Of a stretch of DNA of 64,000 bases, positions 1 through 64,000 are shown piece by piece; within the stretch, counting starts at the first letter, position 1, and each line of letters begins with the position of its first letter. This DNA is from Arthrobacter sp. NIO-1057 (lineage in GTDB: Bacteria; Actinomycetota; Actinomycetes; Actinomycetales; Micrococcaceae). The notes under the pieces were generated by a model. It saw only the letters and a program-made list of their open reading frames with translations. It did not search any database and had not been told where the DNA came from. Location of the stretch: positions 1 to 64,000 of the forward strand of contig NZ_FMAT01000006.1 in the NCBI RefSeq assembly GCF_900094805.1, in the 5' to 3' direction. The position numbers and the translations under genes are program-made.

Positions 1-144
1 AATGCACTGTCCGATCTGGCCCAGGCCCACACCGCCTACGCCGCACCCATCGAGCTAGGAGCCGACGCGGCCGCCGAAGCCCCGGCCACCAGCCCATTCT
101 GCGTCGGCGTTCTCATTGGCGCAACACTGACCGTGGGCTGCTAA
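1..144 (+). CDS. C-terminal part of a putative lanthipeptide (class V-like) precursor peptide
   Basis: The frame is open from the left edge and stops at 142-144, giving the last 47 residues of a protein whose start is outside the window. An Ala/Glu/Asp-rich stretch typical of a RiPP leader is followed by a hydrophobic Ser/Thr/Cys-containing tail, SPFCVGVLIGATLTVGC. The C-terminal Thr-Val-Gly-Cys is the S/T-x-x-Cys arrangement that becomes an aminovinyl-(methyl)cysteine ring when the last Cys is oxidatively decarboxylated. The upstream Ser-Pro-Phe-Cys could form a second (methyl)lanthionine. A LanD-type decarboxylase gene follows after a 93-nt gap, which supports the reading. The cleavage site and leader cannot be defined here. 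A linaridin or another AviCys peptide is the main alternative. Confidence 0.6.
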   Translation, partial: NALSDLAQAHTAYAAPIELGADAAAEAPATSPFCVGVLIGATLTVGC

Positions 145-237
145 CAGCCGCTATTTTCAGCCACTGCGGTGGAGTGCTCGGTTGGCAACGATCAAGCAAT
201 CCACCGCATCGGTCCGCAACTACCACGAAGGAACATC

Positions 238-873
238 ATGACCACCGCACACAGCACCATGCCCGCGCAGGCACTGGACCTGTCGTTAGACAGCTTCGGC
301 TATCGTAAAGTTGCGCTGGTCTTGACAGGTTCCGCCGCGACCCAAGTGATGCCCTTCTGGCTGGACTGGATTCTCGCCGCGGCTCCGCACACGGAGTTCA
401 GGATCATCATGCGCGACTCCGCGAGCCGATTCATCACGCGTCACAGCTTGGAAACGCGTTTGCGTGCTCGCGTGCAGTCCGATCGTTGGGAAGACGAAGT
501 GATCGCTGCGCATGTGGAGCTGGCCGAATGGGCTGACCTGCTGCTGATCTACCCCGCAACCTTGGACTATACATCGCGGCTTGCCCATGGAATCACGGAT
601 TCCCCTTCTTTGCTTGCTGCGCTCAGCACCAGTGCACCAGTGTGCATCGCCCCGTCCCTGCCACCGAGGGCCCTGGCCAACCCGCTGGTCACCGAGGTCC
701 TGGATGCGCTGCGCACTCCGAAGAACTTCGTTGTCATCGATCCCGTGCCAGGCCCCAGTGAATCCAGCGATATCGCGCAAGCGTGGGTACCGCCCCCATT
801 CCCGGCAGTGATGCGCCGCCTGGAATCCGCGCGGCTCGCCAGAACCAACGGTGCAACCGTGGAGAGCCCATGA
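238..873 (+). CDS. HFCD-family flavoprotein, probable LanD peptidyl-cysteine decarboxylase
   Basis: The 211-residue protein starts at ATG 238, with GAAGGA just upstream; an earlier in-frame ATG at 169 has no such site. The N-terminus (VALVLTGSAAT) and the IYPATLDYTSRLAHGITD segment near residues 105-122 match the Rossmann-like homo-oligomeric flavin-containing Cys decarboxylase family (EpiD, MrsD, CypD, TvaF). PATLDY sits where EpiD-type enzymes have PASANT. A candidate catalytic His lies in ITRHSLE, and a Pro-rich loop (APSLPPRALANP) sits at the substrate-clamp position. Family members bind FMN and decarboxylate the C-terminal Cys of a precursor to an enethiol. Position directly after the Cys-ending peptide supports this role over a CoaC-like one. 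Its stop overlaps the next start (ATGA). Confidence 0.75.
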   Translation: MTTAHSTMPAQALDLSLDSFGYRKVALVLTGSAATQVMPFWLDWILAAAPHTEFRIIMRDSASRFITRHSLETRLRARVQSDRWEDEVIAAHVELAEWADLLLIYPATLDYTSRLAHGITDSPSLLAALSTSAPVCIAPSLPPRALANPLVTEVLDALRTPKNFVVIDPVPGPSESSDIAQAWVPPPFPAVMRRLESARLARTNGATVESP

Positions 874-1730
874 GCGCGAGAAACGCGCCCGCATCTGAAG
901 GCTTCAAGGTAGAAACCGGGCTGCTGGCCACAGAAGTCGCCAGTCATGACGACCTGTATTCGTGGAAGCACCGCTTGGGCAAACGTGCCCCGTTGGCTTT
1001 TTCCACCCTCGCACCGGCCGGGCCATCGCACACCACCCCCGATTCGAGCTTGGTCATTTGGGGACGAGGCGACAGCGTCGAACGCAACTACCGGACTCAA
1101 GCCAATTCGACCATGGCAATCCATCTTCTGGATTCCACCCCGGTCAAAATGCGGTCCATTGGAAAGCTCTGGGGCACCGCACTGAACACAGTGCACAAGG
1201 CCCAGCCAGGTTCCCGCGCCTCATTCACGGGTCCTCGCACCCTGCAACGCGCGGCCGCCTGGCTCGACGGTTCATGGCAGCCGGCACGCAACTTGCTTGG
1301 CGCAGCAACCTTGGCCCGATTAAACGATTGGGCTGCTCGAATGAGCGGCGATGAACACCGCGTGCTCGTTCACGGTTGCCCCGGAATGGCCCACTGGGTC
1401 CTGACCGCTGACGCCCGATCTGGCAGCCTGCTGACCGGCGAGGATACCGGCTTTGCGAATCCGGTCTACGATTTCGGTTGGGTTTTGGGGGAAATCGCCG
1501 AAATAAAGGCGTTCCACCCTTTGCTGCTCCCGGATTTGGAGCAGCTGGAACAAGGCTTGCTGGACTGCTTTTCCGCAGTTCACAATCCAGCTGACTTGGA
1601 CTTGGCCCGCGCCTTCCGCCTGGTTCACCACGCGTTCGATTGGCACCACTACGCGGGCGCATCGATTGAACAGTCCACCGTGCTCTTGCGGCTAGCAACA
1701 AATTACATATCCGGCCCGGTAAGCAACTAA
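870..1730 (+). CDS. Aminoglycoside-phosphotransferase-fold protein with degenerate catalytic motifs (putative LanK/LanX-like)
   Basis: The 286-residue protein starts at ATG 870, overlapping the decarboxylase stop. The C-terminal half has the APH/choline-kinase outline: HGCPGMAHWVL near 168-178 aligns with the HGDxxxxN catalytic loop, and LLTGEDTGFANPVYDFGW near 187-204 aligns with the metal-binding (I/L)DW(E/G)DAG..PxYDL region. The catalytic-loop Asp is replaced by Cys, the Asn by His, and the metal-binding Asp by Thr, so phosphotransfer activity is doubtful. Class V lanthipeptide and thioamitide clusters carry APH-like proteins that work with HopA1-type lyases in Ser/Thr dehydration or have undefined helper roles. 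This copy could be a pseudokinase scaffold or cyclase-like factor, and a functional kinase may lie upstream of the window. Confidence 0.6.
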   Translation: MSARNAPASEGFKVETGLLATEVASHDDLYSWKHRLGKRAPLAFSTLAPAGPSHTTPDSSLVIWGRGDSVERNYRTQANSTMAIHLLDSTPVKMRSIGKLWGTALNTVHKAQPGSRASFTGPRTLQRAAAWLDGSWQPARNLLGAATLARLNDWAARMSGDEHRVLVHGCPGMAHWVLTADARSGSLLTGEDTGFANPVYDFGWVLGEIAEIKAFHPLLLPDLEQLEQGLLDCFSAVHNPADLDLARAFRLVHHAFDWHHYAGASIEQSTVLLRLATNYISGPVSN

Positions 1731-1742
1731 CCAGGAAATCAG

Positions 1743-2996
1743 ATGAACTCAACCTCCTTCGAAAGATTCCACGTCCGCAGCGAGACTCTGGAACACGGTG
1801 CCTGCGCTATTGCCGTTCAAAACCCAAAAGCGCGAAACAGCACTTTCGTTCTTGCCATTGCTTCAGGGATGCGCCACGAACAGCCGGGCGAAGAGGGGAT
1901 GATGCACCTGCTGGAACATGTCGTGTACCAAGATAGCGTCGCAATTTCATCCAGCGAACGTCAAACGGGAATGAACAACATAGGCGCTGTCATGGGCGGG
2001 CATACGCACATGGACTACACCGAGTTTTACGAAACAGCTCTGCCCTCCGACCTGCCGGGAATGGTTGCCCGGGTGATTGAACAGGTATTCCATCCGGCGT
2101 TTAATGCAGACCAAATCAAGGCACAGATCCATGCGGTGGCAACCGAACGAGCCCAGCGTTTGGCTCCAGCACCTGGTGGAATCCTTCCATTCCCACATCT
2201 GACGTCCCAATTTTGGGACGATTACGCTCATGGCCACGATGGCACAGGTGACGAAACCCTGTTTTCCAGGGTATCCATTGACCGTCTGAAGGATTTGCAC
2301 GCAAAAAATTACCGTCCTGAACAGGCCGTACTGGTGGCCTTCGGACCACAGGACCCATCCGAAATGCTGCGAATCCTCGCAGAAAACATGGCATCGCTCT
2401 CATTCGCTGAATCTGCGCAAAAATTTGCATCGTCGCACCGCAGCCAAGCCCGCCAGAATGAGGTGAAACACCAACTGATGCCTGTCCCTGGCCTCGCTAC
2501 CAGGCGATTGCTCGCCGCGACCAGTGCTGTGCACGCGCAGTCGATCAGCGCTTCGCTTCTCGGAGATCTACTCGTCGCTTCATTGTTAAGCCTGCAAACC
2601 GGGCTGGATTCCAGCGCCGGAATCTTCGGTCCCGCCGATCTAGTCGAAAACGACCTATTTATCCTGGTAGATGACACCGGCCTCGAACTAGACCCAGCGC
2701 ACAGGCTCCGCGCATTGACCACGGTTGATGATGCCGTTTTGGGGTCGGCGGCGAAAAAAGCACTATTCACCGCAGAAAAATCCGTGCATGACGATGAACG
2801 GCTGGCCCGAACCACTGCCCGCGACATGCTCCTTAGAGGAACGCCTGAATTTGCCCATGAACTCGTAGATCAGCTGAGGCATCTTTCGGATCAGACACAG
2901 CAATTGCGCAGGCTGCTGGAAAGTTCGGCACTTCGTCTAGCTGCTCAGCCATGGCATACCATCAGCGTTGCCCCGACTCTCCAGGAGGTAGCATGA
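1743..2996 (+). CDS. M16-family zinc metallopeptidase, probably RiPP leader peptidase
   Basis: The 417-residue protein begins at ATG 1743, with AGGAAATC upstream. The inverted zinc motif HLLEH lies at residues 55-59, and a Glu in ATERAQR at about 135 is 76 residues downstream, which fits the HxxEH-x(69-79)-E signature of the catalytic M16 (pitrilysin/processing-peptidase) subunit. The protein appears active. The second half shows a Ser/Ala-rich region as in M16 C-terminal domains. It sits 12 nt after the kinase-like gene and overlaps the next gene, so it is part of the same operon. By context it probably removes the leader of the modified peptide or degrades the released leader. No signal peptide is evident, so it should act in the cytoplasm. 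Confidence 0.75.
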   Translation: MNSTSFERFHVRSETLEHGACAIAVQNPKARNSTFVLAIASGMRHEQPGEEGMMHLLEHVVYQDSVAISSSERQTGMNNIGAVMGGHTHMDYTEFYETALPSDLPGMVARVIEQVFHPAFNADQIKAQIHAVATERAQRLAPAPGGILPFPHLTSQFWDDYAHGHDGTGDETLFSRVSIDRLKDLHAKNYRPEQAVLVAFGPQDPSEMLRILAENMASLSFAESAQKFASSHRSQARQNEVKHQLMPVPGLATRRLLAATSAVHAQSISASLLGDLLVASLLSLQTGLDSSAGIFGPADLVENDLFILVDDTGLELDPAHRLRALTTVDDAVLGSAAKKALFTAEKSVHDDERLARTTARDMLLRGTPEFAHELVDQLRHLSDQTQQLRRLLESSALRLAAQPWHTISVAPTLQEVA

Positions 2997-3910
2997 ACGC
3001 CTCGACCCTGCCGATACTGGCAATCCCCGATGATCGATCGCTCTTTCCTGTGCTTTCGCTAGCGTGGCGAACTGACCCCCAGCATGAGCGCGAAGCACGA
3101 GAGCTGCTGGCCAAGGGTCTTGCCCAATCCGACCGGTGGGGCCATCCTTGGCACCAGATCACTGGCGACAGCGGCTCAATGATTCTGACAGTCGCTGCGG
3201 AACAACCACGATTGGAACGCTGGCTACATGCCGTGGCGGATGAATCCTCGCGTGTTAAATCCGGCTCGGTCTCCAAACCGATGATCGCCATGGTCGGAAA
3301 GCTCGCCGGTGCCGAGAACCTCCTCGCCACCGCAACTGATCTTTGCGGGGCGAAGATCTCCCAACCTATGGCTCTGCCCAGCAAGATGCAGCAAAACTCG
3401 GTCGAAGGCTACCAGCGGACGCTGATTACCGGTGAAGACCCAATCCATCATGCAGGCGCGGCCGCCTCATTCTTAGCACTTTGCCTGCTGACCGGAGGGT
3501 CTTGGGCATTGCTGCCCAAGCTGGTGGAAAACCTTGGAAACGCGGCAACAGCCCAGATTTCCAGAAACCTTATACAACGAGGTCCGGCCATTACATGGCA
3601 AGGAATTTGCCAAGGGACAGGCGGGATGCAGGTATTTGAATACCTTGTCCAAGCTTTGCCATCGCAGCTGAAGTCAATCGGTGAGGATCAAGTACAAGAG
3701 CTCAAGCACTTCGGGTTGGCCAACCTAAGCCGTGCGTGGCGCTCACCAACGGAATTGGCGCACACCGCAAGCCAGTACCAGATTATGGGCTGGGGGCCAT
3801 CGCTGATCACCGATGCGCACTCAGAACTTGGCCGAGTGACACGCGACGACCTGGAACACGCGATGGATTGCTTGCTTCGCCCAGTGCTGGAAGTCCTGGG
3901 CCGAAGCTGA
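2993..3910 (+). CDS. M16-like, probably non-catalytic partner subunit
   Basis: The 305-residue protein starts at ATG 2993, inside the preceding stop (ATGA overlap), with GGAGG a few bases upstream; an in-frame ATG at 2951 would overlap the upstream gene by 46 nt without need. There is no HxxEH motif. Length, the tight coupling to an active M16 gene and the general helical composition suggest the inactive beta-type subunit of a two-subunit M16 peptidase, as in mitochondrial processing peptidase and several bacterial heterodimers. The family assignment rests mainly on this context, because sequence similarity is not clear by eye. It ends only 22 nt before the stop of the convergent response regulator. 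Confidence 0.5.
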   Translation: MNASTLPILAIPDDRSLFPVLSLAWRTDPQHEREARELLAKGLAQSDRWGHPWHQITGDSGSMILTVAAEQPRLERWLHAVADESSRVKSGSVSKPMIAMVGKLAGAENLLATATDLCGAKISQPMALPSKMQQNSVEGYQRTLITGEDPIHHAGAAASFLALCLLTGGSWALLPKLVENLGNAATAQISRNLIQRGPAITWQGICQGTGGMQVFEYLVQALPSQLKSIGEDQVQELKHFGLANLSRAWRSPTELAHTASQYQIMGWGPSLITDAHSELGRVTRDDLEHAMDCLLRPVLEVLGRS

Positions 3911-3912
3911 AA

Positions 3913-3949
3913 GGGCGCATCGCGCGCAATTGCTAGACGCGCGGTGCCC
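3913..3949. terminator. GC-rich hairpin between converging operons
   Basis: GGGC...CGCGCG (3913-3926) pairs with CGCGCGGTGCCC (3937-3948) around an 11-nt loop. It lies just after the peptide-operon stop and overlaps the last codons of the opposing response regulator, so it can serve as a shared, bidirectional terminator. There is no clear U-tract. Confidence 0.5.
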
Positions 3950-4604
3950 TCTTGATATCCAGCAGCCCGTATTCCATCGACTTAACAAGGATTTGCACGC
4001 GGTCGCGAACGCCAAGCTTTTCCATCACCTTAACGAAACGCGCCTTGATGGTCGATTCGGTGACGTAGAGTTCCTCGGCCATTTCCCTGTTGCTCATCCC
4101 CTTGCCCAGGAGCAAGATGACTTCAAGCTCTTTGTCGGTTAACGTTTCGGACAGTTCCGCATCCGGCTCAACTTGCGCTGGAATGGAGTCTGCCAACCCG
4201 GAAACTACGTGGCGGGTTACCTCAGCGGAAAGCACTGATTCGCCAGCCATCACCTTGTGAATTGCTTCGGTGATCTCTTTGGGCTGGGCGTCCTTGACGA
4301 GATATCCACTGGCACCAGCACGCAGCAAGTCCACTACGTAGCGGTCCGTCGAAAAAGTACTCAGGCCGAGGATCGCAATATGTGGATTGTCCTGGTGGAT
4401 CTGCGCCGTAGCTGCCACCCCGTCCATGACCGGCATCTGCATGTCCATGAGGATCACGTCTGGCCGCAATCCCGCGGCTTGAAGCACAGCCGCTTTGCCG
4501 TCGGACGCTTCCCCGATAATCTGGATGGTCGGGTCCGAGGAAAGATAGTCGCGCAGAATCTCGCGCGTCAGTGTTTCGTCGTCAACAAGCAAAACAGTGC
4601 TCAA
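3933..4604 (-). CDS. NarL/FixJ-family response regulator
   Basis: The 223-residue protein has an N-terminal receiver domain (VLLVDDE, phosphoacceptor Asp in VILMDMQMP, Lys in YLVKDAQ) and a C-terminal LuxR helix-turn-helix (LTDKELEVILLLGKGMSNRE, then TESTIKARFVKVMEKLGV). The recognition helix carries Ala-Arg-Phe where many relatives have Thr-His-Val. The gene follows its histidine kinase by 46 nt and forms a standard pair with it. It converges on the lanthipeptide-like operon. Whether it controls that operon cannot be told from sequence, but RiPP operons are often paired with such systems. Confidence 0.93.
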   Translation of the reverse strand: MSTVLLVDDETLTREILRDYLSSDPTIQIIGEASDGKAAVLQAAGLRPDVILMDMQMPVMDGVAATAQIHQDNPHIAILGLSTFSTDRYVVDLLRAGASGYLVKDAQPKEITEAIHKVMAGESVLSAEVTRHVVSGLADSIPAQVEPDAELSETLTDKELEVILLLGKGMSNREMAEELYVTESTIKARFVKVMEKLGVRDRVQILVKSMEYGLLDIKRAPRV

Positions 4605-4650
4605 GGCTTCTCCTTCTGGGCTGGCTCCATGGCCACGCCGCGCTACATCT

Positions 4651-5886
4651 CTAGTTTGCCGTGGAAATTCCTTCTAATGGAATTGTGACACTCGTTGTCC
4701 ACAGACCGTCAGATTCGTCTGCTTCGACAAACCCACCGAAAACACCACAACGCGCACGCATGGCCTCCAACCCGGTTCTCGATGACATGATCGGCTTTTG
4801 AACTCCCGCCTCATTCGTCGCCCGGAGCTGGACGTTGCTCTCACCAACATATAAGCGCATTTCTACACGGCTCGAGGGAACCGCGTGCTTAAGAATGTTG
4901 GTTCCCATCTCGCGGATGGTTCTTCGTAGCGCCTGACGCAAACTGGCTGGCACGCGGGCGACTTCACCCTCCACCGTAAGATCCACGTCATAACCTGAGC
5001 TCTGAAGCGCATCGGCCACCGCGTCCAAATCATGCACTAGGCCCACGGCGGTCGTGGTTTCCCCGGAGAGTTCGGCAGGATCGATAATGCTCGGTCCAAC
5101 CGATGTGTTCTCGATGGTTGCTTCCGAGGCTTTGTCTGATTCTTTCAGCAGCAGTACCAGCGAACGAAGGTCCTGCAATGTCTGCTGAGCGGAACTGCCA
5201 ATTCCGGCCAGAATTTCTGAAGTTTTTTCTGGGTCCTTCACGAACTCTGCACGCCGCGCCTGCATCGCGATAATGGTGACGTCATGGGCGACGATGTCGT
5301 GCAGCTCGTGAGCCAATAACGTCCGTTCATTGGCACGAATCTTTGCCTGCTCGATCTCCAGGGCCTCAATCCGCTTGGCGCTGGTTTCATGACGTCGGCG
5401 AAACGAATTCAGACTGAGTCCCGCTGCGCCGGCAAAGGCAACAAAAATGGCGTTGATGACGATTGTGAGCACCTGGACGTCCGGAATCAGGAAGCACAGG
5501 GCAAACAGGAGGGCCAAGGCCAGCAACGGGAGCGACAGCGCTTGCCGCCACGGCAGCAGATAGCAGCAGGCGGAGATTACGACTACTGATGAAAAAATCA
5601 ACCCAGCTATAAGCACCGCTGGCATGCCCAGGGTAGCAATTCCCGCTACACAGAGAAACCACGCGATGGCCGCCGGCAAAACGCCGAGCGACAAAGCAGC
5701 TGTGGGCAAGTAAGGCAACGCCATTTTCAGGGCGCCTTGCTGCCCCGTGAACTGCCCAGAGCCTAGCCCGACTTCCCCCAAATACATGACCAGGGCCAGC
5801 AGAACCGGCACCAAGCGTCCGGCGATGCCTCCGGGCAGCGGTTTAATATCTGCAGTCCAGGCTGTCCACTTTCTCATATTTGACAT
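4651..5886 (-). CDS. Membrane sensor histidine kinase, HisKA_3 type
   Basis: The 411-residue protein has about five hydrophobic segments in its first 150 residues, a short coiled linker, then the dimerisation/phosphoacceptor motif LLAHELHDIVAHDVTIIAM with the active His. The ATPase part has an N-box-like REMGTNILKHA and a G-box SRTGLEAMRARCGVFGG. This is the DesK/LiaS-like group of Gram-positive kinases that sense membrane or cell-envelope state and phosphorylate NarL-type regulators. There is no large extracellular sensor, so it probably senses through the membrane segments. The first ATG at 5886 is used; an ATG three codons later is equally possible. Confidence 0.9.
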   Translation of the reverse strand: MSNMRKWTAWTADIKPLPGGIAGRLVPVLLALVMYLGEVGLGSGQFTGQQGALKMALPYLPTAALSLGVLPAAIAWFLCVAGIATLGMPAVLIAGLIFSSVVVISACCYLLPWRQALSLPLLALALLFALCFLIPDVQVLTIVINAIFVAFAGAAGLSLNSFRRRHETSAKRIEALEIEQAKIRANERTLLAHELHDIVAHDVTIIAMQARRAEFVKDPEKTSEILAGIGSSAQQTLQDLRSLVLLLKESDKASEATIENTSVGPSIIDPAELSGETTTAVGLVHDLDAVADALQSSGYDVDLTVEGEVARVPASLRQALRRTIREMGTNILKHAVPSSRVEMRLYVGESNVQLRATNEAGVQKPIMSSRTGLEAMRARCGVFGGFVEADESDGLWTTSVTIPLEGISTAN

Positions 5887-5982
5887 TGTTCCATCGCAAC
5901 GCCCAGGTTCTTGGCATCATTGCCAAACCTACGACCGATTCCGGGCGAAGACCGCAACAGCAGGACCCAGCGCGTGCCTGGC

Positions 5983-6240
5983 CTAGTTGGGGCGGCGACG
6001 TGGTTCCATGCGGCTGACCGTGTACAGGGTCTGCTCATCGGGCTGAGTTCCTGCAGCTTCATGAGCTGCTTTGACCTTCATTGCACGGTCCCACTTGGCG
6101 CGTTCACGTGGGCTCAAAACCACACGACGTTCTGCTGGGCCAAAGATACTCAAACCCAAGTACTTCAGGCGCCAGAGAATGCGGTATCCGGTGCTCAGGC
6201 CAGTGGTATCGGTGATGATTGGCAACGGCGATTCATCCAT
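5983..6240 (-). CDS. Small conserved-looking protein of unknown function
   Basis: The gene encodes 85 residues from ATG 6240, preceded by AAAGGA at a suitable distance. The protein is basic in its C-terminal half (KWDRAMKVKAAHEA, then RMEPRRRPN) and has a mildly amphipathic stretch GYRILWRLKYLGLSIFGPAERR. There is no clear membrane span. I recognise no family. A larger open frame on the opposite strand is regarded as a shadow. The gene lies directly downstream of a perfect operator-like palindrome and of marR, so it is probably controlled by that regulator. Confidence 0.6.
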   Translation of the reverse strand: MDESPLPIITDTTGLSTGYRILWRLKYLGLSIFGPAERRVVLSPRERAKWDRAMKVKAAHEAAGTQPDEQTLYTVSRMEPRRRPN

Positions 6241-6298
6241 GAGGGTGATCCTTTGCAGTACGCGTATTCGGTCGTGTTCCTGTTACCAGTATACGTTA

Positions 6299-6318
6299 TT
6301 AGTTGGTGCACCAACTAA
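6299..6318. promoter_or_regulatory. Perfect 20-bp palindrome, probable MarR-family operator
   Basis: TTAGTTGGTGCACCAACTAA is perfectly self-complementary. It lies between the marR stop (6327) and the small downstream gene (start 6240). On the minus strand a TATACT -10-like hexamer (about 6288-6293) follows it, so the palindrome covers the expected -35 region. Length and symmetry fit MarR dimers. The binding protein is inferred from adjacency. Confidence 0.7.
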
Positions 6319-6326
6319 ATTTTTAA

Positions 6327-6788
6327 TCACACCTTCGGAGCGTTTCCACCGGCGTCAATCAAGTGATCGAGAATCCCTCTGAGCTCAACAACTTCCTTCT
6401 CGGATAGCTGCAGCCGCGCCATCATCTCCACGGGCACGTTCAATGCGTCCTTGCGAAGTTCTGCACCCTTGGCAGTGGGTTGCAGGATAACCGCCCGTTC
6501 ATCTTGCGGGTTTTTGGCTTTGTCCACCAGCCCGGCAGCTTCCAGCCTTTTCACCAAAGGCGACAGGGTTCCAGGATCTAGATGCAACTGCTCACTGAGT
6601 TCACGAGCACTCATCGGCCCTGAGTCCCACAACGCCAGCATCACCAAATACTGCGGATGTGTCAGACCCAAAGGATCCAGCACAGGCTTGTAGGCGGAAA
6701 TCACCGTTCTCGAAGCGACCGCCAGACCAAAGCACACCTGTCTTTCCAACTTGAGAAGATCCTCGGCCTGTTGGCTCATACCGTCCAC
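6327..6788 (-). CDS. MarR-family transcriptional regulator, OhrR-like
   Basis: The protein has 153 residues if started at GTG 6788, which has AAGGAG 11 nt upstream; ATG 6779 is an alternative but would be about 20 nt from that site. The winged-helix DNA-binding domain is clear (MSARELSEQLHLDPGTLSPLVKRLE, then DERAVILQPTAKG for the wing). A Cys in ERQVCFGLAVASR near residue 19 is at the position of the peroxide-sensing Cys of OhrR, so organic-hydroperoxide or redox sensing is plausible. No ohr gene is adjacent. Its targets are likely the small gene downstream and perhaps the divergent pirin gene. Confidence 0.9.
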   Translation of the reverse strand: MDGMSQQAEDLLKLERQVCFGLAVASRTVISAYKPVLDPLGLTHPQYLVMLALWDSGPMSARELSEQLHLDPGTLSPLVKRLEAAGLVDKAKNPQDERAVILQPTAKGAELRKDALNVPVEMMARLQLSEKEVVELRGILDHLIDAGGNAPKV

Positions 6789-6855
6789 GTTGCTGCAAAC
6801 TCCTTAAATGAGACACTACCGGTGTATCGATCGTACCCCTGTCTTGAACAGTTTC

Positions 6856-6885
6856 TTGTGGCCAAAATTTTGCGCAGTGCATAAC
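6856..6885 (+). promoter_or_regulatory. Probable promoter of the pirin gene (leaderless transcript)
   Basis: TTGTGG at 6856-6861 and CATAAC at 6880-6885 are separated by 18 bp. The expected transcription start falls on or next to the ATG at 6894, and no Shine-Dalgarno sequence is present. Leaderless mRNAs are common in actinobacteria. Confidence 0.45.
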
Positions 6886-6893
6886 CTTGGCAC

Positions 6894-7895
6894 ATGAGCA
6901 ATCTGGAGCACAGCCCCGCTGAAATCGACTGTTGCAAGGTCGCGTCCCACGCTGAGGTTGAAATCCTCACTCCCCGTGAAGTCCCCTTGGGCGGCCCACG
7001 CGCCATGACAGTCTTCCGCACCCTGCCGCAAAAGCAACGCAGCCTCATTGGCGCATGGTGCTTCCTCGACCACTACGGTCCCGACGACGTCAAAGCCACC
7101 GGTGGCATGAACGTTCCACGCCACCCGCATACCGGCCTACAAACTGTCTCGTGGTTGTTCACCGGAGGGATCAACCACTTGGATTCGGCTGGGTTCAAAG
7201 CCACCGTGCGTCCTGGCGAGGTCAACCTCATGACCGCCGGGCATGGCATTAGCCATTCAGAAATTCTCACAGATGACACCACCATCTTGCATGGTGCCCA
7301 GTTGTGGACCGCGTTGCCAGATCACGCTCGAAACATGGAACATACTTTTGAGAACTACCGACCCGAGCCTCTTCACGGTGACGACTGGTCAATCTCGGTA
7401 TTCCTGGGCAGTTATGAAATCGCCGGCCAACGATCCACCTCCCCGGTCATCACCCACACCGAACTCGGTGGCGCGGAACTACGTTTGGCACCGAACACCG
7501 AGATTGAGGTCCTCGTCCCGGAACATCATGAGCATGGAGTCCTAGTAGATTCAGGCGCCCTCAATGTTAACGGGCAGCAGTTGGCCCCACGAGAACTCGG
7601 CTTCGTGCGGGCCGGGTGCAAAACTCTGCGTTTAGCGTCTGGCGATGACCCGGTGCTGGCTTTACTTATTGGCGGTGAACCGCTGAATGAGGACATTTTG
7701 ATGTGGTGGAACTTTGTGGGCCGCACCCATGAGGAGGTCCTGGCCTTCCGTGCACAATGGCAGGCGGAGATAGCGGCCGAACCGGGCGATGCCAGTGCAG
7801 ATCGTTTTGGGCCGTTTCCACCCAACACTCCAGCGGCCTTACCTGCCCCAACCCTGCCCACTGTTCGCCTGCGCCCTCGCGTCAACCCGTCCTGA
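6894..7895 (+). CDS. Pirin-family bicupin protein
   Basis: The 333-residue protein has the pirin N-terminal cupin with RHPHTGLQTVSWLF and AGHGISHSE carrying the metal-binding His residues (two in the first, one in the second) and a Glu, followed by a second cupin-like domain (EVLVPEHHEHGVLVDSGALNVNG) and the typical C-terminal NFVGRTHEEVLAFRAQW. Pirins bind iron; some have quercetinase activity and others modulate metabolic enzymes or respond to oxidative stress. The gene is divergent from marR and followed 17 nt later by a GNAT gene, so both may form a stress-related unit. The exact substrate is unknown. Confidence 0.92.
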   Translation: MSNLEHSPAEIDCCKVASHAEVEILTPREVPLGGPRAMTVFRTLPQKQRSLIGAWCFLDHYGPDDVKATGGMNVPRHPHTGLQTVSWLFTGGINHLDSAGFKATVRPGEVNLMTAGHGISHSEILTDDTTILHGAQLWTALPDHARNMEHTFENYRPEPLHGDDWSISVFLGSYEIAGQRSTSPVITHTELGGAELRLAPNTEIEVLVPEHHEHGVLVDSGALNVNGQQLAPRELGFVRAGCKTLRLASGDDPVLALLIGGEPLNEDILMWWNFVGRTHEEVLAFRAQWQAEIAAEPGDASADRFGPFPPNTPAALPAPTLPTVRLRPRVNPS

Positions 7896-7912
7896 AACTA
7901 AGGAGACCGATC

Positions 7913-8245
7913 ATGAGTGAAATCAAACCAGTATCGCTTCCAGAACGCAGGCGTTTCGCCCTCGAAGACGATGGCAAGGTCATTGGTGCCGCGCACTTCC
8001 GTGACTTTGAAGGTGCTACCGGTATCGAACGGATCTTTTTCCACACCACCGTGGATGAAGAATATGGCGGTCAGGGGCTGGCTAGCATCATGGTGAAGTT
8101 CGCATTAGAGAACACCATTGCCAGCGGAGCGAAAATTGTTGCCGTATGCCCGTACGTCAAAAACTACGTGGCCAAACACCACGAATACGACCAGCACCTA
8201 GTTCAGCCAACCAAAGCTCACCTGGACATCTTGCCGCGCGACTAA
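7913..8245 (+). CDS. GNAT-like N-acetyltransferase (YjdJ/NATD1 type)
   Basis: The 110-residue protein starts at ATG 7913, with AAGGAGACC upstream. The short single-domain GNAT fold is recognised by HTTVDEEYGGQGLASIMVKFAL (the acetyl-CoA pyrophosphate-binding loop, G-G-Q-G-L) and the closing VCPYVKNYVAKHHEYDQHL (C-P-Y-V...Y motif of the YjdJ/NATD1 group). These small proteins are widespread in bacteria; their substrate is not established. The stop overlaps the stop of the convergent MFS gene by three bases. Confidence 0.88.
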   Translation: MSEIKPVSLPERRRFALEDDGKVIGAAHFRDFEGATGIERIFFHTTVDEEYGGQGLASIMVKFALENTIASGAKIVAVCPYVKNYVAKHHEYDQHLVQPTKAHLDILPRD

Positions 8246-9627
8246 TCGGCCAAAGAAACTGGGCTTCCCTTGGTCCGCGGGGAAATGACGATCAAGATCA
8301 GGATCAACACCAAGCTGAAGGTGAAGACCGAAACGAACCCGGTACCGGCAGCGGCCATCGCAAAGATGACACCGCCGATGGCCGTGGCCCCGGCATTGCC
8401 CAACGAGTCCGCCACGGACATGGCTGAGGAGTTAAAGCCCTGTTCTTCCTTAGCTGATAGGGCGAGCATGTTGACGTTTTGCCGGGGAAAGATCATTCCC
8501 ATACCAAATCCACCCACGGCCCAGCCACACACCAGCACGATCACCGGCGGGTGGAAGATCGCGGTGGCCAATGCCGTGGCTATGGCCACGCTCCCGGCCA
8601 CTGCTCCCAGCATGATGCACGTCGAGGAAGAGACCCGCTCCCCCAATTTTCCTTGCAACCAGGAACCCACCGACCAGCACAGTGCCGATGCGGTCAGAAT
8701 CAGACCGGCCCGGTCCGGGGCAAGGAAGTACTCCTCGCGCAACAGGTACGGCAGGTAAACCTCCACACCAAAGAAGGCTCCGGTGATGAAAATCCTGGTC
8801 ATGATGGTTGCTGGCAAACCACGGCTGACCTTGAATGTTCCGCGGGGTAGCAGTGGGCGAATGGCCACCAACGCCACCAACAGGGCCAACGCGAGACCGA
8901 TCAGTGAGAACCTGCTGTTCGAGTTGCCCAAGAGGTTCATCGAGATCACGGCAAGACCAGTAAGCCCGGCGAGCGCCAAGCGTTTGAGTGATACCGGACC
9001 GAGATCTTTATTGCGCACAGAGTCCAGTGATTTGAGTACCGGAATCATGGCGCAGAAGGACACCACCACCAAAACGGCGACACCCGAAAAGACCCAACGC
9101 CACCCAAGGTGTACTGCCATGAGGCCGGCCAGCCATGGTCCAACCATCGCTGGCAGTACCCAGGCCGTGGCGAAGAGTGCAAAGATTTTTGAGTGTAAGT
9201 GCCCAGGGTAGGCGCGAGCAATCAGTACGTAGATGGCCACCGTGATGGCTCCACCACCGATGCCCTGCAAGATTCGTCCACCAATGAGTGTCTGCATATT
9301 TACTGCCGAACCACAGATCAGTAAGCCCACGCAGAAGATCGCGACGCTGATGAATAAGGGGTATTTTGGCCCCCAGCGGTCGGTGACTTCGCCGGCGGCC
9401 ACCATGCCCAGCATCCCGCTAGCGATCGGCGCGGCAAAGGCCAGCGCAAAATAGCGTTGACCATCAAGCAGTTCGCTGACCACCGGCATGACGGTGGTGA
9501 CTGCCATGGATTCAAAGGCCACGAGGAACACCAGAATAAACATGCCCATGGTGGTGGCCAAGAATTGTGGTGCATAGATGGTGTCTGTAGCGGGCGCAGG
9601 GGTGTGGCTACTACGGTTTAGGGGCAT
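8242..9627 (-). CDS. MFS drug/solute exporter (DHA2-like)
   Basis: The 461-residue protein has about twelve to fourteen hydrophobic segments. Motif A is seen as GEVTDRWGPKYPL near residues 80-92, and the antiporter-type motif C as WVLPAMVGPWLAG near 157-169, which is characteristic of proton-coupled efflux pumps. The start region MPLNRSSHTPAPATDTIYAPQ is cytoplasmic and hydrophilic. The gene follows the ZIP transporter gene by 22 nt on the same strand. The substrate cannot be predicted; drugs or metabolites are typical for the family. Confidence 0.88.
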   Translation of the reverse strand: MPLNRSSHTPAPATDTIYAPQFLATTMGMFILVFLVAFESMAVTTVMPVVSELLDGQRYFALAFAAPIASGMLGMVAAGEVTDRWGPKYPLFISVAIFCVGLLICGSAVNMQTLIGGRILQGIGGGAITVAIYVLIARAYPGHLHSKIFALFATAWVLPAMVGPWLAGLMAVHLGWRWVFSGVAVLVVVSFCAMIPVLKSLDSVRNKDLGPVSLKRLALAGLTGLAVISMNLLGNSNSRFSLIGLALALLVALVAIRPLLPRGTFKVSRGLPATIMTRIFITGAFFGVEVYLPYLLREEYFLAPDRAGLILTASALCWSVGSWLQGKLGERVSSSTCIMLGAVAGSVAIATALATAIFHPPVIVLVCGWAVGGFGMGMIFPRQNVNMLALSAKEEQGFNSSAMSVADSLGNAGATAIGGVIFAMAAAGTGFVSVFTFSLVLILILIVISPRTKGSPVSLAD

Positions 9628-9649
9628 GGACTAATCATGCCAGCTTTTC

Positions 9650-10393
9650 CTAACCGCCTAGCACGTGCAATGCAAAGGCCGAAAGGAAGCCACCGGTAAC
9701 CAATAATCCGGTGTAGTCATGTTCCACAGCGTAAGCTTCGGGAATCATCGTGTCGGCAATCATCGTTAGAATCCCGCCTGCTGCCACTGCAGTGGCAAAA
9801 GCCAGAACTTCTTCAGGCATGGATGCCATGACAAGCGCCCCAAAGTAGGCGGCCAGCCCACTGGCAACCGTAATGGATCCCCACAGCAGGACAATCGATG
9901 TCCCTTTGCGTCCGGCACTTTTCATCGCAGCGGTGCTGGCAAGGCCTTCTGGAACGTTGGAAATAAAAATGGCAATGAGCATAGCGGGGTTGATGCTGGC
10001 ACCGGTCACCACGCTCAGCCCCAGGGCCACCGATTCAGGGATGCCATCAATTAAGGCCCCTACGGCTAATGCGGTTCCGGAGGACTCACCGTCCCCAGGG
10101 TTGCCCGTAGATTTCTGTCGCTTTTTGGTGCGCCAGTCCAATAGTCGGTTTGCCGAGAAGTACAACGCTGCACCAACCAGTACGCCGGCTACCGTAGCTA
10201 CAAGTCCGCCAGTTTCAAAGGCCTCAAGTACAAGTTCAAAACTCAGCGCACTGACCAGCACTCCTGCACCGAAGGCCATAATTGCGCAGACCCAAACTTT
10301 TGGGATTTTCAGCCACCACGCGGCGCCAGAACCCAGTAACAGGGCCGAGCCTGCCACCGTGCCCCAAAGCAAAGCCTGCAAAGAAGCGAACAT
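9650..10393 (-). CDS. ZIP-family divalent metal transporter
   Basis: The 247-residue membrane protein from ATG 10393 has about eight hydrophobic segments and the two ZIP signature helices: ALIDGIPESVALGLS (His replaced by Asp in the first metal site) and ISNVPEGLASTAAMKS. ZIP proteins import zinc, iron or manganese into the cytoplasm. A basic Lys/Arg-rich loop (WRTKKRQKS) separates the early and late helices. A TTG seven codons earlier is possible, but the ATG has TATAGT seven bases upstream, suggesting a leaderless start. It is co-oriented with the MFS gene. Confidence 0.87.
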   Translation of the reverse strand: MFASLQALLWGTVAGSALLLGSGAAWWLKIPKVWVCAIMAFGAGVLVSALSFELVLEAFETGGLVATVAGVLVGAALYFSANRLLDWRTKKRQKSTGNPGDGESSGTALAVGALIDGIPESVALGLSVVTGASINPAMLIAIFISNVPEGLASTAAMKSAGRKGTSIVLLWGSITVASGLAAYFGALVMASMPEEVLAFATAVAAGGILTMIADTMIPEAYAVEHDYTGLLVTGGFLSAFALHVLGG

Positions 10394-10454
10394 GGCACCC
10401 ACTATAGCCAGCAAGTCACCGGCTTAGTAGGTGCCATGTTAGTTCAGCAGGGCA

Positions 10455-11810
10455 TTAACCGTCAGAGGACATATTGCTGAAGCGTGAGTAGTGGCCTTGG
10501 AATGCCACGGTGATGGTCTTCGTGGGACCGGCACGGTGCTTCGCGATGATCACGTCGGCTTCACCCGGGCGATTTTCCTTGTCGTAGACGTCGTCACGGT
10601 GCAGCAGGATCACCATGTCGGCGTCCTGCTCAATGGAACCGGACTCACGAAGGTCCGAGACCATTGGCCGCTTGTCAGTACGCTGCTCAGAACCACGGTT
10701 CAGCTGCGACAACGCAATCAACGGCACGTCGAGCTCTTTAGCCAACAGCTTGAGGTTACGCGAAAACTCGGAAACTTCCTGCTGGCGTGATTCCACGCGC
10801 TTACCTGAGCTCATCAGCTGCAGGTAGTCAAGGATGATCATGCGCAACTCGTTGCGCTGTTTCAGGCGACGGCACTTGGCACGGATTTCCATCATGGACA
10901 TATTCGGCGAATCATCGATGAACAGTGGCGCTTCGTTCAAACGCCCCATGGTGGTGGCAATCTTGGTCCACTGGGCATCTTCCACGGAACCTTTACGCAG
11001 ATCCTGGAGCTGGATCGAGGCTTCGGCGGAAAGCAGGCGCATCGCAATTTCATTGCGACCCATTTCCAAGGAGAAGAAGACGGTAGCCATGTTGTTCTTA
11101 ATGGCTGCAGAGCGGGCGAAGTCCAACGCGAAGGTTGATTTACCCACTGCAGGACGTGCAGCGATAATGATCATCTGCCCACCTTTCAGGCCCTGGGTCA
11201 ATTCGTCGAATTCGTAGAACCCGGTAGGGACACCGGTGATGCCATCTCCGGCGTTGGCGGCGTTTTCAATTTCGTCGACGGTGCCTTCGATAATGTCCGA
11301 AAGGCGTACGTAGTCTTCGCTGCTGCGGTTTTCTGCAACTTTGTAGACCTCGGCCTGCGCTTCATTAACGATGGCGTCAACTTCACCGTCGGGTGAGTAG
11401 CCCATTTGGACAATGCGCGTTCCGGCATCAACGAGGCGACGCAGCACGGCGCGTTCGCGCACGATTTCTGCATAGTAGCCAGCGTTAGCTGCGGTAGGTA
11501 CCTGCTGAATAAGGTTGTGAAGGTATGCGGCACCGCCTACGCGGGAAATTTCGCCACGTTTGGTCAGTAGGTCAGCCACGGTCACAGCATCGGCAGGTTC
11601 GCCTCGACCATATAAATCGATGATGGCTTCGTAAACGGATTCGTGGGCAGGGCGATAGAAGTCGGTTCCTCGCAACGCCTCCACAACGTCGGCGATGGCG
11701 TCCTTGGATAGCATCATGCCGCCGAGCACAGACATTTCAGCTTCAACATCCTGCGGCGGTTTGCGCCCTGCGTCGGATTCTCGTCCCTCGTAAACCGGCT
11801 CAGCACTCAT
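10455..11810 (-). CDS. dnaB: Replicative DNA helicase DnaB
   Basis: The 451-residue protein from ATG 11810 is preceded by GGAAG at 8 nt; earlier in-frame ATGs at 11825 and 11858 are less well placed. It has the N-terminal primase-interaction domain (PPQDVEAEMSVLGGMMLSKD), Walker A ARPAVGKST, Walker B region MIILDYLQLM, and the RecA-like C-terminus with SDLRESGSIEQDADMV and KHRAGPTKTITVAFQ. There is no intein. It unwinds DNA at the replication fork as a hexamer. In many actinobacteria it follows rplI directly; here the two are about 8 kb apart. The upstream region carries many DnaA boxes. Confidence 0.98.
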   Translation of the reverse strand: MSAEPVYEGRESDAGRKPPQDVEAEMSVLGGMMLSKDAIADVVEALRGTDFYRPAHESVYEAIIDLYGRGEPADAVTVADLLTKRGEISRVGGAAYLHNLIQQVPTAANAGYYAEIVRERAVLRRLVDAGTRIVQMGYSPDGEVDAIVNEAQAEVYKVAENRSSEDYVRLSDIIEGTVDEIENAANAGDGITGVPTGFYEFDELTQGLKGGQMIIIAARPAVGKSTFALDFARSAAIKNNMATVFFSLEMGRNEIAMRLLSAEASIQLQDLRKGSVEDAQWTKIATTMGRLNEAPLFIDDSPNMSMMEIRAKCRRLKQRNELRMIILDYLQLMSSGKRVESRQQEVSEFSRNLKLLAKELDVPLIALSQLNRGSEQRTDKRPMVSDLRESGSIEQDADMVILLHRDDVYDKENRPGEADVIIAKHRAGPTKTITVAFQGHYSRFSNMSSDG

Positions 11811-11915
11811 TGCAGACACTTCCATCCCCTCTTGACCGCACTGGGAAAGATCTTCCATGCCAGGCGGCCACGTTTCATCTTGTCAGTTGATACCGACAGT
11901 TCGATGGAAAACGTC

Positions 11916-12365
11916 TGTGGATAGTTCTGTCCCAAGGCCAACACTATGGCTGATATTTACCCACGTAAACCTCATTATCCACAGCTTCTGTGCATAACAC
12001 ACCCTCACTTGTGGATTAGCCTGTTCACTATCTGGGGAGAACTCTGTGGATTACGAGCAAATATCCACCAGCATTGCGCTTTGACTTGGGATTACGTAGT
12101 TTCACAGTTGTGGACATAAAGATATTTTACTGAAGATAACGCTATGTCCTCAGAAGTTATCAACAAGCGAAAACACCCGAAATTCAAGGTTTTTCACCCT
12201 TAATGCACAATTCCACACAACCTACCCACATGTATGTGGATAAGCATGTGGATACTTGGAGTATTACAAAAGACTTAGTCACCAGCATTAAATTGAACTA
12301 GATCAAGCCCAGATGAACAGTAGTCCACATTTTTGCGTCAGTTCCCTCGTTCGCACCGTGGATAA
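11916..12365. promoter_or_regulatory. Cluster of DnaA boxes upstream of dnaB
   Basis: Within 450 bp there are two perfect TTATCCACA sites (11975-11983 on plus; 12235-12243 on minus) and several one-mismatch sites: 11916-11924, 12010-12018, 12045-12053 and 12247-12255 on minus, 12157-12165 on plus, and 12357-12365 on minus. Weaker ones occur at 12109-12117 and 12321-12329. The stretch is rich in A/T (for example 12118-12140). No protein-coding frame is apparent in 11811-12398. It may control dnaB, titrate DnaA, or act as a secondary origin-like element. Confidence 0.75.
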
Positions 12366-12398
12366 CTCTTTGCCGGGTTCAACGTGCTCAATAATCAA

Positions 12399-12442
12399 CA
12401 AGGCTCGGTGGGGATCACTGTTGTGATCCCCACCGAGCCTTG
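12399..12442 (-). terminator. Strong intrinsic terminator-like hairpin
   Basis: A perfect 20-bp inverted repeat (12399-12418 with 12423-12442) around the loop TGTT lies just after the flavin reductase stop. On the minus strand it is followed by a moderately T-rich tract. It also insulates the DnaA-box region. Confidence 0.85.
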
Positions 12443-12464
12443 TGAAAGCTACTGCGCAGAGGTG

Positions 12465-12965
12465 TTAGACGAGTTCAGGAATTGGGATGGAATGAAATCG
12501 AGAATCATGGAAGATCTGTGGGGAGTGCTGCGATACGTGATGCCCATGCACCTCCAAAAGCACAACCCAGTGATCTCCTGCTTCAACTTCGTTGTAAATT
12601 GAGGTCTCCAGCCACAAGGTGGACTCTTCGACAAATAGTGCGCCCTCTTCAGAGGTCACGGTATTGATACCACGGAAACGGTCACCGTTCTTCGAAGCAA
12701 TCTGCGCGCACACGCCATCATTCTGATCACTAAGCACCGAAACCCCAATATGGCTAGCGGCACGCAGTTTCGGCCACGTATTAGACGACTTCTGGACTGC
12801 AAACATTACCAATGCAGGTTCCAGTGAAACTCCGACAGTGAATGACGATGCAACGATTCCGGTCTTAACACCGTCAATCTCTGCACACAGAGCAGCAACA
12901 CCTGAGGGGTGCTGAGCGAAAACCTTACGCAACGATAACGGGTCAAGTTCACGATTTAATGACAT
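12465..12965 (-). CDS. Flavin reductase-like protein (FMN-binding split barrel)
   Basis: The 166-residue protein starts at ATG 12965, with GAAGGA 9 nt upstream; a longer frame start at 12992 has no such site. It contains the HpaC/flavin-reductase outline: FAQHPSGVAALCAEIDGVKTG, then VASSFTVGVSLEPALVMFAVQKSSNTWPKLR, and a late GDHWVVLLEVHGHH segment. These enzymes use NAD(P)H to reduce flavin for a partner monooxygenase. No monooxygenase gene is adjacent, and the divergent neighbour is an acyl-CoA ligase, so its partner is unknown. Confidence 0.88.
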   Translation of the reverse strand: MSLNRELDPLSLRKVFAQHPSGVAALCAEIDGVKTGIVASSFTVGVSLEPALVMFAVQKSSNTWPKLRAASHIGVSVLSDQNDGVCAQIASKNGDRFRGINTVTSEEGALFVEESTLWLETSIYNEVEAGDHWVVLLEVHGHHVSQHSPQIFHDSRFHSIPIPELV

Positions 12966-13554
12966 GGCTCGATTCCTTCGGGTCTTGCCCACTGCGCCAG
13001 ACCCAATGGACGTTGTGATTCGGGATGAACCGAACTAGTTCCCACTGAGGTTTCACGCCGTGCGCGGTACTTGTTCCGACACCATTTAGTGCAGAACCGA
13101 ATCCTCACCTGGAGCACCCCACTACCGTTGAGAGGGTTGCCGATCAGCAAGCCAGGGCTCTTAGCTGATGCTCTTGATTCTGTCTAAAACGATATGGCTC
13201 ATGACGAAGCACCGTCAAACAAATGACTTCGCAAATCGCAATATTCAACAAAATATTCGGCATCGATACCCGTTCGCCCATCCCGCACAGTCTTTTATTC
13301 GCGAAATCACCCACATCTAAGGCTTTTCGTAGGCATTAACCATGTGACGTAAGTCGTAACGCATTAACTTATGACCAGCCGCCAACTCCATCGATTCCCG
13401 AACCGCCACCGCTATTTATCATCCGCTCACCGATATGAAACTACGTTTCTAACTTTGACGCTGAGGTTCATGTAAGGATAAGGAATGCAGTGTTCCGGGT
13501 CACACCGATACTGTCTGTCACCGTTGCCAGAGAAGATGAATGAAGGATGCCTCC
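12966..13554. other. Divergent intergenic region, no gene seen
   Basis: These 589 bp separate the flavin reductase and the acyl-CoA ligase, which are divergent, so both promoters should lie here. No convincing small gene is visible. A GCATTAAC direct repeat (13333-13340 and 13361-13368) and a short inverted repeat, TAAGT (13350-13354) with ACTTA (13367-13371), could be regulator sites. A TTGACG hexamer near 13456 may be the -35 of the ligase promoter. Confidence 0.4.
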
Positions 13555-15162
13555 ATGGTCAAAATCCACGCCAACCATTCCGAACTCACTCCGTTGCGCT
13601 TCCTTGAACGCTCCGCTGAGGTTTACTCAAAGAAGACCGCCATCATCCATGGCACACGTAGTTATAGTTATCGAGAATTCGAGGCCTCGGTCCATCGTTT
13701 CGCTCAAGTCCTGGCCGAACGCATCAACCCTGGCGACCGGGTGGCAGTACTGGCACCGAATACCCCGGAAATGCTGATGGCACACTATGCGGTCCCGCTC
13801 GCTGGCGGGATACTCATCGCGCTGAACACCCGGCTATCCGCCCATGAACTGCAGTACATCATGGATCATTCCGAAGCGAAGCTATTGTTTGCGGACACGG
13901 AACTACTGGAAAACACTAAGAACTTACGGCGTGAGAATCCCACCTTGCAGGCCCTCATTGAAATCACCGATGACCAGTACACCGGCGCGCGCCCTCACGT
14001 AGACGTTGATGGCACGCTCCAAGAACTCCTAGCCACGGCCAGCGATGAACAACTTCCTTACGCAATCGCCGATGAGCGGGCACCAATAACTTTGAACTAC
14101 ACCTCGGGCACTACGGGCAAACCCAAGGGCGTACTCTACTCACACCGTGGCAGCTACTTGAACTCATTGGGCGAAGCACACCATCAAGGCTTCACCTCAG
14201 CAACTCGATACCTCTGGACCCTGCCCATGTTTCACTGCAACGGTTGGTGTACCCCGTGGGCCGTCACCGCCGCCGGAGGAACCCACTTGTGCCTGCGCGG
14301 GGTTCGTGAAGAACCAGTCTGGGACGCTATCGAAACCTTAGGGACAACCCATCTGTGCGGAGCACCAACAGTGTGCTCAATTATTGCCGACTCCCCTCTG
14401 GCCCATCAGCTTGATGCTCCCCTACGCATCACTACCGCCGGAGCACCACCTTCGCCGGCAATCATCTCAAAGCTGCAAAAACTCGGCATTGAGGTGGTCC
14501 ACGTCTACGGATTAACCGAAGTGTACGGTCCCTACACAGTCTGCGAATTCCAAGAGGAATGGGAACAACTCGAATCGGCCGAACGCGCAGCTAAACTTTC
14601 TCGACAAGGCGTCGGTATGATCACCGCTGAATCCGCACGCATCGTGGACGAGAACATGAACGATGTACCAGCCGACGGGCAGAGTATGGGTGAAATAGTC
14701 TTGCGTGGCAATAACGTCATGATCGGTTATTACCGTGACGAAATAGCCACCCAGCAAGCCTTCGCCGGGGGCTGGTTCCACACCGGGGATCTTGGAGTGA
14801 TGCACCCCGATGGTTATATCCAGGTCCGCGACCGGGCCAAGGACATCATCATCTCTGGTGGCGAGAACATCTCAACCATCGAAGTAGAGCAAGCCTTGGC
14901 ATCCCACCCAGAAGTCCTCGATTTAGCAGTCATTGGCCTGGCCGATGAAAAGTGGGGCGAACGACCGGTCGCCTATGTCATCCGCAGTAAAGGTTCCAAT
15001 CTCCAGGCCGAAGAGCTGATCAGTTTTGCTCGAGAAAAACTGGCCGGCTACAAGGTTCCACGCACCATCATCTTCCCGCAAGATTTACCGAGGACATCAA
15101 CAGGTAAAGTGCAAAAGAATGTATTACGAGCCCAAGCGCTAGAACAACTGCACAGCGCCTAA
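13555..15162 (+). CDS. AMP-forming fatty acyl-CoA synthetase (ligase)
   Basis: The 535-residue enzyme starts at ATG 13555, with GAAGGA at 7 nt; the ATG at 13540 lacks a site. It shows the adenylate-forming family motifs: P-loop-like [20 protein letters not shown], the A4/A5 region [36 protein letters not shown], and the C-terminal catalytic Lys in [12 protein letters not shown]-terminal length and the [11 protein letters not shown] segment place it with medium/long-chain ligases of the AlkK/FadD type. It activates a carboxylic acid with ATP and CoA. The hotdog thioesterase directly downstream suggests a shared acyl-CoA or aryl-CoA pathway. Confidence 0.93.
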
Positions 15163-15177
15163 CACTTTGGAGTACCG

Positions 15178-15594
15178 ATGAGTTCCCCGGAACAACGAAT
15201 TCCCAACAACGATAGCCGTTTTACGCAGAGCCTAGGACTGGTCTTTGACGAAATCACCGCCACCTACGTACGTGGGCACGCCGACCTGAACGAAGATCAC
15301 CACACACCGTGGGGCGTCGTTCATGGCGGGGTCTACACCTCGATGGTTGAAAGTGCTGGCAGTGTTGGAGCCAGCTACGCGGTGGCAGATCGCAACCAGT
15401 TTGCCGTTGGCGTTCACAATGCCACTGACTTCCTGCGACCTTCTACCGGGGCACAAGTACAGGTGGTGGCTACCGCGCTTTTCCAGGGACGGACCCAGCA
15501 GTTATGGGAAGTGATCATCACGGACCAGGGAACCGGAAAAGAGCTCTCGCGCGGACAATTACGCACCCAAAACGTAGATATGCCAAAAGCCTGA
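15178..15594 (+). CDS. PaaI-type hotdog thioesterase
   Basis: The 138-residue single hotdog domain has VVHGGVYTSMVESAGSVGA containing the HGG motif with a Glu in the following helix, as in PaaI/YbgC-like acyl-CoA thioesterases. It starts 15 nt after the ligase stop with TTGGAG before ATG. It probably hydrolyses an acyl- or aryl-CoA and relieves CoA sequestration in the same pathway. The substrate is unknown. Confidence 0.9.
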   Translation: MSSPEQRIPNNDSRFTQSLGLVFDEITATYVRGHADLNEDHHTPWGVVHGGVYTSMVESAGSVGASYAVADRNQFAVGVHNATDFLRPSTGAQVQVVATALFQGRTQQLWEVIITDQGTGKELSRGQLRTQNVDMPKA

Positions 15595-15640
15595 GCGTAT
15601 CCTAGGTGGCACTTAGCGAATCAGCTTCTGGAGGCTCATC

Positions 15641-16225
15641 ATGAGTGCCACCTATACCTTTGACGTGTTCAGCAGTCTTGATGGCTTCGGCAGTGCCGGC
15701 GGCGATTGGGGCGGCTACTGGGGAAAACAGGGATCTGAGCTACTGGACAGGCGCATGGAACTTTATAGTTCACCCTGTCATGTGGTGTTCGGAGCCAACA
15801 CCTTTCGTCTGTTCTCAAGGTTCTGGGAAGAGATTGAGCAAAATCCGGAAGTTGAAGACCCGTGGGGCGTGGCCTTGCATGAGCAACCAGCCACGGTCAT
15901 CTCCACGACACTTCAGGAACCGCTGAATTGGCCCGACGCCAGCTTAGAGCAGGAGGACGCCCTAGATGTGGTGAAAAGGCTAAAAAGTAGCTCGACACTC
16001 CCCCTCAGGTCGCACGGTAGTTTAGCGATGAATCATTCCTTGCTTGCCGCCGGCCTGGTGGATTTTGTTCAGGTCACCATCTTCCCTGTCCTCACCGGAC
16101 GCAATGGTAGTTCGCCGGTCTTCGGCGGTGTGGATGACTATGACCTTGAGCTGGTAGATTCACGTCTTCTGGATCGCAGCATCCAAGAACTTACCTACCG
16201 TCCGACTATTCATCGCACTTCCTGA
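15641..16225 (+). CDS. Dihydrofolate reductase/RibD C-terminal domain family protein
   Basis: The 194-residue protein has GGAGG before ATG 15641. It carries the RibD-C/DHFR-like fold outline: N-terminal FDVFSSLDGFGSA (substrate side), HVVFGANTFRLFSRFW (the nucleotide-binding glycine region) and a late GSLAMNHSLLAAGLVDFVQVTIFPVLTG typical for the YyaP/YwjB-like group. These NADPH-dependent reductases are rarely characterised. There is no riboflavin or folate gene nearby. Confidence 0.82.
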   Translation: MSATYTFDVFSSLDGFGSAGGDWGGYWGKQGSELLDRRMELYSSPCHVVFGANTFRLFSRFWEEIEQNPEVEDPWGVALHEQPATVISTTLQEPLNWPDASLEQEDALDVVKRLKSSSTLPLRSHGSLAMNHSLLAAGLVDFVQVTIFPVLTGRNGSSPVFGGVDDYDLELVDSRLLDRSIQELTYRPTIHRTS

Positions 16226-16342
16226 GGTGCTGCCTGAAATCTGAAAAACTCCCTGTAATACTGCTTCATTGCCTCCATTCGTGCACCGGTTAGTTATAAG
16301 TTCGTAGTTGATCAGCCACGTACTTGCAGAGGTGAAAGCGCA

Positions 16343-17299
16343 GTGAAGAATCGTCAGAAATTTCCCATAGTTTTCAGCATTCTCGCTGCCCTGACTCTCG
16401 TTGGATGTTCCACGAATTCACCATCCCTCGAAGCACCATCTTCCAGCACAGCCCCCAGCTCCGCCAGCACAGCACCAAGCTCATCGCCACTGACCGACCT
16501 CAGCGCCGACATGGTGGCCTCCGCAAGCATCCCGTCCATGTGCGGATTCCCCGAGGGCAAATTATCTAAAGGTGTCCTGCAGAAAAAACACCCCGAGTAC
16601 CCCAATGCCAGCGTCCCAAGCATCGCCGATACAAAACTGATTGTCGCCGGAGACCTCACCGGTGACGGTGTGAAAGACCTCGCGGCAGTGTTCTACTGCG
16701 ACAAAGGTGGCGTTTCATGGCCCTCACACATCCAGCTCTTCCAGAACACCGCCAAAGGCATCGCCGCTTTAGGCAAACCCTTTCTCATGGGTGACATTAC
16801 CGGAGGCGCCCGCGGGATTCCGAGCTCGCTAAGATTCGTCAACGGACAACTGGAAGCCGTTGACCGCCAGCTCTTGCCCATGGAGCCGGCGGCTGCCCCT
16901 TCAGGAAAGATCAAGGCGAGCCTAAAGTGGGACGGCAAGAAACTGATCACCACGGAAATCCAAGACCTAGCGCACCCAAAAAATGGCACGCTCAAGACTG
17001 CCACCGTCAATGGCACCTGGTGCCAGCTGACAAAAGAGTCAAAAATCGACACCAAGGACTGCCTAGAAATCAACTACCCACAACTCATCCAGAAGGGTGA
17101 AGATCCACGGACCCTTGATTACTCGTCCAATAACGACTTCACCGAGTTGAGCTACTTTGATGCGCCACTGGGCGTGATTTACCAGCCCGGCGTAAAAATC
17201 CAAGACCCGGCAAATCCTTCAGTCCCGACGGCTCAGCTAGATCAGTACCGGCTATATAACAGCCAAACTCAAGAAGTGTACGTTCGACGCAGTAAGTAA
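16343..17299 (+). CDS. Putative secreted lipoprotein of unknown function
   Basis: The 318-residue protein from GTG 16343 has GAGGTGA upstream. The N-terminal signal peptide MKNRQKFPIVFSILAALTLV ends at a lipobox L-V-G-C (Cys 22), followed by a Ser/Pro/Thr-rich linker to about residue 55. The mature part contains a calcium-binding- or FG-GAP-like LIVAGDLTGDGVKDLAAVFYCD segment near 103-124, which suggests a small beta-propeller-like repeat. It should be anchored on the outer face of the membrane. It ends two bases before the stop of the convergent CoA-transferase. Confidence 0.75.
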   Translation: MKNRQKFPIVFSILAALTLVGCSTNSPSLEAPSSSTAPSSASTAPSSSPLTDLSADMVASASIPSMCGFPEGKLSKGVLQKKHPEYPNASVPSIADTKLIVAGDLTGDGVKDLAAVFYCDKGGVSWPSHIQLFQNTAKGIAALGKPFLMGDITGGARGIPSSLRFVNGQLEAVDRQLLPMEPAAAPSGKIKASLKWDGKKLITTEIQDLAHPKNGTLKTATVNGTWCQLTKESKIDTKDCLEINYPQLIQKGEDPRTLDYSSNNDFTELSYFDAPLGVIYQPGVKIQDPANPSVPTAQLDQYRLYNSQTQEVYVRRSK

Positions 17300-17301
17300 C
17301 T

Positions 17302-18819
17302 CTAGCTCGCTGGGCGCATGTCTCCGGTTTCTTCGAAGCGCTGGTGCCAGCTCAGGGCTTCTCCCAGCAGGTGTGGAGTGTGCTTGCCGTAGCTGTCCTT
17401 GCAGGCGCGATCGAAGTAGTCCTGCAAGAGTGGACGGTACTCAGGGTGCGCGCAGTTGTTGATGACCAGCTGGGCCCGCTGCTTGGGTGAGAGGCCACGC
17501 AGGTCTGCCAGGCCCTGTTCGGTAATCAGGATCATGGTGTCGTGCTCCGTGTGATCCACATGCGAAGCGAACGGAACGATGCCCGAGATCTTGCCGCCCT
17601 TGGCGGTGGATGGGGACATGAACACCGACAGGTAGCCGTTGCGGGCAAAGTCGCCGGAGCCGCCGATGCCGTTCATAACGTGGGAGCCGAGCACGTTGGT
17701 GGAGTTCACGTTGCCGTAGATGTCGGCCTCGATCATGCCGTTCAATGCAATGCAGCCTAGACGGCGGATGATCTCCGGGTGGTTGGAGATCTCTTGGGCG
17801 CGCAGCAGGATGCGTTGGCGGTAGTGATCCACGTTCTTGTTGAACTCGTCGATGCCCTCTGCGGAGAGTGAGAAGCTGGTGGCGGAGGCGAACTCGATGG
17901 TGCCATCCTTGATCAATTCCAGCATTCCGTCCTGGATGACCTCGGTGTAGGCGGTCAGGCCCTTGTAACCGCCGCGGACCAGGCCAGCGAGCACGGCGTT
18001 AGCAATGTTACCCACGCCGGACTGAAGAGGCAGTAGCTTTTCGCTCAAGCGGCCGGCACGGATCTCGGAGTCCAAGAAGGTCAGTAGGTGATCGGCGATC
18101 TTTTCGCTGGTCTCATCTACCGGGGCAAAAGGGCTGAGGCGATCGGGCGCATCAGTTTCTACTACGGCGACAATCTTGTTGACGTCCACGTCCATGTACT
18201 TCTGGCCGATGCGGTCGCGTACGGTGGTGAGATCAATTGGCTTGCGGTGCGGCGGCAGCGCGGTGCCGTAATAGACGTCGTGCATACCTTCCATGGCAGC
18301 GGACTGCTGGGAGTTGACCTCGATGATGATCTTGTCGGCCATTTCCAGCCAGGTCTTGTTATTGCCTACGGAGCTAGATGGGATCAGATCCCCGTCGGCG
18401 GTGATGCCCACGACCTCCACGATGGCCACGTCGATCTTGCCGTAGAAGCCAAACCAAGCGTGCTGGGCGACATGGGACAGGTGAATGTCCATGTACTCCA
18501 TGTTGCCGTCGTTGATGCGGCGACGCAGTTCTGGGTCAGACATATAAGGAAGGCGCAGGTTCATGCCTTCAGCCTTGGCCAACACTCCGTCGAGCTCAGG
18601 AGCGGTGGAGGCGCCGGTGAGCACGTTGATCTTGAAGTCCTTACCTTCGGCGTGCTGGCGTTCCATCTGGGCGGCCAGGGCGCCGGGAACGGCTTTCGGG
18701 TATCCGGCACCGGTGAAGCCGCTCATGGCAACGGTCATGCCCGGCTTGATGAATGTTGCTGCCTGTTCGGCGCTCATCAGTCGATCAGCAAAGGCCCGGT
18801 GGTGAATACGCTCGTGCAA
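17302..18819 (-). CDS. Acetyl-CoA hydrolase/succinyl-CoA:acetate CoA-transferase family
   Basis: The 505-residue enzyme begins at TTG 18819, supported by GAAGGGG 7 nt upstream. It contains the class I CoA-transferase features of Cat1/AarC/Ach1: an N-terminal SGFTGAGYPKAVP, a central AYTEVIQDGMLELI with the candidate catalytic Glu that forms the glutamyl-CoA thioester, and the C-terminal GIGGSGDFARNGYLSVFM glycine loop. It likely moves CoA between succinate and acetate (or hydrolyses acetyl-CoA), linking acetate metabolism to the citrate cycle. The sequence alone does not separate transferase from hydrolase activity, but most such bacterial enzymes are transferases. Confidence 0.93.
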   Translation of the reverse strand: MHERIHHRAFADRLMSAEQAATFIKPGMTVAMSGFTGAGYPKAVPGALAAQMERQHAEGKDFKINVLTGASTAPELDGVLAKAEGMNLRLPYMSDPELRRRINDGNMEYMDIHLSHVAQHAWFGFYGKIDVAIVEVVGITADGDLIPSSSVGNNKTWLEMADKIIIEVNSQQSAAMEGMHDVYYGTALPPHRKPIDLTTVRDRIGQKYMDVDVNKIVAVVETDAPDRLSPFAPVDETSEKIADHLLTFLDSEIRAGRLSEKLLPLQSGVGNIANAVLAGLVRGGYKGLTAYTEVIQDGMLELIKDGTIEFASATSFSLSAEGIDEFNKNVDHYRQRILLRAQEISNHPEIIRRLGCIALNGMIEADIYGNVNSTNVLGSHVMNGIGGSGDFARNGYLSVFMSPSTAKGGKISGIVPFASHVDHTEHDTMILITEQGLADLRGLSPKQRAQLVINNCAHPEYRPLLQDYFDRACKDSYGKHTPHLLGEALSWHQRFEETGDMRPAS

Positions 18820-18995
18820 AATAACCCCTTCGAAACATCCTTGTGACGTAGGTCTATAACCTGCATCTCACCGGAACACTGTAGTACTTATCGAAGGCGA
18901 GTCAGACCACAGGTGGGCTGTTAGCGCGGTGGGTGGCAGATTTCTCGATGAGTTGCCCGGGATTTGCGGTGGCCGGGGAATCATTAACTCGGATC

Positions 18996-19310
18996 TCACT
19001 TATTCTGACTCGCGTCGACATGGGTATTTCCACGGACCAGCGTGACCTCAAGTTGAGCGCCGAGAGCCGACGCGTAACGTCGCAGGGTCGCTAGTTGAAC
19101 GCGATCCAGATCCCCGGTTTCCATGCGAGCAATACGGTCAACGCTCAGCTTCATGGCCGCAGCCAGCTCTTCCTGGGTCAGTTCCGTAGCTTCGCGCATC
19201 GCCTGCAGCGAGATCCTACTCGATTGATCACGCACGTGACGCGCATGATTGGCGACAGCTGCACGCTGCTCATCGGTCAGTACCTGCGGATCAGCAAACG
19301 CAAAACCCAT
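18996..19310 (-). CDS. XRE-family HTH protein (HigA-like)
   Basis: The 104-residue protein from ATG 19310 (an ATG four codons earlier sits directly on the purine-rich site). A helix-turn-helix occupies about residues 37-93: LQAMREATELTQEELAAAMKLSVDRIARMETGDLDRVQLATLRRYASALG. This resembles the antitoxin part of HigBA-type modules, but no toxin-sized gene is adjacent on either side, so it may be a solitary regulator or a remnant. Confidence 0.75.
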   Translation of the reverse strand: MGFAFADPQVLTDEQRAAVANHARHVRDQSSRISLQAMREATELTQEELAAAMKLSVDRIARMETGDLDRVQLATLRRYASALGAQLEVTLVRGNTHVDASQNK

Positions 19311-19519
19311 ATGTTCCACCATCCTCTTTCGGCCGTGATGCCATTGATTCGGCTCACTTTGAGGCTATGGGGCCACTTCTCCCAAACCAACGATTAAGAC
19401 GTGACAGTCGGGCGTCGATTCGGTGAATTATGGGTACTTCTAGATGATTTCGCGGTGCGAGGCAAAACCCCCATACTTTCGGCGAAGATCATCCCAAAGG
19501 TTTATAGATACGACACTAT

Positions 19520-19532
19520 GTATGATTCATAC
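19520..19532. promoter_or_regulatory. Probable PadR autoregulatory operator
   Basis: GTATGA-T-TCATAC is a perfect inverted repeat with an odd centre, 7 bp before the padR ATG. It overlaps -10-like hexamers (TATGAT, CATACT). PadR proteins typically repress their own promoter at such sites. Confidence 0.55.
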
Positions 19533-19539
19533 TTAAGTC

Positions 19540-19842
19540 ATGGAACATAGCAAAGTACTTCAACAGATCAAGCGTTCCATGCTCCCAGCAGTTCTTCTTA
19601 ACCTACTAACCGAAGAACCCGCCCACGGATACTCGATGCTGAATAAGCTCGAAGAGCTCGATGTACCTGGCGTCAAGAGTGGAACCCTATATCCGCTACT
19701 AAGAACGATGGAACAGTCGGGCGACATCGTTTCCGACTGGCAAATTACCGAACGAGGACCAGCACGCAAGATCTTCAAGATCACCGCGCAAGGTCGCCAG
19801 AGCCTGGAATCAATCAATAGCTGGTTACGACAGTTCACCTAG
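19540..19842 (+). CDS. PadR-family transcriptional regulator
   Basis: The 100-residue protein matches the short PadR-s2 group: N-terminal winged helix (MLPAVLLNLLTEEPAHGYSML, VKSGTLYPLLRTMEQSGDIVSDW, then RKIFKITAQGRQSLESI). It is followed 9 nt later by a HAAS/DUF1700-type membrane protein, a common Firmicute/actinobacterial pair in which PadR represses the operon. An operator-like repeat precedes it. Confidence 0.9.
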   Translation: MEHSKVLQQIKRSMLPAVLLNLLTEEPAHGYSMLNKLEELDVPGVKSGTLYPLLRTMEQSGDIVSDWQITERGPARKIFKITAQGRQSLESINSWLRQFT

Positions 19843-19851
19843 GAAAGTGAC

Positions 19852-20238
19852 ATGGAAAATAATCTCAAAACCTACACCGATGAACTTCGCTATAACCTAA
19901 CGCTACGCAATCTGGACGCTGACACCATCCGCGACATCGTTCGGGAGGTCGAATCCGAAGTCGTCAGCTACGAAGAAGCGGTCTCCAACTTTGGTTCGCC
20001 CGACGAATACGCCAAGTCATTTCCCTCAACGCCGTCACCAAAGAACCACTCAGCGTTCGTCGCATCAGGAGTTCTACTAGCTATTCTTTGGGCTGCACTC
20101 ACGATCATGCTCCGTGATCGCGACGCCGGACCCTTCTCCGGCTGGGCCATCACCTGGTTACCTGTACTCGGATTTGTCGCAGCGGGAATAGTCATCGACT
20201 TCTCCCGTTCAGTGGCCCGTTCACGCGCCAGCCGGTAA
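19852..20238 (+). CDS. HAAS-domain (DUF1700-like) small membrane protein
   Basis: The 128-residue protein has an N-terminal helical part (residues 1-55: LKTYTDELRYNLTLRNLDADTIRDIVREVES) that fits the HAAS domain found next to PadR genes, with FGSPDEYAKSF typical of the motif. Two hydrophobic segments follow (about 67-87 and 97-117), then a basic tail. It probably senses or regulates membrane functions together with PadR. Its biochemical role is unknown. Confidence 0.75.
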   Translation: MENNLKTYTDELRYNLTLRNLDADTIRDIVREVESEVVSYEEAVSNFGSPDEYAKSFPSTPSPKNHSAFVASGVLLAILWAALTIMLRDRDAGPFSGWAITWLPVLGFVAAGIVIDFSRSVARSRASR

Positions 20239-20266
20239 GCGCCAAAAGCCCCGACGAACTTAAAAC

Positions 20267-20295
20267 GAACTCAAAATTTTTATTCTTTTGAGTTC
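20267..20295 (+). terminator. Hairpin after the padR operon
   Basis: GAACTCAAAA (20267-20276) pairs perfectly with TTTTGAGTTC (20286-20295). It lies 28 nt after the HAAS gene, and the stem itself supplies the T-rich side. It is likely a weak terminator. Confidence 0.5.
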
Positions 20296-20328
20296 ATTTG
20301 GAGTTGAGCCAAGCGCTTCTTAAAACGC

Positions 20329-20372
20329 CAACGGGTGGCGTACATTCCCTGTGGAATGTACACCACCCGTTG
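20329..20372 (-). terminator. Intrinsic terminator of the rpsF-ssb-rpsR-rplI operon
   Basis: A 20-bp stem with one mismatch (20329-20348 with 20353-20372) and loop CTGT lies 24 nt after the rplI stop. On the minus strand it is followed by TTTTAAG. Confidence 0.85.
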
Positions 20373-20396
20373 ATCAGAAGGTGAGTCTAAAAAGAC

Positions 20397-20855
20397 TTAC
20401 TTCTTAGCAGCAGCTACAACCTGCAGGCGCAGGTTTGCAACGATGTCCTCGTGTACGCGAACGGTTGCGGTGTAGTTACCAGTCGACTTGATGTGGTCGC
20501 TGACCTCGATGTTGCGCTTGTCGATCTTACCCAGACCGGCAGCCTCTACGGCGTTAGCGATATCGATGGTCTTGACGGTACCGAACAGGCGACCGTTAGA
20601 ACCAGCCTTGATGGTGATCTTCACCGGCTGGGACTTCAGCTTAGCTGCAAGTTCCTGAGCTTCCTCAAGGTTTGCAATAGCGCGAGCAGCACGTGCAGCC
20701 TTGATCGACTCCACCTGCTTCTCACCGCCCTGGGTCCAGACGATTGCGAAGCCGCGTGGCAGCAGGTAGTTACGGGCGTAGCCGTTCTTTACCTCGACAA
20801 TATCGCCAGCAGCACCGAGACCGGATACTTCGTGAGTCAGAATGATCTTTGCCAT
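20397..20855 (-). CDS. rplI: 50S ribosomal protein L9
   Basis: The 152-residue protein has the L9 N-terminal signature [37 protein letters not shown] and the C-terminal domain after a long connecting helix ([22 protein letters not shown]). It binds 23S rRNA domain V and helps maintain frame. It is the last gene of the rpsF operon, 18 nt after rpsR. Confidence 0.98.
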
Positions 20856-20873
20856 TTTGCTATCCCTTCTTCC

Positions 20874-21113
20874 TTAGCCGCGGCCAGCGCCGGAGTAAGG
20901 CAGCAGGGCTACTTCACGTGCGTTCTTGATTGCCTGTGCGATCTTGCGCTGTTCCTGAACGGAAACGCCGGTTACTCGACGAGCGCGGATCTTTCCACGG
21001 TCAGAGATGAACTTGCGCAGCAATGCGGTGTCCTTGTAGTCGATGACAGTGATGTCAGCGGCCTTCAAGGGGTTGGACTTTGGTTTGGGCTTACGGATTT
21101 CAGCCTTAGCCAT
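20874..21113 (-). CDS. rpsR: 30S ribosomal protein S18
   Basis: The 79-residue basic protein has the S18 core [19 protein letters not shown] and [26 protein letters not shown]. The zinc-binding cysteines found in some S18 copies are absent, so this is the zinc-independent type. It pairs with S6 on the 30S platform, which fits the shared operon. AAGGAG precedes the ATG. Confidence 0.97.
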
Positions 21114-21175
21114 CGTGGAGCTCCTTTAGCTTGGGAGCCCGCAGAATGATCTGCGGGATGGTGAATAAATAATAT

Positions 21176-21748
21176 TTAGAAAGGCGGTTCGTCAGCGCCT
21201 GGGTTGCCCCAGCCGCCACCATTGTTTCCGCCGGTGCTCCATGGATCAGCGGCTGGAGCATTCCATCCGCCACCCTGTTGCGGCTGCTGCTGACGCGGCT
21301 GCTGCGCTGGGGCACCTTGCTGTGGTGCGTTGGAGAATCCTCCACCGCCACCATTGCCGAAGCCACCGTTGCCACCGCCGGAGCGCTGGGTACGGGTGAC
21401 CTTGGCGGAAGCGAAACGGAGCGATGGGCCGATTTCATCGACCTCAAGCTCCATCACGGTGCGACGTTCGCCTTCCTTGGTGTCGTAAGAACGTGAACGC
21501 AGTCGACCCTGGGCGATGACGCGCATGCCCTTGGTCAGCGTTTCAGCAACGTTCTCTGCAGCCTCGCGCCACACCGATGCACGCAAGAACAGGGCTTCCC
21601 CGTCCTTCCATTCATTGGACTGGCGGTCAAAGGTGCGAGGAGTCGAAGCGATCGTAAAGTTCGCTACGGCTGAGCCGGACGGCGTGAAACGCAGCTCCGG
21701 ATCGGCGGTCAGGTTTCCGATGACGGTAATAACAGTCTCGCCTGCCAT
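21176..21748 (-). CDS. ssb: Single-stranded DNA-binding protein
   Basis: The 190-residue protein has an OB-fold domain (residues 1-110: [20 protein letters not shown], then [21 protein letters not shown]), a Gly/Gln/Pro-rich flexible linker (about 118-180) and the acidic protein-interaction tip DEPPF. It protects ssDNA and recruits replication and repair proteins. Its position between rpsF and rpsR is the conserved bacterial order. Confidence 0.97.
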
Positions 21749-21803
21749 TGACTCTCCTTAGAATGATTGAACGTTATTTCTTACGACGGAAGGATTTGCG
21801 TAA

Positions 21804-22100
21804 TTAAACGCGAGCCTCTTCCGGACGGGTGACCTTGTGGCGCAGGATCTGCTCGTTGATCTTCAGCTGGCGCTCAAGCTCAGCGGAAGCGGCTGGTTCT
21901 GCGGTGTAGTTCACCACTACGTAAGTGGCTTCTGCCTTCTTCTTGATCTCGTAAGCCATCTTGCGACGACCCCAGATATCAACCTTTTCGATGGTGCCAC
22001 CGTTGGAGCGAACAACCTCGAGGTACTTCTCGATGGTTGGCTCTACGGTGCGGTCATCGACCTCTGGATCAATGAGGACCATAAGTTCATAAGCACGCAT
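21804..22100 (-). CDS. rpsF: 30S ribosomal protein S6
   Basis: The 98-residue protein starts at ATG 22100, preceded by GGAGGTGG at an ideal distance; a longer frame start at 22145 is not supported. It begins MRAYELMVLIDPEVDD and contains WGRRKMAYEIKKKAEATYVVVNY, the standard S6 core. It is the first gene of the rpsF-ssb-rpsR-rplI operon. Confidence 0.98.
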   Translation of the reverse strand: MRAYELMVLIDPEVDDRTVEPTIEKYLEVVRSNGGTIEKVDIWGRRKMAYEIKKKAEATYVVVNYTAEPAASAELERQLKINEQILRHKVTRPEEARV

Positions 22101-22270
22101 GTGAACCCACCTCCTTTGGGCTAAGCGGTCGCGGTATTTCCGCAACAGGAGGTTCTTGCGTTATCCATGTATCAGACGCCCAACTTTCGGGCATGCAGTA
22201 GCACAGACCTTCCAATCCTACCCGAGATCATCGCGCAAGCATAAGCCTTCGTGTCCTAGATCATGGAGGG

Positions 22271-24361
22271 TTACTGAGAATCGATGGCCTTCTGTAGCCG
22301 TTGCCCAAAGACTGGCACGAGTGTGCGCATATAAGTGTCAGAGATGTGGTGCTTATCCCGGTAGATCAAAACATTGCCAACAACGGCCGGGCAGGTACCG
22401 TCCACGCAGAACTGATCACTGAAGTCTAAGACGTTTACTCTCGGTTCTAGTTTGGCTGCGGCCTTGGTGGCATCGCCCTTTTCAAAGGCTCCCTTTTCCG
22501 GGAAGGAACAGGCCTGCGGGTTATCGATATTCTCTTCTACACAGTCCCTGGCGTAGGTATCTTGTGGTGGTAGAGGAGTGTCGACGATGGCGTAGACCGG
22601 CCGTCCCGCATCTTCAAGCTTGCCCCAGGCTGCGGCCAGGCCCTTGGCAGGATCCGAAACGAAGGTGGATCCTGCCCAACTTGCGGTGACTACAGCGTCA
22701 ATGTCTTTGCGTTTGGTCAGTGCATCCATGGTCTGGTCGAACGTCTCTTGGCAGTTGATGCTTCCGTCTTGATCGGCTTTACGTTGAGCTTCGTTGAATG
22801 GGCATGAGTTTTTGAGGTACGTGACGACTTTCCAGTCTTTACTCTTCGCGTACTCACTTAGTGCTTCAAACCAATGTGCGGCGTGTGAGTCGCCCACCAG
22901 GGCCACGGTGAACTTCGCATCTTTGTTCCCGAACTCGCATTCCTTGATCTGCGTGGATTGTGGCTTCTGCACGCAATTGCCGATATTAGGAAGGTCTTTG
23001 GCCGCTTCTGCCGGAACGGGAACGACCTGATGCTCGCTGGTGACAAATGCTGGCGCACCGTGCGAGAGTGAGGCCGCACCAAATCCTTCTGGAGGTTGCT
23101 CGGTCAGTGCAGTGGCTACGCGCTGTTCTTGTTCCACGATGCGCTCTTGGGTAAGCCCAGGAAGTAGAGCCACCGAAGCGGTGATCGCGACCATTGTGGC
23201 GCCAGCAATCAGTGAACGGGCCGGGGAGACCGCCAAGAATCGCAGGTGACGAATCGGAGTTTCCACAAACTTGAGGCTGAGCCACGCTAGGAGCAACGAT
23301 GCAATGAACAGGGCGATGGATTGCAAAGGTTTAGGTTTTCCACCGGAGATCTCGGTGTAAAAAATGATCAGCGGCCAGTGCCACAGATATAACGAGTAGG
23401 AGGCAAGACCGACCCATTGGACCGCGGACCAGTTCACCAACAGGTGCAAGGAACCCGGGCCTCGGGTGCTGCCAGCGGCAATGATTACAGCGCATCCAAA
23501 CACTGGCACGGCAGCAGCGATGCCAGGGAAAACGGTAGACGCGTCATAGGTAAAGGCCGCGATACCGATAACAATCAGCGCAATGAGGACTGCCAGATTT
23601 CGAGTGGACCAGGCAGAAACCCACCGTGGCAACCTAAGGGCTCCTTCGTCATGCGCCTGCACGCCAAGGGCTAACAAACCACCGATGGCTAATTCCCAGA
23701 TACGGGTGGTGGTCACAAAATATCCTGCGGCGTCTCCCGAATACCCAGCAAAGATCGAATATCCCAGTGACAACAGTGCCACTGCGCCAAAGGCCATCCA
23801 TATCCATCGACGGCGTGCAGCAAAATGGTCCGAATGCGACCCCGATATTTTGGGCTTCACCAACCAACAAACGATCAATATCAGTAGTGGCCAGAACAGG
23901 TAGAACTGTTCCTCAACGCCGAGGGACCAGAAGTGCTGTAATGGTCCGGCGGCCTGTTCGGCGGCGAGGTAGTCAACGGAGTCCGCGGCCAACACCCAGT
24001 TTTGCACCGAGAACGCCGAGGCTAAAGCCTGGACGCCCAGTGTGCCCCACTGAGTTTTAGGGAACACGAGGAACCCAACCGCCACGACCACAAGAATCAC
24101 AAGCATCGCTGCGGGCAGAATGCGCCGTGCTCTTCCGCCATAAAATGCTGAGAGTTTGATTCTTCCGGTGCTGGCAGCCTCCCTAAGCAGGTGAGAGGTA
24201 ATCAGGAAACCAGAAATAACGAAGAAGATATCTACGCCGATGTAACCGCCTGGAACCACATTAGGTTCTAGGTGGTATGCGACCACTAGCAGAACTGCTA
24301 GTGCTCGCAGTGCTTGGATTTCTGGTCTGAAATTTTTGACCTGCACGGAATTCGAACTCAT
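22271..24361 (-). CDS. OafA-like membrane acyltransferase with C-terminal SGNH domain
   Basis: The 696-residue protein from ATG 24361 (a GTG six codons earlier is possible). The N-terminal half is the acyltransferase_3 membrane domain: RPEIQALRALAVLLVVAYHL with the catalytic His region, IGVDIFFVISGFLIT, FYGGRARRILPAAM, LGVEEQFYLFWPLL, then about ten helices. After residue ~400 comes an SGNH hydrolase-like domain (VALVGDSHAAHWFEAL with the nucleophile Ser, and the late DKHHISDTYM). Such proteins O-acetylate extracytoplasmic polysaccharides or peptidoglycan. It could modify the surface polymer encoded elsewhere in this window, but there is no direct link. Confidence 0.92.
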   Translation of the reverse strand: MSSNSVQVKNFRPEIQALRALAVLLVVAYHLEPNVVPGGYIGVDIFFVISGFLITSHLLREAASTGRIKLSAFYGGRARRILPAAMLVILVVVAVGFLVFPKTQWGTLGVQALASAFSVQNWVLAADSVDYLAAEQAAGPLQHFWSLGVEEQFYLFWPLLILIVCWLVKPKISGSHSDHFAARRRWIWMAFGAVALLSLGYSIFAGYSGDAAGYFVTTTRIWELAIGGLLALGVQAHDEGALRLPRWVSAWSTRNLAVLIALIVIGIAAFTYDASTVFPGIAAAVPVFGCAVIIAAGSTRGPGSLHLLVNWSAVQWVGLASYSLYLWHWPLIIFYTEISGGKPKPLQSIALFIASLLLAWLSLKFVETPIRHLRFLAVSPARSLIAGATMVAITASVALLPGLTQERIVEQEQRVATALTEQPPEGFGAASLSHGAPAFVTSEHQVVPVPAEAAKDLPNIGNCVQKPQSTQIKECEFGNKDAKFTVALVGDSHAAHWFEALSEYAKSKDWKVVTYLKNSCPFNEAQRKADQDGSINCQETFDQTMDALTKRKDIDAVVTASWAGSTFVSDPAKGLAAAWGKLEDAGRPVYAIVDTPLPPQDTYARDCVEENIDNPQACSFPEKGAFEKGDATKAAAKLEPRVNVLDFSDQFCVDGTCPAVVGNVLIYRDKHHISDTYMRTLVPVFGQRLQKAIDSQ

Positions 24362-24438
24362 ATTGTTCGATATGACCACTTCCCGATGAACAGCAGGTAA
24401 TCAAACGGTATCAGCGGAGGAAACTGCTCATGGGAAGG

Positions 24439-24930
24439 TTAGTTGTCGTCACTACGGTTGGGAACCGACAACGGATACTTAGCATCCAATTTTGGGTCAA
24501 CGGCTAACCGCATAATTGCGTCTAAGAGGATCTTGCCGGCACCCCAGTAGATAGGGATGAGCAGCCAAATGAACCAACCAAACTGACCCATTGTCGCAAG
24601 GATGACCGTACCGAAAGTGACTAGAATGCCTATTGCTCTAAAGACCATCATGATCCCTTGAGTAATGGAATCACGTCGTTCTTGATCAGCAAGGGTCCTG
24701 GTTTCAAGTCCCTCAACGGCTTGAGAGAAATCTGGTGCTTGTACGCTTTGGAACAAATCACCAACTTGAACGTCCAGAGCCCTAGCAACAAGTGAGATGG
24801 TCTCCAAGCTGGCATCATTGCCGGCTTCAAGTCGTTGAATGGTTCTGACAGTAATACCGCTCTCTTTGGCTAGTCGTTCTTGAGTCCAGCCCTTGGAGCG
24901 TCGCAGTTCTGCAATCCTTGATATGTTCAT
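24439..24930 (-). CDS. XRE-type regulator with two membrane segments
   Basis: The 163-residue protein has an N-terminal helix-turn-helix (AELRRSKGWTQERLAKESGI, then TVRTIQRLEAGNDASLETISLVARALDV) within residues 6-65, a short linker, and two hydrophobic segments around 95-112 and 117-135. Membrane-bound Xre proteins of this type occur in Gram-positive bacteria, probably responding to envelope signals. It lies downstream of the scramblase-like and ABC genes but is separated from them by about 200 bp. Confidence 0.82.
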   Translation of the reverse strand: MNISRIAELRRSKGWTQERLAKESGITVRTIQRLEAGNDASLETISLVARALDVQVGDLFQSVQAPDFSQAVEGLETRTLADQERRDSITQGIMMVFRAIGILVTFGTVILATMGQFGWFIWLLIPIYWGAGKILLDAIMRLAVDPKLDAKYPLSVPNRSDDN

Positions 24931-25132
24931 GGCATTAAAGCTATCCCTCGGGGTCTCAATACACCACGACAGGACTACGACAAGGTGACGACAACTACCC
25001 GACAGTCACCCGACAGCCTTTCGGGAGCAAATCAAATGCTAACTGACTTGCACCTTTTGAATATGCCTTGCGGGCTATACCTTTGTAGGGTGACGGGCGC
25101 AGTCAAATCGACTGCGGAAGCTTCCTTGATGA

Positions 25133-25681
25133 TCAGTGGCGCTTTTGCTTTTCACGGATCAGGTCCAAGGCTAGGACCGAACCGATAATCGCTTGGCGAT
25201 GCTGAACGCTCAGGTTTCCACCCAGCTGCAGAGCATAGGTCGACATCCCCAGGAATGCGTTACCCATTCCAGACCATTTGCGGCTGACTGTTCCGAGCAC
25301 GCCTTGAGCGTTGGTGATTTGGAAGTCAAAATCCCAAACGCTGCCCAGCAAGTCCAGTTCTTCTCCGAGCATTGAAATGGTGACGCGGGTTTTGAGGAAG
25401 GTGATCCGTTTGACCAAGCTCGCCAGTGGGCTACCGTTTCCATCGAAGATTTCGAATCGGTCGCGACCCATAGTCATCGTATCTTTGACCATAATGACCG
25501 GATTCTGCGGTCCATCAAATACTGTGAGTTCTCGTGCACCAGTGAACATCCGCCCCAGCGTACTTCCGCCAGTCTCGACATGAGCTACCTGGACACCAGC
25601 AGCATCATGAATCGCAAAATCGTTCTTTGAGAAGTTTTTGGTTTGCTGGAAAATCAGCATGTCTTGGGCAAAGATCGTCAT
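25133..25681 (-). CDS. LURP-one/phospholipid-scramblase-like protein
   Basis: The 182-residue protein from ATG 25681 is preferred because the upstream 47 codons overlap the ABC permease. It has the tubby-like beta-barrel fold pattern of scramblase/LOR proteins: ENxxxFxIxD-type repeats such as FAIHDAAGVQVAHVETGG, RDRFEIFDGNGSPLASLVK and FDFQITNAQGVLGTVSRKW, ending with a hydrophobic C-terminal helix (IIGSVLALDLI). Such proteins bind membranes; their function in bacteria is not settled. It follows the MacAB-like operon by 79 nt in the same direction. Confidence 0.72.
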   Translation of the reverse strand: MTIFAQDMLIFQQTKNFSKNDFAIHDAAGVQVAHVETGGSTLGRMFTGARELTVFDGPQNPVIMVKDTMTMGRDRFEIFDGNGSPLASLVKRITFLKTRVTISMLGEELDLLGSVWDFDFQITNAQGVLGTVSRKWSGMGNAFLGMSTYALQLGGNLSVQHRQAIIGSVLALDLIREKQKRH

Positions 25682-25760
25682 ACTGATAATTGTGCCACCT
25701 GAACTTCTACCGCCAATAACCTGGGGTGATGATTCTAAATACTTTTGAACCTCGTTGTTT

Positions 25761-26942
25761 TTATGAACGAAGCGCCTGAGCAACATCAAGCTTTGTAGCC
25801 TTGATCGCGGGAGACAAAGCACCCAGGAACGAAGTAATCAATGCAGCAACTAGGCCAAACCATAACGCGCCAAACGGCAAGTCAATGCCTCCAACTAGAC
25901 CTGTGGTACCCATGAATCGCGGAACAACAAATACGGCAGAAACAGAAACGATGACTGCCGAAATCACAGCAACCACGACACCGATGATCAAGCTCGAACC
26001 CATGACCAAACCGAAGATCTGCACTTTAGTAGCACCCAAGGCTCGGCGAATCACCAGTTCTTCAGAACGTTCGCCGACTGTTGCTAGCCCAACATTGAGA
26101 ACTCCTACTGCGGCGACAACTAGCGTCAAAATACCAGCAGTCAAGAACGCAGCTTTGGTTACTGCAACCGAATTTTTTGTGCTGTCGACAGTATCTTGAC
26201 GCATGAACTCCATGGAGCCCGCGGACGGATTGCCACGTTGGGTCAGAAAGTCGGCAGCGAATTGTTGCAAGGCAATCTGTTTGTCGCCGGGAGCAGTCAA
26301 GAGCATTGTGGTTGGTTCACTGCTCAGCAAGCCAGCGTCATCAACAGAACCTTGGGGTTGATATATTCGTGCTTCTTCCCCCACGAGTCCGTCCTGGGCG
26401 ATTCCAGTGACGATAGCCGTCTTGGTTCCATGCGGGGTATCAATTGCGAAAGTTTGTGCGACTTCATCAATTCCAAGCAGGGCAGCCGCTTGTTCATTCA
26501 GAACGACCTCAGGGGCGAAACCACCACTTTCACGCGGCCATATACCAGCAGAAAGTGGAACTCGATAAGATGCCGCGAAGTCCCCCGTATAAGCAACGCG
26601 CTCAATGTTTTGACCGCGAACACTCGGAACCGTAATTGGACTGGAAACTGTGTACAGTACGTTTCCTCCGACGCTTTCTGCGACCGTATTCAAGTGTTCT
26701 AGCGAATCAGCTAGATCCTCTCCGTCCAAGGTTCCCGGGTTCAATACGCTTGCGAAAGTTTGCGCGCGTCCATGCAACTGCTCTTGTTCAGCAATTAGAT
26801 ACTTGGTTACTAGTTGGTCGGCGCTAGACACGGCAGCAATAGCCAAGACTCCGAGCAGCATGCTTACTCCAACTAGAAAATGCCGAAGTTTATTTGCACG
26901 CAAGTCATTCAATCCATGAACAAGCATATGGCGAAACTTCAT
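25761..26942 (-). CDS. MacB/FtsX-type ABC transporter permease
   Basis: The 393-residue protein has one N-terminal membrane segment (about 20-42), an extracytoplasmic domain of about 200 residues (MacB_PCD type), and three C-terminal helices (about 265-290, 315-345, 355-380) forming the FtsX domain (VGLATVGERSEELVIRRALGATKVQIFG is the conserved cytoplasmic loop). This is the type VII mechanotransmission family that exports peptides or extracts lipoproteins with a partner ATPase. It overlaps the ATPase stop by 4 nt. Confidence 0.9.
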   Translation of the reverse strand: MKFRHMLVHGLNDLRANKLRHFLVGVSMLLGVLAIAAVSSADQLVTKYLIAEQEQLHGRAQTFASVLNPGTLDGEDLADSLEHLNTVAESVGGNVLYTVSSPITVPSVRGQNIERVAYTGDFAASYRVPLSAGIWPRESGGFAPEVVLNEQAAALLGIDEVAQTFAIDTPHGTKTAIVTGIAQDGLVGEEARIYQPQGSVDDAGLLSSEPTTMLLTAPGDKQIALQQFAADFLTQRGNPSAGSMEFMRQDTVDSTKNSVAVTKAAFLTAGILTLVVAAVGVLNVGLATVGERSEELVIRRALGATKVQIFGLVMGSSLIIGVVVAVISAVIVSVSAVFVVPRFMGTTGLVGGIDLPFGALWFGLVAALITSFLGALSPAIKATKLDVAQALRS

Positions 26943-27661
26943 CGTCGCCCCTTCACTTCATGGTGCAGCTCAGCGTCACGCAGGACCCACGTTTGATCCA
27001 TTGCCCTCGCAATTTCCTGGTCATGCGTGACAACAACTAAACACGCGCCGGCGCGGCTGGTCGCGGAAGCTAGATGTTCTAGAATTTGCAATCCAGTAGC
27101 AGTATCCAGCGCCCCTGTTGGTTCATCTGCCAACACCAGCCGTGGTGAACGGACAAGGGCGCGAGCTATAGCGACTCTCTGCTGTTCACCGCCAGATAGA
27201 CTTTTAGGCCGTCTTTTTTCAAATCCTTCTAGGCCCACTGCGTGTAATTGTTCTGTCACAGCTTCAGTGGTTTGCTTCTTGCTCATTGGTTTTCCATACG
27301 AACAAGGCAAGGCAACATTCTCGAATACGTTCAAGTGACCAATCAATGAGTAACTTTGGAATACAAAGCCAATGTCCTCATTGCGGCGGCGTGCCAACTC
27401 CGCATCGCTCAGTCCCGAAGTATGTATACCCGACAGTAGTAGTTCACCACCGGTAGGCTTTGACATCAAACCGAGCACTGAAAGTAGGCTGGTTTTTCCG
27501 CTTCCGGATTTCCCGAGTATCCCTACAGATTCTCCTTCGGAGACTACTCCCGAAGCCTCTCTGACCAGAAGTTTTTGAGACTCGCCGGTAAGGCGAATAT
27601 CAATCTTACGTAGCTCCAAGGGAGCGCCCGTAGAGCTAATTGTCGATCCTTGGTCCCTCAT
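26939..27661 (-). CDS. MacB/LolD-type ABC transporter ATPase
   Basis: The 240-residue ATPase has Walker A GKSGSGKTSLLS, Q-loop FVFQSYSLIGHLNVFENVALP, signature LSGGEQQRVAIARAL, Walker B LVLADEPTGALD and H-loop VVTHDQEIA. It pairs with the FtsX-type permease downstream (ATGA overlap). It overlaps the adaptor gene by 26 nt, so translation is coupled. Confidence 0.95.
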   Translation of the reverse strand: MRDQGSTISSTGAPLELRKIDIRLTGESQKLLVREASGVVSEGESVGILGKSGSGKTSLLSVLGLMSKPTGGELLLSGIHTSGLSDAELARRRNEDIGFVFQSYSLIGHLNVFENVALPCSYGKPMSKKQTTEAVTEQLHAVGLEGFEKRRPKSLSGGEQQRVAIARALVRSPRLVLADEPTGALDTATGLQILEHLASATSRAGACLVVVTHDQEIARAMDQTWVLRDAELHHEVKGRR

Positions 27662-28490
27662 CGAAGATCTCAGGAGCTACAGCCATTACGCTGTCCCCTT
27701 CTTTCACTCCTTCGATGATCTCAATCATGCTTCCATCACTAATGCCCAGCTTGACGTCCCGTTTCTGCAGTTCATTGTCGTCGGAAATAATCGTTACTTG
27801 ACCTGACTGCGCCGACCCGGAAACACTCTCAACGGGCAACGTCAGTATGTTCGCGCTAGAAGCAGTTTCAATGCCTAGCTTTGCTGGCAATCCCGGCATC
27901 GTGTTAACTTCTGGTTCTAATAAGCACACGAACTCCGGTAGACCTTGTTCCCCAGAGTCAGCATTCTCCAGTTCCGAGGCCAAAAACAAATCGCAGGTTT
28001 GGGCAGCAGGGCCCGATTCGATGTTTGCCTTGGCTTTGGTCGGGGTCGAATACAAGCGATAAGCGTCCTCAACAGGAACTTGTACCTTGATGCCTAGTGT
28101 TCTTGCTTCAAATGCTCCAATTGGAAAATTGGGATGCGCCGTAGTCCCTGTTGGCACAGCAATGCTCAGGACTTTTCCATCGCTCGGTGACGTTATTTTG
28201 TCTCCGTCGATTTCAGCCAAGACCGCCCCGGCTTTGACTGCCTGCCCTTCTTTGACTTTCCACTCAATAGGGCCAGACTTCTCTGCGACTAGAGCGATCT
28301 CCGATTTGGTCTCCGTGTGCCCTGATACAGCGAGGACAGAGGTAATGTCCTGCTTCGAGACTTGGACTCTTGGAATTTGACCGTCGCCAGACGCCGGTAC
28401 ATCGCCTTCAGCATTGACGGAAGCCGAACATGCGGTGAGTAGAGAAATACCAAGAAGCACTATGGCCGTGCTTCGGATTGCCTTCACCAC
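27636..28490 (-). CDS. Lipoprotein adaptor of the MacA/HlyD membrane-fusion type
   Basis: The 284-residue protein has a lipoprotein signal (VLLGISLLTAC, Cys 21). The mature part has a biotinyl-lipoyl-like hairpin domain (SGPIEWKVKEGQAVKAGAVLAEIDGDKI) and late beta-barrel elements (LPVESVSGSAQSGQVTII, then GISDGSMIEIIEGVKEGDSVMAV), the order of RND/ABC adaptor subunits. In a monoderm it presumably works with the ABC permease at the outer membrane face. It overlaps the previous gene by 7 nt. Confidence 0.87.
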   Translation of the reverse strand: MVKAIRSTAIVLLGISLLTACSASVNAEGDVPASGDGQIPRVQVSKQDITSVLAVSGHTETKSEIALVAEKSGPIEWKVKEGQAVKAGAVLAEIDGDKITSPSDGKVLSIAVPTGTTAHPNFPIGAFEARTLGIKVQVPVEDAYRLYSTPTKAKANIESGPAAQTCDLFLASELENADSGEQGLPEFVCLLEPEVNTMPGLPAKLGIETASSANILTLPVESVSGSAQSGQVTIISDDNELQKRDVKLGISDGSMIEIIEGVKEGDSVMAVAPEIFDEGPRIDN

Positions 28491-28993
28491 AGGTCACCTC
28501 GACACGAGGATTGCATATCAGCTTTAATCCCCGAAGGATCGCCCAGTTCAGCCTTCTCAATATTCTCGCGGATTACAGGTTGGAAGCTTTCAGCATCAAA
28601 ATATTTGTTAAAAGCAGGCTGATCAAGGATTGACTTGTACATGTTGAGTGCGTTCGTTGCCTGCTGTTGATCTTGACCTTGATATTTAAGCCACTCGTGG
28701 CCCCACAGGCAGTTCCAGTCGATAATTGCGTCAGCCTCGCCTGCACCTTTCTGCCAGGTGACATCCGATTCCTTAACACCGTCTACAGTCGGCGTTTCTG
28801 GAGCATCGGGATACGAAACTCCCTCCGGCATTTCCAAAGACTGAATCGCTGACGCATATTCCTTCTCCATCTGGGCCCTGGTCATGTTACTCGGCTCATT
28901 GGAACTTGTCTTAGGGCTATCCGCACCCGTGCAACCGCTCAAGAACAACATCGAAACGGCACAAATTGTCGTGATTCTTAGTTTTTTATCCAC
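28484..28993 (-). CDS. Small lipoprotein, first gene of the MacAB-like operon
   Basis: The 169-residue protein has a signal peptide with lipobox L-S-G-C (about residue 21) after MDKKLRITTICAVSMLFLSG. The mature part is polar, with an Asp/Glu-rich C-terminal half and two Cys (WNCLWGHEW and DMQSSCRGDLW) that may form a disulfide. No family is recognised. The coupling to the adaptor suggests an accessory binding protein or the exported substrate's receptor. Confidence 0.75.
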   Translation of the reverse strand: MDKKLRITTICAVSMLFLSGCTGADSPKTSSNEPSNMTRAQMEKEYASAIQSLEMPEGVSYPDAPETPTVDGVKESDVTWQKGAGEADAIIDWNCLWGHEWLKYQGQDQQQATNALNMYKSILDQPAFNKYFDAESFQPVIRENIEKAELGDPSGIKADMQSSCRGDLW

Positions 28994-29700
28994 TTTTCAT
29001 TCTCATTTAATGCCGCTATGGGCCGACTACGGGTCCTAGCAGAACTCCGCAATCGCATGGGTTCGATAGCAAGTGCTACATGTCAGGTCAAGAATTAGGG
29101 CAAGCCCCTACGGACTTGTTCGTGGTCGTGCGCATTTGCAAAGAAGTTCGTCGTAGGATCTCATCCCTGTGAGTCTCGATTTTCGCGGGTCTTGTGAGCA
29201 CCACCCCTACCGATTCAGCTACTGCGCGTGGACATCGCCAAGTGCATTTGGACATCGCAATTTCCTGCCTTTTTCAATAAGTGCAGTAGTCGGTGTCGCA
29301 AATAAAAGACTAAGTGGTAGCTGCCGGTGAAATGTCTGGCCTGACGATCGGCAAAAATGCGTCAACTATGCCGGAAGAACGAATTACCTTCCTTGAATTC
29401 GAACAATTAAATAAACCAACGTATCAAAAATCTATATGCATGGCCCTGAGTACGCAACTTAGGGAAAATTGTTAACGAGATGCGTATATCTACTTTAGTG
29501 CGATGAACTTGGGTAGGTTCCTTCGGTGCAGCCCACTATTCTCCAGTACATGTCACTGTGATGAGCAGAGGCTTAGCTGATCACGAAACTCGATCTGTGT
29601 CAGCGAAGATCATTTGATCGAGAGGCGAGAAGTTTAGGGACTGTATGAAGATCGAAGCTTGTTCCGATTAGCGAACCTCAAAACGACCGTGGAAACTACT
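28994..29700. other. Intergenic region between lipoprotein operon and M18 gene; no gene seen
   Basis: These 707 bp hold the upstream region of the lipoprotein operon (minus strand). No convincing small gene is seen. Two copies of TGGACATCGC at 29229-29238 and 29249-29258 are spaced exactly 20 bp apart, as expected for a regulator on one helix face. An old insertion-sequence end is another possible source; no transposase fragment is recognised. Confidence 0.4.
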
Positions 29701-29739
29701 TAGGGTGTGGCACCAATAAAAAAATTGCTGCCACACCCT
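29701..29739 (-). terminator. Terminator of the M18 aminopeptidase gene
   Basis: AGGGTGTGGCA (29702-29712) pairs with TGCCACACCCT (29729-29739), 30 nt after the stop of the gene on the minus strand. The loop contains a T-rich run on that strand, but no tract follows the stem. Confidence 0.6.
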
Positions 29740-29768
29740 TACGTCGTGTCGGAGATTTGCTGTTTCTA

Positions 29769-31049
29769 TTAGGCTCCGAAGAACTCGCGAGCCACCTTGG
29801 AGAGATACCAAGGATCATCAACACCGCACATTTCACGTGCGGAGTGCATGGACAGTAGGGCAACGCCGACATCAATGGTTCGGATCCCCAGTCGAGTAGC
29901 AGTCAGCGGACCGATGGTCGATCCGCAAGGGACCCGGTTGTTGGAGACAAACTCCTGATAAGGAACCCCCGCGTTCTCGCACCAGTTGGCGAAGGCCGCA
30001 GCACCCACTGCATCGGTGGCATAACGCTGGTTGGCGTTGATCTTCAACAACGGACCAGCATTCACCTGTGGGCGGTTAGCCGGGTCGTGGCGTTCTGGAT
30101 AGTTCGGGTGAACCGCGTGACCCGCATCAGCCGAAAGGCATACCGAGTTTGCCAGCGCCCTGGCTTGGTCTTCCACCCCTGCACCCAGAGAAGCCTGAAT
30201 ACGGTTGATCAGTTCTTCAAGGAAGGGGCCACAAGCACCCGAACGGGAGCTAGAACCCAATTCTTCATGGTCAAAGGCAGCCAACATTGCAATGTGTTGT
30301 CCCGAAGGCTTACGTGAATGGTCGGTCAACGCGATGATCCCGGCATGCACCGAGGTCAGGTTATCCAGTCGGCCGCTGGCGAAAAAGTTCTTCCCTTGGC
30401 CAAAGACTTCACCACGTTGTGCAGGTGCAGTCAAGATGTCGTAACCGGCCACCATCGCTGGATCTACCCCGGCAGATTCTGCCAGGACAGCCAAGATATC
30501 GGCTTCAGCTAAGTCACCGGCACCGAAGATGGGGTTAGTGTGAGTCTGCTTGTCTAGGGTGAGACCCTCATTGACCTGACGGTCAAGGTGAATTGCCAGC
30601 TGAGGAATGCGCAGGATCGGTTCGGTCTGAGCCAAATGCTCGGTGCCGTCTTTAAGTACCAATCGGCCAGCGAGAACCAGTTCACGGTCTAGCCACGAGT
30701 TAAGCAACGGACCGCCATAAACCTCAACGCCGGCCTGCCACCAACCATTAGATCCGGTGGTCGGTTTTGGCTTGAGCTTGAACCCAGGAGAATCCGTATG
30801 GGCGCCGAGGATGTGGAAACCGGAGGTTGCGGTGGCGGTTTCGGGTTGAACCCATGCGATGATCGCACCATCGCGCACCACATAGTACGAACCTGGACCA
30901 AGGCTCCAGGAATCAGCTTCGTTCAAGCCGGTGAACCCGACAGCATCCAGACGCTTAGCGGCTGTTGCAGCCGCGTGGTAGCTAGAGGGGGAAGTTGCGA
31001 CGTATTCGGCCAGGTCTGCAATGTGGGCCATTGCTGCGGCTTGTGCCAT
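29769..31049 (-). CDS. M18-family aminopeptidase
   Basis: The 426-residue enzyme starts at ATG 31049, with AAGAAGTGAG upstream. The dinuclear zinc-site motifs of M18 are present: ILGAHTDSPGFKLKP, AAFDHEELGSSSRSGA, LSADAGHAVHPNYPERHD, and the late LSMHSAREMCG. These enzymes form dodecamers and remove N-terminal acidic or neutral residues from peptides. The length is normal for the family (about 420-480). Confidence 0.95.
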   Translation of the reverse strand: MAQAAAMAHIADLAEYVATSPSSYHAAATAAKRLDAVGFTGLNEADSWSLGPGSYYVVRDGAIIAWVQPETATATSGFHILGAHTDSPGFKLKPKPTTGSNGWWQAGVEVYGGPLLNSWLDRELVLAGRLVLKDGTEHLAQTEPILRIPQLAIHLDRQVNEGLTLDKQTHTNPIFGAGDLAEADILAVLAESAGVDPAMVAGYDILTAPAQRGEVFGQGKNFFASGRLDNLTSVHAGIIALTDHSRKPSGQHIAMLAAFDHEELGSSSRSGACGPFLEELINRIQASLGAGVEDQARALANSVCLSADAGHAVHPNYPERHDPANRPQVNAGPLLKINANQRYATDAVGAAAFANWCENAGVPYQEFVSNNRVPCGSTIGPLTATRLGIRTIDVGVALLSMHSAREMCGVDDPWYLSKVAREFFGA

Positions 31050-31278
31050 AGCTGGTTACTCACTTCTTTCTGTCATCGTCTCACTGAAATCCAGGATAAG
31101 GTTCCCGCCTGAATTACCGGGTTGCTCTCCAGCTTAGTATCCCGGTGCTCGATTCCCGATGGTTCAGCCCTCCATCGCTGATCTAGATACCCGTCATATA
31201 CCCGCATCTCATGCTTGACTTGGAGCCGAGCGTCAGTAAAGCTGAAGACAGACCGGAGACTACGAAAGCGAGATCATT

Positions 31279-31689
31279 ATGGCTACATCTGATCCAACAC
31301 CACAGCCACACGACCTGCCCGTGGAACCTGAGAATGGTCTGCAAGCCAATTCCGGTGAACATGCTGTCCAACCGCGCGGACATCAGGAACCCAAGACTTC
31401 TCGCGAAACTCCTAAGTCTCAGGAAAAGCTTCCGGTGACCAAACTTGGTCGCATTTGGACGGCCACCATTTTTGGCATCATCGTACTGATTCTGTTGATC
31501 GTCTTTATCGCACAGAACCAGGATGTAGTGACCCTTCGATACTTCGCCTACGAGGGACAGGTAAACCTCGGTTTGGCTCTGCTGATCGCTGCTATCGGTG
31601 GCGCATTAGTTGTGGCCATCGCTGGAGTAGCACGCGTCATCCAGTTAAGGTCTACCGCAAAGAAGAAGCGTAAGACCAACAAACGCTAA
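31279..31689 (+). CDS. LapA-domain small membrane protein
   Basis: The 136-residue protein has a polar, Pro/Gln-rich N-terminal tail (about 1-60), then two membrane helices (TATIFGIIVLILLIVFIAQN and LGLALLIAAIGGALVVAIAG) and a Lys-rich C-terminus. The QNxxxVxLxF segment between helices is the LapA/DUF1049 signature. In Gram-negatives the domain helps LPS assembly; in actinobacteria its role is unknown. Confidence 0.85.
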   Translation: MATSDPTPQPHDLPVEPENGLQANSGEHAVQPRGHQEPKTSRETPKSQEKLPVTKLGRIWTATIFGIIVLILLIVFIAQNQDVVTLRYFAYEGQVNLGLALLIAAIGGALVVAIAGVARVIQLRSTAKKKRKTNKR

Positions 31690-31700
31690 GTTCACATAAA

Positions 31701-31736
31701 ACTGCTGGTCACTGAAGATATTCAGTGGCCAGCAGT
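31701..31736. terminator. Bidirectional intrinsic terminator
   Basis: A 16-bp stem with one mismatch (31701-31716 with 31721-31736) around GATA is followed by TTTTTG on the plus strand, with AAAA before it for the minus strand. It serves lapA-like (plus) and the response-regulator operon (minus). Confidence 0.88.
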
Positions 31737-31751
31737 TTTTGTTTGTTGAGA

Positions 31752-32450
31752 TCAGTAGTCGAGCCCCTGAGACGGAATCACCAATCCAGTTTCGTAGGCA
31801 TAAACCACAGCCTGGACTCGATCACGCAGATGCAGCTTGGTGAGGATCCTACGCACGTGCGTTTTTACCGTCGCTTCAGACAGGAAAAAACGGTGCGCAA
31901 TCTCTGCATTGGACAACCCCTCGGCGAGCGCTCGCAACACTTCTTGCTCGCGTGGAGTGAGATCATCAAGTAATGGGTCACGCGGGGCTTCAGTGGCTGG
32001 CCCGGCATTGGCTTTGCCGCCATTACGGACATAGGTTTCCAGTAACCGCGCGGTAACTCGAGGCGCTACGACAGCATCCCCCGAAGCCACGAGGCGCACC
32101 GCATGGACCAGCTCTTCAGGAGCAACATCTTTAAGTAGGAATGCGCTGGCGCCCGCTTGTAGCCCAGAAAACGCGTACTCGTCCAAGTCAAAGGTCGTCA
32201 GAATGATGATCTTTGTATCGGGGTACTGTTTTGCGATGCGTTCGGTGGCTTCAATGCCATCCATTTTGGGCATGCGAACATCCATCAGCACCACGTGCGG
32301 TTTCAGTGTCGCTGTCTGGGTCAACGCGTCCAGACCATCGGCGGCTTCTCCAGCGACGAGGATGTCTTCCTCACCTTCGAGGATCAGTCGAAACCCCATG
32401 CGCAACAGCGGCTGGTCATCAACCAACAAAACTCTAATTTGCTCGTCCAT
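31752..32450 (-). CDS. NarL/LuxR-family response regulator
   Basis: The 232-residue regulator has a receiver domain (VLLVDDQPLLRMGF, phosphoacceptor in VVLMDVRMPKMDG, Lys in AFLLKDV) and a LuxR HTH (LTPREQEVLRALAEGLSNAEI, then SEATVKTHVRRILTKL). It starts 2 nt after its kinase stop and is the last gene of an ABC transporter plus two-component operon, whose expression it probably controls. Confidence 0.95.
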   Translation of the reverse strand: MDEQIRVLLVDDQPLLRMGFRLILEGEEDILVAGEAADGLDALTQTATLKPHVVLMDVRMPKMDGIEATERIAKQYPDTKIIILTTFDLDEYAFSGLQAGASAFLLKDVAPEELVHAVRLVASGDAVVAPRVTARLLETYVRNGGKANAGPATEAPRDPLLDDLTPREQEVLRALAEGLSNAEIAHRFFLSEATVKTHVRRILTKLHLRDRVQAVVYAYETGLVIPSQGLDY

Positions 32451-32452
32451 GT

Positions 32453-33748
32453 CTATTCCTTCGCTGTCTTCTGCTTTTCGTTTTTCGCGTCAGTTTCGGG
32501 GATCTTCAATACGGCTTTAACGATCCAGCCACCACTAGCTACCGGACCTGCCTCAACTGTTCCATCAAAGAGTGCGGCACGTTCGCGCATCCCGCGCAGT
32601 CCGCGACCACTACCGACGCTGGGGACCCTGGTTGCGTCCCCGTTATCCATGACCTCCAGCCGGAGTTCATCACGCCGTCGTTCCAAACGTACCTGTACGT
32701 CGCTAACGTTGCGGGCATAACGAAGTGAATTGGTTAAAGATTCTTGAATCATCCGGAAGACCGTCAGTTGGAATGTTGTGTCTTCTGGTAATTCTCCCCC
32801 AGATTGGGTGAAGGTAATGGGTAACCCGGCGGTACGGAACCCCTCCAGGAGTTGCTCAACATTCCCACCGGTAGGTTGTGGCTCCAATTCGCCGGTTTCG
32901 TTCTGGCGCAGAACTCCTAGCATGCGTCGCATATCGGCGAGGGCAGCCCTGCCGGTGCCAGAGAGTTCATTCAGTACTTCGTCGGCTCGCGCCTGATCTC
33001 GCTTGGCCACCACTCGCGCACCTTCAGACAAAGCAATCATTACTGATAAAGAGTGGGCCACCACGTCATGCATTTCTCGGGCAATACGGTTGCGTTCTTG
33101 GACCTGTGCGAGGCTTGATACCTGGCGGGCCCAGTGATTGAGTTCAGCTTCATGGATTCGTGCATTGCGCACATTCATGCCTACCGCTGCCGCGGCAATA
33201 TAAAAACCAATGACAAAGCTGCCGGAGATGCCGATGACGATTCGGCTGAATGTCGCTTCGTCAATCCCTTCGCTTGGATCTAGTTCCAGATCCGCCATGT
33301 CCGGATATCCCATGAGCACCATCAGGACAACTTGGAAACTACCGGCCAAGATGGCCAAAGGAATAGTACGCTTCGCCGAATAGCTGGTCGCGACCGTGTA
33401 CAGCGCGATGATCATTCCAACGCCGCCTAGGCCACCTTGTGGGCCAGCAATAATCAACGCGACGCATTCAAAGATAAACACCAGAACAATGACCGTCATT
33501 GGTGCTTTTCGGCGATACAGCAAGGCTGCGCTCACAGCCAAGGTACTGACCAGCAGTCCGGTGGAGTTGGCTCCCGGCATGGATGCAGTGATCAACACGC
33601 CCGGCAGGGTCAGTAACAGATACACCACTACTGCGCCGATGACCACCAAGCGTGGGTGGGTGCGCAGATATCGGCGCAACCGACCCATCCGCTTGGCGGT
33701 CAGTTCGTCAAAGGAAGCAACAGTTTCCTGAAGCGTCTGTTGGGTCAT
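32453..33748 (-). CDS. Membrane sensor histidine kinase, HisKA_3 type
   Basis: The 431-residue kinase has about five to six N-terminal membrane helices (to ~190), the phosphoacceptor region ERNRIAREMHDVVAHSLSVMI, N-box IQESLTNSLRYA and G-box GSGRGLRGMRERAALF. This is the DesK-like actinobacterial group paired with NarL-type regulators. It follows the ABC permease by 35 nt and precedes the regulator by 2 nt. Confidence 0.94.
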   Translation of the reverse strand: MTQQTLQETVASFDELTAKRMGRLRRYLRTHPRLVVIGAVVVYLLLTLPGVLITASMPGANSTGLLVSTLAVSAALLYRRKAPMTVIVLVFIFECVALIIAGPQGGLGGVGMIIALYTVATSYSAKRTIPLAILAGSFQVVLMVLMGYPDMADLELDPSEGIDEATFSRIVIGISGSFVIGFYIAAAAVGMNVRNARIHEAELNHWARQVSSLAQVQERNRIAREMHDVVAHSLSVMIALSEGARVVAKRDQARADEVLNELSGTGRAALADMRRMLGVLRQNETGELEPQPTGGNVEQLLEGFRTAGLPITFTQSGGELPEDTTFQLTVFRMIQESLTNSLRYARNVSDVQVRLERRRDELRLEVMDNGDATRVPSVGSGRGLRGMRERAALFDGTVEAGPVASGGWIVKAVLKIPETDAKNEKQKTAKE

Positions 33749-33783
33749 GATTCCAGTGTAGTTTTCTCTAACCTGTCAGCTTG

Positions 33784-34626
33784 TTACTTGATATCCCGTT
33801 TGGCTAGTAGCACTGCGCCTAGCGCCAAAGGAATAACAATCCATCCGGCGACGCCGGCCAACTGTTGCCACAGCTCCAATTCTGTCGGAACGCTCAACGG
33901 TGTGGCCAAAGACAGCCCCAACTGATACGGGAGGAAGGCTGAAACGTTATTCAACCAATCCGCAAGCATTCCAAGGAGCGACGTGATAATCGGCAGGACA
34001 AAAAACACGCCCGTCAGAACCGTGATGCCGCCGGCAGAGTTACGCAGCATCATCCCCAACGCGAGGCCCATCAACGCAGTCATAATGACAGCCAAGGCGC
34101 CATACCAAAGCACGAACTGGAAGGATTCGCCTCCGAAGTCCAAGGTCAAGTTGTAGTTTTCGGCGATTGGCTTAGCCGCAACAAAAGCAAGGAGACTAGA
34201 GACAAGTTGTGTCACGCCGGTCAGCAATACGATGAGAACAATCTTGGCTGACATGACTCGCAGTCTTTGGGGGCTGGCCAAGAACGTGCTGACTGCTGAA
34301 CCCGTGGTGAATTCACCACTGAATAACAGCACCCCTAGTACGCCCAGAATCAACTGGCTGAAGACTAGTCCTGAACCAATGGTCTCGCTGGCAAAGCCCG
34401 GCTGGGTCATGGCGCCCATGCCTTCCATCTGGCTGACATCGCCCATGCTTTGCAATAAGGAACCGATACCCCAGGTACCTCCCATGGCAATCGCCACGTA
34501 CAGTACGACAGCAATGCTCAGCAGAATTGCCGTGGATTTTAGGGAGAACATACGAATCGCTTCACTGCGCAGAACTCCACCAAAAGTGACTTTGCCACGC
34601 CTTGGCGTTTGAATTTGAGTAGTCAT
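33784..34626 (-). CDS. ABC-2-type transporter permease
   Basis: The 280-residue membrane protein has about six helices, beginning with EAIRMFSLKSTAILLSIAVVL and containing FSGEFTTGSAVSTFLASPQRLRV, the amphipathic coupling segment common in these permeases. It starts 6 nt after the ATPase stop. Together they form a simple exporter, perhaps for an antimicrobial compound or lipid. Confidence 0.88.
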   Translation of the reverse strand: MTTQIQTPRRGKVTFGGVLRSEAIRMFSLKSTAILLSIAVVLYVAIAMGGTWGIGSLLQSMGDVSQMEGMGAMTQPGFASETIGSGLVFSQLILGVLGVLLFSGEFTTGSAVSTFLASPQRLRVMSAKIVLIVLLTGVTQLVSSLLAFVAAKPIAENYNLTLDFGGESFQFVLWYGALAVIMTALMGLALGMMLRNSAGGITVLTGVFFVLPIITSLLGMLADWLNNVSAFLPYQLGLSLATPLSVPTELELWQQLAGVAGWIVIPLALGAVLLAKRDIK

Positions 34627-34632
34627 GCTCTT

Positions 34633-35559
34633 CTACTTCCCATCGCTGTGCTTGGCAACAATATTCGAGTTGTACTCCACGGCATCTCGAGTCAATTCCA
34701 TGTAGGCATCTTCCAAAGTTCGCTGTATCGGACGGAGCTCGCTGAGGGCCACCCCGGTTTCCAAAGCGCGACGGCCAATAATTTCTGACTCCGGGCCGGT
34801 GACTTCCAAGGTCTGAGCGTCGATACGGCGAAGCTGGACTCCTTGAGCGCTCAGAGCGTTCATAAGCACGTCGATATCCGTTGCCCGGACGATTGTCTGA
34901 GCAAGTCCGTTATCAATAAATTCACTAATCGGAGCATCTGCCATGATGCGTCCTCGACCAATGACGATGAGGTGGTCTGCTGTTTGTGCCATCTCGCTCA
35001 TCAGGTGGGAGGAGATGAAGACGGTTTTACCTTCCGCTGCTTGCGCTCGGGCCAGGTTACGTACCCATGCCACGCCTTCAGGATCCAAACCATTAACTGG
35101 TTCATCAAGAATCAGGACCTGTGGATCACCCAGCAGTGCGCTAGCGATGCCTAGACGCTGTCCCATCCCGAGGGAGAATCCACCGACCTTTTTACGCTGT
35201 ACCCCGCTTAAGCCGGTCAGTTCCAAAACTTCTTGGACTCTTGAGTTGGGCAAGCCCGCGGTGGCTGCCATGGAACGTAAATGTGCCAAGGGAGTCAGTG
35301 ACTTGTGCACGGACTTCGCCTCCAGCAAGGTACCTACCTCGGTCAGGGGGTGTTGGGACTTCTTAAAGTCGCGGTTGTTCACCAGCACTTGTCCGCTGGT
35401 GGGGGCTGCCAAACCAACGATCATTCGCATGGTGGTGGACTTGCCGGCACCGTTGGGGCCGAGGAAGCCGGTCACCGCTCCGGGTTGCACCGTGAACGAC
35501 GCGTGGTCGACCACGGTTTTATTACCGTATCTCTTTGTCAACTGCTGAGCCTGGATCAT
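34633..35559 (-). CDS. ABC transporter ATPase (drug/antibiotic export type)
   Basis: The 308-residue ATPase has Walker A GPNGAGKSTTMRM, signature region GGFSLGMGQRLGIA (SLGMGQ replaces LSGGQ, as in NodI/DrrA-like proteins), Walker B LILDEPVNGLDPEG, and H-loop SSHLMSEM. A C-terminal extension (~ residues 215-300) is typical of the DrrA/NatA group. It is the first gene of a four-gene operon with its permease, histidine kinase and regulator. Confidence 0.94.
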   Translation of the reverse strand: MIQAQQLTKRYGNKTVVDHASFTVQPGAVTGFLGPNGAGKSTTMRMIVGLAAPTSGQVLVNNRDFKKSQHPLTEVGTLLEAKSVHKSLTPLAHLRSMAATAGLPNSRVQEVLELTGLSGVQRKKVGGFSLGMGQRLGIASALLGDPQVLILDEPVNGLDPEGVAWVRNLARAQAAEGKTVFISSHLMSEMAQTADHLIVIGRGRIMADAPISEFIDNGLAQTIVRATDIDVLMNALSAQGVQLRRIDAQTLEVTGPESEIIGRRALETGVALSELRPIQRTLEDAYMELTRDAVEYNSNIVAKHSDGK

Positions 35560-35652
35560 GTTTCCAGCTTAGGAAAAATGGGGTGCGAATGAACCGCCCC
35601 GAATGCTGATCTTCGACTCACTCAAAAGGGTGAGGGTACCGGGTAGAAGAAC

Positions 35653-35684
35653 AGTGGGCATGCGCCTGATGGTGCATGCCCACT
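35653..35684 (-). terminator. Hairpin after the YdcF-like gene
   Basis: A 14-bp stem with one wobble (35653-35666 with 35671-35684) around TGAT lies 18 nt after the stop on the minus strand. No T-tract follows. It may also shield the divergent ABC promoter region. Confidence 0.5.
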
Positions 35685-35701
35685 AAGGTACTGCGAGACC
35701 G

Positions 35702-36730
35702 TTAGAACCCTGCGTTGATCGCTACCAGAATTAATCCCGCTAGTCCCAGACCGAAGGGTAACGCCAAAAGGATCATGAGTTTAAGGTGATCACGGGCCAT
35801 CGCTACACATTCACGAAGGAAGGCGCTGGGTCGGTAGTAGGCCGCCGTCTTCCCGCCGAAGGCGAGAGCATCCAGGCCCAACTGGCGTGAGGCTAGCCCC
35901 GCCCGCAGAGCATGATAATCGCTGGTGACAAGCCATAATTTTCCAACAGGCTGTTGCTCGCGCACCAACGCGTCAGAGAACCTAAGGTTTTGGATGGTGT
36001 CCTTGGCGCGGTCTTCAATCAGGATCTGAGATTCGGTGATACCCTTCTCGCGCAAGTATCGGGCCATGCTCACCGCCTCGGGCTCCAGTTCATCGGGTCC
36101 CTGTCCCCCGGTTGGGACCATCAACAAGTTCGATTGAGCCTGCGAAGCGTTGAGTTCGAGTGCTTTATCCAATCGGCCCCGCAGCAAAGGGGTGACCTTG
36201 CCGTTGATGGTGCGTGCCCCAAGGATGACTGCTGCCACCGCCCGGCTTTTCACCGGGAAAACGGCATGGACCCAGGCGTAGAGCAACATCATCACAAAGA
36301 GGCAGGCGGTAAATACCGAAGCCATGAACAAGATAAATGCCAGGCAGTAACTCCACCAGGTGCTAATGCCTACCAATAACACCGCAAGTACCGGCAGAAC
36401 AAACACGAGTACCCCGGCGGTCAAAGACATCAAATTAGAAAGCCTGACGCCTTCACGGCGCCACATCAAAACTCCGTTATAGACCAGTGCCCCGCCAAAG
36501 ACCACCACAATCAGTGGGGTCATCACCACGATAAGAGTTATCAAGAAACCGAAACCGGGCACCAGGGTGCTCAACAGATCCACCACCGCGGAAATGCTCA
36601 CTAATACCAGTGGGAGAAGGAGTGCAGCTAGTCCCAGTCGACGGGGGTCTTTACGATATTGCCAAATGAAAAGCACCCAAAGTACAACGAGCAGGGCCCA
36701 TCCGATGACTTGAACTAGGAGTTCTTGCAT
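35702..36730 (-). CDS. YdcF/SanA-like (DUF218) membrane protein
   Basis: The 342-residue protein has about five membrane helices in the first 170 residues and a C-terminal DUF218 domain: VPTGGQGPDELEPEAVSMARYL, ILIEDRAKDTIQNLRFS, WLVTSDYHALRAGLASRQLG. The domain occurs in envelope-related proteins (ElyC, SanA, YdcF); the Asp/Glu/Arg positions typical for it are present. It follows the FAD oxidoreductase by 6 nt. Confidence 0.85.
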   Translation of the reverse strand: MQELLVQVIGWALLVVLWVLFIWQYRKDPRRLGLAALLLPLVLVSISAVVDLLSTLVPGFGFLITLIVVMTPLIVVVFGGALVYNGVLMWRREGVRLSNLMSLTAGVLVFVLPVLAVLLVGISTWWSYCLAFILFMASVFTACLFVMMLLYAWVHAVFPVKSRAVAAVILGARTINGKVTPLLRGRLDKALELNASQAQSNLLMVPTGGQGPDELEPEAVSMARYLREKGITESQILIEDRAKDTIQNLRFSDALVREQQPVGKLWLVTSDYHALRAGLASRQLGLDALAFGGKTAAYYRPSAFLRECVAMARDHLKLMILLALPFGLGLAGLILVAINAGF

Positions 36731-36736
36731 TGCTAG

Positions 36737-38170
36737 TTATTTCACCGATTTCCAGTTTTTGATGTTGTATTCGCGTTTAAGCATGGACTGGGCTCCAAGG
36801 AAGCCTCCCATGCCATGCACCGATGGTCCCGGAGGGGCCGCCGAGGAGATGAGGTAGAGCCCCTTGGACTGCAAATACCAGGGATCTAAGGAAATTCGTG
36901 GGCGTTTGATGGTGCCGAGCAAATCCATGGTGCCACCTGAAAGGTCTCCCCCGATCAGGGCGGCATTCTGTCGCTCCAAGTCTTGTGCGGTGACCACATG
37001 GGCTTCAAGGATGATCTCGCTAAAGCCCGGGGCTGCCTGGTTAATCATTGTTTGGATCTCTTGGCGCATGTCTTGGGAGGAATCCAAGGGAACATGGCAG
37101 TAGGCCCAAATGACGTGTTGCCCGGCCGGTGCTCGAGAGTCATCAAACAATGATGGCTGGGCGACGATCAAAAAGGGGTTCGCTGCCCCGCGGCGGTTGG
37201 CGGTGCGCTCAGCTGCACCAACCTGTTTGGCGGTGCCGCCTAAGTGCACGGTGCCGGCGGTTGCCAGGGCTTGATCCCGCCACGGCACCGGTTCGGAGAG
37301 CACAAAGTGAACCACACAGCTACCCGGCGAGCGCCGCGTAGTGGACATGGCGGAAGTCAGCTGGTGTGGCAGGTGGCCGGTACTGAGTTTTGCGGCTTCT
37401 TCGGCGGAAGTATCAAAGAGGATGTTCTGCGCAGCCAATTCATCAATGTGCTTCACCCGCACTCCGGTGTGGATCTGCGTCCCGTGGGCAGTGGCTTCGG
37501 CGGCCAGGGCATCACTGATGGCTTGGGAACCGCCGCGGGGAATGGGCCAGCCCTTGGCATGGGCGGTGGCGGCAAGGAAGAGTCCGGCACCTGCATTAGC
37601 TGGTCCGCGTGATCCACCGGCCACATGGGCGGCACATCCCGAATACAGGGCGGCGGCGCGTTCGTATTTTTTGCTGAACACATCTTTGAGCCCCATGCCG
37701 CCCACCGTGGAGCTCGCAAAGGTGGCCAGAGCCAATGGGTGGCTAGGTACTTTGAGCAGGGTATTGAGTAGGGTGTCGCTGATCTGATCGATCTGGTGAA
37801 CCAGCGGTTGAACTAGTCGGCGATAGATCTGTCCATCCTCGCCATCCAATTCCTTGGCGGTGCGCTCTAAATCTTTGTAAGCGTAGGCGGTACGCTCATC
37901 GAGCACATGGGCGAAAGATATCTCAGGGGTAATGAAATCAACCCGCTGATGAACTCCTAGTTCGCGCATGGCCGGTGACTGCAGGGCCATGGGGTGCACA
38001 GCGCTACCCAAATCAAAGATCGCCTCGGAACCATTCAAGGATTGGGTGCGGGCTGCTCCACCAATGCTGTCATTGGCTTCATAGACTTGTACGTTCAGCC
38101 CGGCCCTGGCGGCCACAGCGGCAGCGGCCAGACCATTAGGTCCAGCACCGATGACAGCAACGTCGATCAT
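36737..38170 (-). CDS. Phytoene-desaturase-like FAD-dependent oxidoreductase
   Basis: The 477-residue protein has the Rossmann GxGxxG motif in VAVIGAGPNGLAAAAVAARAG, followed by YEANDSIGGAARTQ, and the C-terminal FAD-binding segment HGMGGFLGAQSML. This places it in the CrtI/amine-oxidase superfamily; many actinobacterial members act on isoprenoids or have unknown substrates. No carotenoid genes are nearby. It overlaps the preceding GT87 gene by 4 nt. Confidence 0.88.
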   Translation of the reverse strand: MIDVAVIGAGPNGLAAAAVAARAGLNVQVYEANDSIGGAARTQSLNGSEAIFDLGSAVHPMALQSPAMRELGVHQRVDFITPEISFAHVLDERTAYAYKDLERTAKELDGEDGQIYRRLVQPLVHQIDQISDTLLNTLLKVPSHPLALATFASSTVGGMGLKDVFSKKYERAAALYSGCAAHVAGGSRGPANAGAGLFLAATAHAKGWPIPRGGSQAISDALAAEATAHGTQIHTGVRVKHIDELAAQNILFDTSAEEAAKLSTGHLPHQLTSAMSTTRRSPGSCVVHFVLSEPVPWRDQALATAGTVHLGGTAKQVGAAERTANRRGAANPFLIVAQPSLFDDSRAPAGQHVIWAYCHVPLDSSQDMRQEIQTMINQAAPGFSEIILEAHVVTAQDLERQNAALIGGDLSGGTMDLLGTIKRPRISLDPWYLQSKGLYLISSAAPPGPSVHGMGGFLGAQSMLKREYNIKNWKSVK

Positions 38171-39630
38171 GACTTGTTTCCCGCCGTCTCATAATGCTTT
38201 TTCGCCTTGGGTAACCATGGGCGCAGCGTGAACTTATCCCCTAGCCCAGCAAATTCACCGGCCAGCGGATCTTCTTGGCCTACCGCACGGATTGGGTCGC
38301 GGCGCGGGTCAAGGATCGAGCGGGCCACCAGATACATCAGGTAACCGAGCATGATCATATGGGCGAGGACCAAGACCACGTAGCCGACCATTGGGAAGGC
38401 CTTATGCGGGTCTTCTGCAGAAGTCGAGGCTAAGTAATTCCAGAGGCCATAGAAGTGGGCGACCTCCACCAGCATCCAGATCACAAATTCTCGCCAGCGC
38501 GGTAGGGCCAGCACAAAAAGCGGGATCAGCCAGACAATGAACTGCGGCGAGTAGACCTTGTTGACCATCACGAAGGAAGCGATGATCAAAAAAACCATCG
38601 AACCTAGGCGTGGGGTACGTTTTGCGAGCAGGCCCAGCAGCACCACGCCCACACAGCACAAGAAGAACAGGATGAGGCCATAGCGCGAAATCTGTTGGGC
38701 ATCAAAACTGATCATGCCCGGGTTCTTGGCGGCCACCACATTCCAAGCGTGCCAAAAACTAGATAGTCCCGCACCACGTTCCGAAGAGAAGTTGAAGAAG
38801 TGCATGAAAGATTTGGGGAAAGCCAGGGCGTAAGGCAGATTGACCAGAACCCAGGTGCCGGCCGCAGTGCCGCCGGTGACCCAGAAGGTTTTTAGTCTTC
38901 CGGTGCGGATGGCCAGTACCAGGATGGCCCCGAGAATAAAGAAGGGGTAGATCTTCATCGCTGCGCCCAAACCGATAAGCACTCCGGCCAACACCGTATG
39001 TTTGCGGGCAAAGGCCAGCATGCCGGCAGCCAAGAGGGCGACCGCCCACATATCCCAGTTAATACTGCCGGCCAGAATGATGCCCGGGGCAATGGCCACC
39101 ATGGCAGCATCCCAGGGGCGGCGTCCGGTCATGCGCAAGGTGCACAGCACGGTGATCATCCACAGGATCGCCACCAGCACCAGGTTCATATCAAAGTAGA
39201 TCAGTGAACGGCTCGTGGCCGACTGTGGCACCAGTGAGGCCACCGCGGAGGCGACCGAGCTCATCAGTACCGGGTATTCAAATTCGGCGGTGGCACTAAA
39301 CGGCGCCCACGGGTTATCGGCAAAACCGCGGGCGCTAAAAAGCGGTACCCAGTCGCTGTAGCAGGCGTAGGTATAAGGATTGGTCCCACCCCAGCCCAGG
39401 ACCCGGCACGGGTTCTTGGCCAGCAGCATGAGCAGTGCGCCCAGGGTGGTCATCAGGATGATGACTCGTTCCACACTGAAAAATCCCGGGTCAACTCGTC
39501 CGGGATCACTGCGTCGACCCAGCGGGCCTCCGATAACTGCGGTGAATCCCCGAAGGAAGCTATCGGCGCGTGAGGGAACAGTAATACGCAAAGGACCACG
39601 CTTGGGCGGTGACTGGTTTGGCTCCTGCAT
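38167..39630 (-). CDS. GT87-family (DUF2029) membrane glycosyltransferase
   Basis: The 487-residue protein from ATG 39630 (an in-frame GTG at 39663 is the longer option; neither has a clear ribosome site). About ten to eleven membrane helices are spaced along the chain, with GSINWDMWAVALLAAGML and GAAMKIYPFFILGAI, typical of the polyprenyl-phosphate-dependent mannosyltransferase group GT87. It probably adds a sugar to a lipid-linked or cell-envelope glycan outside the membrane. It begins the FAD-oxidoreductase/YdcF operon. Confidence 0.87.
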   Translation of the reverse strand: MQEPNQSPPKRGPLRITVPSRADSFLRGFTAVIGGPLGRRSDPGRVDPGFFSVERVIILMTTLGALLMLLAKNPCRVLGWGGTNPYTYACYSDWVPLFSARGFADNPWAPFSATAEFEYPVLMSSVASAVASLVPQSATSRSLIYFDMNLVLVAILWMITVLCTLRMTGRRPWDAAMVAIAPGIILAGSINWDMWAVALLAAGMLAFARKHTVLAGVLIGLGAAMKIYPFFILGAILVLAIRTGRLKTFWVTGGTAAGTWVLVNLPYALAFPKSFMHFFNFSSERGAGLSSFWHAWNVVAAKNPGMISFDAQQISRYGLILFFLCCVGVVLLGLLAKRTPRLGSMVFLIIASFVMVNKVYSPQFIVWLIPLFVLALPRWREFVIWMLVEVAHFYGLWNYLASTSAEDPHKAFPMVGYVVLVLAHMIMLGYLMYLVARSILDPRRDPIRAVGQEDPLAGEFAGLGDKFTLRPWLPKAKKHYETAGNKS

Positions 39631-39858
39631 ACACAACAGCCTAAATGTTTTCTGCACGGGCACCGGCGTGCACTACATCGTTTCGCGTTAACAAACGCTT
39701 CTAAGCTCCCCATTTGATACACCAGCAAACCGAAAGAACCCGCTAAACCGCTAGCTGACCTCACTCTCAGCAAACAAGCAGGTGATTACACCGCGACTTC
39801 ACCCCTCGTTTACCTAAATACTCCCGGCTAGTTAACTAAGGCCCATAGCGTCATATTC

Positions 39859-41010
39859 GTGAGCAAAACCAATCAGCCAGATGTCATGGCGATCATCCCC
39901 GCCCGGGGCGGATCTAAAGGCATACGGCTCAAGAACCTGCGTGAGATCGGCGGCAAGTCGCTGCTGGGACGCGCTATTGAAGCAGCAAAGGCCGCGAGTA
40001 CAGTCAGCGACGTCGTGGTCAGCACCGATCATGAACAGATCAAAGCCGAAGCACTACGCTACGGCGCTCGTGTGGTGGACCGACCGGCAGATATCGCCGG
40101 GGATACGGCTAGCAGCGAGTCGGTTCTGCAGCATGTCCTAACCAACACCGAGTCAAAGCCGGCGGTGACACTGTTCATCCAGTGCACCAGCCCGATCATT
40201 GACCCGGCCGACCTGGATGCGGCCATCACCACGGTCACCTCCGGAGCAGCAGAAGTCAGCTTCGCAGCGGTCGCCGACCACGGCTTCCACTGGGCTATCG
40301 ACGAGAACGGCGAGGCCATCGCGGTGGGGCACGAGAAGTCGCACCGTCCGCGCCGGCAGGACCGTGAACCGCGTTTCCGTGAAACCGGGGCGTTCTATGC
40401 AATGAACACCGAAGGCTTCCTCAAAGCTGGTCACCGTTTCTTCGGTCGCGTTCAGGTCCACGAAGTGCCCGGTGAGCACGGCATCGACATTGATACCGAA
40501 GCCGATCTGATGTTGGCGGAGCTAACCATCAACGATGAACCGGCAGCGATCAACGTGGATGCGGTCATCACCGACTTCGATGGCGTACACACCCCAGACA
40601 CCGCCTATGTGGACGAACACGGCACCGAAACCGTGCGCGTGTCCCGTTCAGATGGCATGGGAGTGGCTCGACTTCGGGCCGCCGGAGTGAAGTTCCTGAT
40701 CCTCTCCAAGGAAGCTAACCCGGTGGTTGCCGCTCGGGCCGCAAAACTCAAAGTTGAAGTGGCCCACGGCATCGATAATAAGGCCGAATATTTGGCCCAG
40801 TGGTTGGCCGATGAGTCGATCAACCCGGCGCGTGTGGCCTATGTCGGCAACGACGTGAATGACCTCGGCGCCATGGGCCTTGTTGGCTGGCCCATTTCCG
40901 TGGCCGACGCTAACGAACAAGTACACCGTGCTGCACGCCACCGCCTGTCCCGCAAGGGCGGATACGGGGCGGTGCGAGAACTGGCCGAACTGGTCCTCGC
41001 AGCACGCTAA
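39859..41010 (+). CDS. CMP-nonulosonate synthetase fused to HAD phosphatase
   Basis: The 383-residue protein from GTG 39859. The N-terminal ~220 residues are an acylneuraminate cytidylyltransferase (IIPARGGSKGIRLKNLR, then FIQCTSPI, and ETGAFYAMN). Residues ~230-383 form a KdsC-like HAD phosphatase: DFDGVHTPD with both motif-I Asp residues, ILSKEANPVV, and GNDVNDLGAM motif IV. The fused layout is like animal CMAS and some bacterial NeuA. If the HAD domain is active, a 9-phosphate could be removed before CMP activation of Neu5Ac, Kdn or a relative. Confidence 0.9.
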   Translation: MSKTNQPDVMAIIPARGGSKGIRLKNLREIGGKSLLGRAIEAAKAASTVSDVVVSTDHEQIKAEALRYGARVVDRPADIAGDTASSESVLQHVLTNTESKPAVTLFIQCTSPIIDPADLDAAITTVTSGAAEVSFAAVADHGFHWAIDENGEAIAVGHEKSHRPRRQDREPRFRETGAFYAMNTEGFLKAGHRFFGRVQVHEVPGEHGIDIDTEADLMLAELTINDEPAAINVDAVITDFDGVHTPDTAYVDEHGTETVRVSRSDGMGVARLRAAGVKFLILSKEANPVVAARAAKLKVEVAHGIDNKAEYLAQWLADESINPARVAYVGNDVNDLGAMGLVGWPISVADANEQVHRAARHRLSRKGGYGAVRELAELVLAAR

Positions 41011-41051
41011 CCCATATTTTTCACAAGTTTCACCCAATGAAAGGCAAATCA

Positions 41052-41945
41052 ATGACCTCCGTGAACACCGAAATCAAGCCAGTTGCTATCGGCGAATCCC
41101 TGCTTGGCGCTGGCCAGCAGGTCTACGTCATCGGCGAAATCGGCATCAACCACAATGGTGATATCGAAATCGCCAAGCAGCTGATCGACGTTTCGGCTGA
41201 GGCCGGCGCTAACGCGGTGAAGTTCCAGAAGCGCACCCCAGAAATCTCCACCCCAACCGACATGCGCGACAAGATCCGCTCCACCCCATGGGGCGACATG
41301 ACCTACCTGGACTACCGCTACCGCGTTGAGTTCGACCAGGCTCAGTACAAGGAGCTCATCTCCTACGCAGCATCCAAGGGCCTGCACGCCTTCGCTTCCC
41401 CATGGGATGTTCCTTCGGTGGAATTCATGGAAGAACAGGGTGCAGTAACCCACAAGGTTGCTTCCGCATCAGTGACCGACATTGAGCTGCTCAAGGCACT
41501 GGCAGAAACCGGCAAGCCAATCATCCTGTCCACCGGCATGTCCACCATCGAGCAGATCGACAAGGCTGTTGAGACCCTGGGCACCAGCAAGCTGGTCATG
41601 ATGCACGCAACTTCCACCTACCCACTGCCTCCAGAAGAAGCTAACCTGCGCATGATCGAAACCCTGCGCGACCGCTACCAGGTTCCAGTAGGTTACTCGG
41701 GCCACGAGCGCGGCCTGCAGATCTCGCTGGCTGCTGTGGCACTGGGCGCTGTGACCGTAGAGCGTCACATCACCCTGGACCGCACCATGTGGGGTTCGGA
41801 CCAGGCTTCCTCGCTGGAGCCAAAGGGCTTCGAGTCGCTGATCCGCGACATCCGCATCCTCGAGCAGGCCATGGGTGACGGCGTCAAGAAGGTCTTCCCA
41901 GGCGAATTGGCTCCACTGAGCCGCCTGCGTCGCGTCGACGCCTAG
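41052..41945 (+). CDS. NeuB-like nonulosonate synthase without SAF domain
   Basis: The 297-residue protein from ATG 41052, preceded by AAAGG at 7 nt. The NeuB TIM barrel is clear (VIGEIGINHNGDIEIAKQLI, KVASASVTDIELLKALAETG, ILSTGMSTIEQI, YSGHERGLQISLAAVALGA, VERHITLDRTMWGSDQASSL). It ends at LAPLSRLRRVDA, where most NeuB proteins (about 340-350 residues) continue with a 60-70 residue SAF (antifreeze-like) domain. It condenses PEP with ManNAc, mannose or their 6-phosphates. No epimerase (NeuC) is in the window. Confidence 0.9.
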   Translation: MTSVNTEIKPVAIGESLLGAGQQVYVIGEIGINHNGDIEIAKQLIDVSAEAGANAVKFQKRTPEISTPTDMRDKIRSTPWGDMTYLDYRYRVEFDQAQYKELISYAASKGLHAFASPWDVPSVEFMEEQGAVTHKVASASVTDIELLKALAETGKPIILSTGMSTIEQIDKAVETLGTSKLVMMHATSTYPLPPEEANLRMIETLRDRYQVPVGYSGHERGLQISLAAVALGAVTVERHITLDRTMWGSDQASSLEPKGFESLIRDIRILEQAMGDGVKKVFPGELAPLSRLRRVDA

Positions 41946-41964
41946 TCACCACACAGCGTGTTAT

Positions 41965-42001
41965 CTCGGCGGCCGAACCTGTTCTAGGTCCGGCCGCCGA
42001 G
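41965..42001 (+). promoter_or_regulatory. Strong intercistronic hairpin between neuB-like and glycosyltransferase genes
   Basis: CTCGGCGGCCG (41965-41975) pairs with CGGCCGCCGAG (41991-42001), with extra ACCT/AGGT pairing inside. There is no T-tract, so it is more likely a processing or partial-termination element than a full terminator. It places the GT2 start after 42001. Confidence 0.55.
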
Positions 42002-42056
42002 TTCCATGAGTCATCTCGAAGCAGTATCGCACCAAGTAAAGGAAGCCAGTCCCGCC

Positions 42057-43055
42057 ATGACGAGCCTGATCCCTGGCCGCATATCCGTGGTCATCCCGGC
42101 CTATAACCAGGAAGCGTACATCTGTGATGCGCTGGCTTCCCTTGAGAGGCAAAAGCTGGGCAACTGGGAGATGGAAGTGCTCGTGGTGGATGATGCCTCC
42201 ACCGATGCCACCGCCTCATTGATCGAGTCCTACCTCGATCGGGTGCCTGGGCTGAAACTGATCAAGCTCGAGCACAACGTCGGTGTCTCGGCAGCAAGGA
42301 ACATTGCTCTGAAGCAGGTCACCGGCGAGTTCTACACCTTCCTAGACCCTGATGACTGGTACGGCCCACAGCACCTAGCCACCTTGGCCGATACCCTGAG
42401 CAAACTGCACGTGGACTTTGTGCGTTGCGACCATGTGCGAGTCACCGGCACCAATCGGGTGATCTACCGCGCCCCGCAGGCCTTGCGTGGCATTGTGCTG
42501 AACCCAGCCGATGACATTGAACCTATTGATTCACCTTCCATGGTGGATTACCCCTACTCGTGGGCCGGCATGTACCGCACCGAGTTGATGAAATCCATCG
42601 ATTGCTTCTACTTTGATGAGCAGTTGCTTTCGGCTGAAGACCGTCCGTGGATCTGGAAGCTGCACTTAGATACTTCGCGGTACGCGGTCATTTCATCCCC
42701 AAGCATTTTTTATCGTCGCGGCCTGCCCAATTCCCTGAGCCAGGTCTTTGACGAACGTCAGCTCGGATTCCTCGAGGCCTACACCCAAGTACTGACCACC
42801 GTGCGTGAACACCCGAACTCCGCGCGCCACCTGCCTAAGGCCCTGCGCCAATTCTTTGCCATCGTGTGTCACCATGAAAAGCGTTCTAAGAACTACCCGC
42901 CACAGGTGCGACTGACCATCAAGAAACAGTTGCGCGAAATTTTCAGTGACATCGATGTTGCCGTGGCACATCAGGTAGTTTTGGAAATGGATGTTGCCCG
43001 TCGTCGCCACATCCTTTCCTACCTCCAGCCAGGGCAGATCGGGGTCGCCAAGTGA
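42057..43055 (+). CDS. Family 2 glycosyltransferase
   Basis: The 332-residue protein from ATG 42057; an upstream in-frame ATG at 42006 sits against a hairpin. The GT-A fold motifs are ISVVIPAYNQEAYICDAL, VLVVDDASTDATASLIESY, VGVSAARNIALKQVTGEFYTFLDPDDW (DxD). It uses a nucleotide sugar and probably builds the primer or adds a side sugar of the nonulosonate polymer. The stop overlaps the next GTG by 4 nt. Confidence 0.9.
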   Translation: MTSLIPGRISVVIPAYNQEAYICDALASLERQKLGNWEMEVLVVDDASTDATASLIESYLDRVPGLKLIKLEHNVGVSAARNIALKQVTGEFYTFLDPDDWYGPQHLATLADTLSKLHVDFVRCDHVRVTGTNRVIYRAPQALRGIVLNPADDIEPIDSPSMVDYPYSWAGMYRTELMKSIDCFYFDEQLLSAEDRPWIWKLHLDTSRYAVISSPSIFYRRGLPNSLSQVFDERQLGFLEAYTQVLTTVREHPNSARHLPKALRQFFAIVCHHEKRSKNYPPQVRLTIKKQLREIFSDIDVAVAHQVVLEMDVARRRHILSYLQPGQIGVAK

Positions 43056-44395
43056 TCGCACTGATTGAAGCCAGCAGCTACTTTCAGCTAGCTTCTCTGG
43101 CCGCGATGGCCGATGCAGGACTGCTCCCCGAAGCAGATGAACGAATTCTGGTGTTAGCAAATGGGTCGCAGGTTCCTGAACTGACCACGCCACTGCACGA
43201 AGCCCCAGGTTTTGAACAGCTGGCCGCCCGTTTTGACCGTGTGGTGGATTTTGCTGCTTTAACCGCGCCACGTCGTCCCGCGCAGTTCAACCCGCGCGAA
43301 GATGAACTGCACATTTTTGAGTCCTTGCTGCGTCAGGCTTGGGATCTGGGTAGCGGTCCGCTCACCCTGGTTCTGGAATCTATTCAGGTTAACCCGGCTC
43401 GTGCGCTGGCACGCATCTTTTTTGATGCCCAATTGTGGGTGCACTCCGATGGGCTGATGTCCTATGGTCCAACCCGTAATAAGCTTCCACTGTCGATCAG
43501 TCAGCGGTTGATGGGTACCATCCACGTGGATCTTGTCCCGGGTCTGGAACCACATCTCCTGGCCGAATTCGAACCGGTCCGTAAGGTGATGTACGCCGAC
43601 CAGTTGGCCAAGATCTTCAGTGAGCTTGCCCGAGACGCTCATTTTGAACAACCAGGTTCAAATGCGCTGATTCTCGGACAGTACTTGGGCTCCTTGGGTC
43701 TGATGGATGCGGATGAAGAGTTTGAGCTGCATGTACAGATGCTGCAGGAAGCCCTGAACCGCAATATTGATACGGTGCTGTTCAAGGCTCATCCTTCAGC
43801 CAGTGCCACCTCGGCGGCACGTCTGGCCGGTGTCGCGCAGGAGATGGGACTAGGTTTCCAGTTGCTGGCTACCGATCACCTTGCAGAAACCGTGATCGCT
43901 TCGGCCCGCCCAGAAGTAGTCATCTCGTGCTTCTCTACCGGTCTGGCCACCGCCAAATACATTCTCGATACCGATGTCCACGCGGTGGGCACCGGAATGA
44001 TGTTGCAGGCATTGGCGCCCTACGAGAATTCCAACCGGATCCCGCTGTCCATCATTCACGCGTTGTTTGTTCAAGATGTGCCAGCACCAGCCCACAGTGA
44101 TGGTGAGGATCAGCTCTCGCAGCTGCTGCTCACCGTGGCTTACTGTATGCAGGCGGCGCAACTGCCTCAGTTGCGTGAACCGGCCATCGAGTTCCTCAAT
44201 ACTCACTACGCTGAATTCTCCGCGCACTTCAAGCGCCGGCGCATCACCAAACTAGATCTACCGCCACGCTGGGTGCACCTTGCTTCGCGCAGCAGTTTGC
44301 CTTCAAAGGTGCGTGGAGCCTCACGCCGGGTATTGCGAAAAGGCTCCAAGCAACTGGAGAGCTTGTCCAAATCCTTGAGCCGACTGGCAAAATGA
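43052..44395 (+). CDS. Polysialyltransferase-like protein (POLYST/GT38-like)
   Basis: The 447-residue protein from GTG 43052 (GTGA overlap). It has the bacterial polysialyltransferase outline: an N-terminal VALIEASSYFQLAS-like start (here IALIEASSYFQLAS), the LFKAHPSASATS motif with the conserved His-Pro, and the late ISCFSTGLATAKYILD Ser/Thr motif that binds CMP-sugar. The C-terminal ~60 residues are basic and may contact the membrane. It likely polymerises the CMP-activated nonulosonate made by the two upstream enzymes. Confidence 0.75.
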   Translation: MIALIEASSYFQLASLAAMADAGLLPEADERILVLANGSQVPELTTPLHEAPGFEQLAARFDRVVDFAALTAPRRPAQFNPREDELHIFESLLRQAWDLGSGPLTLVLESIQVNPARALARIFFDAQLWVHSDGLMSYGPTRNKLPLSISQRLMGTIHVDLVPGLEPHLLAEFEPVRKVMYADQLAKIFSELARDAHFEQPGSNALILGQYLGSLGLMDADEEFELHVQMLQEALNRNIDTVLFKAHPSASATSAARLAGVAQEMGLGFQLLATDHLAETVIASARPEVVISCFSTGLATAKYILDTDVHAVGTGMMLQALAPYENSNRIPLSIIHALFVQDVPAPAHSDGEDQLSQLLLTVAYCMQAAQLPQLREPAIEFLNTHYAEFSAHFKRRRITKLDLPPRWVHLASRSSLPSKVRGASRRVLRKGSKQLESLSKSLSRLAK

Positions 44396-45417
44396 CCCTC
44401 ACCATGATGAAACTGACCCAGCACGACACTCATGAGGTTCCGCGTCCACGATTCGGAACGGCTCATGTGTGGGTCGAATCCCCACTGCAATTGCTCTCAG
44501 CTGTGGAAACCCATGCTGCGGGCCTACTAGGCACCGATATCCGGATCATCCCGCGCCTGGGCATGCCTTTGGAAGCGACTACTCAGGCGTTGCTGAAGCA
44601 TGCTCCGGCAGGGGTACGCTTTGAAAAGGCCGCGCGCAAACCACCACAGCCTAAGAGCTCCTCGGACAGGTATGTCACCGGAGATGCGTATTCAGGCAAG
44701 GTTCAGCGCAGTTTGCTCGCTGGCGTGAAGGCTAAGGAAATCATCATCATCGATGATGGGCTCGCTACCTTGGCACTGATCAAGCAGCTGATCAGCGAGA
44801 CCCCAACACCGTTGGTTCGTGCTCGTGCCAAAAATTCAGCGGCGCGCATCGCTATGGGGCTGGCTACGTGGCATCGCCTGCGTCAGTTGGCTCGAGAGGG
44901 CCGTTTGCTGATTGTTTCTGCACTCTTTGTTGATGCTCAAACACGTGCAAGGATGACTGAGCTTGGGATTAAGTTCGCTCAACATAAGTTTGAGTGGCTC
45001 TCGACTCAGCCGGTGGCCGAAAGCTTTACCGAACCGACCCTGCTGATCGGTTCGGCCATGGTTGCTGACCAGTTGATTCACGAAGAGCCTTATCTGCAGT
45101 GGATCGAAGAGATTTCTGCCGATGGTCCTGTGGCCTATTTCCCGCACCGTCGTGAAACTCCTGAGTTGTTGGAAAAGATCTCGAAGATTGACCAGGTTGT
45201 GCTCAAGGAACATACGGTTCCCATTGAAATGCGGTTGCGTGTGTTGCGTCCTGGTCAGGAAATCCGCGCATTGCCCTCTACAGTTATCCCATCTCTACGC
45301 CTGCTATTGGGGCCAGATTCTAGGTACCTCTATCCTCAAGCGGTCCCCGATCACTGGTGGACCGAGAGCACCGATCTCGAGTTGCGTGAACACCTGTCTA
45401 GTTCGTTGAAGGTGTGA
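44392..45417 (+). CDS. GT52-like putative sialyltransferase
   Basis: The 341-residue protein from ATG 44392 (ATGA overlap with the previous gene). VWVESPLQLLSAVE near residue 27 and VAYFPHRRETPELLEKI near 243 resemble GT52 sialyltransferases, where PLQL near the N-terminus and a YxPHxRE-type motif are typical. IIIIDDGLATLALIK is also consistent. It may transfer a nonulosonate to a non-nonulosonate acceptor, in division of labour with the polymerase upstream. Confidence 0.65.
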   Translation: MTLTMMKLTQHDTHEVPRPRFGTAHVWVESPLQLLSAVETHAAGLLGTDIRIIPRLGMPLEATTQALLKHAPAGVRFEKAARKPPQPKSSSDRYVTGDAYSGKVQRSLLAGVKAKEIIIIDDGLATLALIKQLISETPTPLVRARAKNSAARIAMGLATWHRLRQLAREGRLLIVSALFVDAQTRARMTELGIKFAQHKFEWLSTQPVAESFTEPTLLIGSAMVADQLIHEEPYLQWIEEISADGPVAYFPHRRETPELLEKISKIDQVVLKEHTVPIEMRLRVLRPGQEIRALPSTVIPSLRLLLGPDSRYLYPQAVPDHWWTESTDLELREHLSSSLKV

Positions 45418-46658
45418 AGCCACTAATGAAACCCTCAGTACTTGCCATCGCCGATTCAGATTCGTATCTGAAGCTGGCGACCAGTTTTTTGCATCGACTT
45501 GGTCCAGAATGGGACCGAAGGGTGTTTTTGGCCCGCACTCCGGTGATGCCCACAGAGGCCCAAATTGCTGCAGCTTTTGAAGATACCGATCTGGATCCAC
45601 AAATGTTGGAGGTCATTAACCTTTCCCAACTAGATGCAGACTCGGTCCATGAGGATATTCTCTTCGCTTCGGCCACCGGTCCAGTAGTCGCGGAGATATA
45701 TTCACGGATCTTGCGTTCCGAGCCCGTTGACGCCCGGCGCACCGCCCTAATTTCTGCTCTGCCCGGTGTTGCTTACCCTGCCACGCAGAAGGGTTGGAAC
45801 TATCGTCGTGCCGGCGACGCGTTCATCTGCCATTCGCATGCCGAAGCCCGCGATTTTTCGTTTATGACCGAGTCTCACTCTGGGCATCAACCGACGATTA
45901 TGGTCAGCAAGTTGCCGTTTTTGCATTGTGCCGGCTTCCCACCAGAACCAGATCAGAAGATCACTCGTTTGGTTTTCGCGCCCCAAGCCAAGGTGCCTGA
46001 GACCCTCGCAGAGCGCGAATCAATCCTGCTCGCGCTCGAGCAGGCCAGCAAGATGAATCCTGGTGTGGAAGTTGTGATCAAGCTTCGCGCTAAGGCTGGG
46101 GAACCTCAGACGCACCTCGAGGCCTATCCTTATGACAGCCTCTTCGCGGATCTTCAGGCTCGTCAAAAGATCAGTAGAGAATCACGGATTCGGTTTGATA
46201 CCGGGTCTATGAGTGAAGCTCTGGTCGCCGGTAGCGCACTGGTGACGGTTTCCTCAACGGCAGCGTTGGAGTCCATTGACCGGGGCCTACCTACGATGGT
46301 GCTTTCCGATTTCGGTGTGAACCGACAGATGATCAATACCGTGTTTGTTGCTTCGGGGATCATCGGAACCTTGGATGATGTCGTGTCTCTGAATTTTGGT
46401 GCCCCCAGCAAGGCATGGTTACGGGAAAACTACTTCCATCGCATGGATCGTAGCTTCTCTCAATCACTGGAAATCCTTGCCCAGCGTGCCAACGCCGGTA
46501 AATTGCGCACCGATCCGGAAATATTGACGTTCATTCGACGTCAACCGTTGCGTCATCGGTTGCGCACGGCTTTGCCCACTCCCCTGGTGAAGATGCTACT
46601 TAAGTTGCGTCGTAACTACCGGCAATCACGCGGCAACAGCGCAAAAAGTATGTCATGA
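45414..46658 (+). CDS. DUF6716-like putative glycosyltransferase
   Basis: The 414-residue protein from GTG 45414 (GTGA overlap; ATG 45426 is an alternative). SVLAIADSDSYLKLA at the start and VTVSSTAALESIDRGLPTMVLSDFGV near 280 resemble the family of actinobacterial proteins found beside nonulosonate genes. The latter segment is like the nucleotide-binding loop of GT-B enzymes. C-terminal ~50 residues are strongly basic. It probably takes part in assembly of the surface polymer; the reaction is unknown. Confidence 0.65.
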   Translation: MKPLMKPSVLAIADSDSYLKLATSFLHRLGPEWDRRVFLARTPVMPTEAQIAAAFEDTDLDPQMLEVINLSQLDADSVHEDILFASATGPVVAEIYSRILRSEPVDARRTALISALPGVAYPATQKGWNYRRAGDAFICHSHAEARDFSFMTESHSGHQPTIMVSKLPFLHCAGFPPEPDQKITRLVFAPQAKVPETLAERESILLALEQASKMNPGVEVVIKLRAKAGEPQTHLEAYPYDSLFADLQARQKISRESRIRFDTGSMSEALVAGSALVTVSSTAALESIDRGLPTMVLSDFGVNRQMINTVFVASGIIGTLDDVVSLNFGAPSKAWLRENYFHRMDRSFSQSLEILAQRANAGKLRTDPEILTFIRRQPLRHRLRTALPTPLVKMLLKLRRNYRQSRGNSAKSMS

Positions 46659-46666
46659 CCTAAATG

Positions 46667-46725
46667 TGTATTGATACTGACAGATATCCAACCCTGACTT
46701 TTCGGTGTCAGTCAGTATCAATACA
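46667..46725 (+). terminator. Long inverted repeat after the polymer operon
   Basis: TGTATTGATACTGAC (46667-46681) is perfectly complementary to GTCAGTATCAATACA (46711-46725), with a small CTGAC/GTCAG hairpin inside the spacer. TATTT follows. It likely ends the six-gene polymer locus before ino1. Confidence 0.6.
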
Positions 46726-46943
46726 TATTTAACTGTTGTACAAATTCTTGGCGTTTCTCGAAGCGCAAGTACTCCGAACTGCTTCGTCTACGCCATCGAT
46801 CGTCAGTCATATACATGAAAACCAAGATGATTGGGAATGTTCTGAGGTCTTGAGGACTTAAGATCAATGGGAGTCTGTTTAGAGGGCCTGCCTTAGGCAT
46901 GCCAGGATTCCCAAGGTTTTATACATTTCAATAAGGAGCTCAT

Positions 46944-48029
46944 GTGTCGGCTAATCCGATCCGCGTTGCCATCGTTGGCGTAGGCAACTGCGCCACATCC
47001 CTTATCCAGGGTGTCGAGTACTACCGAAATGCGGATGTGGAGTCCACCGTTCCTGGACTCATGCACGTTCAGTTCGGTCAGTACCACGTAGGTGACGTAC
47101 AGTTTGTAGCCGCCTTCGACGTTGATGCCAAGAAGGTCGGACTTGATCTGTCCGAAGCTATCCTGGCCAGCGAAAACAACACCATTAAAATCGCGGACGT
47201 TCCAACCACTGGCGTGACTGTGCAGCGTGGCCACACCCTAGATGGGCTTGGAAAGTACTACCGCGAAACCATCGAAGAATCTGATGCCGAGCCTGTCGAT
47301 ATTGTTCAGTCGCTCAAGGACAACAAGGTTGATGTCCTCGTGTGCTACCTGCCAGTGGGTTCCGAACAAGCAGCTAAGTACTACGCACAGTGCGCCATCG
47401 ACGCCGGCGTCGCTTTTGTGAACGCACTGCCAGTCTTCATCGCAGGCACCCCAGAGTGGGCCCAGAAGTTCACCGACGCTGGTGTTCCAATTGTTGGCGA
47501 TGACATCAAATCTCAGATTGGTGCGACCATCACCCACCGTGTGATGGCCAAGTTGTTTGAAGACCGCGGCGTAGTTCTTGATCGCACCTACCAGCTGAAT
47601 GTCGGCGGCAACATGGACTTCAAGAACATGCTCGAGCGTGATCGTCTGGAATCAAAGAAGATTTCCAAGACTCAAGCCGTCACCTCAAATACCTCGGCTG
47701 AGCTGGGTGCTGATGATGTTCACATCGGTCCTAGTGATTACGTTGCGTGGCTTGATGACCGTAAGTGGGCTTTTGTTCGTCTAGAAGGCCGTAACTTCGG
47801 TGATGCTCCGGTGAACTTGGAATACAAGTTGGAAGTTTGGGACTCACCAAACTCTGCTGGTGTCATCATCGATGCTGTTCGTGCTGCCAAGATTGCACTG
47901 GATCGTGGCATTGGTGGCCCGATCCTGTCGGCTTCGAGCTACTTCATGAAGTCGCCACCGGAGCAGTACGACGACGAAACCGCACGCGCCAAGGTCGAAG
48001 CCTTTATTCGTGGCGAGGTCGAGCGTTAA
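46944..48029 (+). CDS. ino1: Inositol-3-phosphate synthase (actinobacterial type)
   Basis: The 361-residue enzyme begins at GTG 46944, with AAGGAG five bases upstream; the ATG at 46942 is out of frame. NAD-binding [64 protein letters not shown] and [20 protein letters not shown] match Ino1. It converts glucose-6-phosphate into inositol-3-phosphate for mycothiol and phosphatidylinositol. The N-terminal extension of the mycobacterial protein is absent. Confidence 0.96.
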
Positions 48030-48055
48030 GCTTTTCGTTCAAGCTGAAAAACATT

Positions 48056-48088
48056 CAATGGGTCAGGACTTGTTGTTCTGGCCCATTG
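48056..48088 (+). terminator. Hairpin after ino1
   Basis: CAATGGGTCAG (48056-48066) pairs with CTGGCCCATTG (48078-48088), one mismatch, 26 nt after the stop. No strong T-tract follows. Confidence 0.6.
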
Positions 48089-48120
48089 TCGTATCTATAG
48101 ATACCCGTAAACGCGGAGAA

Positions 48121-48146
48121 GCCCGCCGGCTTGCAGGCCGGCGGGC
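48121..48146. terminator. Very GC-rich short hairpin
   Basis: GCCCGCCGGC (48121-48130) pairs perfectly with GCCGGCGGGC (48137-48146), loop TTGCAG. It may stop transcription from ino1 or from the small-ORF string on the minus strand, whose last stop is at 48225. Confidence 0.5.
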
Positions 48147-48224
48147 CTCAGGGCACTAATTTGCGAGTTCATAGTGGGTACCTCTTATTCGATTGGCGGA
48201 CAACGGTAATGGCGTTGTGCGCAA

Positions 48225-48347
48225 TTATCGAATACGTAAGTACATTTCTACAGGCACGTGGTTCTTCAGTTCGTGCTCTCGCATTCGGCGATGAAATTCC
48301 GTGCTGTCAAAGTTTTTCAGCTTGCTGCTCTCTTGACGCTTTTTCAT
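48225..48347 (-). CDS. Very small ORF (40 aa), coupled, function unknown
   Basis: It runs from ATG 48347, overlapping the upstream small ORF's stop (ATGA), with GGGAGGG before it, to the stop at 48225. The 40-residue product is highly charged (MKKRQESSKLKN, FHRRMREHELKNH). No family is recognised. The ribosome site and coupling argue for translation, but it could be a remnant. Confidence 0.4.
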   Translation of the reverse strand: MKKRQESSKLKNFDSTEFHRRMREHELKNHVPVEMYLRIR

Positions 48348-48502
48348 TTGCTGTCCCTCCCTTCATTCACTGTTGAAGGAGAGGGAAGATCTTGGCGCGT
48401 AGTTGAAACAGCGCGAGCTTTCAGGCTTTCTGGACCAGCGAAGATCAGTTCCGCGGTGCGAACGGCCCGTTGAGCGGACGAGGAGTACAGGGTGCTAGAC
48501 AT
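48344..48502 (-). CDS. Very small ORF (52 aa) behind an attenuator, function unknown
   Basis: It runs from ATG 48502 to 48344. AGGAA 8 nt upstream lies inside the 3' arm of the preceding terminator stem. The product is Ser/Ala-rich (MSSTLYSSSAQRAVRTAEL...), with no membrane segment. It would be read only if the terminator is bypassed. No homologue is recognised. Confidence 0.4.
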   Translation of the reverse strand: MSSTLYSSSAQRAVRTAELIFAGPESLKARAVSTTRQDLPSPSTVNEGRDSK

Positions 48503-48503
48503 G

Positions 48504-48555
48504 AAAAAAGTTCCTAAGGTGAGAGTCGATTACTGACCTGCAACCTCAGGAACTT
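48504..48555 (-). terminator. Attenuator-like intrinsic terminator after a leader peptide
   Basis: On the minus strand AAGTTCCTGAGGT (48555-48543) pairs with ACCTTAGGAACTT (48520-48508), a 13-bp stem with one wobble and a 22-nt loop, followed by a T-run (48509-48504). It lies between a 37-codon ORF and the next ATG, and holds that gene's ribosome site in its stem. Confidence 0.72.
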
Positions 48556-48575
48556 GGGTGGGGATTCACCGTAGT

Positions 48576-48689
48576 CTAGGAATCCACTGTTCCGGAGGTT
48601 GGAGAGACGAAGCCGAAATTGCCGGCCGGCACAAAGCCGCCCTGACGTCGCCATGCGCGATGAGTAGAAATATCCAGAATGATATTCAT
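48576..48689 (-). CDS. Putative 37-residue leader peptide
   Basis: It runs from ATG 48689, preceded by AGGAGG 10 nt upstream (one of the strongest ribosome sites in the window), to TAG at 48576. The product is MNIILDISTHRAWRRQGG followed by FVPAGNFGFVSPTSGTVDS. A terminator hairpin starts 20 nt after its stop. The layout suggests a translated leader that controls downstream read-through. No homologue is known to me. Confidence 0.5.
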   Translation of the reverse strand: MNIILDISTHRAWRRQGGFVPAGNFGFVSPTSGTVDS

Positions 48690-48874
48690 CGTTTCTCCAC
48701 CTCCTAAAATCTATTCGTAGCCAGTCGTGAGCAGTCACGAGGCTTAGTTGACAAGTTCTATCGATCCGCAAATCTCATTGAGACTTCCCAATCACAATAT
48801 TTAGCTTACATGGATTCGATTCGCTACGCCACTAGTTAAGTCAAAAAGTTTAAGATCTTTTTTGAGACGCAAAA

Positions 48875-48903
48875 ATGCCTGGCGCCACTACGGCTCCAGG
48901 CAT
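48875..48903 (-). terminator. Intrinsic terminator of the CCA-adding enzyme gene
   Basis: ATGCCTGG (48875-48882) pairs with CCAGGCAT (48896-48903). On the minus strand TTTTTGCG follows. It lies 34 nt after the stop. Confidence 0.82.
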
Positions 48904-48937
48904 CTTCACTCAACTCTTCTCATGTCAGGCGTTACTC

Positions 48938-50383
48938 TCAGGTAACAGCATCTTGAGCTTCCGGTTGCTCTTCCCACCATGAGCGAAGTCGCTCTGTCGC
49001 TACTTCTTCGCCCAGCGGTCCCTCGTCCAAACGAAGCTCTAGCAAGTAGTTGTACGCCCGGCCAACCACAGGTCCTGGTTTGATTGCCAGCAGGGCCATG
49101 ATTTGCTGACCATCCAAATCTGGACGGATGGCCTTGAGTTCTTCCTGCTCTGCAATCTGTGCGATGCGCGCCTCGAGATCATCGTAAGCAAAGGCCAACC
49201 GGTCGGACTTCTTACGATTACGGGTGGTGACATCCGAACGGGTCAAGCGATGAAGATGCTCGAGAAGGTCACCTGCGTCAGTGACGTATCGACGGACTGC
49301 TGAATCAGTCCATCCAGCGTCCCCATAGCCGTAAAAACGCATGTGCAATTCAACGAGGCGAGCAACGGCCTTGGTGGTTTCCTTATCAAAGCGCAAGGTT
49401 CGCATGCGTGCCTTGACCAGTTTGGAACCCACGACGTCATGGTGGCGGAAGGACACCCCACCGTTTGGTTCAAACTTACGCGTGGCAGGCTTCCCAATAT
49501 CGTGCATCAACGCGGCAAAGCGCAACACAAAGTTAGGACCTGGAACCGGCCCGTCCTGATCAGTCTCCAAGGCAATAGCCTGTTCGAGCACGGTGAGCGA
49601 ATGCTGATAAACATCCTTATGACGATGGTGCTCGTCAATCTCCAGCCGCAGCGCAGAAACTTCGGGAAGCACTTTATCGGCCAGCCCAGTTTCAACAAGC
49701 AAGTTAATGCCAGCGCGTGGATCCGCCCCGTTGATCAGCTTGACCAGTTCGTCGCGCACGCGCTCAGCGGAAATGATGTCGATACGATCGGTCATTTCAC
49801 TCATGGCCTGGCGTACCTCGGCACTGACTTCAATTTTCAGTTGCGAAGCAAAACGAGCAGCGCGCATCATGCGCAGCGGGTCATCCGAGAAGGAAACATC
49901 GGGAGCACCAGGGGTGCGAATCGACTGATCTTTCAACGAAGAGACACCATCAAACGGGTCAACTAGTTCAAGCTGAGGCAAGCGAAGGGCCATGGAGTTC
50001 ATGGTGAAGTCACGCCGGAAGAGATCGTCGTGCAAGTTATCGCCAAAGGCCACGATGGGCTTTCGAGACTGACTGTCATAGGCATCAGCGCGATAAGTCG
50101 TGACTTCTAGGGTGTGTTCGCCCTTTTTGAGTGCGATGGTTCCGAACTCGCGTCCCACATCCCAGATGTTGTCGGCCCAACCAGAGATCACCTTGATAGT
50201 TTCGTCGGGGCGCGCACTCGTGGTGAAGTCAAGGTCTGGAGAAACTCGACCCAGGTACAAATCTCGAACCGGTCCACCCACCAGGGACAGCTCATGGCCC
50301 GCCGCGACAAAGCGGTCGGCCAAGTCGAAAATGACCGAGGGCAGGATTTGACGCAACGCGTCAGGTGAGGGAAGTGCATGCAT
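48938..50383 (-). CDS. CCA-adding tRNA nucleotidyltransferase
   Basis: The 481-residue enzyme has the class II nucleotidyltransferase head (LVGGPVRDLYLGRVSPDLDFTTSARP: GGxxRD plus DxD), RRDFTMNSMALRL, the neck/RNA-binding helix region (DDPLRMMRAARFASQL), and a C-terminal HD domain (HHRHKDVYQHSLTVL, FAALMHDIGKPATR). It adds or repairs the CCA end of tRNAs; the HD part gives phosphohydrolase activity. Its place next to NUDIX-murJ-trxBA is conserved in actinobacteria. Confidence 0.95.
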   Translation of the reverse strand: MHALPSPDALRQILPSVIFDLADRFVAAGHELSLVGGPVRDLYLGRVSPDLDFTTSARPDETIKVISGWADNIWDVGREFGTIALKKGEHTLEVTTYRADAYDSQSRKPIVAFGDNLHDDLFRRDFTMNSMALRLPQLELVDPFDGVSSLKDQSIRTPGAPDVSFSDDPLRMMRAARFASQLKIEVSAEVRQAMSEMTDRIDIISAERVRDELVKLINGADPRAGINLLVETGLADKVLPEVSALRLEIDEHHRHKDVYQHSLTVLEQAIALETDQDGPVPGPNFVLRFAALMHDIGKPATRKFEPNGGVSFRHHDVVGSKLVKARMRTLRFDKETTKAVARLVELHMRFYGYGDAGWTDSAVRRYVTDAGDLLEHLHRLTRSDVTTRNRKKSDRLAFAYDDLEARIAQIAEQEELKAIRPDLDGQQIMALLAIKPGPVVGRAYNYLLELRLDEGPLGEEVATERLRSWWEEQPEAQDAVT

Positions 50384-50507
50384 AGTTACTTAAGCGTGCC
50401 AGAAATCTGGGCGAAATGCTTGAAAAAGCACCGAGTTTGCTTGCGAGATAACTTACTTGTCCACGTCGATAAGGCGAACCTGGCCACTTTCTCGATAGAG
50501 TGGATCC

Positions 50508-51047
50508 ATGAACCGACCGATCCCGTCTGCCCCAAAGCGCACTCCATTGACTGCGTCAATGGCTCGCGCGCAGGCAACTGGCGGTCACACAAGCTTGCCA
50601 ACAGTGGAAGAAGTCTCTTCCGGTGGCATCGTCATTGACTTTAATGACCCACAACTTCCCGTGGCGATTATTGCTCGGTATAACCGTGGAGGCCGTCTGG
50701 AATGGTGCCTGCCCAAGGGACATCCTGAAGGTGTGGAATCCAACGAGGAAGCGGCTATCCGCGAAATCGAGGAAGAAACTGGCATCGCCGGACGGATTCT
50801 GGCACCACTGGGTTCGGTCGATTATTGGTTCACCGTGACAAACTACCGTGTGCACAAAACCGTGCACCATTTCCTGTTGGAAGCTACCGGCGGGCATCTG
50901 ACGATCGAGAACGATCCCGATCATGAAGCCGTCGATGTTGCCTGGGTTCCGCTAGGTTCACTTGGCAAACGTCTGTCCTTCCCCAATGAGCGCCGGATCG
51001 CTGATCTGGCACGCGAGGTTCTAACAAAGCATGACTCAGGTTCCTAA
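50508..51047 (+). CDS. NUDIX hydrolase (MutT-like)
   Basis: The 179-residue protein has the full Nudix box GHPEGVESNEEAAIREIEEETGI (GX5EX7REUXEEXGU) near 74-96 after a WCLPKG segment. The homologue at this place in mycobacteria is MutT4 (Rv3908). It hydrolyses a nucleoside-diphosphate-linked or oxidised nucleotide; the substrate is not visible. Its end overlaps murJ by 17 nt. Confidence 0.92.
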   Translation: MNRPIPSAPKRTPLTASMARAQATGGHTSLPTVEEVSSGGIVIDFNDPQLPVAIIARYNRGGRLEWCLPKGHPEGVESNEEAAIREIEEETGIAGRILAPLGSVDYWFTVTNYRVHKTVHHFLLEATGGHLTIENDPDHEAVDVAWVPLGSLGKRLSFPNERRIADLAREVLTKHDSGS

Positions 51048-52791
51048 TCCATCCGTCGGCTCCGATCAGCAACCAATGACCGGGGCCATGGACTTAGTCG
51101 CCGAACCTCCAGCGGAGCTACATCATCAGCAAGGTAGGTCGCGCTCGAAGATCTATGCCCTGATGGCCTCGGGCACCATGGTGTCCAGACTGCTTGGTTT
51201 TGCCCGTACGGCATTACTGGCAATGGCCATCGGTTCGGTGACTTCGGTTGCCGATATCTTCGAAAAAGCCAACGTCATCCCCACGATCATCTACATGCTG
51301 CTGGCCGGCGGCGTGTTCAACGTGGTGCTGATCCCACAACTGATCAAGGCATCCAAGGCCAAAGACCGCGGAGCTGCCTACACCTCCAAACTGATTACGC
51401 TCACCGTGGTGGTGATGGGTATTTTGACCCTGATCCTCACGCTGAGTGCTAGGCCGCTGATCATTGCTCTGACCAATAACTGGTCCGAACCGATGATCGT
51501 GCTGGGCACGGCCTTTGCCTACTGGTCACTGCCGCAGATCTTCTTCTACGGGCTCTACGCGGTGCTCGGGCAGGTACTGAACGCCAACGGTCGATTTGCC
51601 GCCTTCATGTGGGCACCGGCGATTAACAACATCATCCAGCTTCTGGTGATTGGTGCGTTCATTCTGACCTTCGGTTCCTATACCTCGGGCGATCCGATGG
51701 AAAACTGGAGCACCCTGAAAACTATCTGGCTCGCTGGCGGGGCCACCTTGGGCATCGTCATGCAGGCGCTGGTCCTGTTCTGGCCGTTGAAGAAGAGCGG
51801 ACTGAAGCTCAGCTTCGATTTTGGATGGCGAGGCATGGGCCTGCGCCACGTGGGCAAGCTTGCTATCTGGACGCTGGCCGCCATGGTCATCGGCAACCTT
51901 TCTTCGTTGTTGTACTCCAAGATCGTCTCCGGTGCGACCGCAGCACGTGCCCAAATGCCAGCCGACCAGGCCGCCTCGGTGGCCGGCGAATACGCCCTGA
52001 ACACCTCTCAGCTGATCACCGTTTTGCCACATTCCCTGTTCGCGCTGACCGTGGCCACGGTGCTCTTTAACGACTTCGCTCGAGCCTTCGCCGAGAAGCG
52101 TGCCGGTGATGTCGGCCAACTGCTCAATCGCGGAATGCGTTCCACCGCCATCCCCATCGTTTTCTGCACCATCGTCTTTATTGTGCTGGCGGGCCCGCTG
52201 GGCCGGCTCTTCGCCGGTTCCTCGCAGAATGCTGCCCAAGCAGCCGGTGCGTTGGGTCAGTTGCTCGTCCTGACCGCGTTGGGACTGCCGTTTAAGTCTC
52301 TGCAGTTCTTCATGCTGCGCGTGTTTTACGCCGAAGAAGATACCCGCACACCGATGTTGATCCAGAGTGCCACCGCAGCCCTTGGCCTGATCCTGGCATT
52401 CTCCGCCGCCGCAGTCGTTGATCCGCTGCATATCGCCGCAGCCATCGCGTTCATTTACGGGCTGACCAATATCCTTTCCTGCATCGGCACCCATTATCTG
52501 GTCAAACATCGCTACGGCAATTATGGTGTCATCTCGGTCATCGATACCTACGTGCGAGTGGGCTGGATGGCGACCATCTCCGGGGCAGCTGGCAGCCTAG
52601 TGCTATGGCTATTGGGTGGATTCAACTTCGGATTCGCCTACAGCTCACTGTTCAACGCGATTATTTCGATCGTTCTCGTCGCCGGAACCATGGGCGTGAT
52701 TTACCTCGGATTACTGCACAAAACTAAGGTGCCGGAGCTTGCTGGCTTCCTCGGTCCTATCCTTCGTCGTATCCCAGGAATCAAGCGCTGA
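51031..52791 (+). CDS. murJ: Lipid II flippase MurJ
   Basis: The 586-residue protein has about 14 membrane helices and the MVF family features: SGTMVSRLLGFARTALLAMAIG near residue 50, then ANVIPTIIYMLLAGGVFNVVLIPQLIKA, TVLPHSLFALTVATVLFNDFARAFAEKR, and LPFKSLQFFMLRVFYAEEDTRTPM. It moves lipid II across the membrane for peptidoglycan synthesis. In mycobacteria its homologue is fused to a pseudokinase and extracellular domain (Rv3910); here these are encoded by the next gene. Confidence 0.95.
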   Translation: MTQVPNPSVGSDQQPMTGAMDLVAEPPAELHHQQGRSRSKIYALMASGTMVSRLLGFARTALLAMAIGSVTSVADIFEKANVIPTIIYMLLAGGVFNVVLIPQLIKASKAKDRGAAYTSKLITLTVVVMGILTLILTLSARPLIIALTNNWSEPMIVLGTAFAYWSLPQIFFYGLYAVLGQVLNANGRFAAFMWAPAINNIIQLLVIGAFILTFGSYTSGDPMENWSTLKTIWLAGGATLGIVMQALVLFWPLKKSGLKLSFDFGWRGMGLRHVGKLAIWTLAAMVIGNLSSLLYSKIVSGATAARAQMPADQAASVAGEYALNTSQLITVLPHSLFALTVATVLFNDFARAFAEKRAGDVGQLLNRGMRSTAIPIVFCTIVFIVLAGPLGRLFAGSSQNAAQAAGALGQLLVLTALGLPFKSLQFFMLRVFYAEEDTRTPMLIQSATAALGLILAFSAAAVVDPLHIAAAIAFIYGLTNILSCIGTHYLVKHRYGNYGVISVIDTYVRVGWMATISGAAGSLVLWLLGGFNFGFAYSSLFNAIISIVLVAGTMGVIYLGLLHKTKVPELAGFLGPILRRIPGIKR

Positions 52792-52916
52792 AAATCCTCT
52801 AAAACTTGCTAGTGATTATGGGCAAATTGGCACGATTTAGACCCCGCTGACAGGTAACATGACAGGTGGTGGTCTCTGGACTGCTACCGAAGAACAATCA
52901 ACCCTTGGAGATGCAC

Positions 52917-54560
52917 GTGTCGCAGCCAATCGATGTCGGCTCTGTCCTCAGCGGCCGTTACCAGGTCACCGAGACTGTCCTTTCATCAGCTGAAGGTGAT
53001 TTGGTACTCGGCGGCATTGACCAGGTTCTCAATCGATCCGTAAGCATCATGGTGGCCTCCAGCGAGAATTCCTCGCAGCTTGCCGCCAGCGCCCGAGAAA
53101 TCGCCATGGGTGAGCGTGCCTCCAACGTTCAGGTTCTCGACCTTGGCATCACCGACGCCAACCAAACTTACCTTGTCGCCAATGTGGCTCGTTCCTCGGA
53201 CCTGTTGGATCTCGTACTCAAATCCGACGAGGCACCCTATGTGGAGCCTTTCTTCACCGACACCCTCGGCACCGAAATCTTCGGCGAATCTCGCCAGGCC
53301 GTGCCTGAAACCTATGACGACGACAGCCAGTACTACGACCAGCTGCAGTACGATGACGAACAACCAGAGCATCAGCGCAAGCTCGGCACCGCCTTCTCCA
53401 GTGGCTTCGCAGGCCTGAAGAACCGGTTCGGCAAGAAGAACCAAGAGCAGCCTGAAGAGCAGCAGTTCGATCAGACTGCTCCCAACGAGCAGATTGCTGC
53501 CACCACCGCCAACCCTGTAGCGCCCGCTGAACAGCCCGCTACCGAGGGCCAGCCCAAGGTGACCCGTTTGGACGATGACAAAGACGACGAGCCAAACGTC
53601 ACCGCCACCGCAGCTCTGGCTGCGGCCGCTCAGTCCAAGGGCAACACCCCAGCAGATTCCAAGTCGCAGCATGCCAAGGCCGAGTCGACCGAAAAGAAGC
53701 CAGAAGCTGAACAGAAGCCTGCTAAGGAAGAGGCTAAGCCAGCCAAGAAGAAGGGTGCAGCTGCCGCGACCGGCGCAGCCGCTGGTGCCGCTGCAGCTGC
53801 CGGTACCGCCGGGGCTGCCAAGGCATCAACCTTCCCTGCCGCAGCGAAGAACGTGCCCGCGCAAAGCGCCGCAGCTCCTGTAGCCAAGGAAGAAGAGGAA
53901 GAGAGCAGCTCGAAGGGTACCCGCCTGCTTGTTGGCGCGGTGCTACTGATCGTCTTGGTTCTCGCCGTAGTCTTCGCGTTCAACTTCCTCGGTGGAGATA
54001 AGAACACCACTGCCAACGGTCCAAGCGAAAAGACGGAGGCTTCCCAGCCTGCAGAGACCGAGAAGGCCAAGGAATCTACCGAGCCTTCCCTCGCTGCACC
54101 TAAGATCGCCGACATCTCGCGCTTGGTTCCAGGCAATCAGCAGCTGAATGCTGAGACCGATGGCACCTTGTCGAAGATGATCGACGGCAACGCTTCCAGC
54201 GTGTACAACACCTACACGTACACCACTAGCAACTTCGGTGGATTCGCCTCGAATATGGTCTTCATCCTCGAGCTCGAAGATAAGTCAGATATCTCCGAGG
54301 TGAACCTCGAGGGCCTGAACGCTACCGGCGGTGACTACGAAATTTTGGTCGGCGACTCCGATGACCTGGGTGATGCCAAGTCCGTGGCCAAGGGTTCATT
54401 CTCCGGCCCATCAATCTCCGTGACGGTCAAGGATGGCGACAAGGATTCCATGGAGGGTTCCTACGTCTTCCTGAACGTCACCGACCTGCCACGCAAGGCC
54501 TCGGGCGGTAACGAATCACGCCCATTCGGTCTGCAAATCGGTGAGTTCTCCGCTAAGTAA
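52917..54560 (+). CDS. Pseudokinase-remnant membrane protein with discoidin-like domain (Rv3910 C-terminal-like)
   Basis: The 547-residue protein from GTG 52917, preceded by TTGGAG at 6 nt; upstream GTG 52866 and ATG 52911 are less likely. Residues ~8-100 resemble only the N-lobe of a kinase (VLSGRYQVTETVLSS, without the VAIK Lys). A long Gln/Glu/Ala/Lys-rich linker follows, then a membrane helix near 340-362 (LLVGAVLLIVLVLAVVFAF) and an external beta domain (EVNLEGLNATGGDYEILVGDS) like discoidin/CBM folds. It probably regulates MurJ, as in Rv3910. Confidence 0.8.
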   Translation: MSQPIDVGSVLSGRYQVTETVLSSAEGDLVLGGIDQVLNRSVSIMVASSENSSQLAASAREIAMGERASNVQVLDLGITDANQTYLVANVARSSDLLDLVLKSDEAPYVEPFFTDTLGTEIFGESRQAVPETYDDDSQYYDQLQYDDEQPEHQRKLGTAFSSGFAGLKNRFGKKNQEQPEEQQFDQTAPNEQIAATTANPVAPAEQPATEGQPKVTRLDDDKDDEPNVTATAALAAAAQSKGNTPADSKSQHAKAESTEKKPEAEQKPAKEEAKPAKKKGAAAATGAAAGAAAAAGTAGAAKASTFPAAAKNVPAQSAAAPVAKEEEEESSSKGTRLLVGAVLLIVLVLAVVFAFNFLGGDKNTTANGPSEKTEASQPAETEKAKESTEPSLAAPKIADISRLVPGNQQLNAETDGTLSKMIDGNASSVYNTYTYTTSNFGGFASNMVFILELEDKSDISEVNLEGLNATGGDYEILVGDSDDLGDAKSVAKGSFSGPSISVTVKDGDKDSMEGSYVFLNVTDLPRKASGGNESRPFGLQIGEFSAK

Positions 54561-54567
54561 TAGAAGC

Positions 54568-54593
54568 GGAATTTTTTAGCAAAGACATACGTT
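54568..54593 (+). promoter_or_regulatory. Sigma-R/SigH-type promoter of trxB-trxA
   Basis: GGAAT (54568-54572) and GTT (54591-54593) are separated by exactly 18 bp, which is the actinobacterial oxidative-stress sigma factor consensus GGAAT-N18-GTT. trxB-trxA is a classical target of SigR/SigH in Streptomyces and Mycobacterium. It lies 67 bp before the trxB GTG. Confidence 0.78.
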
Positions 54594-54630
54594 GAGGTGG
54601 ATAGTGAGGTTAAGCCTCGCTATCCACCTC
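54594..54630 (+). promoter_or_regulatory. Strong hairpin at the start of the trxBA transcript
   Basis: A 16-bp stem with one wobble (54594-54609 with 54615-54630), loop TTAAG, begins directly after the sigma-R promoter and ends 30 nt before trxB. It has no T-tract. It may terminate read-through from the upstream gene or stabilise the trxBA mRNA. Confidence 0.65.
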
Positions 54631-54659
54631 GCATTATTAGGACGAAAGGGTTCTACCCC

Positions 54660-55625
54660 GTGACTTCAGCACAGAACGACGAAATCCGCGACGTAATCAT
54701 CGTCGGCTCCGGCCCGTCGGGTTATACCGCTGCGATTTACACCGCGCGTGCGAACCTGAAACCACTGGTCATCGCCGGTTCAGTAACCGCTGGCGGCGAA
54801 CTGATGAACACCACGGACGTGGAGAACTTCCCAGGCTTCCCAGAGGCAATCATGGGCCCAGACCTGATGGACAACATGCAGAAGCAGGCTGAGCGCTTTG
54901 GCGCCGAGATCCTCTTCGATGATGTCACTGCGATGGATCTCACAGGCGATATCAAGACCCTCTCACTGGCCGACGGCACCACCTTCCGTACCCGTAGCGT
55001 CATCGTTTCCACCGGCTCCGCATACCGCGAGCTGGGTCTGGAAGATGAGAAGCGCCTGTCCGGCCACGGCGTCTCCTGGTGTGCAACCTGCGATGGTTTC
55101 TTCTTCCGCGAACAGAACATTGCCGTCATCGGTGGTGGCGACTCCGCAATGGAAGAAGCACTGTTCCTGACCAAGTTTGCTTCCAAGGTCACCGTCGTAC
55201 ACCGTCGCAACGAATTACGCGCATCGAAGATCATGGCTGACCGCGCCCTGGCTCACGAAAAGATCGACTTCGTGTGGGATTCCGAGGTAGTTGGCATCAA
55301 CGGTGACGACAAGGTCCAGGGACTGGTTGTTAAGAACCGCACCAGCGGTGAAGAGAGCACCCTTGATGTCACTGGTATCTTCGTTGCCATTGGCAATGAT
55401 CCACGCGTTGATCTCGTCAAGGATCAGCTCGAACTAACTTCCGAGGGCACCATTGCCGTCGAAGGACGTACCTCGAAGACCTCGCTGCCAGGCGTATTTG
55501 CTGCTGGCGATGTCATCGATTCCACTTACCGTCAGGCAATTACTGCAGCTGCTTCCGGCTGCGCCGCTGCACAGGATGTGGAGCACTACCTGGCTAACGT
55601 CAACGAATCCGTAGCTACCGCCTAA
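54660..55625 (+). CDS. trxB: Thioredoxin reductase
   Basis: The 321-residue enzyme begins at GTG 54660, with GAAAGGG nine bases upstream. FAD site GSGPSGYTAAIYTARA, redox pair in WCATCDGFFF, NADPH site AVIGGGDSAMEEALFL, and the C-terminal GVFAAGDVIDSTYRQAITAAASG complete the family set. It reduces thioredoxin with NADPH. The next gene, trxA, starts 28 nt after its stop. Confidence 0.97.
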   Translation: MTSAQNDEIRDVIIVGSGPSGYTAAIYTARANLKPLVIAGSVTAGGELMNTTDVENFPGFPEAIMGPDLMDNMQKQAERFGAEILFDDVTAMDLTGDIKTLSLADGTTFRTRSVIVSTGSAYRELGLEDEKRLSGHGVSWCATCDGFFFREQNIAVIGGGDSAMEEALFLTKFASKVTVVHRRNELRASKIMADRALAHEKIDFVWDSEVVGINGDDKVQGLVVKNRTSGEESTLDVTGIFVAIGNDPRVDLVKDQLELTSEGTIAVEGRTSKTSLPGVFAAGDVIDSTYRQAITAAASGCAAAQDVEHYLANVNESVATA

Positions 55626-55653
55626 TTAGTTTTTCAGAAAGGGGTTGTCTCTT

Positions 55654-55977
55654 ATGAGCAACGCAAAAGCAGTAACTGAAGCAACCTTCCAGAGCGAAGT
55701 TCTGGAAGCCGAAAAGCCAGTCATCGTCGATTTCTGGGCAGAATGGTGCGGCCCTTGCCGCCAGCTCGGTCCAGTTCTGGATCAGATCGCTGAAGAGCAC
55801 GCTGCCAAGGTAGATGTCGTCAAGGTTAACGTTGACGAGAACCAGGGCATTGCCGCTAAGTACGGCATCACCAGCATCCCGGCTGTTTACGTCTTCAAGG
55901 GTGGCGAGCACGTTGCTACCTCGATCGGTGCTAAGCCAAAGGCTGTCATCGAGAAGGACTTCGCAGAATACCTGTAA
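55654..55977 (+). CDS. trxA: Thioredoxin
   Basis: The 107-residue protein from ATG 55654 has AAAGGGG nine bases upstream. The active site is FWAEWCGPCRQLGPVL; YGITSIPAVYVFKGGEH contains the cis-Pro. It is the disulfide-reducing partner of TrxB and part of the same SigR-type operon. Confidence 0.98.
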   Translation: MSNAKAVTEATFQSEVLEAEKPVIVDFWAEWCGPCRQLGPVLDQIAEEHAAKVDVVKVNVDENQGIAAKYGITSIPAVYVFKGGEHVATSIGAKPKAVIEKDFAEYL

Positions 55978-55999
55978 GTCTTAAAACAGCTTTGAGAGA

Positions 56000-56026
56000 G
56001 GGACTAGCTTCGGCTAGTCCCTTTTT
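56000..56026 (+). terminator. Intrinsic terminator of trxB-trxA
   Basis: GGGACTAGC (56000-56008) and GCTAGTCCC (56013-56021) with the stable loop TTCG, followed by TTTTT. Confidence 0.95.
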
Positions 56027-58019
56027 CTGTGTAGGCAGGTACTGATTGACCCTAGCTGGGGTCAAGGCATCGGTAACGTTTCGTTTGAAGCGTTACTGAA
56101 GAAGAAGTCATGTTTAGAAAGCAATTTAATTTGTTTTTTTGAAGTGCAGTGTATTTTTGCAGTGCGAATCGTTGAAGCGTCAGAATTATCGACGAATTCA
56201 ATGCGTCTTGAGCTGCCGGACATCATGAATCTCATTCGACGATCAAATATGTTGTTCGCTCGGTACCAGGGATTGTCCTAACGCTCTGAAACAGAATGTA
56301 CATCGGTGTTCAGTTGTTTCTACGGAGAGGACCTAAGAAGCACCACTCGCGTTGAGAAGCCGGCACTGCTCTTCGTTTTCTCCGAACCGTCAGTGCTCAT
56401 GGACCCTCGAAACAAATTCAGCATCTTCGGTTGCAGACGAAAATCCATAAGTAGAAAACCCTCGGCTCCACCTACATTTCGTTGACGATGAGATCTGCAG
56501 CCGATGAGACCGATCCATCGAGAGGCATGAAAGAGAATTACCTATCTAGGCCAGGGCCTAGGGCCGGCATCAACAGTGAATGCCATAGATTCTAAGGACA
56601 TCGCCGTCGCATACCAGATGCGCCAGAGGCTGAAACGAGAACACTCCCAAGGTCCATGCCATCGTAGATCATATCTAGCTTCCTATTTCGAGGTTGTGTT
56701 GGTGCCCAATACGGACAGGCGGATGCTAATGCCTTTCTTCGTTGGAGATTGAAGTCTGCATGACTGTGCAGCCTACCGAAGACTGGGTCTGGGCTGTCGG
56801 TAATTGTTATCAACGAGGAGCTTAGAAAGCTTCTGTACGGTCGTGGGTCGAGTGAGATGCAGTTTGGTTCCTTGTAATCCCCACAGAAGGCTGTAAAAGA
56901 GCTTATGAGGCGTAACAGCTACGGACGGTGCTTCTGGTGGTGTTCGCGGTTTCATTGGCGTAGCTGTTCGAGCGGCCCAAAAGTCTAGTTCCTGATATTC
57001 AGTGATCATCCTGGTGGAAACAAGACCAACGATGTCGAAAATCTTTAGGCATCGACGAAGGTGTTTTCCCTTCCAAGCAAGCAATGGCCACCTTTGCGTT
57101 GAAACTATCGGGGCTAGCTGTCGTGGTGGTGTCCGAAAAATTCAACGGTAGGACGGGCCAGCATACAACAACATCTGCTCCTATTCCGCTTCCCTTCAGA
57201 CAGTTACTACTTCCTAGAAGGAAGGAAGCAAACAAATAAAAAGCGTGTTCGCGAATCTGGTCTCCAGGTTCCAGCAATGTTTTGTGCCTCGTGCCTCGCT
57301 TCCACGTTGCGCTTGGCACCGTGTTCAGTACATGATGCAACGACTAAGACTCCAGGTTGTAGCACTGGCATCTGCAGCCGAAAGCGCCGTAACCCATCAT
57401 CGACTCCCCTACCCACCGTTCTGATCAATGTACGGGCTATACGTGAGCATTCGCTTGAGGGTGGGTTTCCTGAGTTCTAGATGCACCTGCGTTCGTTAGA
57501 GTCAGAAAAATGTGCTTTCTTAGAAGTCTCGTCCAGGAAGCAGCTAGCCACAGAGTATGGCTTCATTGGTCTTCCGGTTCGTTTGTCATTTCAGATTGTC
57601 GCGGTCGAATCTTCGAAAAATAGTTGCAGTACTTCGTTGTAAGCCCTCCCGAGTAACCGAGTTTCACTTCCAAGGATCCCCTTCACGAGGAACTTAGTGA
57701 TCTTTTCTACCCAGATTGCCTTCGGTTGATTCGGCTCCTTCGTCAGTTAGTTCCACGACTATGGAAGGAGCTTATGTAGCGGCTTCCGACGTTGCTGGAG
57801 ATGGTACTCACGACGAGGAGTGTAGGTCTTAGCACCGATGGAGTATCTGTGTAGTTCCGAATCTCGGAAGCCGTTAGACCTGCTGAATGTGAATATCCTT
57901 CAACCGACTCTTCATTAGAATCGAGTAGGAACGCATCTTCCATTTCTGCAGCTGCACCGAATTCAGGCGTTACTGATACCCCTTGGCCCTGACCAACTTT
58001 CAGTCCCAAGAAGCAAACA

Positions 58020-58035
58020 TGTTTCACGTGAAACA
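58020..58035. repeat. parS centromere site
   Basis: TGTTTCACGTGAAACA is a perfect 16-bp palindrome identical to the consensus bacterial parS bound by ParB. Confidence 0.97.
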
Positions 58036-58083
58036 CGATTATAGAACTGTTACTGTAGCTGTGTCAGAAAGAGCCGCAAGCAA

Positions 58084-58099
58084 TGTTTCACGTGAAACA
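58084..58099. repeat. parS centromere site
   Basis: This perfect parS palindrome is the second of a close pair, 64 bp from the preceding site. Confidence 0.97.
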
Positions 58100-61000
58100 C
58101 GACTGCCATCAGGATGGATCTAGTGTCCAGGTGGAACGAGGTACCCCAACGCCGCGAGCATGTTTTCAATGCAACTAGACAGCCTGAAGAAGCGTCTGCG
58201 AACGTGGTTTGAGAGCTCTGGTACCTACTCCCCCAACGTCTTCAATCGTGAACACGTTGACAGTGAGTAGCCTTGGCGCACCATCTGCGCTTCATTGTAT
58301 GGACGACACCCATCCCTGTACTTTCGAATTTCCCACCCACTCAGGTTTTGAATCGCGCATCGATCGGATATGTGCCACGTCGAAATCTGCTGACGAACTG
58401 AATCAATGAACATGTACCCGGCACGAAGACTTCTTGGTTCAAAGTCAGGATCCCTTGGATAGTCGATAGTCAGCGTTATTCTTTTGGAGCGCTGCCAAAT
58501 ATCGCAGTTAGGTTCTATTCAGAAAGTAGGCACTTACCTACAACCTAACCTCAACGCGAAACTGTCTGTGTTGAACACAATCCCTGCATCGAAGATATCG
58601 CTGTATGTCGCTCTACGCACGTGGTCGGCTCATCGCAACGAGTTATTCAGAAGTCTCTCTCGGCTCACGATCCATACGGTGCAACCCGTCATATATCCAT
58701 CGTTCTTTGCTTCAGCAGACAGCTGAGCATGCCAGTCAGCCTGATCATGCCGAGGGAGAGTATCTAATTCGAACAATCCGTCGTTCCGTCTACAAACACA
58801 TTCACCTGACTTGCGTCATAGCTGAACTTCTCAGAAGAGTATCGATCAGTGATCAAGGCATTTCATTCTGCAGTCTGGCGTAATGACTTGAGTGGCCGTG
58901 CTGTCTGATTACCACCTATAACTACTCCCCCACACGATCTAGCAATCGAGCTTAGCGGAAAGTTATTACTCGTTGGTCCGGGTACCCCACCATAAATTGC
59001 CTGCGGTGGCCACCAATACTGCTATGGGTAGCCAGCAAACACCTTGAAGGACACCACCAACCACCAGCGGCTTTCAGCCTACGACAGGTTCAGCTGTTCA
59101 CGCGTGTCGTATGTTCTCGCCTCAGAGTCACCGCTAAATGAATATTGATCTTCTAACGCCAAAGCAAGATTGACCGCACCACACAAACTGTCCTAAACCC
59201 ACATTGCAGGTTCTAACTGCTCCTCGCTAAGTACTATTCACCAATCAACAGCAACACCCCGCATGTTTGAATATCTGGATCATTGAGAGCCACCCACAAT
59301 CCTTATTGAGCATCAACCGCGCAATGCTGTATCACCTCGTCGCTGCCGGGCCCATTTTCGACCAGCAATTGAGCAACGCTCTGCCGCGGTACCCGCGTGT
59401 TTTGCAGTGGTAGCACAATGGTTCTCTGCATCCGTAGCCACTGCAGTTCCCCATTTCATGATGGATGTCCCTATCGCTGCCAGGAAAGTTCTAGTGGCCA
59501 TCACTGATGTGCAATGTCTGTCTAGTCGGTTGCCGGGAGGCATATCGGGCAGGTGACTCCGATCGGGAGTTTTGGTGACTCATAAACCTACGAATGTTCA
59601 TGGCTAGATGTATCTCAACTTGGATCGTCGAACCAAGCCACCTAACGTAATCTGAGGCTAGCCGAAATGAGCTACCTCAACGACTTCAGATCTGTTCGTT
59701 GAAAGCTAGCTTCAAACTGAGGCTCAATGGTTCCTTGGGAATCCATCGACTACAATCATTCCCCCGAACCCTTCCTTGGCGTAATCCGCGTTTAGAATTC
59801 ATGTCCACAGTGTTGATCGTTGGCTCTCCTCGCGTACTAGTTACTATCAAACGATTGCTACGAGAGTCCGGATCCACCAACCTATGCGCAACCAAGATTC
59901 GTTTCTTGGCGGCCTTGAGGGACGGTTCCAGATGAGTTTGGCACGGTGAGCTCGATGCATGATCTTAAACAGTTGGCTAGATCTTTGCCAATTCGACCAC
60001 TACTTTATTCACGACTCAGGCGCCGTTCCGGCAACGCCAGATTGTGCCCGTGTTCCTGAAACAACATCGGATGAAAAGATCTGACGCCAATTCCCCAAGT
60101 TTTCTCACCAGATCATTACACCCAATTGCACAGCCATTGCAGATCCCATTGGGCAAAACGGTGTCATCCTTAGTTGGACGATTCAAAAGTTTGGTGCTGA
60201 TTATGGCATGACAGTCGTCGCAGTAATGTGACCAAGCAACCGTTGTGGCCATGGAGGATTTCAAGAACTGGGTCGGTGAATTCTAAGTGCACGCAGACTT
60301 CAAGGTGAGTATTGGCAACGATGCCGTAATTGCGTTTGTATGCGGTCTAACTGATCCTTACCTCCTCGCGTACACGTTCTAAGCCACTGGTCACTTAGGG
60401 CATGGACAAGCCGTGAACATAACAACAGCTGCGGTTGTTCCTGTAAGGCTGCAGTGCGCGTCGCGGCATGATTCGTGGAATGATCTAGCGTCAAAGGTTT
60501 CAAACATGGACACGCTTGTACCGGGCCGGAACTCTCTGGGATGTTCAACGAATCTTCGAGGTTGGGATATACGCCTTGCTGGGACACATGACGAATGTGT
60601 TAGCCCTTGATGGTTCTCCCCGCTGCGAATCGATCGCAGAGCATTATGGTCAGTTCTGCGCTGTTTATTTCCGTGCTGGTTCCTACTCGGCCTTCCACGC
60701 GTCATGACGCTCGACTCCCTACGAAAGCGTTGATAGGTTGCTCGGAAGCAGTCATAGCCCATCGTCTGCTCATTCATGCCATCGTTCTATTCAACATACA
60801 GGCGACGAAGAAGACTAAGCATCACGCTAACTTTGGCTACTTGGTGATGAGCATGAACCCGATCTGGTTGTACGCAGGATCTTGTGAACATTCAACGGTC
60901 AGAGAACAGCTGGTCGCGAACCGTGGAATCCGCAGCTTCCCGAATGAAGTCCCAGCACCGCTACTCACTGTCTGAGGAGGTGAGAGTAATGGCTGTGCCA

Positions 61001-61398
61001 CGTCTTTCAAAGCCTAGACGCATGAACACCGGCCTATGAAGCGTTCCTTCAGCTCGAAGCACATTGCAAGATTCGTAAGTCTTCTACGAACTATCGGAAA
61101 TGAAACTCTTCACCAGATAGTCCTCATCAAGTGATGCCAATTCCCTTGATGGTACGAGTCATTGCTAGAGTCAGCACCAGGCGCAATAACCAAGACTTGG
61201 CTCCGTGGCTCGTATAAGCAGTTCAGCTAGTTTCCAAACCTCCAAATATCGAGAACGTTAGTATCCTGAATAGTGCAGTTAAGAGCCATGAACGCCGCAC
61301 GAAGAACTTGATAGTAGTCAAAGGTACAGTCCGTTCTGCAATGACACCTAAGTACAAGACAGCCTTTCTGAAGCCCAGATTCAGTCTAGATTCATGCT

Positions 61399-61414
61399 TG
61401 TTTCACGTGAAACA
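61399..61414. repeat. parS centromere site
   Basis: Perfect TGTTTCACGTGAAACA, about 345 bp beyond the parB stop in the gene-free region. Confidence 0.97.
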
Positions 61415-61684
61415 CTCTCAAGCTAGTTCCATTCACTCTAATTCGGTCAGGTTGGTTCTTGCCGACCACTCCCCCGCCAAGTAGTTCAAGGCGGCAATAA
61501 CGTTCATTCAATAAAGTCCCTGGCTTATGCGACTAGCTTTCAAGTCTGTCTTGTGACCCTCTTTGCTACTGGAAACGGGTATCACGGCAAACTGCTATTT
61601 TCGAAAATGAGTCACCTATGAACGTGGATAAAAGGCTATCCCTTCATGCCTAAGCTCCTAATTACAGTCCTGGCTTAGGCACGA

Positions 61685-61700
61685 CGTTTCACGTGAAACA
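61685..61700. repeat. parS-like site (one mismatch)
   Basis: CGTTTCACGTGAAACA differs from consensus only at the first base, and lies 40 bp from a perfect copy. Confidence 0.92.
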
Positions 61701-61724
61701 TCGCCTTAAAGGCAAATTGGCTCA

Positions 61725-61740
61725 TGTTTCACGTGAAACA
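61725..61740. repeat. parS centromere site
   Basis: Perfect palindrome starting 20 bp beyond the parB stop. Flanking bases extend the symmetry (CTCA...TGAG), so it may also form a terminator-like hairpin for parB. Confidence 0.96.
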
Positions 61741-61759
61741 TGAGCCAATCGCAAATGAT

Positions 61760-62977
61760 CTACTGCTTCATATTCGGATCAATAACCTGCATGATCCTAT
61801 TCAGGTCCTCAACAGACGCAAATTCAATGCTCACCTTACCTTTACGTGAACCAAGCTGAATCTTCACATTCGTATCTAAGCGATCCGCCAACGACGTGGC
61901 CAGGAAATCAAGCCGTTCGTTTCGTTGCGTCTCTCTCGGTTTCTTTGTTGCCTTCTTTGGCTTGTCATCACTCAGGGCCACAGCTTCCTCTGTGGCACGC
62001 ACTGAGAGTCCCTCGTTGATGATTCGCTGTGCCAGCTGTTCAATTGCTTCACCGCTCGACAGGCCAAGCAGGGCCCTTGCGTGGCCGGCAGAAAGAACGC
62101 CTGCAGCCACGCGACGCTGAACCAATGGAGGCAACTTCATGAGACGAATCGTGTTCGAGATCTGCGACCTTGAACGACCGATCCGATCAGAAAGAACTTC
62201 CTGAGTACAGTTGAACTCTTCTAAAAGCTGCTGATAAGCGGCCGCTTCTTCTAGTGGGTTCAACTGCGAACGGTGAAGGTTCTCGAGGAGGGCGTCTCTC
62301 AGAAGATCCGTGTCCTGCGTGTCACGAATGATCGCCGGGATCTTATCGAGACCAGCCGCTTGAGTCGCGCGCCAACGGCGCTCACCCATAACGAGCTCAT
62401 AAGGGGCATCATCAGACTCACGGGAAGGCCTAACGACGATAGGCTGCAGCAACCCAATCTCTCGAATGGAGTGGATGAGCTCATCCATATGCTCTTCATC
62501 GAAATTGGTACGTGGCTGCTTGCGATTCGGGTGAATCAGCTTTACGTCGAGTTCAGCAAATTGTGCACCCGGTACTTCTACCAACCCAGTTGCATTATCA
62601 ATCTCAGTAGTTGGTTTGTCAGCCTGAGTAGCTGGTTCTACGAACTTCTCCGCGGGTTCTACGTTTCTCGAGGTCGGCCTTCCAGAAGATGCCGGCTTGG
62701 AAGATAGTGTCGTATTCAGACCAGGCATTGTCGCTCGAGGACGTTTCGTCGACTTAGCGGTAGGAGTTGCAGTTTTAGGTGAGGTCGATTTACGCCCAGG
62801 CTCAAAGAACATGTCGACAGGACGAGACGTCTTAGGTTTAGCAGGTGCAGCAGTCTTGGCTTCTGGCTTATTTGTTTCACGTGAAACAACCGAGGTATCT
62901 TCGGGCGCTTCAGTTACCGGTGAGCTTGAGATCAGCGCTCCCAGTCCCCTACCTAAACCACGCTTCTTCTCTGCCAT
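61760..62977 (-). CDS. parB: Chromosome-partitioning protein ParB
   Basis: The 405-residue protein has the N-terminal [11 protein letters not shown] motif that contacts ParA, a long Pro/Ser/Thr/Lys-rich linker, the ParB/CTPase core ([39 protein letters not shown]), the parS-reading HTH ([26 protein letters not shown]) and a C-terminal dimerisation domain. It binds the parS sites and spreads for origin segregation. A perfect parS is inside its own gene. ParA ends 193 bp upstream. Confidence 0.98.
62873..62888. repeat. parS site within parB
   Basis: Perfect parS lies in the 5' part of the parB coding sequence, where it encodes Val-Ser-Arg-Glu-Thr near residue 30. Confidence 0.96.
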
Positions 62978-63170
62978 GATATTTGCACGCCCTTTCGTCC
63001 GAACATTCAGCCCGAGACTAGTCTACTGTTTTTAGACATTGAACCGGGGATGCTTGATGAAAGTTAGCATCGGTGTTGCATACTATTAGTTTGAGGAAAA
63101 TCTCGTTGTCTAAAACAACAATTCACTGTTGAATATCCGCATTCTTCAGCCGAGAAGCGACAAATATCGG

Positions 63171-64000
63171 CTAAGCGCCCCGTTCAGCCATTTCATAGGC
63201 CGCTTCAGTGTAGGAGAGAGCGCCAGTAGAGTTCGGATCATAGGTGATCACGGTCTGCTGGTAGCTCGGAGCCTCAGAGATACGTACCGAGCGAGGAATG
63301 ACGGCGTCGAGGACTTGCTCGGGGAAATGCTCTCTAACTTCGTTGGCAACTTGAGCTGCCAGCTTGGTTCGACCGTCATACATCGTTAGCAAGATGGTAG
63401 AAACTGTGAGCTTGGAATTCAGGTGCTTCTGAATCATCTCAATGTTCTTCAAGAGCTGGCTGAGGCCCTCAAGTGCGTAATACTCACACTGAATTGGGAT
63501 CAGAACCTCACGCGCGGCAACGAACGCATTTACAGTCAAGAGTCCGAGGCTTGGAGGGCAGTCAATGAACACATAGTCCAGGCGTGGCAGCCCCTCACGC
63601 TGGCGCGTACGTGCATAGTCGTCCAGAGCGCGTTGTAGGCGCTGCTCTCGTGCAACCAAAGAGACGAGCTCAATCTCTGCACCGGCGAGATGAATCGTGG
63701 CTGGTGCAACCTGAAGCGACGGTAGATCTGGGCACGTTGCGACAACATCAGACAACGGAAGATCATTGATAAGTACGTCGTAAATGCTATCAACTTCGGA
63801 ATGATGCTCAATTCCCAATGCGGTTGACGCATTGCCCTGTGGGTCTATGTCGATAACCAAAACATTCAAGCCACCCTTGGCCAATGCAGCGGCCAAGTTG
63901 ACGGTCGTCGTAGTTTTGCCGACGCCGCCCTTCTGGTTGGAGATTGTGAAATAGCGGGTCTTCTCAGGAGCTGGCACCGTGCGGGCCTCCAAAGCTTCGC
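63171..64000 (-). CDS. parA: Chromosome-partitioning ATPase ParA, 5' end outside window
   Basis: The frame is open to the right edge, so the true start lies beyond it; at least 275 residues are visible. The deviant Walker A NQKGGVGKTTTTVNLAAALA, Walker A' VLVIDIDPQGNAS and Walker B YVFIDCPPSLGLLTVNA are all present, with IPRSVRISEAPS near the end. It is the partner ATPase of ParB. Synteny suggests rsmG and other origin genes upstream. Confidence 0.98.
   Translation of the reverse strand, partial: EALEARTVPAPEKTRYFTISNQKGGVGKTTTTVNLAAALAKGGLNVLVIDIDPQGNASTALGIEHHSEVDSIYDVLINDLPLSDVVATCPDLPSLQVAPATIHLAGAEIELVSLVAREQRLQRALDDYARTRQREGLPRLDYVFIDCPPSLGLLTVNAFVAAREVLIPIQCEYYALEGLSQLLKNIEMIQKHLNSKLTVSTILLTMYDGRTKLAAQVANEVREHFPEQVLDAVIPRSVRISEAPSYQQTVITYDPNSTGALSYTEAAYEMAERGA

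What the first reader, a model, noticed from the sequence alone, without database searches (positions are those of the whole stretch)
1..3910. Class V-like lanthipeptide operon cut by the window edge
Sequence shows a Ser/Thr/Cys peptide tail ending in TVGC, then HFCD flavoprotein, an APH-fold protein, and two M16-type genes, all co-oriented with 4-nt overlaps or short gaps. Known systems: LanD enzymes convert C-terminal Cys for AviCys/AviMeCys rings, and class V/thioamitide clusters pair an APH-like protein with a HopA1-like lyase. The combination with an M16 peptidase pair is, by inference, a compact AviMeCys RiPP system in Micrococcaceae.
Basis: partly seen in the sequence, partly recalled or inferred. 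Interest (0 to 1): 0.72.

Follow-up and report, generated by a model that had tools for sequence, protein, structure and literature searches.

The report
Compact paired-peptide class V lantibiotic cluster
This is the broken-off half of a gene cluster for a small ring-bearing antibiotic-type peptide of a known class; most relatives in sister bacteria encode two matched peptides, which raises the question whether the two act together.

Summary
The window starts at a contig end; the missing half lies at the end of another contig (C6) of the same genome, with a 49-bp exact overlap, and a 98%-identical relative (Glutamicibacter sp. JC586) carries the cluster unbroken. The cassette is ABC transporter T1-T2, kinase LanK (meets NCBI's LxmK equivalog cut-off), HopA1-type lyase LanY, precursor LanA, Cys decarboxylase LanD, LanX, M16 peptidase LanP2 and inactive partner LanP1. 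No LanC or PF00891 methyltransferase match in the genome. So this is a class Va lanthipeptide cluster, a known kind. Leaders follow the genome; cores follow the type across Glutamicibacter, Arthrobacter and Rothia. The boldest reading is a two-peptide class V lantibiotic. Whether this genome has an alpha copy is unresolved: its contigs break inside the precursor gene. No product or activity was tested.

The parts
1..144 (+). 3' part of lanA (precursor, beta type). Start codon lies on contig C6 (L019:12722). Whole product MSTTNALSDLAQAHTAYAAPIELGADAAAEAPA|TSPFCVGVLIGATLTVGC, predicted core 18 aa
   Evidence: 49-bp exact overlap between C6 end and window start; unbroken in JC586 with one base difference; LxmA_leader 17.4 bits, under the cut-off of 25
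238..873 (+). lanD, HFCD flavoprotein Cys decarboxylase
   Evidence: PF02441 E 1.3e-12; NF033753 CypD family 72.1 bits, under its cut-off of 215; alignment A1 finds CypD 6jdd at 7.9e-20
870..1730 (+). lanX, AviMeCys cyclase with kinase fold, without the kinase catalytic Asp (HGC in place of HGD)
   Evidence: best PDB match TvaE-leader complex 8jsu, E 1.1e-8; E211, H254, D257 in 19 of 19 aligned LanX
1743..2996 (+). lanP2, M16B peptidase with active site (HLLEH at residues 55-59, Glu135)
   Evidence: PF00675 E 6.6e-16; motif; PDB chain 4nnz at 1.4e-12
2993..3910 (+). lanP1, M16B-fold partner without HxxEH (inactive subunit)
   Evidence: model pLDDT 85.5, best match a heterodimeric M16 protease subunit; no HxxEH
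3933..4604 (-). LuxR-type response regulator, converging on lanP1; probable regulator of the cluster
   Evidence: PF00072/PF00196; same place in 12 of 12 loci tested, 66.5-99.6% identity (ISL-95 and EpRS71 not tested)
4651..5886 (-). sensor histidine kinase, partner of the response regulator
   Evidence: PF07730 E 2.1e-13; same place in 12 of 12 loci tested, 38-99% identity

Best explanation
A class Va lanthipeptide (lantibiotic-type) cluster. LanK phosphorylates and LanY eliminates Ser/Thr of the precursor; Thr1 and Cys5 of T-S-P-F-C close to a MeLan ring; LanD decarboxylates the last Cys; LanX joins the enethiol to Dhb13, giving a six-residue AviMeCys ring (Thr13-Cys18). LanP2/LanP1 remove the leader after ..EAPA and T1-T2 export the peptide. 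The adjacent two-component system probably controls expression. In this lineage the machinery usually serves two distinct cores of 18 (once 19) residues, alpha and beta, which may act as a pair (odds about 0.4, see the section on the most novel reading). Shown: gene content, order, domains, key residues, conservation of the two core types. Inferred from characterised homologues: every chemical step, the cleavage site, antibiotic activity, pairing.
For: Upstream half and overlap; LanK meets the LxmK equivalog cut-off, matches the LxmK structure 9dk1 at 1.5e-44 and has HGD and DWE motifs; HopA1; LanX fold and residues; no LanC family match in the genome. [quoted passage not shown] Cleavage: the published kebanetide masses are fitted, within 5 ppm and under the modifications I allowed, only by cores starting directly after ..APA in the related cluster of L050. 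Two types: 12 of 13 unbroken relatives have both; leader closer to the opposite type in the same genome, and core closer to the same type elsewhere, in 25 of 25 copies tested.
Against: No product mass or activity. The leader of this genome's precursor scores under the LxmA_leader cut-off (17.4 against 25; 2 of 6 family precursors tested reach it), LanD under the CypD equivalog cut-off. The LanX model has modest TM-scores (0.54) and low confidence around HGC; LxmK, the best match that the rosin paper reports for RosX, is not among the 50 rows shown. Only a beta precursor is seen here, and JC586 has one copy. For pairing: copies are related, so 25 of 25 is not independent evidence; paralogous variants without synergy are possible.
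Confidence: 0.9

Rival explanations
1. Class Va cluster whose alpha and beta peptides are independent variants, each with its own targets, kept by diversifying selection and not acting as a pair.
For: Multi-precursor class V clusters are published (SprA1-A3, RosA1-A3); kebanetides A1 and A2 each have activity alone. JC586 seems to live with one copy.
Against: Two core types are kept across three genera, with beta last before lanD in 12 of 12 two-type clusters, while leaders are homogenised; the sistertide authors infer that both of their peptides are needed.
Confidence: 0.4
2. Thioamitide or other AviCys RiPP cluster instead of a lanthipeptide.
For: Best structural match of LanX is TvaE of a thioamitide pathway.
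Against: LanK meets the class V LxmK equivalog cut-off; in G142 the stretch from T1 to P1 is filled by the assigned genes at the 100-aa limit used, leaving no room for thioamide-forming genes (YcaO was not searched by profile); N-terminal TSPxC ring motif.
Confidence: 0.03
3. The own genome really holds one precursor only; the alpha gene was lost by recombination between tandem copies in the lineage of this genome and JC586.
For: JC586 is unbroken with one copy; joined by the overlap, the own lanY-lanD region has the same 287 bp.
Against: The contig break of this genome falls inside lanA, and C6 end/C11 start is the only exact end-to-end overlap among its unmasked contig ends; other ends there share repeats. 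G. uratoxydans also breaks inside lanA. Both are what collapsed tandem repeats would give.
Confidence: 0.45

Closest known systems
Lexapeptide cluster lxm (class Va)
   Same: LanK/LanY/LanX/LanD set, split M16 pair LxmP1/LxmP2 (passage)
   Different: lexapeptide is N-methylated and reduced (recalled); here no PF00891 match in the genome, no reductase in the cassette, predicted core of 18 aa
Rosin cluster ros (PMC12291118)
   Same: K, Y, D, X, P1, P2, no methyltransferase, Thr-Cys spacing of the AviMeCys ring, (Dhx)2-X-X-Cys ring motif
   Different: ros has the F420H2 reductase RosJ and a third transporter gene; longer core (ring to Cys25); rosins promote cell migration
Sistertide/kebanetide clusters sis, keb (PMC11162475)
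   Same: two precursor types in one cluster; in L050 the same leader end ..APA and T(T/S)PxC start; one maturase set
   Different: one type has three Cys and the cores are 26-34 aa; L050 has a PF00891 methyltransferase, a luciferase-like gene and a fused 875-aa M16 protein
Pristinin A3 (spr) and cacaoidin (cao)
   Same: (Me)Lan ring to Cys5, C-terminal AviMeCys (cacaoidin core ends TASWGC, same Thr-Cys spacing), HopA1 protein, M16 peptidase (passages)
   Different: N-terminally dimethylated, reductase gene, cacaoidin also glycosylated
Two-peptide class II lantibiotics (haloduracin, lichenicidin)
   Same: two different precursors in one cluster
   Different: class II uses one LanM for each precursor (as said in PMC11162475); here one K/Y/D/X set for both

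Membership tests
Class Va lanthipeptide | stand-alone kinase LanK (PF01636) | tested here: met
   PF01636 64.9 bits against 23.2; NF038156 334.2 against 315
Class Va lanthipeptide | HopA1-type lyase LanY (PF17914) | tested here: met
   86.2 bits against 22.7
Class Va lanthipeptide | flavin-dependent Cys decarboxylase LanD | tested here: met
   PF02441 over its cut-off; CypD structure 7.9e-20; under the NF033753 cut-off
Class Va lanthipeptide | LanX: kinase fold without kinase catalytic residues, with conserved Glu/His/Asp | tested here: met
   RosX itself was not in hand, residues matched by motif and spacing
Class Va lanthipeptide | no LanC cyclase | tested here: met
   PF05147: 0 matches at E 0.001 in the own genome
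Class Va lanthipeptide | precursor with LxmA-type leader and C-terminal Cys with Thr five residues before it | tested here: inconclusive
   Cys and Thr met by reading; leader 17.4 bits, under 25, here; 2 of 6 family precursors tested reach it (MYb229 25.6, R. endophytica 26.1)
Class Va lanthipeptide | product with (Me)Lan and AviMeCys rings | not testable with these tools
   needs mass spectrometry and NMR
Two-peptide lantibiotic | two distinct precursors in one cluster | tested here: inconclusive
   12 of 13 unbroken relatives have both; not seen in the own genome, whose assembly breaks there
Two-peptide lantibiotic | synergy of the two mature peptides | not testable with these tools
   needs purified peptides

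The most novel reading that the evidence does not exclude
Micrococcaceae hold a minimal two-peptide class V lantibiotic: one K/Y/D/X enzyme set matures two obligate partners of 18 residues, alpha and beta, with the same ring pattern and without reductase or methyltransferase genes in the cassette; leaders are homogenised within a genome while the two cores are held apart by selection.
Probability: 0.4. Interest if true: 0.65.

Novelty: new variant of a known kind. Interest (0 to 1): 0.42.

Why it matters
Class V lanthipeptides are a recent class with strong Gram-positive activity in some members (massatide A). This family is a very compact form (two predicted rings in 18 residues, no reductase or methyltransferase gene in the cassette), so it could serve as a model for LanX cyclisation and for the split M16 peptidase. 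The paired cores make it directly testable whether class V has true two-peptide lantibiotics, as the sistertide authors suggested from an indirect result. The find also shows how tandem precursor genes may break assemblies and hide partner peptides.

Tried and rejected
Thought of and dropped: (1) the window's APH-fold gene as the dehydrating kinase: dropped because the kinase is upstream and this gene has HGC in place of HGD. (2) A new combination with M16: dropped because lexapeptide and rosin have it. (3) SDR and SnoaL-like genes upstream of T1 as tailoring enzymes: besides the own genome they are found in 4 of the 13 other clusters whose contigs reach there (L020-L023; not in MYb229, G063, PS, three Rothia, ISL-95, EpRS71, G759); the AHSA1-like gene in 4 of 11 tested. 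They read as neighbours shared by the closest relatives; left open. (4) Sequence search of the LanX alignment against PDB chains: no match at E 10; only the fold search helped. (5) Plasmid collection: 7 records with LanD-like matches, all under 60% identity, Streptomyces and Nonomuraea. (6) A LanJ acting in trans cannot be excluded: 13 luciferase-like matches in the genome, none inside the cassette.

Rows dropped before counts: the frameshifted first copy of the Rothia MAG and the contig-cut copy of G. uratoxydans; also the 19-residue alpha of R. endophytica, so its beta had no partner and is not among the 25. Own and JC586 copies are in the clustering but not among the 25. Core comparisons of unequal length were left out of the means. 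G759 was found later and is not in those statistics; it was used as a check of a prediction noted beforehand. In one search precursors were sought by a filter of my own (Cys end, ribosome-site score, motif), which can miss others. Of 19 loci outside the family (L043-L061) 13 gave a LanX match and went into; six did not.
Full report
What is there. The window is C11:1-64000 of a 3.54-Mb, 13-contig genome. The tail is cut because the contig starts there. A HopA1 profile found one place in the whole genome, near the end of contig C6. The last 49 bases of C6 equal the first 49 of the window; no other overlap length from 20 to 119 fits, and this is the only exact end-to-end overlap of 15 bases or more among the unmasked contig ends, several of which otherwise share repeats. 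It is of the window's genus, so the window is taken as Glutamicibacter; other named clusters below were matched to G handles in the same way.

The cassette. In order: T1 (ABC ATPase), T2 (ABC2 permease), LanK, LanY, LanA, LanD, LanX, LanP2, LanP1, then a converging response regulator and histidine kinase. LanK meets NCBI's LxmK equivalog cut-off (334.2 against 315) and matches the LxmK structure sequence 9dk1 at 1.5e-44. LanY has PF17914 at 3.1e-24. An alignment of ten LanD of the family finds the cypemycin decarboxylase 6jdd at 7.9e-20.

LanX. 870-1730 has no Pfam or NCBIfam match at E 1, and an alignment of ten relatives no PDB sequence match at E 10. Its model (pLDDT 74.6, low around the HGC loop) has TvaE bound to its leader peptide (8jsu) as the best PDB match, E 1.1e-8, followed by aminoglycoside phosphotransferases; TM-score 0.54 and rmsd 7.8 are modest, and LxmK is not among the 50 rows shown. 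It has HGC where the kinase has HGD, and no LanX of 19 aligned has Asp there. The rosin paper (first part and passages seen) showed that RosX is a kinase-fold AviMeCys cyclase needing Glu220, His269 and Asp272. Among the 19 LanX (6 of this family, 13 from other actinobacteria) His254 and Asp257, with the same spacing of three, and Glu211 are in 19 of 19, Glu208 in 18 of 19. RosX's own sequence was not in hand, so the correspondence of numbers is by motif.

Peptidases. 1743-2996 has HLLEH and a later Glu; 2993-3910 lacks HxxEH but models as an M16 subunit. This is the active/inactive pair described for LxmP2/LxmP1 (passage of PMC8068269); RosP1/RosP2 are also two M16B peptidases.

Precursor and product. 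The whole LanA is 51 aa with a predicted 18-aa core TSPFCVGVLIGATLTVGC. The cleavage site after ..EAPA is inferred. In the related cluster of L050 (Streptomyces kebangsaanensis SUK12) the published masses of both kebanetides were fitted by one core each, starting directly after ..APA (1.4 and 2.5 ppm; up to two methyl groups and reductions allowed, limit 5 ppm). The paper's strain is DSM42048; that it is the same strain, and that these two genes are its kebA genes, is assumed. The Thr1-Cys5 and Thr13-Cys18 rings follow from rosin and pristinin A3. No PF00891 methyltransferase and no LanC family match at E 0.001 was found in the genome; 13 luciferase-like matches exist, none in the cassette, which in G142 is filled from T1 to P1 by the assigned genes (ORFs of 100 aa or more). 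The L050 cluster has both a methyltransferase and a luciferase-like gene.

The pair. I examined 15 clusters of this family: own, JC586, S41, G142, G254, MYb229, G063, PS, G. uratoxydans, R. endophytica, Rothia sp. P100, a Rothia MAG, ISL-95, EpRS71 and G759. In 13 of 15 lanY to lanD lies on one contig. 12 of these 13 hold both an alpha core (..TLGxGC) and a beta core (..TLTxGC), with beta last before lanD; JC586 has one beta-type copy. One alpha (R. endophytica) has 19 residues, and PS has one mixed copy counted as alpha. G759 was fetched after I had noted the prediction and fitted it. Across 29 precursors, alpha-beta pairs in one genome share 91% of leader and 63% of core residues (17 pairs), same-type pairs of different genomes 66% and 87% (191 pairs), different-type pairs of different genomes 65% and 62% (193 pairs). 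Average-linkage clustering of 28 cores gave the two types without labels (14 and 14), and in 25 of 25 testable copies the leader was nearer the opposite type at home and the core nearer the same type abroad. The copies share ancestry, so these are descriptions, not independent trials. Homogenised leaders fit one shared enzyme set; separate cores fit selection for two products. Four of the nearest clusters outside the family also carry two precursor types, of three and two Cys (L043, L045, L046, L050). The sistertide authors inferred that both of their peptides are needed, because A1 alone was inactive while the crude extract was active (passage of PMC11162475); kebanetides are active singly. 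So the pairing remains a hypothesis.

The own genome. Only beta is seen. The contig break inside lanA, and the same kind of break in G. uratoxydans, fit collapsed tandem copies; JC586's single copy fits true loss. I cannot decide.

Distribution. LanD-family matches, the own genome counted where it is in the set: 8 of 18 genomes of the genus (E 1e-30), 3 of 35 of the genus of R. endophytica (E 1e-50), 4 of 206 of the genus of G063, which holds records named Arthrobacter (E 1e-50), 5 of 396 of the order sample, three of them weaker and of other families (E 1e-30). With LanX, 14 of 395 of a family sample at E 0.001, two of them marginal. S41 and MYb229 are named Arthrobacter in their records but fall in the window's genus here.

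Literature. The rosin paper reports 851 putative class Va clusters in genomes of taxid 1760, so clusters like this may well have been listed there; its tables were not seen. In the held library, Arthrobacter with 'class V lanthipeptide' gave none; Glutamicibacter with 'lanthipeptide-class-v' gave one paper, which names Glutamicibacter only in a reference but lists a class V region in P. nitroguajacolicus SK18 (a Micrococcaceae strain, recalled; passages), so a class V region in the family has been noted. The listings of the Rothia (20 of 29 shown), two-peptide (10 of 11) and Micrococcaceae (15 of 18) searches showed no title or abstract about this family. I opened only some of these papers, by passages, and the library is partial.

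Verdict. The kind is known; the paired, minimal form is a new variant worth testing.

Noticed in passing
L030:8561-9362 (same cluster as L041, Rothia MAG): LanX matches in two pieces in different frames, and the first precursor has a displaced leader; frameshift or assembly error.
   Followed up: no
L027:1-45 (G. uratoxydans contig 31): This contig also starts inside the beta precursor core, a second assembly break at lanA.
   Followed up: partly
L019:6429-8181: SDR, SnoaL-like and AHSA1-like genes beside T1, also found in the four closest relatives L020-L023 and not in the other clusters tested.
   Followed up: partly
L033:9752-9907 (JC586): Single precursor with the short leader of a first copy and a beta core, with Val6 as in some alpha cores; looks recombinant.
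   Followed up: partly
L043, L045, L046, L050: Streptomyces and Actinoplanes clusters carry a three-Cys and a two-Cys precursor type; in L045 and L046 they alternate in several copies.
   Followed up: partly
L039:9432-9599 (Glutamicibacter sp. PS): Third precursor is a mix of the types (beta-like SPFC start, alpha-like TLGAGC end).
   Followed up: no
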